The notes under the pieces: model-generated
Database searches by the model: none
Seen by the model: the letters and a program-made list of their open reading frames with translations, nothing else
Told to the model about the DNA's origin: nothing
Translations under genes and position numbers: made by a program
Shown: in pieces, positions 1 to 64,000 of the stretch
How positions within the stretch are numbered: position 1 is the stretch's first letter
Layout of the letters: each line of letters begins with the position of its first letter
Source of the DNA: Desulfuromonas sp.
GTDB lineage: Bacteria > Desulfobacterota > Desulfuromonadia > Desulfuromonadales > Desulfuromonadaceae
NCBI GenBank assembly: GCA_002869685.1
Contig: PKUE01000007.1
Location: 1-64,000 of the forward strand
Direction: 5' to 3'
DNA: 64,000 nt

Positions 1-770
1 CAATGCAGCGCCTGTTCTACCGCCAGAATCAATCCGCAACCATCACGCGCCGGTGCCGTAATATGATTGGCGTCATTGGCAATCCCCCAACCACACAGCT
101 CAATGTCGGTAGCTAATCCGTTGTCTCGCGCACTGTCCTCGTCCATCAGCACCACAGCTGTCGCGGCTTCTCCCAAGGTCAAACCACTGCGCTCAACATC
201 AAAGGGGCGGCTGGGATGACGGGATAACGCCTGCAGGGCCGAGAAACCCGACAGCACAAATTCGCTGACCAGATCGGCACAGACCACAACCACGCAGCGT
301 GCCTGACCGTGAGCAATCAGTGATGCTCCGCGGGCAATCGCCTGAGTCGATGACGCACAGGCAGCATTAATATTCTGGCCGCAATCGGTCAAAGCCAGTC
401 TGTCGGCGACCCAACGGGTCATGGCCAGTGGCAGCGACGCCTGCAGTTGAGCCGATGCCAGTCCCTCTCGCCGGCCCTGTTCCAACAGGTCAATCGCCCC
501 TTTGGTCGTGGCAGTGAACAAACGGGTATCGGCAGGTAACTCAGGCAGTTGGCCGAGCAACTGATCCAGCAACGGATACAACCGCGTCCCTTGACGGTCC
601 GCATCCAGTCCGGGCACACAGGCCGCAACATTGGACAGGTAGTGCGCCGTTTCGAACCGCTCCACAGCGGCGATGGCGGTTTGACCGGCTTTCAAATCAG
701 CCCAGGTGGTCTCAAGAGAGGTTCCCAGCCCGGTGACAGCACAGCCATGGGTGATGACAACATTCTTCAC
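1..770 (-). CDS. beta-ketoacyl-ACP synthase, N-terminal part (aryl-polyene cluster), truncated by window edge
   Basis: Manual minus-strand translation from GTG at 768-770 (VKNVVITHGCAVTGLGTSLETTW...) with KS active-site context INAACASSTQAIARG and PFDVERSGLTLGEAA; GTGA overlap with upstream thioesterase stop; open to position 1. Missing from the ORF track because it runs off the edge. Confidence 0.85.
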   Translation of the reverse strand, partial: MKNVVITHGCAVTGLGTSLETTWADLKAGQTAIAAVERFETAHYLSNVAACVPGLDADRQGTRLYPLLDQLLGQLPELPADTRLFTATTKGAIDLLEQGRREGLASAQLQASLPLAMTRWVADRLALTDCGQNINAACASSTQAIARGASLIAHGQARCVVVVCADLVSEFVLSGFSALQALSRHPSRPFDVERSGLTLGEAATAVVLMDEDSARDNGLATDIELCGWGIANDANHITAPARDGCGLILAVEQALH

Positions 771-1231
771 AACAGGGTTCCTTCTTTCCAACGACGCAAA
801 AAGTCCTGATAAAACGGTGGCGGCACCACCATCAGATTATGATCCGTATCCAGCAGCATCTGCACGCTGTAGCCACGCGTCACCACCTGCTGTTGCTCAT
901 TTCTTAATATGAATTCGTAATTCAGCCGCGCCGCTTCCGTCCAATGCCACACGCCCTCAATGGTAAACCATTCTTCAAAACGCAACGGCTGGACATAATC
1001 GATGTGCAGTTTTTTGATCGGAGCGACCACCCCCTGTGCATAAAAATCCATGTAGCCCAGGCCATAGCAGGCGCCCAGCGCGACACGGGCATCCTCGAAA
1101 TAACTCGGATAGCGGCCATGCCAGACAATTCCCACTGCATCCACTTCTTCAAAACGCACTTGCCTCTTAACCGTCAGTGTTAACGGTGAGGGCGCATCTT
1201 CGACCGCGGGAAACCAGCTTTTTTTTGCCAT
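767..1231 (-). CDS. 4HBT/hot-dog acyl-ACP thioesterase, YbgC/ApeK-like
   Basis: RQVRFEEVDAVGIVWHGRYPSYFEDARVALGACYGLGY is typical of YbgC-type hot-dog thioesterases; context of APE-like cluster. Confidence 0.85.
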   Translation of the reverse strand: MAKKSWFPAVEDAPSPLTLTVKRQVRFEEVDAVGIVWHGRYPSYFEDARVALGACYGLGYMDFYAQGVVAPIKKLHIDYVQPLRFEEWFTIEGVWHWTEAARLNYEFILRNEQQQVVTRGYSVQMLLDTDHNLMVVPPPFYQDFLRRWKEGTLL

Positions 1232-1247
1232 CGTGTTTCCCTTTCCG

Positions 1248-1640
1248 TCAGACCGACGTCAACCAGAAGGACGAGGCCAATTCGTCGCCAACATGCAGAG
1301 TGGCATCAATCACTGCTTTGCCGCGTACCATTTTAGCAACGCAGCAGATATCGATACGTTCCGCCGGTCGTAACTGACGGTGAAACTTCGCCCGTTCAAC
1401 CGCTGTCGGCGCGTGCGAAATCAACTGCCCCTGCTCGGCGACAAGCTGTGCCATCAACACCTGGATCACCGCCGGAACAATCGGATAGCCGGGGAAATGC
1501 CCACCAAAGCCGATAAATGACTCAGGCAGAATGAAGGACTGCTCAACCCTCTCACCATCGACGACGACATCACCACAACAGCAGTGATTCAATTCAGAAC
1601 GTAATGGACTGTTCATAAAAGGCGCACCTCTTCCACCCAC
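1248..1640 (-). CDS. FabZ/ApeI-like hot-dog 3-hydroxyacyl-ACP dehydratase
   Basis: ESFIGFGGHFPGYPIVPAVIQVLMAQLVAEQ, FabZ-like GHFPGxPIxP motif. Likely start at the MNSPLRSE methionine. Confidence 0.75.
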   Translation of the reverse strand: MGGRGAPFMNSPLRSELNHCCCGDVVVDGERVEQSFILPESFIGFGGHFPGYPIVPAVIQVLMAQLVAEQGQLISHAPTAVERAKFHRQLRPAERIDICCVAKMVRGKAVIDATLHVGDELASSFWLTSV

Positions 1641-2287
1641 AAGGTCAACCGGTAGTGATCGCCGGTAAGAACAATTTCAGTCGGAGCCCAGACCGTGCCA
1701 AACGCTTTATAGCTGCGATAATCAACCTGCCACGGTGATGACTGGTTATCACATGATGTGCGACGCAAACTCACCGGATCGCCGGCAAAAACAAAAGAAC
1801 ATCCCCGATCCGTCGGACTCGTGAGTCGATACGGTTGTCGGGAATCGCGCTCCTGTAAACAATCTGTCCGTTGCGGTTGTGGGGAGAGAAAAATCCGCCG
1901 CACACTATCCCCGACCACCTCGACAAAACGGGGCTGCTCCTGCAACAGAGGCAGCAGATAGTGAACCGTTTCAGTGTCCGCACTCATCGACAGATCAAAC
2001 AGCTTGACTCCCATACTGTCCATAGCGACCAAGCGGGCCTCGTTAAGGCGCGTGTCAATGCGAATCACCCCTTGCAAGGGAACATCGCGCCAGGGTAAAT
2101 CGAGCACGCCACTGTGACGGCACAGATAACGCTCTCCCGAACTCAGCCAGTGACCGGCGACCAGGTCCGCCACAGACAGATTATCGACAGTGGGCGGTGC
2201 ATCAATGGGCACAGGCTTGGGAGTACATGCAACAATCAGGAACAGCAGCGCATATCCCCCCAGGCCTTTTGCTATTTTCTTCAGCAT
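1613..2287 (-). CDS. DUF3261-like lipoprotein of aryl-polyene clusters
   Basis: N-terminal lipobox-like signal (ALLFLIVACTPKP); position next to the MMPL exporter parallels the DUF3261 lipoprotein of APE clusters. Confidence 0.6.
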   Translation of the reverse strand: MLKKIAKGLGGYALLFLIVACTPKPVPIDAPPTVDNLSVADLVAGHWLSSGERYLCRHSGVLDLPWRDVPLQGVIRIDTRLNEARLVAMDSMGVKLFDLSMSADTETVHYLLPLLQEQPRFVEVVGDSVRRIFLSPQPQRTDCLQERDSRQPYRLTSPTDRGCSFVFAGDPVSLRRTSCDNQSSPWQVDYRSYKAFGTVWAPTEIVLTGDHYRLTLWVEEVRLL

Positions 2288-2300
2288 CTCGCCATCCTTC

Positions 2301-4679
2301 TCAAGAGCGACGTTGCCGCCCTACCCAGACATAGACACTGGGAATCACCAGCAATGCCGTAATCACCGCAGTGCTGATACCAAACAAAACCGTCAAACCA
2401 ATGGATGACATGGCGGGATGACGTGCCAAGGTCAGTGACCCAAAACCAGCCAATGTGGTCAACGCCGAAACCAGCACAGCTTGATCGGTATGCATGCCAC
2501 GACCATAGTGACAACGGTTCAGCATAAAAATGCCATAATCCACGCCCAAACCAACCACCAGAATCGCCGCAATGACATTGAACAGATTAAAGGGCAGACC
2601 GAACCAGCCCATCAAACCAAACATTGCCAGCAAACCACACGCCACAGGCAATAACGCCAGCAGGACATCACTTAAGCGACGATACCAGACCACCAGGACG
2701 ATCACGACCACCAGCAACGCCCGCAGAATAAACCGACTGAAATCGGCTCCCACCTGAGCACTGAGTTGCTGACGAAAACGACCTTGATCCACCACTCGAA
2801 CGCCAGCGATGCTTTCGAGGGAAGTCTGTAGCGCCTCCTGACCGACGGTGTGATGCAGTAATGACAGAATCGCCTTACCATTCGCCAGATCATCTACCAG
2901 CAGTCCGTCAACCACGGTTCCCAACCCGGCATCACGCCAGAAGGATAAATCAAGATGCGCAGGCTCATTCTTCAATTCAAGCAGAAAGGGTTCAAATGCT
3001 GACGCCGAAAAACCCTGTTCCGTTGCAAGACGAAGGAACCGTTCAAGCGCCTCCCGATGCTCAGTCCAGAACTGCTGCCAGCGGTTCACGTTCTCCTGCT
3101 GCACATTGTCGGCCGGAATCAGCGTTGCCAATGAAACCAGGGCATCGCTCTGACCATCTTCAGCAACCAAAGCGGCAACGTGGCTGTTGCGCATCAGTGC
3201 GTCATCCACCGTCGCACCAGTGGCAAAAATCAACGTCTGACTGCGGACATCCCCCCACACCTGTTTCATCAGCTGTTCCCCCTGATCGAGGGACTGGGAC
3301 TGCACACTGAGACTGCGCAGATCACCATCAAACTGCACTTGAGGACAACCGAGAGCACACAGCGCTACCACGACCAACCATAAGAAAGTCCAGCCCGGTT
3401 TATGGTGCGGCTGTTCTTCTCGACTGCGGGCCATGACGGACTGGCTGCGACCACACAAATGGGGCATCACCACCAGAGCCAACAACAGTGCAGCAGCGAT
3501 AGCGGTCATTGAAAACACCGCCAGTTGGCGCTGACCGGGCAAATGCGAGTAGAGCAACACGGCGAACGCCATAAAACTGGTCAGGGCACTGCCGATCAAC
3601 GGTCGGCTCAAACGATTCAGTGTCACCGTTGCCGCACCACCGTGACGCAGGGCAAAAAACACGTGCAGGGTAAAATCGACGGTGATGCCAAGCAATACCG
3701 CACCAAAACCCAGCGTAATTCCGGACAAGGCCGGGAACCACAGTGCCACCATACCGGCAGCAATGCCGAGCACCGACGCGGGCAGCACAAACACCCAGAG
3801 GGCTCGAAGATTGCGCAGCAGCAGAATAAAAATGACCAGGATGGCAACACTGGCGACGGTGAACACCACGCGGATATCCCGCTGCACCGTCTGCGCATTA
3901 GCCACCGTGTAGGCGTGCCCGCTCACGACTGTGGCGCGAATGGACAGCGGCACCGCCGCTTTGACGGCCTGATCAATCCGGTCGAGCAACGCGACACTCC
4001 CGGTCAAATCGGCAATCACCACATCGGTGTCAACCATCAGCAATCGATGACGCCCATCCTGACTGACAAAAGCGGTTTGGGCCAGATCCGCACCAGCAAA
4101 AGGATTCAATTGCCGCAGATGTCCGGCAGCGAAATGCCACAACTGAAGAGGATCAGACTGCAACGTTTGCTTTGTCCACCACCCCTCCGGTGTCATCAAC
4201 TGCGTCCTGATCTCATGCAACCGCCCGAGCAAAGCGTCATCCGTCAAACGCAATTCAATCTGACGGGCATCCTGAGCGGTAAACAGTCGCGGTAACGCCT
4301 GCTGCAAATGGCTCAAAAAGCGGCCATGCCGTTGCAAAGGAGGACCATCGGTCACCCCCAGAACATGGGGTCCTTTCAAAGCGTTGGCCAGAGCCTTTGT
4401 CGTGGCCGTCAACAGCGCCTCATCAGCGGAATCAATCCGCTCCAGATCGATAAAGACCTTTTGAGCAAACGGCGCACGCTGCAACCAGGCAAAATCCTCT
4501 TTGACACGACTGCCCGCCTGATCAGGCAACATGGCATCAAGAGTTTCCTGTGGCTCAACCTGCAAAAACAAGCCGACACTGATCAGGACAAAAATGCCAT
4601 AGAGCAGATACAGCAACCGTCTGCGTAAATGAAAAAAATTGTACAGGCTTGCCAGCATCAGAGTGTTACAACCCCTCAC
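2301..4679 (-). CDS. MMPL/RND-family exporter of aryl-polyene cluster
   Basis: ~790 aa with two sets of TM clusters; GVDYGIFMLNRCHYG and GITVDFTLHVFFALRHG resemble MMPL/RND TM motifs. Start may be at 4658. Confidence 0.85.
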   Translation of the reverse strand: MRGCNTLMLASLYNFFHLRRRLLYLLYGIFVLISVGLFLQVEPQETLDAMLPDQAGSRVKEDFAWLQRAPFAQKVFIDLERIDSADEALLTATTKALANALKGPHVLGVTDGPPLQRHGRFLSHLQQALPRLFTAQDARQIELRLTDDALLGRLHEIRTQLMTPEGWWTKQTLQSDPLQLWHFAAGHLRQLNPFAGADLAQTAFVSQDGRHRLLMVDTDVVIADLTGSVALLDRIDQAVKAAVPLSIRATVVSGHAYTVANAQTVQRDIRVVFTVASVAILVIFILLLRNLRALWVFVLPASVLGIAAGMVALWFPALSGITLGFGAVLLGITVDFTLHVFFALRHGGAATVTLNRLSRPLIGSALTSFMAFAVLLYSHLPGQRQLAVFSMTAIAAALLLALVVMPHLCGRSQSVMARSREEQPHHKPGWTFLWLVVVALCALGCPQVQFDGDLRSLSVQSQSLDQGEQLMKQVWGDVRSQTLIFATGATVDDALMRNSHVAALVAEDGQSDALVSLATLIPADNVQQENVNRWQQFWTEHREALERFLRLATEQGFSASAFEPFLLELKNEPAHLDLSFWRDAGLGTVVDGLLVDDLANGKAILSLLHHTVGQEALQTSLESIAGVRVVDQGRFRQQLSAQVGADFSRFILRALLVVVIVLVVWYRRLSDVLLALLPVACGLLAMFGLMGWFGLPFNLFNVIAAILVVGLGVDYGIFMLNRCHYGRGMHTDQAVLVSALTTLAGFGSLTLARHPAMSSIGLTVLFGISTAVITALLVIPSVYVWVGRQRRS

Positions 4680-5325
4680 GACCTGAGAACAACTGTGTTG
4701 CCAATGGCTGATTCATCTCGGTCTGACTGAAGAGAATCCGGGTATAATCACCGTCGTGTTCATGGATCTCAACTTCGGTGACATAGGCCGCAGAATCAGC
4801 GAACTGAATCAGCAGATGATCAAGAAACGCACCACCCTGCCCCTCGGGAGGGGTCAAACGCAAGCAGATCGGATCAACACCGATCAAGTCGATAGTATAG
4901 TGCGCCTTGAGCCAATCGAGATCAGCCCGCGCCCAGGCAAACAGCTGCTCGGCGATCAGACTCATGGCCGGGTCGTCCTCGAGCCGAAACGGCTCACTGC
5001 CATCGACCCGTTCGTGCCACCGTTCACCACGGTCACCATGAAGGACAAAGCCCGATCCCACCGGGGCTGTGAGCTCCCAGCGCAATTGATCAGGGCGTTG
5101 ATAGTAAAATCGCCCCTGCGAGGTTAATGTCTCTGCAAACATGCTGAGAAATTTTTCCTGAACAAAATCACTGGAGAGGGTGTCAACCTGAGCTGCAGAA
5201 GAGCGAATCTGTTCTGCCATCGACTCGGGCAACGGCTCGGAGGCACACACCGCACCAGCGTTCCATAACAGGCCGGTGATCGCAAAAACGACCCATAACC
5301 GCACCGCAATCAATCGGTAATCCAT
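4666..5325 (-). CDS. LolA-like outer-membrane lipoprotein carrier-related protein
   Basis: Signal peptide; VDTLSSDFVQEKFLSMFAETLTSQGRFYYQRPDQLRWEL is LolA-like. Confidence 0.85.
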   Translation of the reverse strand: MDYRLIAVRLWVVFAITGLLWNAGAVCASEPLPESMAEQIRSSAAQVDTLSSDFVQEKFLSMFAETLTSQGRFYYQRPDQLRWELTAPVGSGFVLHGDRGERWHERVDGSEPFRLEDDPAMSLIAEQLFAWARADLDWLKAHYTIDLIGVDPICLRLTPPEGQGGAFLDHLLIQFADSAAYVTEVEIHEHDGDYTRILFSQTEMNQPLATQLFSGREGL

Positions 5326-5747
5326 AATTTCAGACTCCCTTCAGCGACAATTTCATCACCCCGCCGGATCACACCATCAACCACTGAAAACCCTTCGAGA
5401 TGCCCGGAGGGATCAATATCGATCGTCAATCGGTCACCGACAAACACTTTGGCCAGCATGCTGACTTTACGCGCACCCACCAGATAACCCTGACGAACCG
5501 CAACGCCATCACGAGTGTCTTCGTACCCTTTGATCGTCGCGTAACCCTGTGCAATCAGTTCAATCATAGCCACCGCTTCAAGAGTGCCGTCATCATTGAC
5601 GAACAGATCGTCACGGCGCACCTCGCTGACCACTGTCCCCCGCCCGTCAGAAAAATCAATCAGGGCATCCACCAGCAGCATCGGTGGACGGTGTGGCAAC
5701 AACTGCTGTGCAGCCATCGGCAGAGTCAAGATCGGTGGTGAAGGCAT
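5310..5747 (-). CDS. hot-dog dehydratase (ApeP-like, FabA/FabZ-related)
   Basis: QQLLPHRPPMLLVDALIDF and AVAMIELIAQGYATIKGYE; second dehydratase-like subunit in cluster. Confidence 0.75.
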   Translation of the reverse strand: MPSPPILTLPMAAQQLLPHRPPMLLVDALIDFSDGRGTVVSEVRRDDLFVNDDGTLEAVAMIELIAQGYATIKGYEDTRDGVAVRQGYLVGARKVSMLAKVFVGDRLTIDIDPSGHLEGFSVVDGVIRRGDEIVAEGSLKLWITD

Positions 5748-5748
5748 T

Positions 5749-7341
5749 TTAAACCTCGCCCCAATAGCGGCTTAAATTGTCGAACAGTTGACTGGAAAAC
5801 AGTTTTTTACGCATGGCCACCAGATCATCATGAAATACCCGGCTGTTGTCATAGACCTGAAACCCGTCCTTGAGAAGAGCGTAAATCCGGGCAGTTCCAT
5901 GGCCCAAACGATCGGCGTTACGGAACGACAGTGCCTGCATATCGGCCAGCACTTCCATGGTAAGGATATGTTTGGCGTTACTCACCTGTTTGAACGCTTT
6001 ACGCGCGGCTACAGTTCCCATACTCACCACATCCTGATTCGATGCGTTACAGGAAATGGAATTGGTGCTCACCGGGTTGGCCAGTTGGCGATTCTCAGCC
6101 GTGGTCGATGTCGCCAGATACTGCGACCCCATGAAACCCATGGTAAGGCCGAGAGTACCGGGGATCAGATGCTCAGGCAATCCCTCGTTGAGATTTTTGT
6201 CGAGCAATTTATTGAGACGACGCTCCGACAGATTACACAGGGTTGACAGACTGATGCACAGGGCGTCCATGGCAAAACCGATACTCTGGCCGTGGAAATT
6301 ACCTCCGTGGATAATTTTTTTCTTGCCCGGGATAATGATCGGGTTGTCATTGGACGAGTTGGCCTCCACCTCAACGGTACGGGTGGCGCTTTCAATCATT
6401 TCGGCGGCCGGGGCCAGCACCTGTGGCGTGCAGCGGATGGAATAAACATCCTGCACATTGATGCTGGTTTCAAACACCAGCCCCTCTTGCTGCTGGTTAC
6501 GAATCCGATCATGCATGTTTTCACGTAGAGTGATATTGCCGGAACCGCGGTAGAGGTTGCGAATCGTTTCGGCAATCTCCACCTGGCCGGGATGGGGCTT
6601 GACCCGGTGCAGATCTTCGTCAAACGCATCGTCAATGCCACCAAACAGCTCAATGCCAAAAGCACCGGTCACGCAACTGACACGTAACAGCTTTTTGGCA
6701 CCAAAAATGGCAAAGGCGGCCAGCGCGGTCATGGCACTGGTGCCGTTCATCAGGGCGATACCCTCTTTATAACTCAAACGCATCGGCTCGCGACCAAGCT
6801 CGGCAAACACTTCGGCAGCCGGGCGCAGTTCATCGCGATAGTAGACGTTGCCTTCGCCGATAATCCCCAGGGCCAGATGAGCCAGATGGATCAGGTCACC
6901 GGAGGCGCCAACGCTGCCACATTCGGGGATATACGGGGCAATCCCCTCATTGATCATCCACTGCATGAACTCGAGCAGCTCAATCCGCACGCCACTGTAA
7001 CCTTTGACGAGCGTATTGAGACGCACGAGCATCACGGCGATACCGATATAGGGTTTGAGCGGGTCGCCGAGACCGGCGGCATGGCTACGAATCAGATTGA
7101 CCTGCAAAGTCTCGATCTGATTATCATCAATAATCTTATTGCACATGGGGCCGAACGAGGTATTGACGCCGTAGATGATGTGACGCGCTTGCACAGCCTC
7201 TTCCAGAAACGTGCGGCTTTCACGGCAGCGTTGCAGCGCCTGTTCATCCAGCGCGACGTTTAAATCACCGACACCAACGGCAATGATCTGTTCCACAGTC
7301 AGGTCGTTGCCGGTTAACACAACCAATTTTTGTTCTCCCAT
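5749..7341 (-). CDS. MIO-type aromatic amino acid ammonia lyase (HAL/TAL family)
   Basis: Contains GSVGASGDLIHLAHLAL (ASG gives MIO), YGVNTSFGPM, NGTSAMTAL, GGNFHGQSIG, QDVVSMGTVAARKA. Confidence 0.95.
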   Translation of the reverse strand: MGEQKLVVLTGNDLTVEQIIAVGVGDLNVALDEQALQRCRESRTFLEEAVQARHIIYGVNTSFGPMCNKIIDDNQIETLQVNLIRSHAAGLGDPLKPYIGIAVMLVRLNTLVKGYSGVRIELLEFMQWMINEGIAPYIPECGSVGASGDLIHLAHLALGIIGEGNVYYRDELRPAAEVFAELGREPMRLSYKEGIALMNGTSAMTALAAFAIFGAKKLLRVSCVTGAFGIELFGGIDDAFDEDLHRVKPHPGQVEIAETIRNLYRGSGNITLRENMHDRIRNQQQEGLVFETSINVQDVYSIRCTPQVLAPAAEMIESATRTVEVEANSSNDNPIIIPGKKKIIHGGNFHGQSIGFAMDALCISLSTLCNLSERRLNKLLDKNLNEGLPEHLIPGTLGLTMGFMGSQYLATSTTAENRQLANPVSTNSISCNASNQDVVSMGTVAARKAFKQVSNAKHILTMEVLADMQALSFRNADRLGHGTARIYALLKDGFQVYDNSRVFHDDLVAMRKKLFSSQLFDNLSRYWGEV

Positions 7342-7393
7342 TTTTCCCTCGTAATTTCAGATAAGAATCGTGTCCCAACAGTTCATAAACACA

Positions 7394-7423
7394 GTGAAAC
7401 ATGTGAGATGTTCACTTCACATG
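7394..7423. promoter_or_regulatory. candidate operator: overlapping inverted repeats upstream of the ammonia lyase gene
   Basis: GTGAAACAT-GTGAG-ATGTTCAC (imperfect) and perfect CATGTGA-N10-TCACATG at 7400-7423, in the only long intergenic gap of the cluster. Confidence 0.35.
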
Positions 7424-7625
7424 CCATAACAATAAATTTCTTAGACAACCTCATCCGCTGACGTCATCTGCTACGCCAGTGACGAGGAGGACCCCGTACA
7501 GAGCTGCCTGCTCAACTTTATATCAACCATCAATGGCTAAGTGGATGAAACGCACAATTCGTTGACCTCAAGGGCAACAAATCGAATCCGTGAAATAAAC
7601 GGGAAAACGATTCATCGCAGGTAGA

Positions 7626-8924
7626 TCAAGAAGTCCGATAATCAAAAAACGTCACCGGCTTACGCTTGTCTTCCTGCAGTGTCTGACTCCGCACCGCATC
7701 AACATCCTGAATTACCACCTCAGGTTTAACGCGGATGCGCGCAGCCAGCAGTTCTTCCACGTGATGGGCCGTGAGATCTGGACAGCGGCTGCCCACGACG
7801 ACCCGAATCTGATCGGACAACGCATAATCGTCGCGCACTTCAATATAAAACGCCTGCACTTCGGCAAGTTCCTGCAACACGGCAAAAATTGCCGGTGGAT
7901 ACACCGTTGTACCGCGATATTTGAGCATCTGATTCTTGCGACCCAACACTGGCCCGACCCGCCAACTGTTGCGCCCACATTCACAAGGGTCCGTGTAGAG
8001 TGTTGCCACATCACCGGTTTTAAACCGTAATAACGGCATACCCGTCACCTGAAGTGGGGTGGCAACAACTTCACCGACCTCGCCGGGCGCTACCCGCTGC
8101 CCCTGCTCGTTGACAATCTCGACCAGCATCAACTCAGGCGGCAGGTGGCCCCCACAGCCGTAACTGCAATCAACAAAGGTTGCCGCCATTTCCGTGCTGG
8201 CATAGGTGCCATGAACCTCGGCCTGCCACTTCTCTTTCAGTCGTTCACCCAAGACAGACAGATTCAAGGACTGATCAAGGACGGGTTCACCGATACACAC
8301 CAGCCGTTTCACGCCGCACTGACAGGGATCAATCCCTTTCTTGTGTAAGATTTCAGCCAGGGCCAGAAACAGGGTCGGCACGCCGACCAGCGCGCTGGGG
8401 CGAAAGCGTTCGATCAACTGCGCCACCACAGCCACAGAACTGGAGCCACCACGGATCACTGTCGCGCCGATCTTTTTCAGGCCGAGAAAGTAGGCCATCC
8501 CGGCCATAAAGCAGCGATCGATAGCTGCGGCAATCAGGACCCGGTCATCGGCGGTCAGTCCCGCGGTACTAAACGCCAGGTATTCGTTAAATGCCAAGCG
8601 CTCCAAATCATCACGACTCTGCATAAACGCCACCGGCAAGCCGGTGGTTCCCGAGGTGAGACAAATATCCGCAATCTGCCGTTCCTCAATACAGAGGAAT
8701 TCGTCGCCCCACTGTTCAAGGTCGGCTTTGGTCGTGAATGGCAACGCCGTCAGATCGTCATAACAACGCACGTCGTGCAGGTCGAGACCGTGTTCGCGAG
8801 CCATCCGCTGATAAAATATGGAATGCTCGGCCAGGTAAGCCATGTGCTGTTTTAACAGCAGTTGCTGTTGCTCGCGGATCACGCCCGGCGGTGCAAACGC
8901 CAACTGGTCAGAACAGCTCAACAC
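7626..8924 (-). CDS. phenylacetate-CoA ligase (PaaK)-like adenylate-forming enzyme
   Basis: ICLTSGTTGLPVAFMQSRDD, CIGEPVL, GTYASTEMA, LLRFKTGDVATLYTDPCECGR, PaaK-like layout. Confidence 0.85.
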   Translation of the reverse strand: MLSCSDQLAFAPPGVIREQQQLLLKQHMAYLAEHSIFYQRMAREHGLDLHDVRCYDDLTALPFTTKADLEQWGDEFLCIEERQIADICLTSGTTGLPVAFMQSRDDLERLAFNEYLAFSTAGLTADDRVLIAAAIDRCFMAGMAYFLGLKKIGATVIRGGSSSVAVVAQLIERFRPSALVGVPTLFLALAEILHKKGIDPCQCGVKRLVCIGEPVLDQSLNLSVLGERLKEKWQAEVHGTYASTEMAATFVDCSYGCGGHLPPELMLVEIVNEQGQRVAPGEVGEVVATPLQVTGMPLLRFKTGDVATLYTDPCECGRNSWRVGPVLGRKNQMLKYRGTTVYPPAIFAVLQELAEVQAFYIEVRDDYALSDQIRVVVGSRCPDLTAHHVEELLAARIRVKPEVVIQDVDAVRSQTLQEDKRKPVTFFDYRTS

Positions 8925-9709
8925 GACGACACCATTTCGGCGGCTTCGGCAGGAATGTCCGTCATCTCTTTCAGCGCTTCGACCATCTGCGACTTGACTT
9001 TCTTCTTCAACGCCAGATGGCCCCCTTCGTGTTGGTAGTCATCAACAGCTACCGGCGGCAGGATGCGCAGCTGAACCCGGCAGGGACGTAAACTTTTACG
9101 CCCCGGCGGCAGCAAAATATCGGTGCCGGTAATGCACAGGGGCACCACAGGACATTGAGCGGCTACGGCCAATTGAAAGGCGCCGGAATAAAAACGCTGA
9201 ATCTGACCGTCACGACTGCGATGCCCTTCTGGAAAAAACAACACCGACCCGCCGTGATTGAGCACCTCGGTGCCACGGGCGGTCGTCTCCTGCCAGCTCA
9301 GATCTTCCACTTCCAGATAGTTGGCCAAACGCATGAACAGCCGATACCAGAACATTTTGAACGGCCAGGAACGTACGGCAAAGGTTACATCGCTGTGCGG
9401 CAGTCCTGCCATGAAATAGGTATCGAAAAACGACAGGTGGTTGATGACAAACACGCAGCGTTCAGGGAGCTGATCCGGCGACAAACCCTCACGGCGAAAC
9501 GACACAAACGGAGAAATCAACACCAGCCAGCCGCGTCCATACATCCAGATAATGTGGCGAACAGCACGATCCACCGGCCACTGATGCCGCCAGCGCAGAA
9601 AAACGATCTGCAACGGGCTCAAAATCACCCCGATCACCGTCCATAACACCAACAGGCTGTACACCCAGATATTCATGGCGATGACATGTAACAACGAATA
9701 AACAGTCAT
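8918..9709 (-). CDS. PlsC-like 1-acyl-glycerol-3-phosphate acyltransferase
   Basis: VINHLSFFDTYF (HX4D) and FFPEGHRSRDGQIQRFYSGAF. Confidence 0.85.
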   Translation of the reverse strand: MTVYSLLHVIAMNIWVYSLLVLWTVIGVILSPLQIVFLRWRHQWPVDRAVRHIIWMYGRGWLVLISPFVSFRREGLSPDQLPERCVFVINHLSFFDTYFMAGLPHSDVTFAVRSWPFKMFWYRLFMRLANYLEVEDLSWQETTARGTEVLNHGGSVLFFPEGHRSRDGQIQRFYSGAFQLAVAAQCPVVPLCITGTDILLPPGRKSLRPCRVQLRILPPVAVDDYQHEGGHLALKKKVKSQMVEALKEMTDIPAEAAEMVSSC

Positions 9710-9717
9710 GGATAAAA

Positions 9718-9972
9718 TCAGGATTCAGCAGCAAGTTTCTTGGCAACAAAAGCGTGAATATCGCCCAGAGTCCGGATCTCCTTCACGTCGGCTTCTTCGC
9801 GAATCTTGAAGTTAAAAGCCCCTTCAAGAACGATGACCATGTCAACCGTATCCAGACTGTCAAGCCCGAGGTCTTCATACAGGGAAACATCCGGTGTCAT
9901 TTCATCCAGATCGAGTTCAAATTCTTCCGCCAGGGCCGTATTGACCGTGGTGATGATTTCTTGTTCAGTCAT
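9718..9972 (-). CDS. acyl carrier protein (aryl-polyene cluster)
   Basis: EDLGLDSLDTVDMVIVLEG, phosphopantetheine DSLD site. Confidence 0.92.
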   Translation of the reverse strand: MTEQEIITTVNTALAEEFELDLDEMTPDVSLYEDLGLDSLDTVDMVIVLEGAFNFKIREEADVKEIRTLGDIHAFVAKKLAAES

Positions 9973-11200
9973 GGTTATATCTCCTTAAGACCAGAGAGGT
10001 ATTCACCCCGCCAAGTGCAAAGTTATTTTTTAAAGCAACACTTAAATCAACATCAGACAACTGCTTGATATAGTTCAGTTCTGCACAATCGTTATCAACG
10101 TGATCGAGATGCAAAGTCGGCACCAGTTTTCCCTGGTTGAGCATATCGATAGTCGCGATGGTTTCCAGAGCACCACTGGCGGCCATGGTGTGCCCCAGAT
10201 GCCCTTTTAGACTGCTCACCGCAACTGACGGCTCAAACACTTCGGCAATCGCCTGACTTTCGGCGATATCGCCCTGCTGCGTTGCCGTAGCATGGGCATT
10301 GACATAATCCACCTGTGCCGCATCAATGCCTGCCGACTCAAGAGCCTGACGGATGCACAAAGCCATCACCCGGGCATCGGGATTGGCAATACTGCCCGGA
10401 TCGGAGACGGTGGCAAAACCAATCACTTCGCCAAGAATCTTGGCCCCGCGTTGCAAAGCCGAATCCAGAGATTCAAGAACCACAATGCCACTACCTTCCC
10501 CGCACACCATGCCATCACGGTCTGCCGCGAACGGACGCGGTGTCAGCTCCGCCCGATCATTGTAGGCCGTCGATGCGGCATGCATGACATCAAAGGTGGC
10601 ACAAGTCAGCGGATGCAGTTCATCAGCACCGCCGCACAACATTATCTGCTGGTGACCCTGGGCAATCATCTCATAACCGTAGCCGATGGCCTGACTTCCC
10701 GTAGCGCAGGCTGCAGAGGGAGCAAGCAGCCGACCGGCGATATTGAAAGTCTGAGCAATGTTGGAGGCACAGGTATGGTTCATCATCTGGAAGAACAGCG
10801 TTGACTTCATCCGTTCCAAACTGTGATCCGTGAAATAATCCTCAAAAAAAGCCTCGGTCACTTCGGTACTGCCGACGGTGGACCCAACGGCGACACCCAG
10901 GCCACCGGAGGCACACATTGTCTCATCAATCCCCGCCTGCTGCATAGCCTCACTCGCCGCCAGAGTGGCGTAGACTGACATCTTCGACATGGATCGCCGA
11001 TGCTTGCGGGCAATCTGCTTCGGATCAATGCCCTGCACCCGACTGGCAACCAGACTGCGCAGTCCCTGGACCTGACGAAGCGCATCATAATAGCTGACAG
11101 CACTGCGGCCTTCGTACAATCCGCTAAGCAGATCAGCAACCGTACCGCCAAACGGTGAAACGGCTCCCATTCCGGTGATTACGACTCTGTTCATTGCCAC
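9965..11200 (-). CDS. beta-ketoacyl-ACP synthase II-like (KS) of aryl-polyene cluster
   Basis: APSAACATGSQAIGYG active Cys, VNAHATATQQGD and SLKGHLGHTMAASGA His motifs. Confidence 0.92.
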   Translation of the reverse strand: MAMNRVVITGMGAVSPFGGTVADLLSGLYEGRSAVSYYDALRQVQGLRSLVASRVQGIDPKQIARKHRRSMSKMSVYATLAASEAMQQAGIDETMCASGGLGVAVGSTVGSTEVTEAFFEDYFTDHSLERMKSTLFFQMMNHTCASNIAQTFNIAGRLLAPSAACATGSQAIGYGYEMIAQGHQQIMLCGGADELHPLTCATFDVMHAASTAYNDRAELTPRPFAADRDGMVCGEGSGIVVLESLDSALQRGAKILGEVIGFATVSDPGSIANPDARVMALCIRQALESAGIDAAQVDYVNAHATATQQGDIAESQAIAEVFEPSVAVSSLKGHLGHTMAASGALETIATIDMLNQGKLVPTLHLDHVDNDCAELNYIKQLSDVDLSVALKNNFALGGVNTSLVLRRYNHD

Positions 11201-12690
11201 TGTCTCAACTCCTCTGCAACACGTTGATGCCCCAACAGGGTGCCACAGGTATAGAATGCCCCAATCATGGCGCCCATCAGCCCCGGTGCAGCCAAAGCCT
11301 GCCCCGACAGATATAGTCCCCGTACCCGCGTAGCGACCTGTAACGGGTATCGTGCCAACTGGTGACTGACGCCATACATTGCGCCCTGCGGATAGTGCAG
11401 ATAATCACGCAGCGTCAGTGGTGTCGCTAAAAAAGGTTGTTGCAACGCTTGAGCGACCTCCGGTGCCGCCTGTTCAATCCGCTCAAGCATCTGCCCGCGA
11501 CGCTCGTGCTTAAAGCGCAGATACTCTTCAGGGCGCTGGCCACGGCGGGTCGCCTGCCAGGGCTCGTAACAACGGTAATCCTCTGGCATAATACCGATAA
11601 TGCCGCAGCGCTGGGCCACACCGTCGTCCGTACTGAGCTCTAACCCGGCCGAAGACAGGTATAACGGCCGCTGCGCCATTGACGCGGAAAACAACTCGGT
11701 CCCAAGGTGCAAATCAGCCAGGTATAAATTGCGGTCAGCCAGAGATTCAACAGGCCGCGCACTTTGTCCAAACAAGATCAAGGCGGACTGCGTTTCCTGC
11801 AGAGCCGTCAACCGACGTCGATACACCGGGCGAAAACACTTCTCGTCAAGCCAGTCCAGCAACAGACGCGGATCAGCGGCATGAATAACCTGCGCCGCGA
11901 CAAGTTCCTGCCCTGAAGACAGGGTAACGCCAGTAATGTTATTGTCAGGATCGACCGACATGGCGGTAACCCTGGAGCCACAGTACAGATCAACATTCGC
12001 CTGTTGCAAACTGGCCGCGAAGGATTGACTTAATTGTCTTCCGCCGCCACGAATGCCATACACCGAACGGCAATAAGGGCCGACCACTGCCGCATGGAGG
12101 CGCAAAGGGATCTGATCCGGCGGGGTACCATGCAGCAAACAGTGCATACACAACACCGCCTGCAGACGTCGATCCTGTGTTAACTCAGCGACAAAAGCCT
12201 GAAGACTGATATCCTGGCTGTTGGCAAACAATGCATCTTCGCCAAAGGTCTTCTCTTTGTTGAGATACGGCAGAGAATCACAGATCGACAGCACCGTCTG
12301 CTGAAAACGATTAATCGCCGCAGCTTCACGGGGAAATGCCGCCAGGAGTGAATCACGCCAAGACTGCTCTCCGTAGCTGAATTCAACCACGTCAGACGTC
12401 GACTGATCGACAATACGATCAAACCCCTGCGCTCTTAACGGATAAAGTTCCATCCCCTGATTAAGGCCGAGGAAACGGAAAAAACGGTCCAATATCTCGC
12501 CGGGGCCAAGACCTCCAGCATAATGAAATCCAGTATCATGGTGGACACCATGGCGAACAAATCCATGTAGCAAAGGGGTCACATGGGCTTCTCGCTCAAC
12601 AACAGCGACACGGCAACCGAAATGAGACAACACCAGGGCACAGGTCGCACCACTGATGCCGCCGCCAATGATCACCGCATCATACTTCAA
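11191..12690 (-). CDS. FAD-dependent oxidoreductase, phytoene desaturase/CRTISO/retinol saturase-like
   Basis: N-terminal YDAVIIGGGISGATCALVLSHFGCRVAVVEREAHV dinucleotide-binding fold; HHDTGFHYAGGLGPGEILDRFFRFLGL; RGGGRQLSQSFAASLQQANVDLYCGSRV; GLYLSGQALAAPGLMGAMIGA. Confidence 0.8.
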   Translation of the reverse strand: MKYDAVIIGGGISGATCALVLSHFGCRVAVVEREAHVTPLLHGFVRHGVHHDTGFHYAGGLGPGEILDRFFRFLGLNQGMELYPLRAQGFDRIVDQSTSDVVEFSYGEQSWRDSLLAAFPREAAAINRFQQTVLSICDSLPYLNKEKTFGEDALFANSQDISLQAFVAELTQDRRLQAVLCMHCLLHGTPPDQIPLRLHAAVVGPYCRSVYGIRGGGRQLSQSFAASLQQANVDLYCGSRVTAMSVDPDNNITGVTLSSGQELVAAQVIHAADPRLLLDWLDEKCFRPVYRRRLTALQETQSALILFGQSARPVESLADRNLYLADLHLGTELFSASMAQRPLYLSSAGLELSTDDGVAQRCGIIGIMPEDYRCYEPWQATRRGQRPEEYLRFKHERRGQMLERIEQAAPEVAQALQQPFLATPLTLRDYLHYPQGAMYGVSHQLARYPLQVATRVRGLYLSGQALAAPGLMGAMIGAFYTCGTLLGHQRVAEELRQWQ

Positions 12691-13922
12691 AGGCTCTCCC
12701 CGAAATTCAGGACCAGACAGGCGTTCGTGCCTCCGAAACCGGCAGAATTACATAAGACGGTTTTCGGCGCCTGAGGCAGTGTCTGCGTAACGATGTGCAA
12801 GCCTCTGGCGGCGTCATCCGGTTCGGTAAAATTGATATTGGCGGCAATGAAACCATCGCGGGCCATCAGAGTGCAATACACCACCTGCGAAGCTCCGGAC
12901 ATCCATAATTCATGGCCGGTCATCGATTTCAATGACGAAACCAGTGGACCGTCATCACCAAAGACCGCCTGAATATTTGCCGCCTCAGCAGCGTCACCGG
13001 CCGGTGTCGAAGTCGCATGAGCACACAGGTAGTCGATCTGCTCCGGTTGCACGTTGGCCCGCTGCAGAGCCTGCAGCATAGCGCGTTGCAACCCGCCACG
13101 GCTGGGAACCGAAAGATTTTCACCATCGGACGAAAAACCGTAGGACAAAACTTCACCAAGGATGGTTGCACCGCGCTGCAACGCTTCCTCATAATTCTCC
13201 AGCACCACCGCCGCAGCACCACCACTGGGCACTAGGCCGTCACGGTCAGCAGAGAACGGACGACAGGCAGCCGTCGGCTCGTTTTCGCGCACGGAAAAAG
13301 CACCAAGACCGTCAAAACTGCACATGGATTGCCAATTGATCTCCTGAGCGCCACCACAAATCACCCGTTTCTGTCGCCCCAGAGCAATCAAGTCTGCGGC
13401 TTGACCAATGGCATGACCACCACTGGAACAGGCGGAACTCAACGACCAGCAGGCGCCTTTGGTCCCCAGCAAAGTATTGAGATTCATGGTCACGCATGAG
13501 GTCATGGAACGGAAGATCTGACCACTGCCGATCGATTTTGTTTCCTGACGCTCGCGCAGCAGATCAACCTGCTCAATCGCCGCCAGACAACTCGAATCAC
13601 AGCCAAAAATCAAACCGGTATCCTCGCTGCGCACCAGCGACTCGTCCAACGCAGCCATTTCCAGCGCCTGACGGCTGGCCGCATAGGCCTGCACGGCAAA
13701 GTCTGGCATGCTCTTACGCTCTTTGCGCGACAAAACCTTTTTAGTGTCAAAACCATCAATACGTCCGGTCAGCGCACTGCGAAAACCGAGCGCCTTGCGC
13801 TCCTCGTCCACAACAATACCGGAACGACCAAGACGTAAAGCCTCGCTGACTGTATCGGCATCACAGCCAAGACACGAAATTATCCCGACACCGGTTATGG
13901 CTACTCGATTCAACGTCGTCAT
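12687..13922 (-). CDS. beta-ketoacyl-ACP synthase (second KS, aryl-polyene cluster)
   Basis: CWSLSSACSSGGHAIGQA active Cys, CAHATSTPAGDAAE and SLKSMTGHELWMSGA. Confidence 0.9.
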   Translation of the reverse strand: MTTLNRVAITGVGIISCLGCDADTVSEALRLGRSGIVVDEERKALGFRSALTGRIDGFDTKKVLSRKERKSMPDFAVQAYAASRQALEMAALDESLVRSEDTGLIFGCDSSCLAAIEQVDLLRERQETKSIGSGQIFRSMTSCVTMNLNTLLGTKGACWSLSSACSSGGHAIGQAADLIALGRQKRVICGGAQEINWQSMCSFDGLGAFSVRENEPTAACRPFSADRDGLVPSGGAAAVVLENYEEALQRGATILGEVLSYGFSSDGENLSVPSRGGLQRAMLQALQRANVQPEQIDYLCAHATSTPAGDAAEAANIQAVFGDDGPLVSSLKSMTGHELWMSGASQVVYCTLMARDGFIAANINFTEPDDAARGLHIVTQTLPQAPKTVLCNSAGFGGTNACLVLNFGESL

Positions 13923-13951
13923 CGCTTCTCTACTTTGCTTAATGCCGTCAA

Positions 13952-14689
13952 TTACGGCATGCAGGCTCCACCATTAACAGAGAATACCTGCCCGGTGATG
14001 TACTGCGCTTTGTCCGAGCAGAGAAAATCAACCATATCAGCGACTTCCTGCGCCGTACCAATCCGGCCAAGGGGAATCATCGGCAGAATCCGCTCCAGAG
14101 GCAACTCATCGGTCATTTCGGTTTCAATGAATCCGGGAGCAACCGCATTGACCAGGATCTTGCGTTTGGCCACTTCCATGGCCAGTGAGCGGGTAGCTCC
14201 GATCATACCGGCTTTCGCTGCGGAATAATTCGTCTGACCGCCGACCCCGGTCTGCCCCGAGGTGGAAACGATATTGACAACACGACCACACCGTTTGCGT
14301 AACATCAGGGGAATGACCTGGCGGGTCACATTGAAAAAACCACCCAGATGAACTGAAATCACATCGTTCCATTCCTTCTGACTCATCAAAGCCAGCAGAG
14401 TGTCTTTGGCAAAACCGGCGTTATTGATGACCGCAAAAGGAACATCATTTTCCAGATGTGGTTTTAGCGCCTCCTCACAGGCGGCGAAATCAGCAACATC
14501 GAACGGCAACAACAGGCATGTAGCACCGGCCTGTTCTACCAGCGCTCTGACCTGCTCGGCTGCCTGATGATCGGAACGGTAATTCAACCAGATATCAAAA
14601 CCGGATTGAGCCAGGGTGGTGGCGATAGCCGCACCGATCCCCTTACTCCCCCCGGTGATTAAAGCAATACGTCGTGGCGCCTCAGGCAT
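13952..14689 (-). CDS. 3-oxoacyl-ACP reductase (SDR, FabG-like; aryl-polyene cluster)
   Basis: ALITGGSKGIGAAIA, NNAGFAKD, NYSAAKAGMIGATRSLAMEV. Confidence 0.92.
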   Translation of the reverse strand: MPEAPRRIALITGGSKGIGAAIATTLAQSGFDIWLNYRSDHQAAEQVRALVEQAGATCLLLPFDVADFAACEEALKPHLENDVPFAVINNAGFAKDTLLALMSQKEWNDVISVHLGGFFNVTRQVIPLMLRKRCGRVVNIVSTSGQTGVGGQTNYSAAKAGMIGATRSLAMEVAKRKILVNAVAPGFIETEMTDELPLERILPMIPLGRIGTAQEVADMVDFLCSDKAQYITGQVFSVNGGACMP

Positions 14690-14712
14690 CGTTCTTCATC
14701 CCCGAATAGTAA

Positions 14713-14779
14713 ACTAATTAGTCTGAAAAATTTACTGTAACAATGGGCGTATTCTATACAAATATGGTGGTTGGCACAA
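14713..14779 (-). promoter_or_regulatory. candidate promoter with palindromic operator for the aryl-polyene cluster
   Basis: Minus strand TTGTGC (14774-14779), 17 bp spacer, TAGAAT (14751-14756); perfect 10-bp palindrome ACTAATTAGT at 14713-14722 between it and the first gene. Confidence 0.4.
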
Positions 14780-14851
14780 CCGCTTATCCAGTCAAGGATT
14801 TCAAATAAAAATCTCTATAATTTTGACAGGATAGTGATCACTTAGACGGAA

Positions 14852-15586
14852 CTAGCCACGCCGTTTTCCCGGCCAGTCATGAACACTCTGCTCCAGCTGA
14901 TTAATGAGCCCGCGCAGGATATTCAACTCACGCACATCGGGTTGTGCCTGATTGATAAGACGACGCAAAACAGTAGGAACCACTTCAGGCCGACTTGGAT
15001 TAGTATATCCGATCCGTTCTACAAGCGTTTCCATTTGACCAAACAACACCTCGATTTGTGACTGAGTGGGGAGGTTCTTCTCGGTCAGATCCTCGACCGT
15101 GCGTTGACGCGACAATTCATAGAGCGTAACAACAACAGCCTGGGCCAAATTCAGCGACGCAGTCTTTCCACTGGTGGCAATGGTGGCCGCATGGGAGCAC
15201 ATGGCAACTTCCTGCGTTGACAGTCCACAATCCTCGCGACCGAACACCAGTCCCAGACGGCTGCCGGACGGCAATTTCACCCCATGGGAAAACACCTCTT
15301 CAATTGTCTCCAACTCACCACGCAGTCGGCCGCCACGTCGTGTCAACGCCACACTGTAATGAACATCTTCCAGAGCGGACGCCAGATCGGAGAATAATTC
15401 CGCCTGCCCCAGCAATGGACGCGCACTGACGGAAAACTTGATCGCTTCGGGATGAAACGGGTCACAGGGATTTACCAGCCGCAGCTGATCCAATCCAAAA
15501 TTAGCCATGGCCCGACATACGGCGCCGACATTCCCGGGCTGTTGTGGTTCAACAAGAATCACCACGGGGGTGAGATGATCTAACAT
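14852..15586 (-). CDS. trmJ: tRNA/rRNA methyltransferase, TrmJ-type SpoU family
   Basis: VVILVEPQQPGNVGAVCRAMANFGLDQLRLVNP, GLVFGREDCGLSTQEVAMC, SLNLAQAVVVTLYEL. Likely start MLDHLTP. Confidence 0.85.
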   Translation of the reverse strand: MLDHLTPVVILVEPQQPGNVGAVCRAMANFGLDQLRLVNPCDPFHPEAIKFSVSARPLLGQAELFSDLASALEDVHYSVALTRRGGRLRGELETIEEVFSHGVKLPSGSRLGLVFGREDCGLSTQEVAMCSHAATIATSGKTASLNLAQAVVVTLYELSRQRTVEDLTEKNLPTQSQIEVLFGQMETLVERIGYTNPSRPEVVPTVLRRLINQAQPDVRELNILRGLINQLEQSVHDWPGKRRG

Positions 15587-15608
15587 CGTTTTCTCCCTGA
15601 AAGACAAA

Positions 15609-15641
15609 AAAAGGGTGCCATCCTCAAGATGGCACCCTTTC
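15609..15641 (-). terminator. Rho-independent terminator downstream of FadL-like gene
   Basis: AAAGGGTGCCATC-CTCAA-GATGGCACCCTTT with a T-run on the minus strand. Confidence 0.85.
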
Positions 15642-15664
15642 ATAACACACTCTATCGAATCTGC

Positions 15665-17017
15665 TTAGAAGAAATACGTCAGATTCGCAGCAAACAGGTA
15701 GGCATCGCTTTTATACGTTCCGGTCTGGGTTTCGTTGTCAACCTTACGATCATCAAAATCAACCCACATGTAGGCAAAATCAAACACGGCCCGATCAGTG
15801 TGGTAACCAAAACCGATGGTGTAGTTATTACGGTCCGAATCAGGCAGCTCGGGCCCCAGTGTATCGTCGGGAACCGGCGTGTTATCACGCGCGTAGCCAA
15901 CACGCAAATCCAACATTTCTGTCACCGCATATTGGGCACCAAAACGATAGGCCCAGACATCGTTCCAGTCCTTGCGATTCAATGAATCTGATAACACCGT
16001 ATGTTCGTCAAACAGAATATCGAGGCTGTCGTAGGAACTCCAACCAAAGCGATCGGCATCAAACTCGACAGTCAGTCTGCTGGTCGGCGTCCAGGCAACA
16101 CCAAAACTCCAGGTATCCGGCAAGGTGATTTCCGTCTTAGCGCCAACACTGTAAATAGCATCAGTATAGCCAACGGTAGAGCCATAAACACTCTGTCCGG
16201 CACTGGTAATCTGATAATCAGCATCACCGTCAAAATCAAGTTTGATTTCACTGCGATAGGCCACACCAAAAGATAATGTCTCAAGGGGCTTCCAGAGAAA
16301 ACCAAAGTTATAGCCCCAGCCATCGCCATCAGCCTCAAGTTCCAACTCACCAAGTTGAACTGCGGCCAAACCGGGCATTGGCGTCATACCCAAGGCATAA
16401 GCATCAACACACGCCGATTTCTCCAACCAGACATCCGCATAGGTATAATCAATCCCCACGGCAACACCCAAGTTAATCGATTCGAATTGGTAGGCCACCG
16501 TTGGATTGACATTGATGGGCTTGATGGCAATCTCTTTGACTTCATCGCGGAACGGGCTGGTGGTGTCCCAGCGCTTGGCCAGCGGAAACAGGGAGCCGAT
16601 GCCGATACCAAAGGCCCAGGGGGAACCCTCTTTACGTGTCGTCATATAAAAATTGGGCGGGAAAAAGATATCGTCGCGTGCTTTGGTGTTAACCTGTTGC
16701 TCAACACCAAGACCCGCAGCCACGTCTCCCGACTTGGTCGATCCGCGAAATTCGGTCTCCGGCACATTAACAACCGTTACCCCCAGGCTGAGCTGGGTTC
16801 CGGTCTGAAAGGCAATTCCGGCAGGATTGTAAAAGATCGCTGAAGGATCATCCGCCTGGGCCACAAAAGCATTCGCCATCCCCATGGCTTTTGTTCCCTG
16901 TTCACGGATATGAAACCCCGCAGCACTCACCCACCCCGGCAACACCAGCGCCAGGACAACAGCAGTAATCAATGATTTCAATGCTCGACTCCCTTGTCTT
17001 TGTTTAATGACACTCAT
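15665..17017 (-). CDS. outer membrane protein transport protein (OmpP1/FadL/TodX family)
   Basis: GFHIREQGTKAMGMANAFVAQADDPSAIFYNPAGIAF, C-terminal aromatic beta-barrel ending (FAANLTYFF). Confidence 0.92.
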   Translation of the reverse strand: MSVIKQRQGSRALKSLITAVVLALVLPGWVSAAGFHIREQGTKAMGMANAFVAQADDPSAIFYNPAGIAFQTGTQLSLGVTVVNVPETEFRGSTKSGDVAAGLGVEQQVNTKARDDIFFPPNFYMTTRKEGSPWAFGIGIGSLFPLAKRWDTTSPFRDEVKEIAIKPINVNPTVAYQFESINLGVAVGIDYTYADVWLEKSACVDAYALGMTPMPGLAAVQLGELELEADGDGWGYNFGFLWKPLETLSFGVAYRSEIKLDFDGDADYQITSAGQSVYGSTVGYTDAIYSVGAKTEITLPDTWSFGVAWTPTSRLTVEFDADRFGWSSYDSLDILFDEHTVLSDSLNRKDWNDVWAYRFGAQYAVTEMLDLRVGYARDNTPVPDDTLGPELPDSDRNNYTIGFGYHTDRAVFDFAYMWVDFDDRKVDNETQTGTYKSDAYLFAANLTYFF

Positions 17018-17194
17018 TCAGTTTCATTACAAAATAGTCGGCATTATGTTCAAAAATGTATACTCATTCAAGAAAAAACGACTTATGTTCAGGATTTACG
17101 TTGACTCCAATATACAGCTCCATAAATAATGCCACAAACCAACACGATAAAAAATAAATTACCCAACATGGTTTTCTCCTCGTATATTCACCAT

Positions 17195-18028
17195 TCAATA
17201 TTGCCATTGGACAAAAGTATTGACATGGGCATGTTGTCCAACACTCTTATAAATTTTAATTTCATCCCAAGGTTGTTCTAAAATTCCGTCATGTATAGCC
17301 CAACTGCGTCCACGAACCGTTTTTTCCATCCCCGGCTGGCGAAACGGTGTGGAGCCGTCAAGACGGCGATGAAGAATCCCGCCAGGTTGAAATTCGCGGT
17401 CAATCCATAACATCAGCTGCTTGCCGGTAATATAGTCGAAGCCGTAGTACTCATATCGGATGGCATTACTGTAGGACAATGGTTCAGCAACAATAATATC
17501 GATTCCCAGTGAGGCGACAAACTGTTCGAACCGATCAAAAAAAGGCTTGAACGTTTTCAGCCCGGCCCGCACCTGATTAGGGGACAAACCAGCGGCCATG
17601 GCCTTGACCTCTTCATTGATGTTGCGCCGCATGGTCCCGAATGAGTTATCACGTCCCTGGATATCACAATCGACATTAAATCGGGGCGCATCAGGATCAT
17701 TGATCAGGCAAAAGGAGAATTCCATTTGTCGATAAGGGGTATCCGCCACTTCAACAAAAAAAAGGTTATCGCGATCTTCAGGAGAACGACGCACCGCAAT
17801 TCGCAACAAACCCAACCCCTCCGGACAGATAAAATTGATCCGCGATCGCCCGTCAGGACTGCAAAATGTGTCACGATCAAATCCGTAACGCTCGAAAACC
17901 AGCTCGGGGACCAGAGTGGAATAGATCCGCTCTTTCTCTGCAACCGGCAGGGCATTAATTTCCTTAAGAGAAAACAGCGGCAGGCCATTGGAGTCGATTA
18001 AATGGTGGGTGGCGGGAGTAAAGGGCAT
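17195..18028 (-). CDS. uncharacterised protein with GNAT-like C-terminal motif, coupled to HDAC-like gene
   Basis: LGIDIIVAEPLSYSNAIRYEYYGFDYITGKQLMLWI resembles GNAT motif B; ATG abuts the HDAC stop codon at 18028. Confidence 0.6.
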   Translation of the reverse strand: MPFTPATHHLIDSNGLPLFSLKEINALPVAEKERIYSTLVPELVFERYGFDRDTFCSPDGRSRINFICPEGLGLLRIAVRRSPEDRDNLFFVEVADTPYRQMEFSFCLINDPDAPRFNVDCDIQGRDNSFGTMRRNINEEVKAMAAGLSPNQVRAGLKTFKPFFDRFEQFVASLGIDIIVAEPLSYSNAIRYEYYGFDYITGKQLMLWIDREFQPGGILHRRLDGSTPFRQPGMEKTVRGRSWAIHDGILEQPWDEIKIYKSVGQHAHVNTFVQWQY

Positions 18029-19176
18029 TACCGACCTCCCGCCCGCAGATGAAATAACGGAAAAATCTGCCGTTCCAGATAGGAACAGGTCTTATCAAGA
18101 TGCTGCTGAGCGCGGGAGAAATCATCGGGCGACGCCAGATGTGGTGCATCCCGCAACCAGGTAATCTTTTCCCCCAACGTCTCGATAACAGGCAGAAAGC
18201 TTGGCGGCAACTTATCTGGAGCTTCCTGACCGGTCATTACCGCCCACAGCAAGGTCCAGGCACGCGCGACATTGAGACGATCATAACCACCGCCGCCAAC
18301 GGCAACCCAGGGAATACCGGTGGCCAGAAATTGACGGGCCGCGTACTCCATAAAGGATGTGGTTCCCTCAAGACGGGTTAACGGATCAGTCCGCATAAAA
18401 TCAGCACCCAATTGCGTCAGGAGCACATCGGGACGAAACGCCTCAATCAGCGGCAGTACAATCCGTTGAAGCGCCTGTTCAAAAATAAGATCATCCGAAT
18501 GGGGAACCAGAGGGAGATTGATAGAATAGCCATAGCCGGCACCCTCACCCACCTCATCGACAAAACCGGAGTACGGGTAGAAATCTTTGCCATTCTCATG
18601 GATCGAAATGGTCATGACCTGATCGGTGGTATAAAAGGCTTCCTGGACACCGTCACCATGATGCGCATCAAGATCGACATACACCACCCGTTTACCCTGA
18701 TCGAGCAGATGATTAATCGCAACCACGGAATCGTTAAGGTAACTGAAGCCGGAAGCACGGGCAGCATGGGCATGATGCCATCCCCCCGCCATATTGAATG
18801 CCGCCCGCATTCCCTGATCACACACCTGACGTGCCGCTTCCAACGTGCCACCACACATAAGCCGTGCCCAGTCGTACAAGCCGCGAAATACCGGATTTTC
18901 GACATCACCAAGCCCATAAAAGAAGTTGGCATGGACCTCATCATCGGCACTGAATGCGGCCAGTGTTTTCAGGTAATCCGGGCGGTGAAAGCTGAGTAGA
19001 TTTTTTTCATCGGCATCGGGACATTCAACTTGAAGAACCTGGGGCGAAGCCACTAGCCCGCAGTGCTCCATCAACTCGTAGGTCAAGCGGTAACGATCCA
19101 CTTTGAACGGATGGTGTTCGCCATACGAATAATGGGCGAAGCGACTCGAATATATCAGGGCAAACTGAGGAGACAT
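18028..19176 (-). CDS. histone deacetylase family / AcuC-like deacetylase
   Basis: GGWHHAHAARASGFSYLNDSVVAINHLLDQGKRVVYVDLDAHHGDGVQEAFYTTDQVMTISIHE. Confidence 0.93.
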   Translation of the reverse strand: MSPQFALIYSSRFAHYSYGEHHPFKVDRYRLTYELMEHCGLVASPQVLQVECPDADEKNLLSFHRPDYLKTLAAFSADDEVHANFFYGLGDVENPVFRGLYDWARLMCGGTLEAARQVCDQGMRAAFNMAGGWHHAHAARASGFSYLNDSVVAINHLLDQGKRVVYVDLDAHHGDGVQEAFYTTDQVMTISIHENGKDFYPYSGFVDEVGEGAGYGYSINLPLVPHSDDLIFEQALQRIVLPLIEAFRPDVLLTQLGADFMRTDPLTRLEGTTSFMEYAARQFLATGIPWVAVGGGGYDRLNVARAWTLLWAVMTGQEAPDKLPPSFLPVIETLGEKITWLRDAPHLASPDDFSRAQQHLDKTCSYLERQIFPLFHLRAGGR

Positions 19177-19390
19177 AACCGCCTGTTCGAAAATGGACCA
19201 GTTACGAGAATAACCGTATCAGCCGCTGTTGAGAAAGATGTCAACAGCTGGTTCATTTGTACCGTGCACATGTTAGATCGTCAATAAAATTGGGGAATTG
19301 CTATTTACCAGCGCAACAGGTATAAAGAGGCACGCAGTCGTGTAACAAACCACACGCTAACACAGACCAGATTACATTAAGGAACCCATT

Positions 19391-19693
19391 GTGACCCCTT
19401 CGCTTACCGGTAAACAGAACCGATTTCTACGTGGCCTTGGCCATCACCTCAACCCAGTGGTTCTGGTTGGCAAAGATGCCATCAGTCAAGGCCTGATCGA
19501 CAGTGTTGAAGAAGCGCTGAATCAGCACGAATTGATCAAGATAAAACTACAGGAGGGGTGTCTGCTGGATCGCAAAGAGGTTGCCTCCCAACTTTCAGAA
19601 CAAACCAACAGTGCCGTTGTCCAGATTTTAGGGCGCACGATTCTGCTCTATCGCGACTCGGACGAGCACAAGATCGACCTGCCGAAGAAATAA
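19391..19693 (+). CDS. yhbY: YhbY-family RNA-binding (CRM domain) protein
   Basis: LTGKQNRFLRGLGHHLNPVVLVGKDAISQGLIDSVEEALNQHELIKIKL. Confidence 0.93.
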   Translation: MTPSLTGKQNRFLRGLGHHLNPVVLVGKDAISQGLIDSVEEALNQHELIKIKLQEGCLLDRKEVASQLSEQTNSAVVQILGRTILLYRDSDEHKIDLPKK

Positions 19694-19704
19694 CGGAGAA
19701 CGGC

Positions 19705-20274
19705 GTGAGAATTATCAGCGGCAAAGCTCGCGGCAAACAGCTTGCTACCGTTCAGGGGCAGGAAATCCGCCCCACCAGTGACCGGGTAAGAGAAGCTCTG
19801 TTCAGCAGTCTGACCTGCCGCTTGGGTTCGTTTGAACAGTTGGTAATTCTTGACCTGTTTGCCGGCACCGGAGCTCTTGCGCTTGAGGCACTCAGCCGGG
19901 GTGCTGGCGCAGCCGTTCTCGTTGATTCCGGGCGTCAATCCCAGCGCCTGATCGAGAAAAACAGCCAGATCTGCGGCTTGAGCAGTCAATGCCGATTACT
20001 GGCGGCCCCCGTAGACAAAGCCCTTCCCCGCCTATCGCGGCCCTTTGATGTTATTTTCCTTGACCCCCCTTATCGACAGGGGTTGGTCGACCACACCATC
20101 CTTCAAATCAGCGAACTCAATCTGCTTGCTGCGGGAGGAGTAATCTGTGCCGAGGAAGACAAGGGCACTCTGGTTTCTGATCTTCTGGGTCGCTACCACC
20201 GGGTGGACCTGAAACAGTATGGTTCCACAGCTTTGCATATTTTCACCCATGCTCCGACCGAGGAGGCGTCATGA
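19705..20274 (+). CDS. rsmD: 16S rRNA (guanine966-N2)-methyltransferase RsmD
   Basis: GTG start at 19705: RIISGKARGKQLATVQGQEIRPTSDRVREALF; LFAGTGALALEALSRGA; IFLDPPY. Confidence 0.92.
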   Translation: MRIISGKARGKQLATVQGQEIRPTSDRVREALFSSLTCRLGSFEQLVILDLFAGTGALALEALSRGAGAAVLVDSGRQSQRLIEKNSQICGLSSQCRLLAAPVDKALPRLSRPFDVIFLDPPYRQGLVDHTILQISELNLLAAGGVICAEEDKGTLVSDLLGRYHRVDLKQYGSTALHIFTHAPTEEAS

Positions 20275-20768
20275 CACAACGTACCGCTGTCTACCCTGGC
20301 TCATTCGATCCCATCACCAATGGGCATCTCGATATCATTCAACGCGGTCTCAACGCTTTTGACACAATCATTGTTGCCGTCGCAAAAAATTCATCTAAAA
20401 AGGGGCTGTTCAGTATTGAAGAACGGGTCGAAATGATTCGCTCGGTAGTTGGCGACAATCCCCGCATTCAGGTGGATGTGATCGAAGGGCTCTTGATCGA
20501 CTACGTCATGGGCAAAGGGGCACGGGTCATTCTGCGGGGATTGCGAGCGGTTTCCGACTTCGAGTACGAGTTTCAGCTGGCGCAGATGAACCACACCGTG
20601 CAAAAAGAAGTTGAAACCATGTTCATGATGACATCGGTACGCTATGGCTATTTAAGTTCGTCCATTGTCAAGGAAATGGCCTCCCTCAACGGTCCGATCA
20701 GTGAATTTGTTCCCGAAATTGTTCAAAAAAGGCTGGCCGATAAATTCTCTGGTGAGAAAAACGCCTGA
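20271..20768 (+). CDS. coaD: phosphopantetheine adenylyltransferase
   Basis: AVYPGSFDPITNGHLDIIQRGLNAFD, YGYLSSSIVKEMA. Confidence 0.97.
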   Translation: MTQRTAVYPGSFDPITNGHLDIIQRGLNAFDTIIVAVAKNSSKKGLFSIEERVEMIRSVVGDNPRIQVDVIEGLLIDYVMGKGARVILRGLRAVSDFEYEFQLAQMNHTVQKEVETMFMMTSVRYGYLSSSIVKEMASLNGPISEFVPEIVQKRLADKFSGEKNA

Positions 20769-20787
20769 AACACGTCCAAGGCTCCAC

Positions 20788-21549
20788 TCAAAGAACAGCC
20801 AGATAGCAATGTGTCTGGGGCACTACTCGCACGGACAGTCCATAACCCGCCAACAGGGCCTGCCAGCGCAGTAATAGATTTCCGGGCACAGAACATTTCC
20901 CGCCGACCGTTTTAGGCTGCAAAAAAATCTCTGCCTGCGGTGCACAGCGTACCACCAATTCAGCGGCCCGGCTCAATTCATCCTGCGGGGTATTCTCCCC
21001 CACGACCAGCTTGATACTACAGGAACTTTCGGCCGCAGCGGTCATAAATTCGCCATGCGTTTGCCACGGCGTCTCTTCTCCGGTCTGGGAAGCCAACTTA
21101 ACATCCATCACCACCCAGTTGATCCATTGCACGACACGACGTAACGCCTCGGGCAGAGTACCATTGGTTTCCAGTTGCACCGGTAGCAACTGGCTGATCT
21201 GCGGCAGCCACGTTGCCAGCATTTCAGCATGAAGTAGAGGTTCCCCACCGGTGAGTGACAAAGAGTGGTGCAGATGAGGCCAGTTTTGCTGCCACTGACG
21301 CAAGTGACCGAGCAACGCCTCCAGCGATACCGGATTATCCCAGACAACAAACTCTTCACAGCCGGGTTCAGACTCGACCTGACAGTGCTTGGCCATATGA
21401 AAATCGGTATCACAATAGGCACAGTTGAGATTGCATCCGGCCAGCCGCAGAAAAATCTGACGACACCCCACCAGAGGCCCTTCCCCCTGAATAGAGGAAA
21501 ACAACTCTACAACAGGCAGATCAGTCGCGGCTGTAGCTGGCACAGGCAT
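20788..21549 (-). CDS. queE: 7-carboxy-7-deazaguanine synthase (radical SAM)
   Basis: VELFSSIQGEGPLVGCRQIFLRLAGCNLNCAYCDTDF; start MPVPATA chosen, overlapping queD. Confidence 0.93.
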   Translation of the reverse strand: MPVPATAATDLPVVELFSSIQGEGPLVGCRQIFLRLAGCNLNCAYCDTDFHMAKHCQVESEPGCEEFVVWDNPVSLEALLGHLRQWQQNWPHLHHSLSLTGGEPLLHAEMLATWLPQISQLLPVQLETNGTLPEALRRVVQWINWVVMDVKLASQTGEETPWQTHGEFMTAAAESSCSIKLVVGENTPQDELSRAAELVVRCAPQAEIFLQPKTVGGKCSVPGNLLLRWQALLAGYGLSVRVVPQTHCYLAVL

Positions 21550-21892
21550 TATCCGATTCCCAGACGTTGACGGATTCAACGGCAACATTATCGCTATTGA
21601 GCATCTTCTCAAGGGACTCAAACAGATAGCGGGCAATATTTTCTGAGGAAGGGCTGGCTTCCTTAAACGGTGCCAGATCATTCAAATATTTATGGTCCAA
21701 TGTTCCCAGCAACTCTTTGGTCCGTGCCTTGAGAACCTTGAAGTCGATCCCCAGGCCCGACTTATCCAATTCGATTGCTTGAACGGTGACATCAACTTTC
21801 CAGTTGTGGCCATGAAGATTCTCACAGTCACCATCGTAGTTGATCAGATTGTGGGCGGCCGCAAAATGCGTGTATATTTTAAGACGATACAT
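21521..21892 (-). CDS. queD: 6-carboxytetrahydropterin synthase
   Basis: FAAAHNLINYDGDCENLHGHNWKVDVTV. Confidence 0.93.
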   Translation of the reverse strand: MYRLKIYTHFAAAHNLINYDGDCENLHGHNWKVDVTVQAIELDKSGLGIDFKVLKARTKELLGTLDHKYLNDLAPFKEASPSSENIARYLFESLEKMLNSDNVAVESVNVWESDNACASYSRD

Positions 21893-21927
21893 GAAGTTCT
21901 CCGGTTATCTATTTGAATTATCGAAAG

Positions 21928-22104
21928 TTAAGCACCATAGTCGATGTCATCATCTGCTGCAGGGGCAGGATTTCCGGCGATGCGGTAATCCTCTTCAATC
22001 CAGCAGCCCAAATCAATCAACCGGCACCGTTCCGAACAGAACGGTCGCCAGGGGTTATCTTCCCAACGCGCTTTTTTCTTACAATGGGGACAAGGGACAT
22101 CCAC
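21928..22104 (-). CDS. yacG: DNA gyrase inhibitor YacG-like zinc-binding protein
   Basis: Manual translation, GTG start: [44 protein letters not shown]...; AAGGAG RBS 6 bp upstream. 58 aa, below the ORF-track cutoff. Confidence 0.88.
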
Positions 22105-22266
22105 AACAAACTCCTTTTATACAATCCGTTGATTTGGAGTTGAATACTATACAATCTCTGGCAAAATGTAACCTTTTTTCAAATTGGCGTCCATTTAGAC
22201 GCCGCGCCAGCTGGGGTTCATGCTACAATCCAAAAAATTTTTCACCAAGGAGAGTTGTCTTTCGTT

Positions 22267-22755
22267 ATGGATATAAGCACTTTTACCATCCACGATCTCG
22301 ACAGCGAAATCGCTGTTGACCACCGTTGTTCAACGCTATTAAAACAGTTCCATCGAAGCCTTCTTCAGGAACAGATCGACCCACTTGAAGCCGGTCAGCT
22401 GGCGCTTGGCGCAGACTATTTTGTCCGCGAATTCGTGGTTGGAGAATGCCAAGAAAACCTGTTTGAGATCAATCCTGTACGCGTTCGACAATTTGCCGGG
22501 CACTGGTATATTATTAAAACCCTCGAACCAAACCTTAAAGAACTGACAGGAATTTTGCAGGGCGTTGCCGTCTTTTATGCCTACCTTTTCCAACAAGGCT
22601 GGTTGGACGAAAAAAAACATCAAAAAATCAAGACCTACACCACTGATATCGACTTTTACCGTCAGCGGATAGATACATTTTGGGACATCAGCGGTGATGA
22701 CGGCTACAGCAATTGGTGTCAAAAATGCCCACTGCCCCAGATTCAGGACGTTTGA
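22267..22755 (+). CDS. uncharacterised conserved protein
   Basis: RBS-like aaggag upstream; stop overlaps the start of the downstream CDF gene (TGATG). Confidence 0.7.
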   Translation: MDISTFTIHDLDSEIAVDHRCSTLLKQFHRSLLQEQIDPLEAGQLALGADYFVREFVVGECQENLFEINPVRVRQFAGHWYIIKTLEPNLKELTGILQGVAVFYAYLFQQGWLDEKKHQKIKTYTTDIDFYRQRIDTFWDISGDDGYSNWCQKCPLPQIQDV

Positions 22756-23684
22756 TGCAAGTAATGGAAAAAAAACGTCTTAAAGCAGCACGGCTCGCTA
22801 TTCTCACCGCCACATCTCTGGCGGTGATCAAACTGACTACCGGCGTGCTTTCCGGTTCGATGGCCCTGATTTCCTCGGCAGCGGATTCTCTTCTTGACAT
22901 CCTGATGTCGTTCGGCAACCTGGTGGCGCTGAAACACGCCCATAAACCGGCCGACGACAACCATCCTTATGGCCACGGTAAGTACGAAACAGCTGCAACC
23001 TTTTTACAGAGCATTCTGGTTGCAGCATCAGGTGGCTATATCCTCTTCGAGTCCGTGAAAAGAATTCAGCACGGCAAACAACTGTCACATGTTGATTATG
23101 GTATTGCCGTTCTGGCCTTCAGCGTCTTTGTCTCGTGGCTGTTGAGTCGGCATTTGAACAAGGTGGGCAAGGCAACAGATTCATCGGCACTCCGCGCAGA
23201 TGCTTTGCATTATGCCACGGACGTGTACAGCAACCTGGTGCTGTTGATCGGATTAGTCGCCGTGGCCACATTCGGTTGGGATTGGCTTGACCCGGCCCTC
23301 TCTTTCTGCGTCGGATTGTACATCCTTAAGGCGGCTTACACCTTGTTGCGCTCATGTCTGGATGAGTTTCTGGATGCAGGACTGCCGCCGGAACAATTGG
23401 AAAAGATCACCCGATGCATTGAACAGCACCGCAGCGACGTGACCGGATACCACCACCTGCGCTCACGAAGAAGCGGAACCGTGCGCCTGATTGATTTCCA
23501 TCTGACCTTCTGCCGATTCAAAACCATCCACGAAGCACACAGCATCGCCGATGGCATTGAAAAGGAGATTCACCAACAGATCCCCAACGCAGACATTACG
23601 ATCCACCTTGAGCCGACCGAATGTGAGGTCTGTCGCAACTGCAGCAACTGCGAATCCCCCTGTCAGGCAAAAAAAGGAGAATAG
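22755..23684 (+). CDS. cation diffusion facilitator transporter (FieF-like)
   Basis: SGSMALISSAADSLLDILMSFGNL, HPYGHGKYETAA; C-terminal Cys-rich tail CEVCRNCSNCESPCQ. Confidence 0.93.
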   Translation: MQVMEKKRLKAARLAILTATSLAVIKLTTGVLSGSMALISSAADSLLDILMSFGNLVALKHAHKPADDNHPYGHGKYETAATFLQSILVAASGGYILFESVKRIQHGKQLSHVDYGIAVLAFSVFVSWLLSRHLNKVGKATDSSALRADALHYATDVYSNLVLLIGLVAVATFGWDWLDPALSFCVGLYILKAAYTLLRSCLDEFLDAGLPPEQLEKITRCIEQHRSDVTGYHHLRSRRSGTVRLIDFHLTFCRFKTIHEAHSIADGIEKEIHQQIPNADITIHLEPTECEVCRNCSNCESPCQAKKGE

Positions 23685-23689
23685 CGGGA

Positions 23690-24778
23690 TTAACGCCCCA
23701 ACATAATCCCCAATTTCTCGGCAGCCTCAACTAATTCACCGTGTGGTGGCACCAGATTAAGAGAACCAACCGCTTCCTGTAACGTGGTCGATACCACGGA
23801 ACGTCCACGTAATGCCACCATTTTACCGTAGTCACCAGCAGCGATCAGATCAACGGCTTTAACACCGAACCGAGAGCCGAGAATCCGGTCAAAGGGCGAC
23901 GGAGTACCGCCTCGCTGCAAATGGCCCAGGACCACGGTCCGCACTTCCATGTCCTGACATTGGCTAATCTGTTCTGCAACGTGCTGACCGATACCACCAA
24001 GACGATCGACACCACCGCGGTTCTTCCCTGCGGTTTCCTGCAGAACGCGATCACCATCCAGAGGATGTGCGCCTTCCGCTACGACAACAATGGAAAAACG
24101 CCCTCCTCGCTCACGACGGCGCCGGATGGCATCACAGATCCGCTCGATGGAGTATGGAATTTCCGGCAACAAAATTACATCGGCGCCACCGGCGATCCCC
24201 GATTCCAAGGCAATCCAGCCAGCGTCGCGCCCCATCACCTCGACCACCATGACCCGGTGATGACTCTCAGCGGTGGTGTGCAAACGATCAAGAGCCTCCG
24301 TGACAACGCCAACTGCGGTATTGTAACCAAAGGTGACATCGGTGGCTTTAAGATCGTTATCAATCGTCTTGGGAATACCAACAACATTCATTCCCAATTC
24401 ATAGAGACGCTGAGCAATCTTGAGAGTTCCATCACCACCAACGGCAATAAGTGCATCAGCTCCGGTTTTATTAAAATTTTCCACCACCTGCTCAGAAACA
24501 TCCATCCAATGAACCTCGCCATTTTCCATTACCGGATAATGGAGAGGATTACCATGGTTACTGGTTCCGAGAAGAGTTCCACCCAGTTGCAGAATTCCGC
24601 GCACGGCTTTTAAATCGAGTTCACGTGTTTTCAGACCAGTGAGCAGCCCATCGAAACCATCTTCAATCCCGATCACCCGCCAATTTCGCGTACCAACAGC
24701 ACTCCGGACCACACCACGGATAACGGCATTCAATCCCGGACAATCACCACCGCCGGTTAAAATTGCTATGGTTTTCAT
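23690..24778 (-). CDS. pfkA: 6-phosphofructokinase (PfkA superfamily)
   Basis: ILTGGGDCPGLNAVIRGVV, AVGGDGTLKIA, GIPKTIDNDL. Confidence 0.93.
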   Translation of the reverse strand: MKTIAILTGGGDCPGLNAVIRGVVRSAVGTRNWRVIGIEDGFDGLLTGLKTRELDLKAVRGILQLGGTLLGTSNHGNPLHYPVMENGEVHWMDVSEQVVENFNKTGADALIAVGGDGTLKIAQRLYELGMNVVGIPKTIDNDLKATDVTFGYNTAVGVVTEALDRLHTTAESHHRVMVVEVMGRDAGWIALESGIAGGADVILLPEIPYSIERICDAIRRRRERGGRFSIVVVAEGAHPLDGDRVLQETAGKNRGGVDRLGGIGQHVAEQISQCQDMEVRTVVLGHLQRGGTPSPFDRILGSRFGVKAVDLIAAGDYGKMVALRGRSVVSTTLQEAVGSLNLVPPHGELVEAAEKLGIMLGR

Positions 24779-24824
24779 TCCCCCTCCTTAACATGGCATA
24801 GATTCAGGGGCATAGCCCCGACAG

Positions 24825-25238
24825 TCAACGTTTGGTCGTTTCCGGCTCAGTCGCAATCGCCAGCTTGGCAAAACCAGCCTGCTGGGCAGCATCCATCAGT
24901 TTCACCACCTTACCATGCTGGGCTTTTTCATCAGCCAGCAACACAAACGTGGTATGGCTGGCTCGGTCACCGAACCCAGCCAAATGTGCCTTAAGATCCT
25001 GAAAAGAGATTAAACGATCATCGAGATGTATCAACCCCGATTTCTCAAGATATACTTTAACCTCTTCGGGCTGTTTGTCTATTTTTTGATTTCCGGCTTG
25101 AGGCAAGTCAATATCAATCCCCGACGACTCAACAAAAGTTGTTGAAATCATAAAGAAAATCAGCAGCAAAAAGACCACATCAACCATGGAAGTCAATTCA
25201 ACGCGAACCTCTTCTCGCTGTTTTCGTTTAAATGCCAT
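24825..25238 (-). CDS. biopolymer transport protein ExbD/TolR
   Basis: LTSMVDVVFLLLIFFMISTTFVESSGIDIDLPQA. Confidence 0.93.
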   Translation of the reverse strand: MAFKRKQREEVRVELTSMVDVVFLLLIFFMISTTFVESSGIDIDLPQAGNQKIDKQPEEVKVYLEKSGLIHLDDRLISFQDLKAHLAGFGDRASHTTFVLLADEKAQHGKVVKLMDAAQQAGFAKLAIATEPETTKR

Positions 25239-25274
25239 AGCAAATCCTTGAATGGAAGGTCAGGGCACGCGTCA

Positions 25275-25889
25275 TCAGTTGCTAGGCGCATCAGACGCGA
25301 CCAAATCGACCAGATGGAGCGCATGTATCTCAAGTTGATGGGCAATATTATCGGACCGGCTGGTCAGATATTTGTGCAATAAAATGGTGGGAATAGCCAC
25401 GGACAACCCCGTTGCCGTCGTAATCAACGCCTCGGAGATACCACCGCCTAACGTTGCCGGAGTCCCGATGCCCTGAATCGACAATTGGGTAAAGGCTCGA
25501 ATCATGCCAAGAACGGTGCCAAGCAGACCGAGCAATGGAGCAATTGTGGCAATGGTGCCGAGCAAACCGAGATATCGGTCTAAGGTGACCGTATAACGAC
25601 TGCCAACTTCTTCGACCAACGTCTTGATCTGCTCGCGGCTACGTCCGGCGGCATTAAGGGCGACAACATAGATGGGTGCCAGCAGAGTATCCCGTTCGCG
25701 GCACACGGATATCGCATCGGCAACGTGCTCGTTGCGAACGAGAAGCTCGACCTCATCTTTTAAGTGCCTGGATTGCTTGATCAACCCCCGGTACACCCAG
25801 ACCCGCTCCAAAAAAATGGCCAACGCCAAAACAGAGCAGAACAGGATCGGATACATCAGGGGACCACCTTTTTGAAAAATTTCCAGCAT
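25275..25889 (-). CDS. MotA/TolQ/ExbB proton channel family protein
   Basis: LGLLGTIATIAPLLGLLGTVLGMIRAFTQL, ALITTATGLSVAIP. Confidence 0.94.
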   Translation of the reverse strand: MLEIFQKGGPLMYPILFCSVLALAIFLERVWVYRGLIKQSRHLKDEVELLVRNEHVADAISVCRERDTLLAPIYVVALNAAGRSREQIKTLVEEVGSRYTVTLDRYLGLLGTIATIAPLLGLLGTVLGMIRAFTQLSIQGIGTPATLGGGISEALITTATGLSVAIPTILLHKYLTSRSDNIAHQLEIHALHLVDLVASDAPSN

Positions 25890-25914
25890 AGCGAGGTCCT
25901 TATGTCATGGCGTC

Positions 25915-26439
25915 TTAGGATTGTTTGTTAACCGGTTCTTCTATCTCGGTTTCAGTGTCTTGCTGCGGTCCGGCAGGCAATTCAATAACCGTCGGAGGCT
26001 CAACCGCTTCGGGTGCGGCTTCAGATTCTTCATAGACGGCATCGCTAACGTCATCCGTGTCGGCAGCAGGCGGTTGCGGGCTGACAGTCGGCGCTTCTTC
26101 CGCAACAGCGGGGCTCTCATCTGCCACGGCTGTTTGCGTGTTTTCCTCCTTCTTGCCCTTCTTCTCTTTTTTGGCCGCCCGCTTTGACTCCTTGGCGTCC
26201 GTTGCCATTTCCGGCTGCAGCTGTTTCAGTTGGCGCTTGAGCTGCATGATTTTGATCGTATTAGCAAAAGAAGCCGAAATCATTCCCAACACAAAAGTGG
26301 TCATGATCAGCAAGAAAAGATAGATCTCCGGTGTTTGATAATCAAGAAAACTAATGACAACTTTTGTATCGTTGTCTTTACAGAAGATAAAAACCAGCGC
26401 AAGGCCAACCAGAGCCATGAAAAGCTTTACAAACTTCAT
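25915..26439 (-). CDS. LapA-like (DUF1049) membrane protein
   Basis: Two TM segments around VVISFLDYQTPEIYLFLLIMTTFVLGMI, basic then acidic low-complexity tail. Confidence 0.75.
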   Translation of the reverse strand: MKFVKLFMALVGLALVFIFCKDNDTKVVISFLDYQTPEIYLFLLIMTTFVLGMISASFANTIKIMQLKRQLKQLQPEMATDAKESKRAAKKEKKGKKEENTQTAVADESPAVAEEAPTVSPQPPAADTDDVSDAVYEESEAAPEAVEPPTVIELPAGPQQDTETEIEEPVNKQS

Positions 26440-26519
26440 TGTATTCCCCCCTGTACATCTCTTATTTTCAGTCTATGAATTTTAATTCAAATCTCGGCAG
26501 CGCCCAATATGGGTTGACG

Positions 26520-27029
26520 TTAGACGATTTGCTCCAAAGCGTCAACATTGATAATCTCGCCACGCAGTGATTCTTCAAGATAGAGAACAGCAACAGAATG
26601 CCAGGGCTGCTGACGCTTGTCAGCAGCGCTCCCAGGATTGACAACCAGCATTTTCCCGACTCGATGACACACGGGTCGATGACTGTGTCCATAAATCAGA
26701 CAGTCAAGCTGCTGGTCGGCAAAGTGAGCGATCATACGAGGTTCAAGATCGTCACGATTTCCCCAACCATGAACAACCCCGATCCGCCAGCCGTCAAGGA
26801 CCAGGATCCGTTGCATCGGGACACCGGGTTGGAAAATATCCATATTCCCCTGCACGGGATAGAACGGCACAGGTTCAAACAGTAAACCAAGGTCGGGATG
26901 AACCAGATCTCCGGCGTGAATGACGGCATCAACCCCAAGAAAACAGGTGGCAGACAGACGGTCAATAAGATTTCTCGCCTCTGAAAGCGTATTAAAATGG
27001 GTATCAGACACAACAGCTATTTTTTTCAT
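26520..27029 (-). CDS. yfcE: YfcE/MJ0936-family metallophosphoesterase
   Basis: KIAVVSDTHFNTLSEA, VIHAGDLVHP, VVHGWG, LIYGHSHRPVC, LVVNPGSA. Confidence 0.9.
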   Translation of the reverse strand: MKKIAVVSDTHFNTLSEARNLIDRLSATCFLGVDAVIHAGDLVHPDLGLLFEPVPFYPVQGNMDIFQPGVPMQRILVLDGWRIGVVHGWGNRDDLEPRMIAHFADQQLDCLIYGHSHRPVCHRVGKMLVVNPGSAADKRQQPWHSVAVLYLEESLRGEIINVDALEQIV

Positions 27030-27039
27030 TATATAAACA

Positions 27040-27064
27040 AAAAAGGCGCCACGAGGGCGCCTTA
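27040..27064 (-). terminator. Rho-independent terminator after hom
   Basis: AAGGCGCC-CTCGT-GGCGCCTT followed by T-run on minus strand. Confidence 0.85.
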
Positions 27065-27081
27065 GAAATGCATGAGATCAA

Positions 27082-28392
27082 TTAAGCCAGCTCATTTTCA
27101 ATACGGATGAACAGACTGTCCTCTTTGCAGGTTTCAAGCTGATCGATTTTAGCCAGAGCCGCACGCACATTGCTTTCAACCGCATCATGGGTCATCAGAA
27201 CGATCGGCACACAGCCGCCGAGCTCGCGATCCGGTTGAATCATCGAAGCAATACTGATGTCATGCTCACCCAGAGTCGCTGCGATCTGAGCCAGGACACC
27301 AGGACGATCATCCACCATCACACGGATATAATATTGACTGGTAATATCCTCCATCGCCTTAACGGGCAAGGTGGTGATATTCTTTGTCAGATAATTGAGC
27401 GATGGCGGCAGGAAACTGCTTTCACCAACCATTTGGCGTGACAGGCTCATCACATCCCCCATCACGGCACTGGCGGTCGCGTCCATACCTGCGCCACTGC
27501 CGACCTGAGTTACCGGACCGACAAAATCTCCGATAAGGCGTACCGCGTTCAATACGCCACGCACACTCGCCAAAGAGTAACTTTCAGGAATCATGGTCGG
27601 ATGTACGCGGGCTTCGACAACCCCATCCTCCTGTTTGCCAATGGCCAGCAGCTTAATCTGATAGCCAAACTGTCGGGCATACTGGATGTCGAGAGCGGTG
27701 ATGCGGGTAATTCCTTCAGTGTAAATGGAATCAAAATCAACCCAGGTACCAAAACACATGGTCATGAGGATGGACAACTTATGCGCGGTGTCGATCCCTT
27801 CAATATCAAAGGTCGGATCGGCCTCGGCATAGCCGAGTTTTTGGGCGTCAGCAAGAACCGCCGAGAAATCCTCACCGTTTTCCGTCATCCGAGTCAGGAT
27901 GTAGTTACAAGTCCCATTAAGGATTCCAAAAACATCGCTGAACTGATTGGCACACAGGTTTTCACGAATTGACGACAACACCGGGATCCCGCCACCAACT
28001 GCCGCTTCGAACAGAATACTGACATTGTTCTTCTCGGCGGCCAGAAGCAATTCCTGTCCATACAGAGCGAGAAGAGCTTTATTGGCCGTCACAACATGCT
28101 TGCCATTTTCAAGAGCCTTAAGCACAAAGGTGCGAGCAGGCTCATAACCACCGATCAATTCAATGACGACATCAATTTCGGGGTTAGTCAGAACATCATC
28201 GGCTTCAGAGGTCATAATCGCCGGGTCAACAGTCACACCACGATCCGTTGTCAGATCACGATCCGCAATAGCCGCCAGGGTCAACTTGGCACCCAAGCGC
28301 TGGGAAATAACTTCGGCATTGTTTTGAAAAACTTTGACAACTCCGGTACCGATCGTACCGAATCCAAGCAGACCTACTTTTATCTCTTTCAT
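27082..28392 (-). CDS. hom: homoserine dehydrogenase with C-terminal ACT domain
   Basis: VGLLGFGTIGTGVVKVF, VTANKALLA, GTCNYILTRM; ACT region RPGVLAQIAATLGEHDISIASMIQ. Confidence 0.95.
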   Translation of the reverse strand: MKEIKVGLLGFGTIGTGVVKVFQNNAEVISQRLGAKLTLAAIADRDLTTDRGVTVDPAIMTSEADDVLTNPEIDVVIELIGGYEPARTFVLKALENGKHVVTANKALLALYGQELLLAAEKNNVSILFEAAVGGGIPVLSSIRENLCANQFSDVFGILNGTCNYILTRMTENGEDFSAVLADAQKLGYAEADPTFDIEGIDTAHKLSILMTMCFGTWVDFDSIYTEGITRITALDIQYARQFGYQIKLLAIGKQEDGVVEARVHPTMIPESYSLASVRGVLNAVRLIGDFVGPVTQVGSGAGMDATASAVMGDVMSLSRQMVGESSFLPPSLNYLTKNITTLPVKAMEDITSQYYIRVMVDDRPGVLAQIAATLGEHDISIASMIQPDRELGGCVPIVLMTHDAVESNVRAALAKIDQLETCKEDSLFIRIENELA

Positions 28393-28419
28393 GAAGCTCC
28401 TCAATTTCCGTTGATATCT

Positions 28420-28881
28420 TTATGTTGTACGTGCGCGCTTGGCGACACGATCAAGAACGCCATTCAAAAACGACGGCGTATCTTTCGTTCCGTAACGTTT
28501 GGCAATTTCGATTGCCTCGTTGATAACCACACCGGCCGGGATTTTATCCACGTACATCAGCTCGTAACAAGCCATGCGCATCAGAGACAGATCAAGTCGT
28601 GGCATCCTGTCGAGTGCCCAGTTTTTGGAAGTATCCAACAACGTGGCATCGATTTCTTCAAGATGCTCATAAACCCCTTTGACCAGCTGCTCGGCGAAAA
28701 ACATCACTTCGTCAGATAACGGAGCACTTGGTTCTTCCGGCTCACCGAGGACATCGGTACTGAAACGGAAATTACCCCAGAAGTCACTCAAAACCTGATC
28801 GAGCGGTGCTTCCTGATCATAAAGGCTATACAATATTTTCAGAGCGTATTCTCGCCCGTTTCGTCGTGTTCCCTGTGCCAT
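28420..28881 (-). CDS. nusB: transcription antitermination factor NusB
   Basis: GREYALKILYSLYDQE, MACYELMYVDKIPAGVVINEAIEIAKRYG. Confidence 0.95.
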   Translation of the reverse strand: MAQGTRRNGREYALKILYSLYDQEAPLDQVLSDFWGNFRFSTDVLGEPEEPSAPLSDEVMFFAEQLVKGVYEHLEEIDATLLDTSKNWALDRMPRLDLSLMRMACYELMYVDKIPAGVVINEAIEIAKRYGTKDTPSFLNGVLDRVAKRARTT

Positions 28882-29349
28882 TTAGTCAATACTTTTCAAA
28901 AGGTTAACCATCTCAATTGCGGTGACAGCGGCTTCAAATCCTTTATTGCCTGCTTTCGTCCCTGCCCGCTCGACAGCCTGCTCAATGGTATCGGTCGTCA
29001 GGACACCAAAGGCGATCGGAACGCCACTGGCCAGACTGACTGAAGCAACCCCTTTTGTCACTTCATTGCTGACATAATCAAAATGGGGTGTCGCGCCACG
29101 AATAACGGCGCCGAGGCAGATCACGGCATCGTAACGACCACTGTTGGCCATTTTTTGTGCAACAAGAGGGATCTCAAAAGCGCCAGGCACGCGCGCGATG
29201 GTAATAGCCTCATCTTTGCCACCGTGACGGACAATGGCATCAACGGCCCCTTCGACAAGACGTTCGCAGATAAAACTGTTAAAACGACCTACGACAATGG
29301 CGATTTTCTGGCCTGAAGCATCCAGTTGACCCGCTAATTCATTTGCCAT
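28882..29349 (-). CDS. ribH: 6,7-dimethyl-8-ribityllumazine synthase
   Basis: [47 protein letters not shown]. Confidence 0.97.
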
Positions 29350-29408
29350 GAGTGTACTCCCGATTCAGTCTAAGGCCGAAAACAGCTTTCGACCGGATAA
29401 TGTTATCG

Positions 29409-30614
29409 CTACAGGTTTTCCAACAAGTGACCCATTTTTTCTTTTTTGGTCAACAGATAACGCTGGTTGACCCGATTGGCCGGCATTTCAATTTTCACTC
29501 GCTCAACCACTTCAAGACCATAGCCTTGCAAACCAACAATTTTTTTCGGATTATTGGTCATCAGTTTAATCTTCTTAACGCCCAGATCGGCCAGGATTTG
29601 CGCACCAATACCATAATCTCGCAGATCGGCTTTGAAGCCCAGAGCTTCATTCGCCTCAACGGTATCGTGCCCACAATCTTGCAGAGCATAGGCTTTAAGC
29701 TTATTAACCAAGCCAATACCGCGTCCTTCCTGACGCATATAAACAACAACGCCACTGCCAGCTTCTTCGATTTGCGCCATGGCGGCCTGTAACTGTTGCC
29801 CACAGTCACAACGCATTGATCCGAAAACATCGCCGGTCAGACATTCGGAGTGTACCCTAACCAATACCGGTTCATCGGGATTGATATCGCCTTTAATCAG
29901 GGCAACATGTTGGGCATTGTCGACATCATTTTCATAAACAATCGCCTCAAAATCGCCACCAAAGCAGGTTGGCAATGCGGTTTCCGCTGCACGACGAACC
30001 AAAAGCTCCTTACGCATGCGGTATTCAACCAGATCAGCAACCGTTACAATGCGCAGGTCATGCTTTTTGGCGAATACCTTCAACTCAGGCATACGGGACA
30101 TGGTCCCGTCGTCATTCATAATTTCACAAATAACTCCTGCCGGCTTTAGCCCGGCAAGACGTGCCAAATCAACAGAGCCTTCAGTTTGACCCGTACGGAC
30201 CAAAACGCCTCCCTTACGTGCACGCAGTGGAAACACATGGCCAGGACGAGCCAGATCTTTCGCCGTTGATTCATCATCAATGGCCACCTTAATGGTTTGA
30301 GCTCGATCCGCTGCAGAAATTCCAGTTGAAACCCCTCGACGTGCTTCGATCGAAACAGTGAAAGCCGTACCAAAAGAGGAGCTGTTTTCCGAAACCATCA
30401 GCGGCAGGTCAAGATAGTCCGCCCGCTCTTCGGTCAAAGACAGGCAAATCAGCCCACGACCCTCTTTGGCCATGAAATTGATGGCTTCATCGGTAACCAT
30501 CTCGGCGGCCATGGTCAGATCGCCTTCGTTTTCACGGTCCTCATCATCAACCAGAATCACCATTTTCCCCTGACGAATATCCTCAAGGGCAGCTTCAATT
30601 TTTGCTATAGGCAC
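29409..30614 (-). CDS. ribBA: bifunctional DHBP synthase/GTP cyclohydrolase II
   Basis: [48 protein letters not shown]. Confidence 0.97.
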
Positions 30615-30678
30615 AATGTGCTCCTTTCAAACAATCCTATTAAATCGCCATATTAGCGATATGAAAATCCTGTATCAA

Positions 30679-31326
30679 TTAAACAAAACCGTTGCGAGCC
30701 AAATGTTCCAAAGTCAACGATGACGGCTTATTGTCCGGGACCGTTGCCAGTAATTTCTCAACATAACGGCCAATGATATCCGTTTCGATATTCACTCGTC
30801 CACCCGGTTGTAAATTTTTCAACGTCGTTTCAGCAAGACTGTGCGGAATAATTGCCACAGAAAACGTTTCTTCGGTCACTTCATTGACGGTCAAACTCAC
30901 CCCATCAATCGTAATCGATCCCTTGGGCACGATATAACGCAATGTTTCAGCTGAAAGACGAAAAGTAAAACGGATTGCGTTGCCATCTGTTCGTCGTTCA
31001 ATGGCCGTGGCCACATCATCAACATGGCCGCTGACAATATGGCCGCCCAAACGATCAGACAGACGTAATGCACGCTCAAGGTTAACTTCTGAACCTGCGG
31101 ATAACGCTCCAAGGTTGGAACAGTCCAGGGTTTCCGGTGAAACATCAGCCACAAACAACGCACTGCCCTTTTTCACCACGGTGAGGCAAATGCCATTAAC
31201 GGCAATACTGTCACCGAGAGCCACTTCAGACATGGGAATCGCCGTGGCCACGCTGAGCTGGACACTCGAACCACTATGGCGCAATTCACGAACAGTACCG
31301 ATATCTTCAATTAATCCGGTAAACAC
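30679..31326 (-). CDS. ribE: riboflavin synthase alpha subunit
   Basis: MFTGLIEDIGTV, duplicated lumazine-binding domains, GGHIVSGHVD. Confidence 0.96.
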   Translation of the reverse strand: MFTGLIEDIGTVRELRHSGSSVQLSVATAIPMSEVALGDSIAVNGICLTVVKKGSALFVADVSPETLDCSNLGALSAGSEVNLERALRLSDRLGGHIVSGHVDDVATAIERRTDGNAIRFTFRLSAETLRYIVPKGSITIDGVSLTVNEVTEETFSVAIIPHSLAETTLKNLQPGGRVNIETDIIGRYVEKLLATVPDNKPSSLTLEHLARNGFV

Positions 31327-32429
31327 GTTTGCACCTCTCCCTCAATAAGAACATCGCCACCAAAGGTTGTCACCCGCACATCGGTCAACGTTAAGGCCTG
31401 ATCAAGGGACTCAACACCATGACCGCTGAACATCCCCAGGCCATCCTGGCCACCCAGCAGCTTAGGTGCCACATAGATCATCGCCCGATCAAACAGACCG
31501 GCCTTGAACAAACTGTGGTTGAGGATACTCCCCCCTTCAACCAGAACCGATTGAATATTTCGCTGTCCAAGCATGTCAGCAAGAGCGCAAAGATCGACTT
31601 GACCAGAGGGCGTCGCCCGCACCTGCACGACTTCAACATTGTCACAACGATTCAGGGCGGCAATTTTTTGTCCATCCGCCCCTTCAACCGTCACAATCCA
31701 GGTCGGTGCGGCGGAATGATGAGAGACCAGATTGGCATCAAGGGGCACCTGCAGGCGCGAATCGACTACAATACGCACGGGATCTCTACCTGCCGATGAC
31801 AACCGTGTTGTCAAACGAGGATTATCGCGCAACGCCGTGCCACTACCGACCATGATGGCATCAACCTGATCGCGCACCTGATGAACATGCGCCCGACTGG
31901 ACTCATTGGTAATCCATTGGGAGTGTCCACGGTTGGTCGCAGTATTGCCATCAAGGGTGATCGCCGATTTCAAAATAAACAGTGGTCGACCGGAGGTCAT
32001 ATGTTTGAGGAACGGAGCGATCAGCCGGCGACATTCCACTTCGAGAACACCAACTTCAACCTCAACACCGGCCGCACGCAGTCGCTCAACACCTTGACCA
32101 CGAACCTGAGGATTGGGATCAATCAACCCAACATATACACGGGAGATGCCCGCAGCGATAAGTGCGTCACAGCAAGGAGGGGTACGACCATGATGGGAAC
32201 AGGGTTCTAGCGTCACATAGGCTTCAGCACCACGAGCGCACTCGCCGGCATCACGCAAGGCAAAGACCTCTGCATGTGGCTCACCGGCTTTGGGATGGAA
32301 ACCGCGTCCGACAACTTCATCCCCCTGAACGATTACCGCACCCACGGGGGGGTTAGGCGTCGTACGCCCCACAGCAGTTTGCGCCTGCTCAAGAGCCAGA
32401 CGCATAAACCGATCTCGTCGTTGCGTCAT
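31311..32429 (-). CDS. ribD: bifunctional deaminase/reductase RibD
   Basis: GEPHAEVFALRDAG, VTLEPCSHHGRTPPC, reductase C-terminal domain. Confidence 0.96.
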   Translation of the reverse strand: MTQRRDRFMRLALEQAQTAVGRTTPNPPVGAVIVQGDEVVGRGFHPKAGEPHAEVFALRDAGECARGAEAYVTLEPCSHHGRTPPCCDALIAAGISRVYVGLIDPNPQVRGQGVERLRAAGVEVEVGVLEVECRRLIAPFLKHMTSGRPLFILKSAITLDGNTATNRGHSQWITNESSRAHVHQVRDQVDAIMVGSGTALRDNPRLTTRLSSAGRDPVRIVVDSRLQVPLDANLVSHHSAAPTWIVTVEGADGQKIAALNRCDNVEVVQVRATPSGQVDLCALADMLGQRNIQSVLVEGGSILNHSLFKAGLFDRAMIYVAPKLLGGQDGLGMFSGHGVESLDQALTLTDVRVTTFGGDVLIEGEVQTCLPD

Positions 32430-32446
32430 ACTATCCACTAAATCCT

Positions 32447-32923
32447 TTATTGTTCCGACGGCAAATCGCGTTGATTACCGAGGATATCTTTCAATTCCTG
32501 CATGAATTCATTGATATCTTTGAACTGGCGATAGACAGACGCGAAACGGACATAGGCGACTTCATCAAGATCATGCAGCGCCTTCATGACTGCCTCACCA
32601 ACACTGCTGGCTGGTATCTCCCGCTCGGGACTTTCCTGGAACTCCATCTCCAACTGATCGACAATTTTCTCGATCGTGGCAATAGAGACCGGTCTTTTCT
32701 CACACGCGCGTTGCATACCGGCTATGATCTTATGTCGATCAAACGGTTCCCGACGGCCGTCTTTTTTAACCACCAGCGGCAGGATGTCTTCAACACGCTC
32801 ATAGGTCGTGAAACGACGGTTACACTCAGAGCATTCACGCCGACGACGAATACTGTTGCCCTCTTTTCCTAATCGCGAATCCACCACGCGGGTATCAATA
32901 CAGGAACAAAAGGGACATTTCAT
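32447..32923 (-). CDS. nrdR: transcriptional repressor NrdR
   Basis: [45 protein letters not shown]. Confidence 0.97.
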
Positions 32924-33397
32924 CTAATTCTCCTGAGACGTATGAGATGTGGTTTCGTGCTCGAGAACTTCAATGCCGGACTCCAGTAAGAGATCACGGG
33001 CCAGATCATCGGGATAGCCATCCAGATACACAATGCGGCTCAATCCGGCATTAATCAACATCTTTGCGCAAATGACGCACGGCGCGTTGGTACAATACAG
33101 GGTCCCGCCACTGATGTTCACACCATGCTTGGCAGCCTGGATGATGGCGTTCTGCTCGGCATGCAGCCCCCGGCACAACTCATGGCGCTGTCCCGAAGGA
33201 ACCTGCATCTTTTCCCGCAGGCAACCAGTCTCCTGACAATGACGAATTCCCGATGGCGTCCCGTTATAGCCGGTGGTCAGGACATTCTTGTCCTTGACAA
33301 TCACCGCACCGACCTGGCGGCGCAGACACGTAGAGCGACTGGCCACCAGACGGGCTATATCCATGAAATAATCTTCCAATGAAGGACGCGGCATCAT
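32924..33397 (-). CDS. dCMP deaminase family protein
   Basis: [33 protein letters not shown]. Confidence 0.93.
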
Positions 33398-33407
33398 GGT
33401 TATCTAC

Positions 33408-34667
33408 TTATTTGAGACGATGCGCATAAAGGGGGAATTGCTGACACAACTCCTTGACTTCAGCGCGGATTGCCGCCAGTGCGGCCTCATCTTCAAGATT
33501 GGTCAGAGCCCGATCGATCCACTCGGCAACTTTACCCATCTCTGCCTCTTTCAGGCCTCGGGTTGTTGTAGCCGGAGTACCGATACGGAAGCCACTGGTG
33601 ACAAACGGTGAACGGGTATCAAACGGAACCGCGTTCTTATTCACAGTGATGCCCGCTTTTTCCAAAGCCTCTTCAGCCATTTTACCCGTGGTTTCTGTGC
33701 CACTCAGGTCAACAAGAATCAAGTGGTTATCAGTACCACCGGAAACCAGGTTGTAGCCGCGCTCGAGCAGACCGGCAGCCAGTGCTTTCGCATTGAGTAC
33801 AACCTGATGGGCATAGGCTTTAAAGTCATCATCAAGTGCTTCTTTAAAGGCAACGGCCTTGGCGGCAATAACGTGCATCAAGGGGCCACCCTGGCTACCA
33901 GGGAAGATATTGCTGTTCACTTTTTTAGCGAATTCTTCTTGGCACAGAATCATGCCACCACGGGGGCCACGCAGGGTTTTATGAGTTGTTGTCGTTACAA
34001 ACTCAGCATGGGGAACCGGGCTGGGATGCTCACCAGCAGCAACCAGACCGGCGATGTGCGCCATATCAACCATCACCGGCGCGCCAACCTTATCCGCAAT
34101 CTGACGGAATGCCGCAAAATCAATGGTCCGAGGATAAGCACTGGCACCGACAACAATCAGTTTCGGCTTATGCTCCAAGGCCAGCGATTCAACTTCATTG
34201 TAGTCGATCGTGCCGGTCTCTTTTTTCACACCATAGGGGACAATGTTATACAGTTTACCGGAAAAATTAACCGGTGAACCATGGGTCAGGTGGCCACCAT
34301 GAGCCAGATTCATCCCCAAAACAGTGTCACCAGGCTGGCAGGCCGTGAAATAAACCGCCATATTCGCCTGAGAACCGGAGTGAGGTTGAACATTGGCATG
34401 ATCAGCACCGAAGAGTTGCTTGGCGCGGTCAATCGCCAGCTGCTCGGCAACGTCAACCACTTCACAGCCGCCATAATAACGCTTGCCGGGATATCCTTCA
34501 GCGTATTTATTGGTCATAACCGAGCCCTGAGCTTCCAGGACACATTCGCTGACAAAGTTCTCCGATGCGATAAATTCGAGATTATATTCTTGACGCTCAG
34601 TTTCCTCAGTAATGGTCTGAGCGATTTCAGGATCAAATTGGGCAAGAGTCTTCACTACAACCTCCAT
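33408..34667 (-). CDS. glyA: serine hydroxymethyltransferase
   Basis: [57 protein letters not shown]. Confidence 0.98.
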
Positions 34668-34683
34668 GGTCTTGATGACTTAA

Positions 34684-34718
34684 AGAAAAAATGATGGGCA
34701 GGCCGTGCCCACCCATCA
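34684..34718 (-). terminator. candidate Rho-independent terminator between rpiB and glyA
   Basis: Minus strand GATGGGTGGGCACGGCCTGCCCATCATTTTTTC hairpin plus T-run. Confidence 0.65.
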
Positions 34719-34732
34719 CTTGACTGATTCAT

Positions 34733-35185
34733 TTATGCGTCCGAACCGCACTGACGTTCAAGTTGAATAATCTTATTGAGCCGGTTCTGATGACGCCCTC
34801 CTTCATAGTTTCCTTCATACCAGACACTGACCATGCGGCAGGCCAATTCAGGATCAAGAACGCGTCCTCCAAGAACCAGTATATTAGCATTATTGTGTTC
34901 TCTGGCCATTTGAGCCGTAAACTCATCATGAGCCAGAGCGGCTCGCACACCAGGAAACTTGTTAGCAGCGATCGACATGCCGATTCCGGTGCCGCAGACC
35001 AGAATCCCCTGCTGTGCTTCATTTTTTGAAATCGGTTCAGCGACTCGCGCGGCATAATCGGGGTAGTCAACCGAATCATCCGCGTGAACGCCCAGATCAT
35101 TGATTTCAATTCCCCGCTTCTGCAGATAATCGACAAGGATCTGTTTCAGTTCTAAACCGCCATGATCACTGGCAATCAGTAGCAT
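34733..35185 (-). CDS. rpiB: ribose-5-phosphate isomerase B
   Basis: IASDHGGLELK, GILVCGTGIGMSIAANKFPGVRAAL. Confidence 0.95.
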   Translation of the reverse strand: MLLIASDHGGLELKQILVDYLQKRGIEINDLGVHADDSVDYPDYAARVAEPISKNEAQQGILVCGTGIGMSIAANKFPGVRAALAHDEFTAQMAREHNNANILVLGGRVLDPELACRMVSVWYEGNYEGGRHQNRLNKIIQLERQCGSDA

Positions 35186-35194
35186 GTTGGCTCC

Positions 35195-36427
35195 TTAGAT
35201 CTTTTTGAACAACAACGTAGCATTGGTGCCACCAAAGCCCAGAGAGTTGGACATGGCAACTTTAACATCCGCCTGACGTGCCGTGTTGGGGACATAATCA
35301 AGGTCACACTCATCCGAAGGATCGACCAGATTGATCGTCGGCGGAACAATACCGGTTTCGAGTGTTTTGAGGCAGTAGACGGCTTCCAGAGCACCTGCTG
35401 CACCGAGACCGTGGCCGGTCATACTCTTGGTGGAACTGACCATAACCGATTTAGCATGCTCTCCCAGAGCCGATTTAATCGCCATAGTCTCAAACATATC
35501 ATTGAACGGAGTCGATGTACCGTGGGCGTTGATATAATCAACGTCTTCAGCATTTACACCGGCACCCTTCATCGCCATTTTCATGCAGCGGGCCGCCCCT
35601 TCACCTTCTGGAGCCGGAGCCGTCAGATGGTACGCGTCGGAAGTCAAACCATAACCGCACACCTCACCATAAATTTTAGCGCCACGCTTAACGGCAGACT
35701 CGTACTCCTCAAGAATCACCATGCCGGCACCTTCGGCCATAACAAAGCCATCACGCCCTTTGTCGAAAGGACGGCTGGCGGCTTTGGGATCATCGTTGCG
35801 CGTCGATAATGCCTTCATAACGCAGAAACCGGAAACACCCAACGGAGTGATGGTTGATTCGGTTCCACCTGCGATCATGGCATCGGCATCACCGCGTTTA
35901 ATCATGTGATACGCGTCACCGATGGAGTGGGTTCCTGTTGCGCACGCACTGACTGAGGACAGATTGGGTCCTTTGGCGCCATAACGAATCGAAATCTGTC
36001 CCGGAGCCAGGTTGATGATCAACATGGGAATAAAAAAAGGCGTTACACGTTTATAGCCGCTCTTATTGAGGACATCATGATATTTTTCAATCGCGGGAAG
36101 CCCACCAAGGCCGGAGCCAACCAGAACGCCAACACGCTCGGCATTTTCTTCGGTAATCTGCAAGCCGGAATCGGTCATGGCCATATCCGCAGCAGCCAGA
36201 GCATATTGAATAAAGAGATCCATTTTTTTGATCTCTTTCTTATCAATAAATTCGGCAGGATCGAAGTCTTTAACTTCGCCGGCGATCTGAGCCGGAAGAT
36301 CTGACGCATCAAAACGTGTGATCAGATCAATACCGGATTGTCCTTCGGTTAGAGCTGACCAGTTCTTATCAACACCAGTCCCCAGTGAAGAAATCGCACC
36401 AACACCTGTCACGACTACTCTACGCAT
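35195..36427 (-). CDS. fabF: beta-ketoacyl-ACP synthase II
   Basis: VSACATGTHSIGDA, INAHGTSTPFND, STKSMTGHGLGAAGA. Confidence 0.96.
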   Translation of the reverse strand: MRRVVVTGVGAISSLGTGVDKNWSALTEGQSGIDLITRFDASDLPAQIAGEVKDFDPAEFIDKKEIKKMDLFIQYALAAADMAMTDSGLQITEENAERVGVLVGSGLGGLPAIEKYHDVLNKSGYKRVTPFFIPMLIINLAPGQISIRYGAKGPNLSSVSACATGTHSIGDAYHMIKRGDADAMIAGGTESTITPLGVSGFCVMKALSTRNDDPKAASRPFDKGRDGFVMAEGAGMVILEEYESAVKRGAKIYGEVCGYGLTSDAYHLTAPAPEGEGAARCMKMAMKGAGVNAEDVDYINAHGTSTPFNDMFETMAIKSALGEHAKSVMVSSTKSMTGHGLGAAGALEAVYCLKTLETGIVPPTINLVDPSDECDLDYVPNTARQADVKVAMSNSLGFGGTNATLLFKKI

Positions 36428-36619
36428 GATTACGTCCTTTACTAAAAAAAGTTAACAGACTCTCTCAGACACACAGAACCAACCTCGGGATCTGATACAA
36501 TCGTGTCCTTCAAGCGCCCTGAAAAAAACAAACACTCAGAACGATTCCAATAGGCAGCAAACCGCTGTGCATTGAAATCACGCTGAGACAAAGGGAGGTC
36601 AATAAATTATATAATCGGA

Positions 36620-36641
36620 GGAGAGCAGTGCACTGCTCTCC
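36620..36641. terminator. perfect 22-bp palindrome between acpP and fabF
   Basis: GGAGAGCAGTGCACTGCTCTCC, followed on minus strand by an AT-rich run but no clean poly-T. Confidence 0.5.
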
Positions 36642-36660
36642 CCCGAACAACACGCGTGGA

Positions 36661-36894
36661 TCAGGAGTTCTCACTAACGTAAGAGATTGCATCCTTAACG
36701 GTTTGAATCTTCTCAGCGTCCTCATCCGAGATTTCGATATCGAATTCCTCTTCGAGAGCCATAACGAGTTCTACCGTATCGAGAGAGTCTGCACCAAGAT
36801 CATCCATGAAAGATGCCTCTGCAGTTACTTGCTCTTCTTCTACACCCAGTTGCTCTGCAACGATTTTCTGTACTCTTTCTTCGATTGAAGCCAT
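36661..36894 (-). CDS. acpP: acyl carrier protein
   Basis: [27 protein letters not shown]. Confidence 0.98.
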
Positions 36895-36978
36895 GATTAA
36901 ACCTCCATGATGTGTGGTAACAGCCTAAGCTGATGTGTTCAGCGCCAGCCCCGGCAAATGCCGGTCCAGCCAATTCAA

Positions 36979-37716
36979 TTACATATACATTCCGCCATTG
37001 ACAGACAGTTCATGACCGGTGATATAGCCTGCCTGTTCCGAAGCGAGAAACGCGACGGCCGCAGCGATATCTTCCGGTGCACCAAAGCGTCCCAAAGGAA
37101 TCTGGGCTGCCATATCGGTGCGCACTTTTTCCGGCAGTTCTGCTGTCATATCTGTCTCAATAAAACCTGGAGCCACAGCGTTCACTGTGACATTGCGTCG
37201 CGCCAATTCGCGGGCATTGGATCGGGTCAACCCCATCAGACCACCCTTACTGGCACAATAGTTTGCCTGACCGATATTGCCCATTTGTCCAACGACAGAG
37301 GTAATATTGATAATACGGCCATAACGCTGCTTACTCATAACCTTTGCCGCCGCACGTGAGCACAAAAAAGCGCCCTTAAGGTTGATATTCAGAACAGCGT
37401 CCCAATCATCATCCTTCATCCGCGCCAGCAGTGTATCACGGGTGATACCGGCATTGTTGACGAGAATATCAATCTGGCCAAATGCCTGCTGGGCCGCATC
37501 AATCATTGCCGCCACATCAGCTTCCACGGAAACATCCGCAGCGACACTTAATGCATCACCACCGCGCTCTTTAATCGACGCAACCAGTTCTTGCGTATCC
37601 TGCTGTTTACGGCTGACCGCAACAATACGCGCGCCCTGCGCAGCCAGATACTCCGCAATACAGCGGCCAATCCCTCTTGATGCTCCCGTTACAATAGCCA
37701 CTCGATCCTTAAGCAT
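36979..37716 (-). CDS. fabG: 3-oxoacyl-ACP reductase
   Basis: VTGASRGIGRCIAEYLA, NNAGITRDTLLARM, NYCASKGGLMGLTRS; fab gene context. Confidence 0.96.
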   Translation of the reverse strand: MLKDRVAIVTGASRGIGRCIAEYLAAQGARIVAVSRKQQDTQELVASIKERGGDALSVAADVSVEADVAAMIDAAQQAFGQIDILVNNAGITRDTLLARMKDDDWDAVLNINLKGAFLCSRAAAKVMSKQRYGRIINITSVVGQMGNIGQANYCASKGGLMGLTRSNARELARRNVTVNAVAPGFIETDMTAELPEKVRTDMAAQIPLGRFGAPEDIAAAVAFLASEQAGYITGHELSVNGGMYM

Positions 37717-37745
37717 GTATAAACTCCCTGTTGATCAGTCGTGGA

Positions 37746-38660
37746 TCACAACGCCTTGAGAGACGCCAGATTTTCAATATTGGCCACCGGCATACGACGC
37801 TCAATCCGTTTGATCAGACCGCACAAGACCTTACCAGGACCGATCTCAATAAAACGTTCTACACCCTGCTCAACCATATAACGGACTGAAGCATCCCAAC
37901 GTACCGGAGCACTGACCTGAGTAACCAGCAATGATTTCACTCGCGCATTGTCACTGTTCGCCGTCGCCTCAACATTGGTCACAACAGGGATATTCATCGG
38001 AGCCAGCGTAATGGAATCAAGGACTTCTGCCAGTTGTTCACCGGCAGGTGTCATCAACGCACAATGGAAAGGGGCGCTTACCGGCAAAGGCATTGCCTTT
38101 TTAGCCCCTTTCTCTTTTGCCAATGCAATGGCGCGCTCCACCGCCGCCGTATGACCCGCAATAACAATCTGCCCGGGACTGTTGAAATTGGCGGGGGAAA
38201 CAATCTGATTGCCAGCGGCCTCAACACAAATTTCTTCAAGAAGGTCAGCTTCAACTCCGAGGATCGCCGCCATGGCACCTTCACCAACAGGAACCGCCTG
38301 CTGCATGAACGTTCCGCGCTGACGTACAACACGAACGGCATCCGCAAAAGCCATCGTCCCGGAAGCGACAAGGGCAGAATATTCCCCCAGTGAATGTCCG
38401 GCAACAAAATTAGCGCGCAATTCGGTTTCCTGTTCAAGGACACGCAATGCCGCAACACTCATGGTCAGAATAGCCGGTTGAGTATTGGCAGTCAGTTTCA
38501 GATCTTCTTCAGGTCCTTCGAAGCACATTTTGGCCAGGTCAAAACCCAACGCATCATTCGCTTCCTCAAACAGTTCACGGGCAACAGAGAAGTTATCGTT
38601 TAAATCCTTGCCCATACCAGCGTGTTGCGCACCCTGGCCAGGAAATACAAATGCTAACAT
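37746..38660 (-). CDS. fabD: malonyl-CoA:ACP transacylase
   Basis: MLAFVFPGQGAQHAGMG, VAGHSLGEYSALVASG; start chosen at 38660. Confidence 0.96.
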   Translation of the reverse strand: MLAFVFPGQGAQHAGMGKDLNDNFSVARELFEEANDALGFDLAKMCFEGPEEDLKLTANTQPAILTMSVAALRVLEQETELRANFVAGHSLGEYSALVASGTMAFADAVRVVRQRGTFMQQAVPVGEGAMAAILGVEADLLEEICVEAAGNQIVSPANFNSPGQIVIAGHTAAVERAIALAKEKGAKKAMPLPVSAPFHCALMTPAGEQLAEVLDSITLAPMNIPVVTNVEATANSDNARVKSLLVTQVSAPVRWDASVRYMVEQGVERFIEIGPGKVLCGLIKRIERRMPVANIENLASLKAL

Positions 38661-38697
38661 ATCACTACCCTTTTCAGCTTTTATCAGAAACGCCGTC

Positions 38698-39684
38698 TTA
38701 CCAGCGCAGCAGGGTCGCACCCCAGGTAAAACCACCACCGAAGGCATCAAACATCAGCACATCACCTTCACTGATCATCCCCTTGCGATTGGCTTCATCC
38801 AGTGCCAGAGGAATCGAGGCACCAGACGTATTACCACACAAATCGACATTGATATACATCTGGCCGTCTTCGAGATTCAGCCGTTTTTTAACGGCATCAA
38901 GAATACGCCGATTGGCCTGATGAGGAAACAGCAAATGCACGTCCTTCGCCGTCATCTGATTAGCTTCTAACGCCTCTATGGCAACATCGTAAAGTGAGCG
39001 AACAGCGACTTTGAATACTTCATTACCTGCCATGTGCAAGAAAGGCAGACGTTGTTCAATACCCGAGACACTGGCCGGATGACGTGCACCGAAACCGGGC
39101 TGATACAGTAGTTGCCAGTGGGAGCCATCGGCATGAAGGTGAGAAGAAAGAATACCATGATCCCCCTCCTGCGCTTCGAGAACCACGGCCCCTGCGCCAT
39201 CACCGAATAAGATACAGGTGTTGCGATCTTCCCAGTCAATGATCCGACTGAGGATTTCGGCACCAATAACCAGCGCTTTTTTGGAGTGTCCATTTTGAAG
39301 GTATTGCGCAGCAGACGCCAGGGCATAGACAAAACCACTGCAGGCCGCCGAAACATCCCAAGCCGCGGCATTGACTGCACCGAGTTTGTTCTGCACAAGA
39401 CACGCAGTTGACGGCCAGGGGAAATCGCCGGTGATTGTACCAACAATAATCAGGTCGATCTCTTCTGCAGTGACTCCAGCCATTTCAAGCGCATTTTGTG
39501 CCGCCTTAACAGCCAGATCAGATGTCATTTCATCATCAGCAGCAATACGACGCTCTTGGATACCCGTACGGGCAGTGATCCACTCGTTATTCGTTTCAAC
39601 CATTTTTTCCAAATCGAAATTGGTCAAAACCTTTTCTGGTAAATATGAACCAGTACCGATAATACGTGCTTTTTTCACTGCCAT
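38698..39684 (-). CDS. fabH: beta-ketoacyl-ACP synthase III
   Basis: ARIIGTGSYLPEKVLTN, AWDVSAACSGFVYAL, FPHQANRRI, GNTSGASIPLAL. Confidence 0.97.
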   Translation of the reverse strand: MAVKKARIIGTGSYLPEKVLTNFDLEKMVETNNEWITARTGIQERRIAADDEMTSDLAVKAAQNALEMAGVTAEEIDLIIVGTITGDFPWPSTACLVQNKLGAVNAAAWDVSAACSGFVYALASAAQYLQNGHSKKALVIGAEILSRIIDWEDRNTCILFGDGAGAVVLEAQEGDHGILSSHLHADGSHWQLLYQPGFGARHPASVSGIEQRLPFLHMAGNEVFKVAVRSLYDVAIEALEANQMTAKDVHLLFPHQANRRILDAVKKRLNLEDGQMYINVDLCGNTSGASIPLALDEANRKGMISEGDVLMFDAFGGGFTWGATLLRW

Positions 39685-39704
39685 TCCCCCTTAGTAACGC
39701 CGAA

Positions 39705-40745
39705 TCAGTTTGACCCAGCCACCGCCGCCACAGCGTCTGGTTGATTGCTTAACTCGTGAAGTTGCTCAACGAGTTTATCATTCACTGTTTTCTGCACACT
39801 ATCTGCTGCCTGGCCGATCGCGTTCGTCAAGGCTTTAACGTTTGAACCGCCATGACAAATAATTCCGGTTCCGCGAATGCCCAGCAGAGGTGCACCACCA
39901 TATTCGGCATAATCGATTTTCTTTTTGAAGGCATTAAAAGCGGGACGGGACAACAGGTAACCGATGCGTGCCCAGAAACGAGACTTCAACTCACTGCGCA
40001 GCATCGTACCAATCGCATCCGCCAGCCCTTCTGACACCTTCAAAACAACATTGCCAACAAAGCCATCACACACAACAACATCCACGGCTCCACTATAGAC
40101 GTCACGCCCCTCAACGTAACCGACATAGTTCAAATCAAGCTGTTGCAGCAGCTGATGTGTCACGCGTGTTAACTCATTACCTTTTTTTGCTTCGGACCCA
40201 TTGGACAGCAGACCAACACGAGGTCGAGCCTTGCCCATAATCTGCTGAACATAGACATGACCCATAATCGCGAAATGCTCAAGATGGATCGGCTTGCAAT
40301 CAACATTCCCCCCGACATCCAAGACCAGTGTCTGGCCTTTAAGATTCGGGACAATCGTCGCAATAGCCGGTCGCTCAATACCATTGATCCGTTTTGTCAC
40401 GAACATACCGGCAGCCATGGTCGCGCCGGAGTTACCGGCACTGACAACGGCTTGAGCCTGTCCCTGCTTAACAAGATCAAAAGCAACACGAATAGACGAA
40501 TCCTTTTTCTTCCGTACTGCATCGGAAGCGGAATCGTCCATCGTGACAATTTCAGAAGCATGGTGAATCCGGAGATCCAGACCCGCCACATCGTGATTTG
40601 CCAATTCCTGTTCAATCCGTGACTGATCACCGACAAGAACAATCGCCATACCCCATTTACGGGCAGCAGCGACAGCACCCTCCACTTCAACAGCAGGAGC
40701 ATTGTCGCCACCCATAGCGTCAACCGCAATCACGATTGATTTCAT
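39705..40745 (-). CDS. plsX: phosphate acyltransferase PlsX
   Basis: [34 protein letters not shown]. Confidence 0.96.
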
Positions 40746-40756
40746 CTATTAAACCC

Positions 40757-40936
40757 TTAATCCTCAGAATCGAGAACGTTGCGATCTTTGTAGAAACCAC
40801 AGCTGGGGCACGCACGGTGCGGCTGTTTGGGTTCATCACACTGGGGGCATACAGAAATACCGGGTGCACTCAGTGCATCATGAGAACGACGCATGTCGCG
40901 TCTGGATTTGGAAGTCTTCTTCTTGGGTACTGCCAT
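40757..40936 (-). CDS. rpmF: 50S ribosomal protein L32
   Basis: [22 protein letters not shown]...[26 protein letters not shown]. Confidence 0.97.
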
Positions 40937-41035
40937 GAGCTGAATCTCCTTTGCTCTTGTATCTATCTGATATTTTATCAATTACCTGACGGCGTCGTCC
41001 CGCCGACAACCGACCAAAAGTAAACCTAAACGATG

Positions 41036-41581
41036 TTATTTTTCAACCTTAAAATCTTTAAGGGCCGCAAAGTGCATACTGACTTTTTGATTCTGGCAAC
41101 GACAGCTCTCTCGATTGAGATCGGCGCCACACTCAATACAGAGCCCTTTACACTCTTCCGAGCACAACGGATGGGTCGGCAACAGCAACAAAACCTGCTG
41201 TTGAACCTCCTCAGTCAAATCAATGGCATCACCATCGAACACTTCCAGCCCCATCTCTTCTGCCGACAGCTCCAACTCTTCACCATCTTCACCGGTGATA
41301 TTGGGCAATTCGTCAACATAGGACTGATGGAACTGCCCTTCGAGGGCATAGCGACTCGCGACCAGACACCGCCCACAAGGGATCTCGACATCGAGCCGCA
41401 GAGTGCCTTGAAGCTCAACAACACCACCAACAACACTGGCACTGACAGTGACCTGAACAGGCGTCAAAAAAACATAGCCCTCATCCTCGGCTAATTGTGC
41501 AAGAATGGGGTATTGATCTACGGCCTGTTCTATCTGTAGTTCTGTACCGTATTCTTTTATGTCCGCGACTTGTAATTGCAT
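41036..41581 (-). CDS. YceD/DUF177 family protein
   Basis: PCGRCLVASRYALEGQF, CSEECKGLCIECGADLNRESCRC; upstream of rpmF as usual. Confidence 0.9.
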   Translation of the reverse strand: MQLQVADIKEYGTELQIEQAVDQYPILAQLAEDEGYVFLTPVQVTVSASVVGGVVELQGTLRLDVEIPCGRCLVASRYALEGQFHQSYVDELPNITGEDGEELELSAEEMGLEVFDGDAIDLTEEVQQQVLLLLPTHPLCSEECKGLCIECGADLNRESCRCQNQKVSMHFAALKDFKVEK

Positions 41582-41719
41582 GCTTTTTTGACCTTTTGAA
41601 GAAAGCGGTCAGTATAGATACTGCCCCTCTTTTGTCAAGGAAAAAGACAGGGAGTTTTCTGATCGCCGAAACCCGCACAACTCTTGCCGTTCAACGTCTA
41701 ATGAAAGCGATTTTTTACC

Positions 41720-42385
41720 ATGTCTCACTTGGAACAACCACTGGCTGACTCCCTGCTGAAACTCCACCAGCTCATCAAAACTCTCCGCAGCCCAGACGGC
41801 TGTCCATGGGATCATAAACAAACACCAAAATCCCTTAAAAAACACATCCTCGAAGAGGCCTATGAAGTGATTGATGCCATAGACGGTGACGACCACCAGG
41901 AAATCTGTCTCGAATTAGGCGACCTGCTGATGCAAATATTCTTTTTGGCAGACATCTACGACGAACAAAACCTCTTCAGCCTCTATCATGTCAGTGAGGC
42001 GATTCAGGAAAAACTGATCCGTCGTCACCCTCATGTTTTCAAGCCCGGGCCCGCACTGAGCGACGAAGCGATCCACCAACAATGGGAACAGATCAAACAG
42101 CAGGAGCGACAGCGCAATGGCCACACGCAGACCAATCATCGGCCAGCACCCCTTCCCGCGCTATTGGCCAGCCAAAAAGCCCGGCAAAAACACCACAACA
42201 CGCCCCTGCCGGAACTCGAAGAATTTCACGGATTGATCAAACAATTATTCGAGCTGACAAATCAATCGACAGCTGAACGAATCATCGGTAAGCTACTGAC
42301 GCATTGTGTCGACCTCGCCGACAAGCACGGTTTAGATGCCGAGACCTGCCTGCGCCAATACACGGCAGACAACCATTCCGACTGA
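41720..42385 (+). CDS. mazG: nucleoside triphosphate pyrophosphohydrolase MazG-like
   Basis: LIKTLRSPDGCPWDHKQTPKSLKKHILEEAYEVIDAIDG, LGDLLMQIFFLADIY. Confidence 0.93.
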   Translation: MSHLEQPLADSLLKLHQLIKTLRSPDGCPWDHKQTPKSLKKHILEEAYEVIDAIDGDDHQEICLELGDLLMQIFFLADIYDEQNLFSLYHVSEAIQEKLIRRHPHVFKPGPALSDEAIHQQWEQIKQQERQRNGHTQTNHRPAPLPALLASQKARQKHHNTPLPELEEFHGLIKQLFELTNQSTAERIIGKLLTHCVDLADKHGLDAETCLRQYTADNHSD

Positions 42386-42638
42386 ACGCTACCGGAGGGT
42401 TCACTTCCTTAATTCGTGAGACTTCGCCGGAAATAATCGGGTGGGACGGTGAGTAGTTAAAATTATTCATCTTCACGCCTCAGTGAATAAAACGCATCTT
42501 CTCTGGCCTGTTCGGCCCATTAAAAATACGTTTATTTTTTATGAGAACAGCATTTAAAAAAATGACTTTTCACAAACAAAAACCTTGACACGAAAAAAAA
42601 CGACAGATTTCAAGACACTTAGCATTTTACCCACAAAA

Positions 42639-42669
42639 ACTGTTGATAAACTGTTGATAAAACTGTTAG
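42639..42669. repeat. tandem 11-bp repeat ACTGTTGATAA x2 plus partial third copy
   Basis: acTGTTGATAAacTGTTGATAAaactgttag read directly. Confidence 0.75.
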
Positions 42670-42690
42670 TGAAACTCCAAATGCCACATC

Positions 42691-42722
42691 AAAATAGGCT
42701 TTCATCATTTTGCCTATTTTTT
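42691..42722 (+). terminator. orphan Rho-independent terminator-like hairpin upstream of fxsA
   Basis: AAAATAGGC-12 nt-GCCTATTTT + TT, perfect 9-bp stem. Confidence 0.7.
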
Positions 42723-42849
42723 AGTCACAATCATTTTCCTTTTAAATACAGATAGATAGCTTTTTTTTGATGAATTATTTGTCAACACACACGATGTGTG
42801 ATTGAAATAGACAATTAAAAATTAAATACACCACATAAAAGAGGTAAAA

Positions 42850-43242
42850 ATGTTTATAAGGTTCCTTATTTTATTTATAACCGTGCCAATTGTAGAAATT
42901 TATGTCCTCCTGCAAGCGGGAGAAATTATTGGGCTTGCACCAACGATTGCCCTTATTTTGCTGACCGGAATCGCCGGTGCCTATCTGGCCAGAACCCAAG
43001 GTACACAAACAATTCAAAAGATTCAGATTGCATTAAATCGCGGTGAGATGCCGACGGAGGAATTAATTGATGGCGCCATGATCCTTGCCGGCGGATTAAC
43101 ATTATTAACGCCGGGGTTTTGTACAGATCTGATGGGGTTCTGTTTATTGGTTCCGACAACGCGATCAATCATCAAGGGGTGGGTTCGCCATTGGCTGGCA
43201 AGAATGGCGTCACAGGGAAACATAAGAATTTATCGTGGGTAG
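42850..43242 (+). CDS. fxsA: FxsA family membrane protein
   Basis: PIVEIYVLLQAGEIIGLAPTIALILLTGIAGAYLARTQG, LTPGFCTDLMGFCLLVP. Confidence 0.93.
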   Translation: MFIRFLILFITVPIVEIYVLLQAGEIIGLAPTIALILLTGIAGAYLARTQGTQTIQKIQIALNRGEMPTEELIDGAMILAGGLTLLTPGFCTDLMGFCLLVPTTRSIIKGWVRHWLARMASQGNIRIYRG

Positions 43243-43279
43243 TGCGTGGAGGGACATCCCCCCACGCGGTAGCACTTAC

Positions 43280-43921
43280 TCACGAGCGTTTTCCGGTCAC
43301 CAGGAAAACCGTATAATACTGCTCTTCGCCTTGGCGTTGTTTCACTATGGTGTGCACCGTCCTGGCGGTCACTTCAATCAGACCAAGCTCCTGAAAGGTC
43401 GCCATCAACCATTGTCGATCGATACCATGATGAAAGACGCCGGTCGGATCATCATGAAAATGACCATCCTCACGATCAAGATCAGCCAGAGCCAGATAGC
43501 CCCCCGGAGCCAGATGATCGACCATCGCCTGGATCATCGGTTCAAGGGTGGCGATGTGATGTAACACCATAGAACTGTAGATCATATCGAAACGACGTGA
43601 TAAGTGAGTGGGAAACTGATGATCACTCAGACAGGTCTCAATACGATCAGCCAGACCCGCGGCAGCCGCCTTTTCACGGGTCACTTCAAGCATCTGTTCG
43701 GCACTATCTACGGCGAGCACCTGACGCAAAGCAGTGAGCAGGTTAAAAGTCACCAACCCGGTTCCGCAGCCGAAATCAAGAGCATCCATTGTCTCGGACA
43801 AAGGAACAGCCTGCCGGATTCCCTCAGCTACAGCAGCAGCCAGTTCCACTCGACGCGGTTTATCATCCCAATTCAGGGCGACCTTGTTAAAATCTTTGGT
43901 TTCAGACATCTTCATCTCCAA
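43280..43921 (-). CDS. class I SAM-dependent methyltransferase
   Basis: ALDFGCGTGLVTFNLL, FDMIYSSMVLHHI. Confidence 0.9.
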   Translation of the reverse strand: MEMKMSETKDFNKVALNWDDKPRRVELAAAVAEGIRQAVPLSETMDALDFGCGTGLVTFNLLTALRQVLAVDSAEQMLEVTREKAAAAGLADRIETCLSDHQFPTHLSRRFDMIYSSMVLHHIATLEPMIQAMVDHLAPGGYLALADLDREDGHFHDDPTGVFHHGIDRQWLMATFQELGLIEVTARTVHTIVKQRQGEEQYYTVFLVTGKRS

Positions 43922-46900
43922 TCTGATTCAATTCATACCACCCGTCACACGCTGGAAAGTACAACGCACAGCGACAGGTGTGTTCAGGATCCAAACGGTT
44001 CAGCAAACGAGCATAACGCATTAATTGCGACGCATACTGTTCTGCCTGCTGTTGATAGAATACCTCCCTCGATAACGCACCGGGCTGGGCACTTTTATAA
44101 TCAACAACCCAACGCTCATCGCCAATGACAAAAGTACGGTCGATAATCACCTGAACCAACTCACCATCCAACTCTCCGGTCAGAGCGTATTCGCATTCAC
44201 TCTGCGCATGGTCGTCAAGCAACCAACGCCCCCGTTCACTGGTCAACGTCGATTCCAGCATAGCGATCACCCGTTCCACAGCCGGTAACAATTGGGCTTC
44301 AGCAACACCGCAGGCAAACAGTTGCTGGCGGATTCGCTCTCCCACCCACTGCGGGAGGCCTATAGCCGAACGCAGACCGGGATCTCGAACGAACCGCTCT
44401 AACCAATCATGCGTCACGGTACCGACATGACTGGCGAGGTTGGCACGGTGCACTTCTGACAGTGCCGTACTATACGTGCTTGCGATCGAGCGCGCTTCTG
44501 TTGCAGGCAAAGGTTCGGCACGTCGAACAAAAGTGGCAGCAGTCGGTTCGGCAACCTCCTCCTCCCCTTCTGCAGCACACGCAGAAAAAGCCTGTTCCAC
44601 GGCTGGCCACAATGTCTGTAGCAGTGATCCCGGAGCGGGTTGAGGTTGGCCATCCTTATTCGCCGTGGCATGTCCATACAGATACAGATGGCGCCTGGCC
44701 CGTGTCACAGCAACATACAGAAGGCGCGCCACTTCATAAGTTTCCTTACGTTGTTCCATCCGTCCAAGAAGCTTGTAAATGGGATCAGGCGGATCGCCCG
44801 GTGCTGTAATCGGTGCCAGCAGCAAACCATGATCGGGATGTTCCAGCCAGCGCATCAAGGGTTGATCACTGCCGCGTGATTTTCGGCCAAGGCCGGGAAG
44901 AATCACATGGTCAAATTCAAGACCTTTGGCTTTATGGATCGTCATGATCTGCAACGGGTTGTCTTCGTGGGTTGGAGACGCGGCAAACAAATGACTCAGC
45001 CGCTCGGTAAACACTTCAAAGCTGAGCAGATCGCCACCATAATCAAGCTCCTCCAGCAACTGCAGCAATTGTTCAACCTCCTCATCAGGAGGCTCGACAT
45101 AACACAATGCCCCTTGCAACTGCTGCCAGCTGTGTTCGATCAACTGCCGCAGTGGGACCTGGCCTCGTTGACGGCGAGCAGCGTCAACCACCCCAACCAC
45201 GCTGGTTAAACGCTGACGCGCTGGCTCACTCAACTGAGCTAAACGGCCATCGTCATGCATCAGGCGCAACACGGTTTCATCCTCTTGCTGCGGCGCAAAT
45301 AACGCCAATTCAGTCAGGGTCAATCCACACCAGGGAGCCCGCAACACCGTCAACCAGCTTAAACTGTCGCCACTGTGCAACAGGGCACGAATCAGAGCAA
45401 CAAGGTCGGAAACGGCCGGACGTTGCGCCAGAACATCGATATCCTGAGCCTGATAAGGGATCTGATGCTGATGCAACAACGGCAACAACGCCTCTAGGTG
45501 ACGGCGTGACCGCACCAGAACAGCAACACTTTGTGTTGCTGAACGCTCCCGCAATTTAAGAATGAGATCGACCACCTCACGGGCCTCTTCGACCGGTGCA
45601 CTGTGCAAACGGGGGAATACTGAAACCGGCGCATTGTCCAGAGCAGGACAGACAGATTGTGCCATCGAATAGCATACTGCTCCGCTGCCACGGTCTTCAC
45701 GTTCAGGGAAAATCGTCGGGAACCACTGATTGAACCATTCAACCAGGCCCTTCTGGCTGCGAAAATTTGCCTGCAATTGAAGGGATGAAAGAGTTACATC
45801 ACCAACACCGCGCTGGCCAGCCTGAAGGAACAGGCCCACTTCCGCTTCACGAAAACGGTAAATAGACTGCATGGGGTCACCAACCACAAACAGGGTCCGG
45901 CCATCCTGACCATTCCAACCACTAATCAGGGTGGATAACAGATCAAATTGCAACCAGGACGTATCCTGAAATTCATCAATCAGAATATGCTCAATCTGCC
46001 GATCCAGCTTCAGCAGCTGTTCAGTGGGTTGCCCACTGTCAATCAGTGACTGACGGGCTTTGAGCGCAATTTCAGTAAAATCAACTTCACCATGGCGACG
46101 AAAAACCAACCACAACTCAGCCACAAGGGGTGGCAAGACATCAAGTAAAGCTTCAAGAGTTTTCCACTGTTTAGCGGAATAGCCGCCCTGTGGCAAATCG
46201 GTGATCTGAGCCAGCGCAGCGCAATCATGATCTTCAAGAACCGCAAGCAGTTCTTTCATGCGGTTTTTCATGGTCAGAAGTGGTTCTTTTTTATCGGCAG
46301 GAAAACCGCACGTTTTATCACAACGCCTGCGCCACTCTCCTTTACCGGTCAGCAGCAGATCGGCAAGACCACGCCAGACCGGCATGGCGGTCAAAGTAGG
46401 TTGAGGAAAAGACCGCTCACCGGCCAACTGGCATAACGGACGACTTTCCCCCGCCAACTGGCTGGCAGCAAAATCACCCAACGTCATCACTTCATCGCGA
46501 ACCGAAGCGGGAATCGTTTCGGCGGCAGCAATCAGCTGCTCGGCCAGTACCGCCTCAAGGGCATCCTGCAGTGACTGACGTTGTTGCACATTATCACTGA
46601 ACAGATGGCGCAACCATTGATCCCGGCGTTCGAGCAAATGGATCAGCAGTGACTCCAATCGATCGGAACGGTTGTCCATATGGTGCAGCAGTTGCTGCAA
46701 TCCTTGCTTGAGCGTGTGTGATGGGCGCGACAGATGAACAAGATCCCGAACAGCCTGACGGTAAAGCTGACGCGGATGGGCACTGACGGCAGGCAAGCCC
46801 CCCAACCGACTCAGCCAGGGCATCTGGGCAACCAGAGAGGCATTGAAGCTGTCAATTGTCTGAATCTGTAACTGATCGGAAAAATCGAACAGATTCCAGC

Positions 46901-47234
46901 CCAGACTTTGGCTGCGCTCAAGCACGGCTTTGGCCAGCAGATGCGTGGTACGCTGATGATCGGCCGCGTCTACCGGCAGCGGGCATTGTCCATCCGACAA
47001 AGCATCAAGCACCCGCTGACGCATTTCCGCTGCCGCTTTACGGGTAAACGTGATAGCCAGAACGGCATCCGGCCGCTCAACGCGTGCCAACAGGGCGAGA
47101 AAACGCTGGATCAGCAATCCGGTTTTGCCGGAACCGGCTGGCGCACGTACCAGACACGAGCGAGTCGGATCAACCGCAAGGCGGCGCGCTTCACCATCAC
47201 TAAGAGAACCGTCCGTCACCCTACTCCTCCTCAA
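43902..47234 (-). CDS. UvrD/RecB-like helicase-nuclease (AddA-like)
   Basis: VRAPAGSGKTGLLIQRFLAL Walker A, AITFTRKAAAEMR, ILIDEFQDTSWLQ, MTIHKAKGLEFDHVI, C-terminal VVDYKSA nuclease motif. Confidence 0.93.
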   Translation of the reverse strand: MRRSRVTDGSLSDGEARRLAVDPTRSCLVRAPAGSGKTGLLIQRFLALLARVERPDAVLAITFTRKAAAEMRQRVLDALSDGQCPLPVDAADHQRTTHLLAKAVLERSQSLGWNLFDFSDQLQIQTIDSFNASLVAQMPWLSRLGGLPAVSAHPRQLYRQAVRDLVHLSRPSHTLKQGLQQLLHHMDNRSDRLESLLIHLLERRDQWLRHLFSDNVQQRQSLQDALEAVLAEQLIAAAETIPASVRDEVMTLGDFAASQLAGESRPLCQLAGERSFPQPTLTAMPVWRGLADLLLTGKGEWRRRCDKTCGFPADKKEPLLTMKNRMKELLAVLEDHDCAALAQITDLPQGGYSAKQWKTLEALLDVLPPLVAELWLVFRRHGEVDFTEIALKARQSLIDSGQPTEQLLKLDRQIEHILIDEFQDTSWLQFDLLSTLISGWNGQDGRTLFVVGDPMQSIYRFREAEVGLFLQAGQRGVGDVTLSSLQLQANFRSQKGLVEWFNQWFPTIFPEREDRGSGAVCYSMAQSVCPALDNAPVSVFPRLHSAPVEEAREVVDLILKLRERSATQSVAVLVRSRRHLEALLPLLHQHQIPYQAQDIDVLAQRPAVSDLVALIRALLHSGDSLSWLTVLRAPWCGLTLTELALFAPQQEDETVLRLMHDDGRLAQLSEPARQRLTSVVGVVDAARRQRGQVPLRQLIEHSWQQLQGALCYVEPPDEEVEQLLQLLEELDYGGDLLSFEVFTERLSHLFAASPTHEDNPLQIMTIHKAKGLEFDHVILPGLGRKSRGSDQPLMRWLEHPDHGLLLAPITAPGDPPDPIYKLLGRMEQRKETYEVARLLYVAVTRARRHLYLYGHATANKDGQPQPAPGSLLQTLWPAVEQAFSACAAEGEEEVAEPTAATFVRRAEPLPATEARSIASTYSTALSEVHRANLASHVGTVTHDWLERFVRDPGLRSAIGLPQWVGERIRQQLFACGVAEAQLLPAVERVIAMLESTLTSERGRWLLDDHAQSECEYALTGELDGELVQVIIDRTFVIGDERWVVDYKSAQPGALSREVFYQQQAEQYASQLMRYARLLNRLDPEHTCRCALYFPACDGWYELNQIGDEDV

Positions 47235-49866
47235 CCGTTATCTGCCCCTGCAGATCAATCCGACATAGCCCTTTGAGGTCACAATACAAACACACCTTCT
47301 GGTGGACCGGAAGAACAGCCGCATCACCATCGGCATACCGATGCGCGCTCTGCTCAAGTTGCTGACGCCAGCATTCCAGCAATCCATGCCAACTGTCCAC
47401 CTGGGGGTGAACCCCGCGACTTTTGGCGACACTACGGACTCCGTCCACAAGCTGGTCCTCTTCAGCAACCCCTTTAAAACAACACTCGCCGTGGCTGACC
47501 TGAGCAAAGGTCACCGCCGCAACCTGACCATCCATCCCCATCACTGCATAAACCGGCAATTGAGGTTCAAACAGGACCTCCCCCACCAGGTCAGCCGCGG
47601 TCACCTTGCCGGTTTTGTAGTCGATGACCAGCTGACGGCCATCATGCAGCATATCAATACGGTCTGGAATCGTTGTCAGTCGCAGTGGGCCAACTTCAAG
47701 TTGTTGCCGCTGCTCAACCAGATCAACGCGAAACATCGGACGCTGCTGTTCCACCTGCAACCACTCACAGACCAGCTGACACAGCCGTTGTCGTTCGACA
47801 GCCAGCACGCCTCGTTCATGGGGGGAAAATCGTGTCGCAGCGATCACACGATCAACATGCGACGCGACCCGCTGCGCCAGAGCATCGTCATCAAGGCCGA
47901 GCAGACCCTGTTGATCCATGGTCTGCTGCCAGAATCCCTGCAAAACCCGATGAAGCAGATCCCCTCTGCGGCGACTGGTCAGACCCGGCTGCGGCACTTC
48001 AAGAGCCCTGATTTTCAAACGGTAATGAAGATAGGCTTTAAAGGGGCACTGAACCTGTTCTTTAAGCAAACCGGTACCACCAGTAATCGGTAATGCGCGC
48101 TGTGCTGCGGAAAGAGGCGTTGCCCGACTATCTTCAAGAAATTCAAGGGGAACAGGAACCGAATCAGGGTCGCCATCCACCACCACCGGAATCGGCTGAA
48201 AATTGAAACGCTGCAACAGGAACGGGCTCCCCTGACAGTCCCGTTCATCAACCATCGTCGCATAACTGACAACGACCTGCGGCGCCGACTGGCACAAACG
48301 ATCGAGCATCAACCGGGCATAGTTCGTTTCGTGCACGCAACTGCTGTGGGGCATATGCATCTGTTTCTGCACAGCGACCGGCAAAAAGGGATTAAAGGAA
48401 ACCTGACCGGGAAACACCTTTTCCGTGGCACCGCTCAACCACAACGCGTCGAAACTCAACCCGGCAGTTTCCAGCAGGCCGACAATCTGCAGCCGATTAT
48501 CCTGCGCTTTGGGTTGAAACAGGAGCTCACGGGCCAATCGAGCCAGAGTCGCCACCGCCTGTTGGCGGGAGAATGTGTCACGTACAAGTCCCAATCGCGA
48601 CAAGCCTCCGAGAATCTTATCATTCCAGGCCGCAAAAACCTGATAGGATGCGCTGTCAAGGGGCTGCTCTCCCGGCCAGCCAACCCGTTCGAGCAGCATT
48701 GCCACCCGTTCGACCCACGGTCCCGCACCAGAGTGCTCGTGCAGACGGACAAAGTCATGCACCTGGGCAAAGATTCCAAGCAGCAGCTCAGACACGTTCG
48801 GCTGCCGCCGCAGCATTTCAATCAGTTGCCCCAGTGAAATTCGCAACACATTATTGCGGCGCAGCTGACATTCCAACAATGCCCGGTGATCAGCCTCCTT
48901 GACCCCGCCGGCAAACCACGGGCAGCGCAACAGATAACTCAAGGTATCAAATTCAACTTCATCCTCCAGCTGCAGCAAGGTCAAGGCAGCGGTCACCATC
49001 CCCTGATCCGCCAGCGGTGTTCCCAAAGAGATATTGAAGCTGTCCACCGGCACCCGCTCGGGAAATTCTGATCGCGCCAGCTCACGGGCAAAAATTCGTT
49101 GTGCTAACGGTTGCAAACGCTGCAATTCGGGAATCACCACCGCAACCACCCCCACCTGCTCTTCGAGCTGGCGTCGCGCCCACTGCGCCGCGCTGCGCAA
49201 TTCGTGACTTTCGTCATCGGCATAATAAGCGTCAAGGACAACATCCTCGACAGCATGGGGGGCAAGCAGATGAACGGGACAGCCTGCTTCATCCAGACCT
49301 GTTTTCAACTGCAACAACTGTGGAGTCAATTCATCAAAGCCAAGCCAGACCATTCCTCCGGGCAACAGACAGTGCCCCTGAGCAACCAGCTGTTGCACGT
49401 AGCCTGGGAGTTGGCGCGAATCGAGCCAGTTCTGCTGCTGACAACGGCGCAGAAAACTGCGTCGCCAGCGAACAAAAGCCTCCTGCTCGGGACCCAGCGC
49501 CGTATAATCATCAACCAGATAGGCACAACAGAGTCCATGGGCGCGTTCAACCTGCCGCACCGTGGCCTGGACTTGTAGCAGATCATAATCCGACTGCTGC
49601 AGATCGTCCTCAACCACTTGTTCCCACACGGCCATGGACTGAGTCGAATCGAGCAGCATTTTCCCACGACCATAGCGACTGACCGCCTGCTGCAACCAGT
49701 CATCAAGGGGGCGAATTGGCGGCGTCTGCCAGACGGTTACACCATCTCGGCGCTGTTTTCCAGCATAACTGTCGAGTAGGGCACGGGACAGACGACGATT
49801 GACAGTGACAACTTCATACCCTTGAGCGAGAAGAGGCCAAACAGGATGATCAACAGGAAAAGCCAT
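47221..49866 (-). CDS. AddB-like PD-(D/E)XK exonuclease / probable DNA repair protein with putative Fe-S motif
   Basis: LVIDYKTGKV nuclease motif; CPFKAYLHYRL and VCLYCDLKGLC Cys pattern; overlaps the helicase gene by 14 bp. Confidence 0.87.
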   Translation of the reverse strand: MAFPVDHPVWPLLAQGYEVVTVNRRLSRALLDSYAGKQRRDGVTVWQTPPIRPLDDWLQQAVSRYGRGKMLLDSTQSMAVWEQVVEDDLQQSDYDLLQVQATVRQVERAHGLCCAYLVDDYTALGPEQEAFVRWRRSFLRRCQQQNWLDSRQLPGYVQQLVAQGHCLLPGGMVWLGFDELTPQLLQLKTGLDEAGCPVHLLAPHAVEDVVLDAYYADDESHELRSAAQWARRQLEEQVGVVAVVIPELQRLQPLAQRIFARELARSEFPERVPVDSFNISLGTPLADQGMVTAALTLLQLEDEVEFDTLSYLLRCPWFAGGVKEADHRALLECQLRRNNVLRISLGQLIEMLRRQPNVSELLLGIFAQVHDFVRLHEHSGAGPWVERVAMLLERVGWPGEQPLDSASYQVFAAWNDKILGGLSRLGLVRDTFSRQQAVATLARLARELLFQPKAQDNRLQIVGLLETAGLSFDALWLSGATEKVFPGQVSFNPFLPVAVQKQMHMPHSSCVHETNYARLMLDRLCQSAPQVVVSYATMVDERDCQGSPFLLQRFNFQPIPVVVDGDPDSVPVPLEFLEDSRATPLSAAQRALPITGGTGLLKEQVQCPFKAYLHYRLKIRALEVPQPGLTSRRRGDLLHRVLQGFWQQTMDQQGLLGLDDDALAQRVASHVDRVIAATRFSPHERGVLAVERQRLCQLVCEWLQVEQQRPMFRVDLVEQRQQLEVGPLRLTTIPDRIDMLHDGRQLVIDYKTGKVTAADLVGEVLFEPQLPVYAVMGMDGQVAAVTFAQVSHGECCFKGVAEEDQLVDGVRSVAKSRGVHPQVDSWHGLLECWRQQLEQSAHRYADGDAAVLPVHQKVCLYCDLKGLCRIDLQGQITVEEE

Positions 49867-49887
49867 AGAGTTAGGTCATTAACCGCG

Positions 49888-51321
49888 TTAATGGGGGGTT
49901 GTAGGGAGTTGGTGAAATGGAAAGCGGATCCGATACACCGCCCCAGCCAACGAATCACTCATATAGAGGTAACCGTCCGGACCAACAACCAGATCACGCG
50001 GTCGGCCCCAGGGCGTACCATCCACACTCCAACCGCTGATCAGATCAATGCCCCAGCCGGTAATACGACCGGAGGGATCCAGAGGCATCGCCATCAGCCG
50101 GAAGCCTTGATTCTTTTTGCCATATTCCGAGCCATTCAAAGCCACGTAAACCATTGACCGAAAGACAGAATCGGCCTTTAAACGATCACCGAAAACAAGT
50201 CCCGCTGGAGAAGAGAGCGAAGGTAATGACATCAATGCCGGTATTGTCGCCTGACAGATGCCGTCCGAGCCCAGCTGTTCATCAGGCTGCCGATCGGCGT
50301 AGCAGAAAGGCCAGCCATAGTCACCCTGATCACGTAAGACGTTCAGCTCATCTGGATGAACATTAAAGCCGATAGTTTCAGGGCTGTTCTCAGTGCCCCA
50401 CAGTGAGCCGCTGACCGGATGAAACGCCAACCCCATACATTGATGAAGACCTGCGGCAAAGGGATGGCTGTGTCCCTGCTGGTCAATACGCAAAACTGCA
50501 GCATAACGCCAGTCGTGTTGATAATTTTTCAAATGACCAGCGGAGACGGAGAGAAACAGCTCCCCCTGTTCAGACAGGGTCAGGGCGTGATACCACTGCT
50601 CACGAGCCGAGGGCAGATCGTCACTGAAAATCTGGGTCGTCCGCAGTGCCTCCTGATCCAGGGGGCCAATACGCACGATCTGCTCTGCTGTCGCCACATA
50701 AAGGGTCTGCCCATCAACAACCAGCCCCGAAGGACGGTCGAGGTCGCGTGCGATTACCGTTGTCTCGTCACTGACACCATCACCATCGTAATCGCGGAGT
50801 CGGACAACTTTACCCACCTTGGAGAGGCTGACATAAAGATCACCCTGCGATGAAACAGCCAGTCCCTGTGCTTCCACCAGCCCGGCCGCAAAGACTGAAA
50901 TATCCAGACGTCCGGCAACGTTGAGGGTACGGTCTTCGGCCAGAGCACCATGGCGCAGAGTTTCCGGCACGCGCAAGGTCCGTTGATGGATCGGCAACAA
51001 CAGTTTTTTAAGATCGCGATAGGCAAGGTCGTGCTTGGCCACCGGATGAAACGCCCGAAACACATGGGAATCCAACTCGGGAGGCCAGATTTGCACCAAC
51101 AAGGTGTGAGCACTGAGTACCGACAGGGGAATTGCCACCAGCAGACCACCGCGACCGCAGTTTTTGACCACTAAGCCGAGCCCGGCACCGATGATGAAGG
51201 TCGACATAAACCACAACCAGTTGGTTGTGAACGGCACCTCCAGGTGGCGAACCGCCATCGAGATGAAGACCCCCGACGTCAGCAGCAGTGTAAAAAAAGC
51301 GAATCGGAGCAGATAACGCAC
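49888..51321 (-). CDS. membrane-anchored PQQ-dependent sugar/sorbosone dehydrogenase-like beta-propeller
   Basis: LAFHPVSGSLWGTENSPETIGFNVHPDELNVLRDQGDYGWPFCYADRQPD, GRPRDLVVGPDGYLYMSDSLAGAVYRIRF. Confidence 0.85.
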   Translation of the reverse strand: MRYLLRFAFFTLLLTSGVFISMAVRHLEVPFTTNWLWFMSTFIIGAGLGLVVKNCGRGGLLVAIPLSVLSAHTLLVQIWPPELDSHVFRAFHPVAKHDLAYRDLKKLLLPIHQRTLRVPETLRHGALAEDRTLNVAGRLDISVFAAGLVEAQGLAVSSQGDLYVSLSKVGKVVRLRDYDGDGVSDETTVIARDLDRPSGLVVDGQTLYVATAEQIVRIGPLDQEALRTTQIFSDDLPSAREQWYHALTLSEQGELFLSVSAGHLKNYQHDWRYAAVLRIDQQGHSHPFAAGLHQCMGLAFHPVSGSLWGTENSPETIGFNVHPDELNVLRDQGDYGWPFCYADRQPDEQLGSDGICQATIPALMSLPSLSSPAGLVFGDRLKADSVFRSMVYVALNGSEYGKKNQGFRLMAMPLDPSGRITGWGIDLISGWSVDGTPWGRPRDLVVGPDGYLYMSDSLAGAVYRIRFPFHQLPTTPH

Positions 51322-51429
51322 AGTCTCGTCTCCTTGCCACAGCGAAGTGGGTCATTGATCAACAGCCCACTAAAGAATAATCACAAATACGATGCTTGTC
51401 GGCCAACCGGCGGCTCTACCCTGTTCGGG

Positions 51430-52425
51430 CTAATCCCCCAAATGACGCGATGGAACCAGGTAGTTGACCACGTAATCCCGCACGGCATCGCACAGAGAAG
51501 TCTGCGATTGTTCAAATCCGGCGGCGCGCAGTTTGCTCACATCTGAGCACGTATAATATTGGTATTTTGCTTTAAGATGTTCCGGCATCTCAACATATTC
51601 AATAACCGGGTCGCGATTCAGGGCAGAGAAAATTGCCCCGGCCAACTCATTCCAGGTGCTGGCTCCTGAACTCCCAATGTTGAAAATGCCATTTGCCTGG
51701 CGGTTCTCGAGAAAGAATAGCGACATATCGACCACGTCTTTAACATAAACAAAATCACGCTTTTGTTCGCCATGCTCATATTCTGGTCGATATGACTTGA
51801 ACAGACCGATTTTTCCGGTTTCAAGAATTTGATGATAGGCTTTGATCACCAGGGAACTCATCTCCCCCTTATGGTATTCATTGGGACCGAAAACGTTGAA
51901 AAATTTCAGGCCGACAATCTGATCAAGAATCCCTTCACGACGGGCCCATTGATCAAACATCTGCTTGGAGTAGCCGTACATATTCAGTGGCCGCAAACCG
52001 TCAAGGGCGGACTCATCATCCGCAAAGCCGTTTTCACCATCACCATAAGTTGCCGCACTTGACGCATAGATAAATCGGGCATCAGAATGCAAAGCCAACC
52101 GCGCCATATGCTTGGTGTACTCAAAATTATTGTGCACCAGGTAGCGCGCGTCCAGCTCAGTGGTTGAAGAACACGCTCCCATATGCAAAATCGCCTCAAT
52201 CCCTTTTTCACCCAGATCAAAGCGTTGCTCAATCTGGCCATGAAGCACCAGTTCGAGAAAATCATCTTTTTCGATATAGTCGCGATAGCGTAATGCCACC
52301 AGATTTTTCCACTTTTCACTGTGGCCGAGAGAATCGACAATGACAATGTCATCGCGCCCCATCTGGTTCAGCTTCCATACCATGGCACTACCGATAAACC
52401 CTGCCCCACCTGTAACAATAATCAC
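51430..52425 (-). CDS. hldD: ADP-L-glycero-D-manno-heptose 6-epimerase
   Basis: MIIVTGGAGFIGSAMVWKLNQMGRDDIVIVDSL, FIYASSAATYGDGENGF, GLKFFNVFGPNEYHKG. Confidence 0.95.
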   Translation of the reverse strand: MIIVTGGAGFIGSAMVWKLNQMGRDDIVIVDSLGHSEKWKNLVALRYRDYIEKDDFLELVLHGQIEQRFDLGEKGIEAILHMGACSSTTELDARYLVHNNFEYTKHMARLALHSDARFIYASSAATYGDGENGFADDESALDGLRPLNMYGYSKQMFDQWARREGILDQIVGLKFFNVFGPNEYHKGEMSSLVIKAYHQILETGKIGLFKSYRPEYEHGEQKRDFVYVKDVVDMSLFFLENRQANGIFNIGSSGASTWNELAGAIFSALNRDPVIEYVEMPEHLKAKYQYYTCSDVSKLRAAGFEQSQTSLCDAVRDYVVNYLVPSRHLGD

Positions 52426-53005
52426 GTTGTTTATCCTTTTTATCTGTTCAAGTAAAAGACCTGATAACCCTCAGCATGAATGCTGCGGCTAACTGACAGA
52501 AAAGTTTAGCATTATCGATGACCAGTGGCAAACAGTCATGTCATCCCCACGGCGTCACCATCATGGCGAAACGACATGGACACAGAACAAATAACATCGT
52601 TTGTTTGTCACCATTGCCACATAGAAAAAATCTTTCATCGCTACCATATCGACATATTACAAACGGATTTATGCAGCGGCAGATACTGGAGCAGCCAAGT
52701 GCTCATAAACACCGGCAAGACCGGACTTTTCGAGGCGGAGATGACAATGTAGATTTCATTGTTAGACTAGAGAACAGACTGAATCCTGCCAGTTTTCAGC
52801 GCCAACAATGTTTTTTTACTCAGATTAAACAGGGTTTCATTTTTCCCGTTTGCTCTTGACAGGATAGCGTAGACAAGATTATTGTCTTTTTTACTACGAC
52901 TAAAAGGGATAGATTACCTGATTCACAATCAGCATCAACACGATGTGTCCCAGCTTCGAATGCAATCATTTTTTAATCACAATAAAAAAAGAAAGGATTT
53001 CTTTT

Positions 53006-55288
53006 ATGGCTAAAAAGCAAGCCGCCCTTGACTATCACAGCAGCGGCCGTAAGGGCAAGATCGAAGTTATTGCCACCAAACCCTGCGATACCAGCCGCGA
53101 TCTATCGCTGGCCTACAGCCCGGGCGTGGCCGAGCCTTGTCTGGCAATTGAAAAGAACCCCGAGGACGCCTACAAATATACCGCCAAAGGCAATCTGGTT
53201 GCTGTTGTTTCCAACGGAACTGCCGTTCTGGGACTGGGCGATATCGGAGCACTCGCTGGTAAGCCTGTCATGGAAGGGAAAGGAATCCTGTTCAAGCGTT
53301 TTGCCGATGTTGATGTTTTCGACATTGAACTGAACACCAAAGACCCTGACGAAATCATCAATACTGTGCGCCTGCTTGAGCCCACCTTTGGCGGAATCAA
53401 CCTGGAGGACATCAAAGCACCGGAATGCTTCTATATTGAAGAGAAGCTCAAGGAAGTGATGAACATCCCGGTCTTCCACGACGATCAACACGGAACGGCG
53501 ATTATTGCCAATGCCGGATTGATCAACGCCCTTGAAATCATCAAGAAAGATATCGGCAAGATCAAGATTGTTGTCAATGGTGCCGGTGCTGCCGGTATCG
53601 CCTGCGCCCAGATGGCTCTGACCCTGGGAGCAAAAAAAGAAAATATGATTCTGTGCGACAGCAAAGGGGTTATTTACAAAGGTCGCACCGAAGGGATGAA
53701 CGACTACAAAGAGAGGCTGGCAACGGACAAGGATTGCCGCAGTCTGGCTGAAGCGATGGTGGATGCCGATGTCTTCTTCGGCGTATCCGCCAAAGATGCC
53801 GTCACTCCTGAGATGGTTGCTGCTATGGCCAAAGATCCCATCATTTTCGCCATGGCCAATCCGGACCCGGAGATTTTGCCCAGCGAGGCGATCAAGGTTC
53901 GCAGCGATGTGATTGTCGGCACCGGCCGCAGTGACTTCCCTAATCAGGTTAACAACGTGTTGTGCTTCCCGTTTCTGTTCCGCGGCGCATTGGATACCCA
54001 TGCCACTGCGATCAACGATGAGATGAAAATGGCGGCAGTCAAAGCTCTGGCAAACCTGGCCAAAGAAGATGTTCCCGACTCCGTTATCAAGGCCTATGGC
54101 AATACCAAATTCTCATTCGGCCGTGACTATCTGATTCCGAAACCTTTCGATCCCCGCGTGCTGCTTCATGTGGCTCCTGCTGTTGCCCAGGCCGCCATTG
54201 ACAGTGGCGTGGCCACGCGCGACATCGGTGATATTGCCAAATACACGGAGTCCCTCGAAGCTCTGCAAGGGCGCTCCAAAGAGATCATGCGCACCTTGAT
54301 CAATAAAGCCAAATCAGACCGCAAGCGCGTTGTCTTTCCTGAAGGGGACAACGAGAAAATCCTGCGTGCGACTCAGATTCTTGTCGATGAAAAAATTGCC
54401 ATTCCGATCCTGCTCGGCCCCGAAGACAAAATCAAGGGGATGATCAAGGAGCTGGGACTGGATCTGCACGGTGTGCAGATCATCGATACCAAAGGCAGCC
54501 CCAAACATCATGAGTACTCCAATGAGCTGTTCCGCCTGAGACAACGTAAAGGGGTGACTCTGGCAGAGGCCAGTCGTACCATCTGCCGGGAGCGCAACTA
54601 TTATGGTGCCATGATGGTGCGTATGGGCGATGCCGACGCCATGCTTTCCGGCGTCAATCACCACTACCCGGAAACCATCCGTCCGGCCCTCGAAGTGATT
54701 GGGAAACAGCCGCAGGTTAAAGGTGTGCACGGTCTGTACATGATGGTATTCAAGAAAGATGTGATCTTCTGTGCCGACACCACCGTCACCATCGACCCGA
54801 CGGTAGAAGAACTGGCAGAAACAGCGATCCTGGCCGCCAACAAGGCACGCCACTTTAATGTTGAACCACGCGTTGCCATGCTGTCATTTTCCAACTATGG
54901 CAGTGCCATTCATCCGTTCACCACCAAGGTTGCCAAAGCAACCCAACTGGTCAAGCAATGGGCTCCCAATCTGATCGTTGACGGTGAGGTTCAGGCCAAT
55001 GTCGCCCTCGATCCCGACCTCAGCGAGCAGCAATATCCCTTCTCGCAGATCAAGGGGAACGCCAACGTTCTGGTCTTCCCGGACTTGAACTCCGGCAACA
55101 TCTCATACAAACTGCTCAGCAAGTTAGGTGGTGCCGAAGCGGTTGGCCCGATTCTCATGGGCATGAAAAAACCGGTTCACGTGCTTCAACGTGGTGATGA
55201 AGTCAACGACATCGTCAATATGGCTGCCGTAGCCGTCGTCGATGCGCAGGACGCATTCGAAAAAGAGATCAACAACGGCTTCCATTAA
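53006..55288 (+). CDS. maeB: NADP-dependent malic enzyme with C-terminal phosphotransacetylase domain
   Basis: [29 protein letters not shown]-terminal PTA domain [18 protein letters not shown]. Confidence 0.96.
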
Positions 55289-55316
55289 GACAAAACAGTC
55301 TCATCGCACCATAAAA

Positions 55317-55352
55317 TAAAAGGCCGGGATGTCACCAACATCCCGGCCTTTT
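55317..55352 (+). terminator. Rho-independent terminator after maeB
   Basis: AAAAGGCCGGGATGT-CACCA-ACATCCCGGCCTTTT. Confidence 0.93.
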
Positions 55353-55383
55353 CCCCAACCAGCAACAATCGAGTTGTTACTGA

Positions 55384-56352
55384 TTATAATGGTACCGATA
55401 TTACCATATCGACCAGGTAACGGTCATCAACCATCCCTTTAGAATCATCGGTTACGGTAAACTCGTAGGCCGCTCCCACATCAAGCCATTGCGTGATACG
55501 GAAACGCGCCCCCAATGCCATCATGGCAAAATTGCGGTTTTCATCACTGTTGCTGCCGCCCAGGTTGATCAGATCACAGCCATTAAACTCGGCGATACCG
55601 GCAACCAGATCGTCTTCATCTCCCGTACCAATGGCGCCAAGCCCAGAATCGGGTACATCGCGATCACCACTATCCAACACATAAAAATGGTTGAATTCGA
55701 CCAACGGGAAGAACCAGTCAGTCACCGCATAGCTCAGGTGCCAGGTATCGTACAGCAGGGTATTTTCCTCACTTGAATCGATGGGTAGAACCACGCCCAC
55801 AGAGCCAGCCAATTGCAACCGATCATAACCTTTGAGAAACAGCACTGAAGGAGTAATCGTTCCGTCGCCATTGCCCTGATAGATTTCATCATCACCAGAC
55901 GGCAACTCATACACGGCACGGGCGGAAATAATAAACTGATTTTCCGGCTGATAAAGCAGGGAATATTGCAAACCGGCGGCCAGATCAGCCCAGCCACTAT
56001 GAGAACTCAACGTCTCATCAGGTTCACAATCGAGATAGCCATCTTTGACAGCGACAATTGAAAAACGCTCGCTAAGCGCTATGGTTGCGGCAAGAGCAAA
56101 TCCCTGAACATGGCCATCAAGGGGAACTTTACCGACACTGGTTTGAACTTTTTCCGGAAGATTCTGATAGAGATAAATTGGGCGGACAATCGTTTTATTA
56201 CGCGCATCACCGTTATACACCGGATTGGATAATGGCATGATATAACGATCAAACTCATCAGCTCGACTCTCCGTCGGCTGCAAACACATCCCTCCTGCCA
56301 GCAAAGCAACACCAAGACACAAACATTTAAAAAACGCAACTGTTCTGCCCAT
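55384..56352 (-). CDS. outer membrane beta-barrel protein (transporter-like, uncharacterised)
   Basis: Signal peptide, alternating aromatic beta-strands, C-terminal DMVISVPL; start chosen at MGRTVAFF. Confidence 0.7.
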   Translation of the reverse strand: MGRTVAFFKCLCLGVALLAGGMCLQPTESRADEFDRYIMPLSNPVYNGDARNKTIVRPIYLYQNLPEKVQTSVGKVPLDGHVQGFALAATIALSERFSIVAVKDGYLDCEPDETLSSHSGWADLAAGLQYSLLYQPENQFIISARAVYELPSGDDEIYQGNGDGTITPSVLFLKGYDRLQLAGSVGVVLPIDSSEENTLLYDTWHLSYAVTDWFFPLVEFNHFYVLDSGDRDVPDSGLGAIGTGDEDDLVAGIAEFNGCDLINLGGSNSDENRNFAMMALGARFRITQWLDVGAAYEFTVTDDSKGMVDDRYLVDMVISVPL

Positions 56353-56866
56353 CTGGAAAACCTCCCTTTCCATTGTGGTTGTTAAAGTGTCAGAGCATGA
56401 CGTATTGACGTCACCACAGTCTCTGACGCGCAAATCAACAGCGTATCTAAACAGTTCAAAATTTACATATTCTATTTATGACGATTTTCGTCAAATTTAA
56501 CGGCGCAAAAAAGGACAAAATCTGTCTGCATTATAAACAAAAAACTTACATGCACAAGATTAAAAATAGCCGCTACCAATGAAACTATTTATAATAATTT
56601 CAATATATATCCAGTCCGAATATTGTGATTAACCGATATTGTTTCTTTAGTTTCAGCAGGTTGCAATGTTTTTTGGCGAGTAATATTTAAAAATGAGTCA
56701 TCGAAGATCCTGATAACAGTTGGAATAAAAATGATTTTTTAGATTATTGTCGAGTCGTTCATAAGATCACATTTGATCAACAATTCTCATCTACGACAAC
56801 AGCATCATTGATTTCACGGGGCAATCGCCGTAGAGTATACGGGCGAAAGAGCTTTTGGAGGTGCAG

Positions 56867-58135
56867 ATGGATCACATACTTGTCGTGGAAGACAATCACC
56901 TGTTTGGCACTGTGGTGTGCAAAATGATCCGCCAGCAATTGTCATGTAAACTCACCTGGGTTGAAAACTACGCTGATGCCCGTAAAAAAATTGAAGACCG
57001 CAGCAACAACTTCAGTGTGGCCCTGCTTGATCTGAATCTACCCGATGCCGAGATGGGTGAAGCCGTCGATTATGCCATCGCGCATGATATTCCCAGCATT
57101 GTTTTCACCTCCAGATTCAACCAGCAGCTTCATGAACAGATCTGGTCAAAAGGGATTGTCGATTACGTTCTGAAAGAGGGCCCTGACAGCCTCAACTATA
57201 TTATAAAGCAGATCCGCCGACTCCACCGTAACAGATCGATTGATGTCCTGGTCGTGGAAGACTCCGCTCTCATCCGCAACCATCTGGTAGAGACGCTACG
57301 TGTGCAACGTTTCAATGTCTTCAGTGCCACGAATGGCGAAGAAGCATTGAGCGTGATCAGCAATAACAGCAATATCCGTTTAGTTATCACCGATTTCCAT
57401 ATGCCGATCATGGATGGTTTCGATCTGGTCAGAAAACTGCGCCGTCAATACAGTTACAACGACCTGGCCATTATCGGTCTGTCCGCACATGAGGACCCCA
57501 CCCTGTCGGCCCGCTTCCTTAAATACGGCGCGAATGATTATCTGGTCAAGCCCTTCTCACAGGAGGAGTTTTACTGCCGGGTCCATCAGAATGTTGACAT
57601 GCTTGAGAGCATTCGCCAGATCAGACAAAATGCCGAGCGCGATTTTCTCACCGGCCTCTATAACCGTCGCTACTTTTTCAATTATTGGCAGAAGACGCTT
57701 AACCCGAATAAACCAACAGCTTTCGCCATGCTGGACATTGATCATTTTAAACAGGTCAATGACACCTACGGCCATGACAGCGGTGACCAGGTTTTACGCG
57801 AGGTCTCCGCACTGCTGATCCGCGAAGCTCCTGCTGACGCACTGGTGGCAAGATTTGGCGGCGAAGAGTTCTGCCTGCTTTTCAATGCTGATAAAGAGGA
57901 GGGAACTCGTGTTGCAGAGCATCTCAGAGAAACAATCAGCCGGCAAAAGATACCGGTGGAAGGGCAACAGCAACTACAGGTAACAACCAGTATCGGACTG
58001 TACTGCGGCAACTGTGCCGAGATCGAAAAAATCATTAGATGTGCCGACGAAAAACTCTATCTGGCAAAACAATTGGGGCGTAATTGCGTGATCGCCACCA
58101 CAACCATTGAAGGGGAAGAGCTTCATGACCAATGA
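56867..58135 (+). CDS. diguanylate cyclase response regulator (REC-REC-GGDEF)
   Basis: MDHILVVEDNHLFG, second receiver VLVVEDSALIRN..LVITDFHMPIMDGFDLV, LDIDHFKQVNDTYGHDSGDQVL and RFGGEEF. Confidence 0.95.
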   Translation: MDHILVVEDNHLFGTVVCKMIRQQLSCKLTWVENYADARKKIEDRSNNFSVALLDLNLPDAEMGEAVDYAIAHDIPSIVFTSRFNQQLHEQIWSKGIVDYVLKEGPDSLNYIIKQIRRLHRNRSIDVLVVEDSALIRNHLVETLRVQRFNVFSATNGEEALSVISNNSNIRLVITDFHMPIMDGFDLVRKLRRQYSYNDLAIIGLSAHEDPTLSARFLKYGANDYLVKPFSQEEFYCRVHQNVDMLESIRQIRQNAERDFLTGLYNRRYFFNYWQKTLNPNKPTAFAMLDIDHFKQVNDTYGHDSGDQVLREVSALLIREAPADALVARFGGEEFCLLFNADKEEGTRVAEHLRETISRQKIPVEGQQQLQVTTSIGLYCGNCAEIEKIIRCADEKLYLAKQLGRNCVIATTTIEGEELHDQ

Positions 58136-58328
58136 AATCCACCCACACATGACTCTGCTGGATATCGTGTCACACAATGAAGAAACCATTTCGGTTTTCC
58201 AGCGTTACGACGAACAGGCGGGAATTTGCCTGTGCTGTATGGCCCTGTTTGAAACGCTTGAGCATGTTGCCACAACCTATCAGCTGGACCTTAACCAACT
58301 GCTTAACGAATTGCGGCAGTGTCTGTAA
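58125..58328 (+). CDS. DUF1858-like small Cys protein
   Basis: MTLLDIVSHNEETISVFQRYDEQAGICLCCMALFETLEHVATTYQLDLNQLLNELRQCL resembles DUF1858 (FETLEEAA..xLDLDELLxEL); 11-bp overlap with the GGDEF gene. Confidence 0.7.
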   Translation: MTNEIHPHMTLLDIVSHNEETISVFQRYDEQAGICLCCMALFETLEHVATTYQLDLNQLLNELRQCL

Positions 58329-58332
58329 CCCA

Positions 58333-59310
58333 CTAGTCCGCCTGTTCGGTGGTCGACTTGGCCGCATAAACATGCCGCTGAAGCCAGACTGGGGACAAGT
58401 GCGTCAACACACGTTGCAAAACAACGATAACACTGATCGAAACAATGACCCGCCCCACCAAAATCGCTGACCAATGTCCGCCGACAACAGCCATCAGCAG
58501 ACTGTCTTCAACAAGGCTGTGACACAACCCCATGAAAGACAGCGACAGGGCAACATCCCGAATAGGTAACCGACCACTATGGGCTTCCTGAATGATCAAC
58601 CCGCCGCCATAACTCAACCCCAGAAACATCCCGATCATCGTCACCGGCGCCGCGGCAGGACTGATCCCGAGCAAGCGGAGAAAAGGACGTAGCGAGCCGG
58701 TTAACCAGCCAATAACGCCAATCGCCTCAAGCATGCGCATGACCAACAACAGGACAAAAATAATCACCGTGATAGACAACAGATTACGCCCCTGCCCGAT
58801 TAGCCATGCCTGCCAGCCTTCGAGGACTGGTGGTGGTTGCCACAGAGCACGGGTGGGAACAGCCAACCAGCCGCTGTACCGGTAAAGCACATGCAGACAC
58901 ACACCGGCGATCACGGCACCGCCTAAACGAACTACCAGAGAACAACGCAGACGCACACCAGCCTTACGGGTAATAGACATTTCCACCGGCAATCCATGAG
59001 CCATCAGCATCATTGTCGTCAGAACACTGATTTGAGCAACCGTCAGCTCTCCTGCCGCAGGCAACGTGGCAAAAACGCTCAGACCGCCATAGAGATTGGT
59101 CAACATGGCGCTCCCCCAAACCAACCCCATCTCACCGGGTAATCCAAACACCCCCATCAGTGGGGCAAGAATCTGCCCGATCAGATCCATGGCTCCCCAT
59201 TGGACCAGCAATTGTGTTACGGCTGAGATGGGAAGAGTAATTTTAAACAGAGCCAGACAAGTAACCATCGTGTCGTGAAGCAACTGTAAAGAAAACGGTC
59301 GGGAACGCAT
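58333..59310 (-). CDS. nucleoside-recognition (Gate) domain membrane protein
   Basis: Polytopic, GLPGEMGLVWGSAMLTNLYGGLSVFATLP, GLSYGGGLIIQEAHSGRLP; start chosen at MRSRPFSL. Confidence 0.75.
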   Translation of the reverse strand: MRSRPFSLQLLHDTMVTCLALFKITLPISAVTQLLVQWGAMDLIGQILAPLMGVFGLPGEMGLVWGSAMLTNLYGGLSVFATLPAAGELTVAQISVLTTMMLMAHGLPVEMSITRKAGVRLRCSLVVRLGGAVIAGVCLHVLYRYSGWLAVPTRALWQPPPVLEGWQAWLIGQGRNLLSITVIIFVLLLVMRMLEAIGVIGWLTGSLRPFLRLLGISPAAAPVTMIGMFLGLSYGGGLIIQEAHSGRLPIRDVALSLSFMGLCHSLVEDSLLMAVVGGHWSAILVGRVIVSISVIVVLQRVLTHLSPVWLQRHVYAAKSTTEQAD

Positions 59311-59323
59311 TTCGCAGGAACTT

Positions 59324-59893
59324 TCAGAATAGAAAGGGAATAAACATCTTGGAACGTTCACAATAGGCCCGATAGCCATGGCCAAAAAATCGCAGGTTCT
59401 CCCGCTCTTCAATTTTCGCCGTTGCAATCAGAAATGCCGACACCCACAACGCCAGGACCAGGGATTGCCACGCCGGATGTTTCAACAGAGCGCCCCAGGC
59501 CAAAAACAGCAGCGAGGCGTACATGGGATGACGTATAAAGCGGTACAACCCCACTTCAACCAGATTAACGGTATTTTCAAAGGCCAGATTTTCCGGCATA
59601 TCCTGCCGCTGTTCCTGTCCACCAACAATGCGCAGCAATTGCACGCCATGAAGAACAAATGCCACGGAACAGGCCAACAGAAACCACGACATCAATTGAC
59701 GCAGCGCAAACGGTTGTTCAAACCAATAGGGGTGATTAAGCAGCACCAGAGCCACCACCCCTTCAAAGGCAAAAAAACGATAGAAACCGTGACTGCGTAC
59801 ATTTCGCAGGGAACGTCGAGAAACCCACAGTAATATCAGGCTGATGAATAAAAAAAGGATGATTCGCACATGACCTCCGCGCTCACCGCGCAA
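59324..59893 (-). CDS. isoprenylcysteine methyltransferase family (ICMT/PEMT) membrane protein
   Basis: NLVEVGLYRFIRHPMYASLLFLAWGALLKHP...IEERENLRFFGHGYRAYCERSKMFIP. Confidence 0.9.
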   Translation of the reverse strand: MRGERGGHVRIILFLFISLILLWVSRRSLRNVRSHGFYRFFAFEGVVALVLLNHPYWFEQPFALRQLMSWFLLACSVAFVLHGVQLLRIVGGQEQRQDMPENLAFENTVNLVEVGLYRFIRHPMYASLLFLAWGALLKHPAWQSLVLALWVSAFLIATAKIEERENLRFFGHGYRAYCERSKMFIPFLF

Positions 59894-60012
59894 AAAAATG
59901 CTTAAGTTCTCTACCCCTTGCCGTCGATAAGCAGGCTATGGGGTAAAGTCAGGGACGACGCAACTCCAATGACGTTCTGTTCTTTTCCAGCAAACCGCCA
60001 CGGAGGGCCGCA

Positions 60013-61056
60013 ATGATTATCACCGAATCGACTGTGCAACTGCAAGCGCAACATCAAAAAACACTCGCCACCCATCAGGAAGAATCTCTTCAATTCTGGA
60101 CGACTCCGGCCCCCACAGACAACGCAAACAACATTACCGACGAAGCCAGTCAGGTCGCTTTATCCGCAGAAGGACTGATCAACCGTGACGTTCACAGTGA
60201 AATCATTGACCCTCTCGACAGTGAAGACCCCATCGAAGAACTGGACATCCTCCTGCTAAAGCGATTGACCGAAATGCTTACGGGTAAAAAAATCCACTTG
60301 AAACACAAGATCCAGCTGGCTCAGGAACAGCAACAACCCAACTCGCCACAGCAGCCCCAAACTGAAACGGTAGAAACGTCACAAACAGGCGGTTTTGGAC
60401 TGGTCTACAGTTACCATGAATCCTACCATGAGCAGGAAAGTCTCAATTTTTCCGCCCAAGCTCAAGTCACTACGGCCGATGGACAACAGATCGATCTCGC
60501 TATTGAACTTAATATGTCACGGGAATTTTATCAGGAAATGAATGTCAACCTGCGTGCCGGAGAAGCACTCAAAGACCCGCTGGTGATCAATTTCAACGGC
60601 AAAGCGGCTGAATTGACGACCGACAAAATCAGTTTCGATCTCGACCTTGACGGCATTAATGATCAGATTTCGTTTGTCGCTCCGGGCAGTGGTTTTTTAG
60701 CCCTCGACGCCAATGGTGATGGCGTCATTAACGATGGCAGCGAACTGTTCGGGCCACAGACCAACAACGGTTTTTCCGAATTGGCCGCCCATGACGAAGA
60801 CGGCAATCAGTGGATTGACGAACAGGACAGCATCTATGACCGGCTGAGAATCTGGACCCGCAATCATGACGGCGCTCAGCAGTTATTATCGCTGGGGCAA
60901 GCCGGAGTCGGTGCCATCTATCTTGGCTCCGTCTCCACGCCGTTCTCACTGACCGATCAGGGCAACTCATTACAGGGACAACTGCGCGAAAGCGGCATTG
61001 TTCTGTTTGAAAACGGCACGGGTGGAACGATTCAGGAGTTGGACCTGGTCGTGTGA
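60013..61056 (+). CDS. uncharacterised protein with EF-hand/RTX-associated Ca-binding-like module
   Basis: DLDLDGINDQISFVAPGSGFLALDANGDGVINDGSELFGPQTNNGFSELAAHDEDGNQWIDEQDSIYDRLRIWT; no obvious signal peptide. Confidence 0.8.
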   Translation: MIITESTVQLQAQHQKTLATHQEESLQFWTTPAPTDNANNITDEASQVALSAEGLINRDVHSEIIDPLDSEDPIEELDILLLKRLTEMLTGKKIHLKHKIQLAQEQQQPNSPQQPQTETVETSQTGGFGLVYSYHESYHEQESLNFSAQAQVTTADGQQIDLAIELNMSREFYQEMNVNLRAGEALKDPLVINFNGKAAELTTDKISFDLDLDGINDQISFVAPGSGFLALDANGDGVINDGSELFGPQTNNGFSELAAHDEDGNQWIDEQDSIYDRLRIWTRNHDGAQQLLSLGQAGVGAIYLGSVSTPFSLTDQGNSLQGQLRESGIVLFENGTGGTIQELDLVV

Positions 61057-61108
61057 TCCCCACGACATGTGCTTGAGCCAAGAATCTAAATCCGCAGGGC
61101 TTCAGGGC

Positions 61109-62548
61109 TCAATAATAGTCTTGAAGCCCCTGTTCAATGGTTTCAAAAGCTGCCAGATGAGACCAGAAGTCATCCTCGTGCGCTCCTGTTTCGTCATCGC
61201 GTCCTCCCCGGGATAGCAGAATGTGTTGAACAAAGAATTCAGCCTGCTCAGGAGTCAACACGATCTCGGCCCCGGCTCGGCTGCGTTCAAGGACAAGAGC
61301 TTGACGAGAGCTCAATTCAATCCGGGTAAAAGGATTGCGGTAGGTCACCTGGGGAAGCTGACGGGCAAAGGCATACGCCACCACAACCTCCAGTCCATCA
61401 GAGTCAACCAATGGCCATAGACAGGGATGAACATGCAGCCGCCCACGCGCTTCAACAAAACACCACTGGGTCGGATCACACCCCTGTTCCTCAAAGCGAC
61501 GACATAACTGAAGCAGCCGTGTCCCCTCTCCTACCAGTGTCAAGGTGCGGATATAACCGTTCTCGGTCAGGCATTCATAGCTTTTCACCATAAACTGTCC
61601 ATTGCGCAATCGGGCCGCCTGGGCCTGAAAACGATGCTTATAAACAAAGGAACAATAATTGATGGGCAAGGCGATGTTGGCACGCTGGGCATGGTCCAAC
61701 AACTCCAACGCCGCCAATTCTGAATCGAGAACGGTCACCTTCTCACCATGAAGGTAGCGATAATCGCGCTGAATCATGTGGGGATAATTGTACGGCGTCA
61801 ACCGCAACTGGTGCAGATTAAGATGGCGCACACCCGAATCCACAAGCTGAGGCAACAGCGCCTTGAGACGTTCTGTTTCCTCAGGTACTGCGGGAATCTC
61901 AACGGTAACCACTGGAATCGCCCTGCCAACCCGGTTGAGTGCAGTCAATTGATAATTGGTCGCGCCAATATCAAAGCGAATTTCGTCCAAACCTGCTTCA
62001 GCCAGCTGATCAACCATGCGATCGGTCAGCAGTGCGCCGTTGGTGTAAAGCCAGGTATGAAAATCACTGGGCATATGTGCCTTGATCGTCTTGAGGTAAA
62101 GCAATGTGCGATCAAAGGTTAACAACGGTTCCCCGCCACTGAAACTGGCACCTCGAAAACCAAACCGTTGTAGATAGTGAACATAATCCTCGGCATGACG
62201 AAACTCGATACTGTTGGTCGTCGGCTGACCGATTTCCTGCTGTGAGGTTGGGCAATAGAAGCACTGACAATTACATCGGCCATTGATAAACAGGCACGAC
62301 CAGCCACCCTCAACACAAATACGGCACCCGTGTGACAGGTTATTCATATCAAGCTTGGTACCACTGCAGCCAATGGTCGATGCGGAAAGCAGAGATTGCA
62401 ACGTCTGCTGGCGCAACTGGTCAGCACGGGCATAGTCATCGTCTGATAAAAACCGCAGGGTGGGATAGTGATGGGAATATTCCTGCTGATTGGCTGCAAT
62501 CCAATGTTGCCGCCGCTTCTTCGATAACGCCATACGACGTACCTCCAC
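61109..62548 (-). CDS. uncharacterised radical SAM protein
   Basis: FINGRCNCQCFYCPTSQQE (CX3CX2C), SFSGGEPLLTFDRTLLYLK, extra Cys in SHGCRICVEGGWSC. Confidence 0.9.
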   Translation of the reverse strand: MEVRRMALSKKRRQHWIAANQQEYSHHYPTLRFLSDDDYARADQLRQQTLQSLLSASTIGCSGTKLDMNNLSHGCRICVEGGWSCLFINGRCNCQCFYCPTSQQEIGQPTTNSIEFRHAEDYVHYLQRFGFRGASFSGGEPLLTFDRTLLYLKTIKAHMPSDFHTWLYTNGALLTDRMVDQLAEAGLDEIRFDIGATNYQLTALNRVGRAIPVVTVEIPAVPEETERLKALLPQLVDSGVRHLNLHQLRLTPYNYPHMIQRDYRYLHGEKVTVLDSELAALELLDHAQRANIALPINYCSFVYKHRFQAQAARLRNGQFMVKSYECLTENGYIRTLTLVGEGTRLLQLCRRFEEQGCDPTQWCFVEARGRLHVHPCLWPLVDSDGLEVVVAYAFARQLPQVTYRNPFTRIELSSRQALVLERSRAGAEIVLTPEQAEFFVQHILLSRGGRDDETGAHEDDFWSHLAAFETIEQGLQDYY

Positions 62549-62660
62549 GACTAAGGGGCTGATAAGCCAACACCGGAAAATTAGGAGAGAACAGCCTGTG
62601 ACGCCGGTTCGATTTCAGGATGGCGTAAACTAATCGATTTCAGGGGAAAAAGAAATAGAA

Positions 62661-62708
62661 AAACGCTGTCCCGTACCATTTGTTAAAAACGGTACCGGAC
62701 AACGCTTA
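62661..62708 (-). terminator. candidate Rho-independent terminator downstream of Ig-like lipoprotein gene
   Basis: Minus strand GCGTTGTCCGGTACC..GGTACGGGACAGCG hairpin followed by TTTTTCTATTTCTTTTT. Confidence 0.65.
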
Positions 62709-62819
62709 AGACACTAATATCAAAGGATATTTCAAAAGAATAAAGGGCCCTGCATCCTGCGCGATACAGGCACGGGATACAGAGCGCTTAAAAAGTTAAC
62801 CTCAAAGAATCAGCCCCCC

Positions 62820-63269
62820 CTACTCCGTTGCCGGTGGGGCCGGTGGAGAAAAATCACTGGTGGAAAAGCTCCAGACCATGTCGTCGTCACGCACATTCCC
62901 GGCGTCATCGGCAATCCCGGCAGCAACAACAACCGTGTAGGTCGTCAGGCTCTGCAAAACAGTCGTCGGTGTAAAGGTCACGCTATAGGTAGATACATCA
63001 TAACTGACGGTTCCGGCAAGGGTAATACCATCACCATCTTCGAGGCTGATCGACGCGAGATCGATCGTTGTCGCGTCAAGTGGCTCATCAAAGGTCACGG
63101 TAATGACGCTGGTTGCGCCATTGACCACTGAATTCTGGGTAGGTGAAACCGTCATTGCCCGAGGGGCCTGAGTATCGTACGTGTGGCCACCATCACCACC
63201 ACACCCGGTCAGTGTCAGACACAAAGCCAGACACAGTAAAGTCCATCGTTTTATCATCATTTTTTTCAC
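62820..63269 (-). CDS. lipoprotein with bacterial Ig-like (Big_5) domain
   Basis: Lipobox LTLTGCGGDGG; TVSPTQNSVVNGATSVITVTFDEPLDATTID...SFSTS. Confidence 0.85.
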   Translation of the reverse strand: MKKMMIKRWTLLCLALCLTLTGCGGDGGHTYDTQAPRAMTVSPTQNSVVNGATSVITVTFDEPLDATTIDLASISLEDGDGITLAGTVSYDVSTYSVTFTPTTVLQSLTTYTVVVAAGIADDAGNVRDDDMVWSFSTSDFSPPAPPATE

Positions 63270-63742
63270 TCCTTTATTTCCGCAATGATCTTGAATGTCA
63301 TGTTTTTCTTCAGCTCAAACTGTTGAGACGTTCCAGCCATCACAACGAACGGGATAGACGTCTGCGGCGTCACCAGTTTGAGCGTCACCTGCTCAGGCAC
63401 ATGGGTGAGCTGCCAACGGAGGATCAAAGGCTGAGTCAGACGCTCTTCGTGCTCTACGTTAACAATCCATTCCAAAGGAGATGGCGTCGCCAACGCTCGG
63501 ATATCCCGCCACAAAGCATGCTTCTTTCGCATGAAACAGCTTTGCAACGCACCTTTTAACATGGCCGGGACCGCAGCAACATTTTCCAGAGACGGATCCG
63601 CCATCGGCCATTGCCCGAAGATCAGTTCATTGGTGGCAGCGCCGGACTGCAATTGCACTGTGGCTTCCCAGGGGGGGACTGCCCAGCACGGTGAGCACAG
63701 AGCCCAGAGCACCCCCAGGGTCAGCAAGCGTTTGATCATCAC
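63266..63742 (-). CDS. secreted hypothetical protein
   Basis: Signal peptide LGVLWALCSPCWA; 4-nt overlaps with neighbours on both sides. Confidence 0.7.
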   Translation of the reverse strand: MMIKRLLTLGVLWALCSPCWAVPPWEATVQLQSGAATNELIFGQWPMADPSLENVAAVPAMLKGALQSCFMRKKHALWRDIRALATPSPLEWIVNVEHEERLTQPLILRWQLTHVPEQVTLKLVTPQTSIPFVVMAGTSQQFELKKNMTFKIIAEIKE

Positions 63743-64000
63743 TCTTGAACCGGATTTGACAAAATCAAACGATACGTCCCATCATCTTGATTGAGATAAA
63801 TCCAGTAGCTCATCCAGGGGATCAGGGATACCGAGCTGAAAAGCCCCGGTGTTTTCATGGCATAGGTCCCACCCCAATCGTCGCCGTTATAGAAGTACAC
63901 GGCATTGACCAACCAGCGCTGTTGGGCGGCATCCAACCAGTCAATTGCATCTTGTCCATCTTTACTTACCATGACATCCAACAGATCAAGGTTGGTTCGG
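63739..64000 (-). CDS. C-terminal fragment of a larger secreted/surface protein, truncated by window edge
   Basis: Reading frame stays open to 64000 (RTNLDLLDVMVSKDGQDAIDWLDAAQQ...MSYWIYLNQDDGTYRLILSNPVQE). Confidence 0.6.
   Translation of the reverse strand, partial: RTNLDLLDVMVSKDGQDAIDWLDAAQQRWLVNAVYFYNGDDWGGTYAMKTPGLFSSVSLIPWMSYWIYLNQDDGTYRLILSNPVQE

Follow-up and report, generated by a model that had tools for sequence, protein, structure and literature searches.

Few bacterial pigments are as widespread as the aryl polyenes and flexirubins, and the published pathway scheme assigns roles only to starter supply, chain building, joining of the resorcinol and export. The flexirubin of Chitinophaga pinensis has the formula C43H54O4 and yields a fragment of m/z 343, and the genes of that organism include, in order, flxU, flxV (described as a 'reductase'), flxW (ligase-like) and flxY (PMC3992019); from this published order we read flxU as an exporter gene. 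The aryl polyene (APE) cluster of E. coli CFT073 shares ketosynthases (KS), an acyl carrier protein (ACP), an acyltransferase, a LolA protein, an MMPL protein, a thioesterase (TE), a dehydratase (DH) and a ketoreductase (KR) with the operon described here. It differs in that its cluster genes include neither an FAD enzyme nor an aromatic ammonia-lyase, both of which are encoded in the window (the whole 64,000-nucleotide stretch of Desulfuromonas sp. DNA that was analysed), in agreement with the preliminary description, which had placed the FAD gene outside the core E. coli APE set.

Judged by its gene content, the window operon (Table 1) appears to be a flexirubin-type cluster, marked as such by the aromatic ammonia-lyase and the FlxY-like ligase. 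The best NCBIfam matches of the ligase, KR and LolA proteins are FlxY, FlxB and LolA2, all below the curated cut-offs, and the FlxA model is the third-best match of the ammonia-lyase, likewise below its cut-off. By inspection, the lyase carries NQD at a site that has glutamate in histidine lyases; NQD is the tyrosine/phenylalanine lyase pattern described for FlxA (PMC3992019). Neither DarB nor methyltransferase genes were found among the cluster genes read in the window. Since the cluster appears to be of the flexirubin type, the E. coli APE cluster is the wrong comparator for the FAD gene and flexirubin clusters are the right one; in one of these, the FAD protein is already annotated as an 'NAD(P)/FAD-dependent oxidoreductase'.

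Table 1. Genes of the polyene operon in the window, listed in operon order.
Feature	Coordinates	Strand	Evidence or remark
KR, FlxB/FabG-like	13952..14689	-	FlxB model 298.6 bits, cut-off 340
KSa ketosynthase	12687..13922	-	Cys-His-His by inspection; 4-bp overlap with FAD gene start
FAD enzyme, CrtI/CRTISO superfamily, 499 aa	11191..12690	-	TTG start
KSb ketosynthase	9965..11200	-	Cys-His-His by inspection; ATG at 11194 is the likely start
Acyl carrier protein	9718..9972	-	Family profile matches
Lysophospholipid-type acyltransferase	8918..9709	-	Family profile matches
Acyl-CoA ligase, FlxY-like	7626..8924	-	Top NCBIfam match FlxY, 485 bits (cut-off 520)
Aromatic amino acid ammonia-lyase, FlxA-like	5749..7341	-	NQD motif by inspection
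Dehydratase, ApeP/FabZ-like	5310..5747	-	Scores under cut-offs
LolA family protein	4666..5325	-	Top NCBIfam match flexirubin LolA2, 92 bits (cut-off 125)
MMPL/RND-type exporter	2301..4679	-	Family profile match
Lipoprotein-like protein	1613..2287	-	No family match; same place as E. coli DUF3261 protein (inferred from gene order)
Second dehydratase, FabZ-like	1248..1640	-	Weak match
Thioesterase, YbgC/MenI-like	767..1231	-	Family profile match
Third ketosynthase, interrupted by contig end	3..791	-	Sequence reading; KS at same place in relatives

The FAD gene is intact. Its 499 codons are open on the minus strand, a strand that the preliminary description had not given while correctly reporting a 499-residue FAD protein with motifs that were all found again, and the opposite strand of the same interval is rich in stop codons. 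Translation would begin at a TTG codon, with GGGGAG a few bases 5' of it, and the overlap of 4 bp with the upstream KS gene (TTGA) is as previously reported. The 10-bp overlap reported with the downstream KS gene holds only with a GTG start of KSb. A shorter overlap is more likely, since starting KSb at the ATG two codons further on, in the same frame, would leave 4 bp (ATGA) shared. Homologues with open frames were detected in 31 of 58 sampled genomes of the window's order (E <= 1e-20), and therefore the reading frame is not a chance one.

Conserved synteny supports the earlier view that the gene is an integral member of the operon. Ammonia-lyase was found in 29 of the 58 genomes and together with the FAD gene in 28, such that the FAD gene is present in 28 of 29 lyase-bearing genomes versus 3 of 29 genomes lacking the lyase (Fisher 8e-12, a descriptive value as the genomes are related). 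The order KSa-FAD-KSb was found at 27 of the 29 loci that belong to the window's order and at 53 of the best 80 loci from GTDB, where most of the relatives are Desulfuromonadales or belong to other deltaproteobacterial lineages. The GTDB genome scan gave no match with the single protein and succeeded with an alignment (A1) as the query. The survey of co-occurrence proposed in the preliminary description reveals conserved linkage to polyene synthase genes in several phyla. Identity of the FAD protein across the order is mostly 37-40%, versus about 55-75% for the ketosynthases, so that in the own-order comparison it is one of the least conserved synthase-core proteins. An apparent KS-FAD fusion (an 880-aa frame in G032) was rejected because it consists of two genes in different frames.

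Several loci depart from the window's arrangement. At one (L041 in G016, 6165-7313), a radical SAM/SPASM protein occupies the usual place of the ligase and ammonia-lyase and the FAD gene is retained; ammonia-lyase was absent from this genome at the threshold used. Eight loci from Geobacter, Syntrophus and other deltaproteobacterial MAGs (L062, L064, L065, L068, L070, L091, L092 and L110) have KSa-FAD-KSb with no lyase or ligase nearby, and a different starter is possible there. The same FAD clade is represented in gut Bacteroidales and relatives (L106, L111, L116, L122-L124, L127, L130 and L132), where its member lies in a compact cluster of KS, ACP, DH, TE, MMPL and FAD genes, often with KR and LolA genes too.

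Among 396 sampled Bacteroidota genomes, 35 encode FlxY above its cut-off, and the FAD protein was found in 31 of these 35, with the gene on FlxY's contig within about 15 kb in 29. In a smaller sample of FlxY-negative Bacteroidota, one of 138 genomes (G194) had a protein above threshold, which was rejected as a family member since it falls in the generic clade. At most of the Bacteroidota loci inspected, the genes run MMPL-acyltransferase, FAD, C45 acyltransferase, FlxY, and one of these loci also encodes DarB and DarH above cut-off. From this gene order, the FAD gene is by its position alone probably FlxV of C. pinensis, which counting from flxA (Cpin_1853) would place at Cpin_1874. As a cluster member, the gene is therefore ordinary and widespread rather than unusual, and its distribution suggests that it is a conserved, dedicated flavoenzyme gene of flexirubin-type aryl polyene clusters. 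The novelty claimed for it is weakened accordingly: geometry editing remains plausible, and a 'new tailoring step' is unestablished for what is a normal member of flexirubin clusters.

A few FlxY clusters lack the gene, for example that of G178 (L183, 3075-9821), in which the MMPL-acyltransferase, C45 and FlxY genes have no FAD gene between them, offering a natural comparison for pigment chemistry. Because E. coli-type clusters and these few FlxY clusters lack it, the FAD gene is not essential for every polyene. Flavobacterium-like flexirubin clusters (L205-L206 in G235 and L207 in G347) encode an additional FAD protein that is closer to CRTISO (180 bits with TIGR02730). Its gene is flanked by an LpxL-type acyltransferase gene and by a flavodoxin-like gene adjoining DarB; such a paralogue lies 21-25 kb from the first FAD gene in five genomes. 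At another locus (L208 in G456, 6410-9439), a tandem pair of superfamily FAD genes lies between the MMPL-acyltransferase and ligase genes.

With regard to its family, the window protein matches only general FAD families in Pfam (Amino_oxidase/NAD_binding_8), and its NCBIfam matches are CrtD (the top match, 91 bits versus a cut-off of 550), crtI_fam (TIGR02734, 61.8 bits versus 238.1), and carotenoid isomerase CRTISO (TIGR02730, 47.7 bits versus 586.9). Since all of these scores are far under the cut-offs, no named family claims the protein, which by its profile and fold matches belongs to the CrtI/CRTISO superfamily outside every curated family. Retinol saturase belongs to the same superfamily, and the DTG-x-HY motif of the window protein presumably resembles that of RetSat. 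The AlphaFold2 model (pLDDT 90, pTM 0.91) gave as first PDB matches with Foldseek the gamma-carotene desaturase 4rep (TM 0.76) and then CrtI 4dgk (TM 0.54-0.65). A phmmer search of PDB with the single FAD protein returned no match, and a profile search matched CrtI and 4rep. The superfamily call of the preliminary description is thus right.

Rab GDI structures, also found among the Foldseek matches, raise a different prospect, namely that the protein is a non-catalytic carrier or chaperone that passes the polyene from the ketosynthases to the products of the export genes, with a fold in common with the Rab GDI lipid carriers. Its low conservation relative to the ketosynthases and its position beside an exporter fusion in Bacteroidota are in keeping with such a role, but G9, G11 and G14 of the GxGxxG motif and the FAD glutamate E32 are invariant in the family, as are many other residues, and we rate a carrier function as the most improbable of the readings considered.

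In a tree built by quick search with SH-aLRT support and no bootstrap, all polyene-cluster FAD proteins form a single clade (SH-aLRT 98) that adjoins a generic group and contains no CrtI, CrtD or CRTISO-type reference. The CRTISO references are proteins of the phylum Bacteroidota that score just under the CRTISO cut-off, which we take to be Chlorobia CrtH. Structure prediction and phylogeny, both suggested previously, hence confirm the superfamily fold and separate the clade from CrtI and CRTISO alike. At F119, Y390, K394 and Y439-G440 the cluster proteins match the CRTISO references but differ from CrtI, and P120 is common to both reference sets; H56 was dropped as a diagnostic residue because a histidine is also there in plant PDS. 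The earlier term 'CRTISO-like' therefore stands with respect to signature residues, and membership of CRTISO or CrtI is contradicted by the tree and the family cut-offs.

The same alignment bears on whether the enzyme could be a dehydrogenase in the manner of CrtI, adding a double bond or oxidizing the starter or ring with transfer of electrons to quinone. In CrtI, D149, R148 and R152 are catalytic residues proposed from docking, D149 being the candidate for the dehydrogenation base (PMC3382138). The segment containing this aspartate, which is D in 12 of 12 CrtI sequences, shows as a gap in every one of the 52 cluster proteins, in a region where the alignment is uncertain. Although carotene desaturases (4rep and 4dgk) are the top structural matches and CrtD is the top NCBIfam match, the loss of this proposed acid/base segment, the distance to every desaturase cut-off, and the supply of the unsaturated starter by the ammonia-lyase and of the remaining double bonds by KS/KR/DH all weigh against dehydrogenation, which we consider quite improbable.

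Further guidance comes from the composition of flexirubin. By arithmetic, coumarate, seven KS/KR/DH rounds and one methyl group give the methylaryl-octaene acid C24H24O3 (acylium 343.17), and this acid plus a resorcinol C19H32O2 minus water gives C43H54O4, a formula silent on isomer content. Since KS/KR/DH chemistry explains the formula fully, no net redox step is visible on the polyene, an argument that holds only if C. pinensis has the FAD gene (as FlxV). The net redox editing previously suggested for the enzyme is thus disfavored by the published formula, and, as no extra redox step is needed, editing of double-bond geometry is favored over saturation or desaturation.

A saturase or reductase resembling retinol saturase would serve tailoring or turnover by reducing a single double bond, either in the polyene or in a chain that was misprimed or damaged. 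Consistent with this, Pfam and NCBIfam profiles identified no enoyl reductase among the annotated cluster genes and the FAD-binding motif is intact, but flexirubin has the formula of a fully unsaturated octaene (PMC3992019) and nothing found in the FAD protein points to NAD(P)H binding; we consider saturation unlikely. Less likely again, and improbable to a slightly greater degree than dehydrogenation, is some other flavin-dependent change to the cluster product, by hydroxylation, dehydroxylation or ring oxidation, that leaves the polyene double bonds untouched: the superfamily includes ketolases and a dehydroxylase (NCBIfam matches CrtO and HpnE), but the window protein reaches just 31 bits with HpnE, and all oxygen in the flexirubin formula is accounted for by the starter, acid and resorcinol.

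The reading we favor, to which we would give a little under an even chance, is a CRTISO-like, redox-neutral editing of cis/trans geometry in the polyene, and such editing is our best guess at function from these comparisons. The substrate would be the growing ACP-bound or the released polyene; reduced FAD would stabilize a transient cation, with an acid/base group adding and removing a proton on the chain, and the all-trans chain would be passed on to the ketosynthases on either side and to the export machinery. The window's relatives belong to sulfur- and iron-reducer lineages, which we take to be anaerobes. Even CrtI is an isomerase when oxygen is absent and its FAD is reduced (PMC3382138). 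In addition, an extra signal appeared after purification, for which the authors offered isomerization as a possible explanation (PMC3992019), a hint that isomerization occurs in these pigments.

The FAD gene thus bears on how flexirubin-type pigments may keep or set double-bond geometry. More speculatively, and in our estimation doubtful, the clade could be a separate branch of the carotenoid superfamily devoted solely to polyketide polyenes, proofreading geometry on the ACP-bound chain between the two ketosynthases. If true, geometry proofreading within a type II polyketide synthase would be a step missing from the published APE and flexirubin schemes, and a carotenoid enzyme fold would have been recruited to polyketide polyenes. 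No paper turned up in literature searches that looked for phytoene-dehydrogenase-like enzymes within type II PKS polyene biosynthesis. In a cinnamoyl polyketide pathway, cis-trans isomerization is reported to be carried out by a glutathione-dependent enzyme, taken to be unrelated to the FAD protein.

Among known systems, CRTISO/CrtH (TIGR02730) shares with the window protein its superfamily, its length and the residues F119, Y390, K394 and Y439-G440, and differs in its low similarity, in the separate clade of the window protein and in the location of the window gene in a polyketide rather than a carotenoid cluster. CrtI (4dgk; TIGR02734) has the same fold but retains the acid/base segment that the window protein lacks (62 bits versus 238), and the gamma-carotene desaturase (4rep)/CrtD group, although the best solved fold match, is set apart by its cut-off of 550 and by the window protein's own clade. 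The Persicobacter protein WP_338399410.1 falls in the same clade as the window protein, to which it is 29% identical in an alignment covering 99% of the length, and its gene likewise adjoins exporter, acyltransferase and FlxY ligase genes; in Bacteroidota, however, the FAD gene mostly lies between the MMPL-acyltransferase and C45 acyltransferase genes, whereas that of the window lies between two ketosynthase genes.
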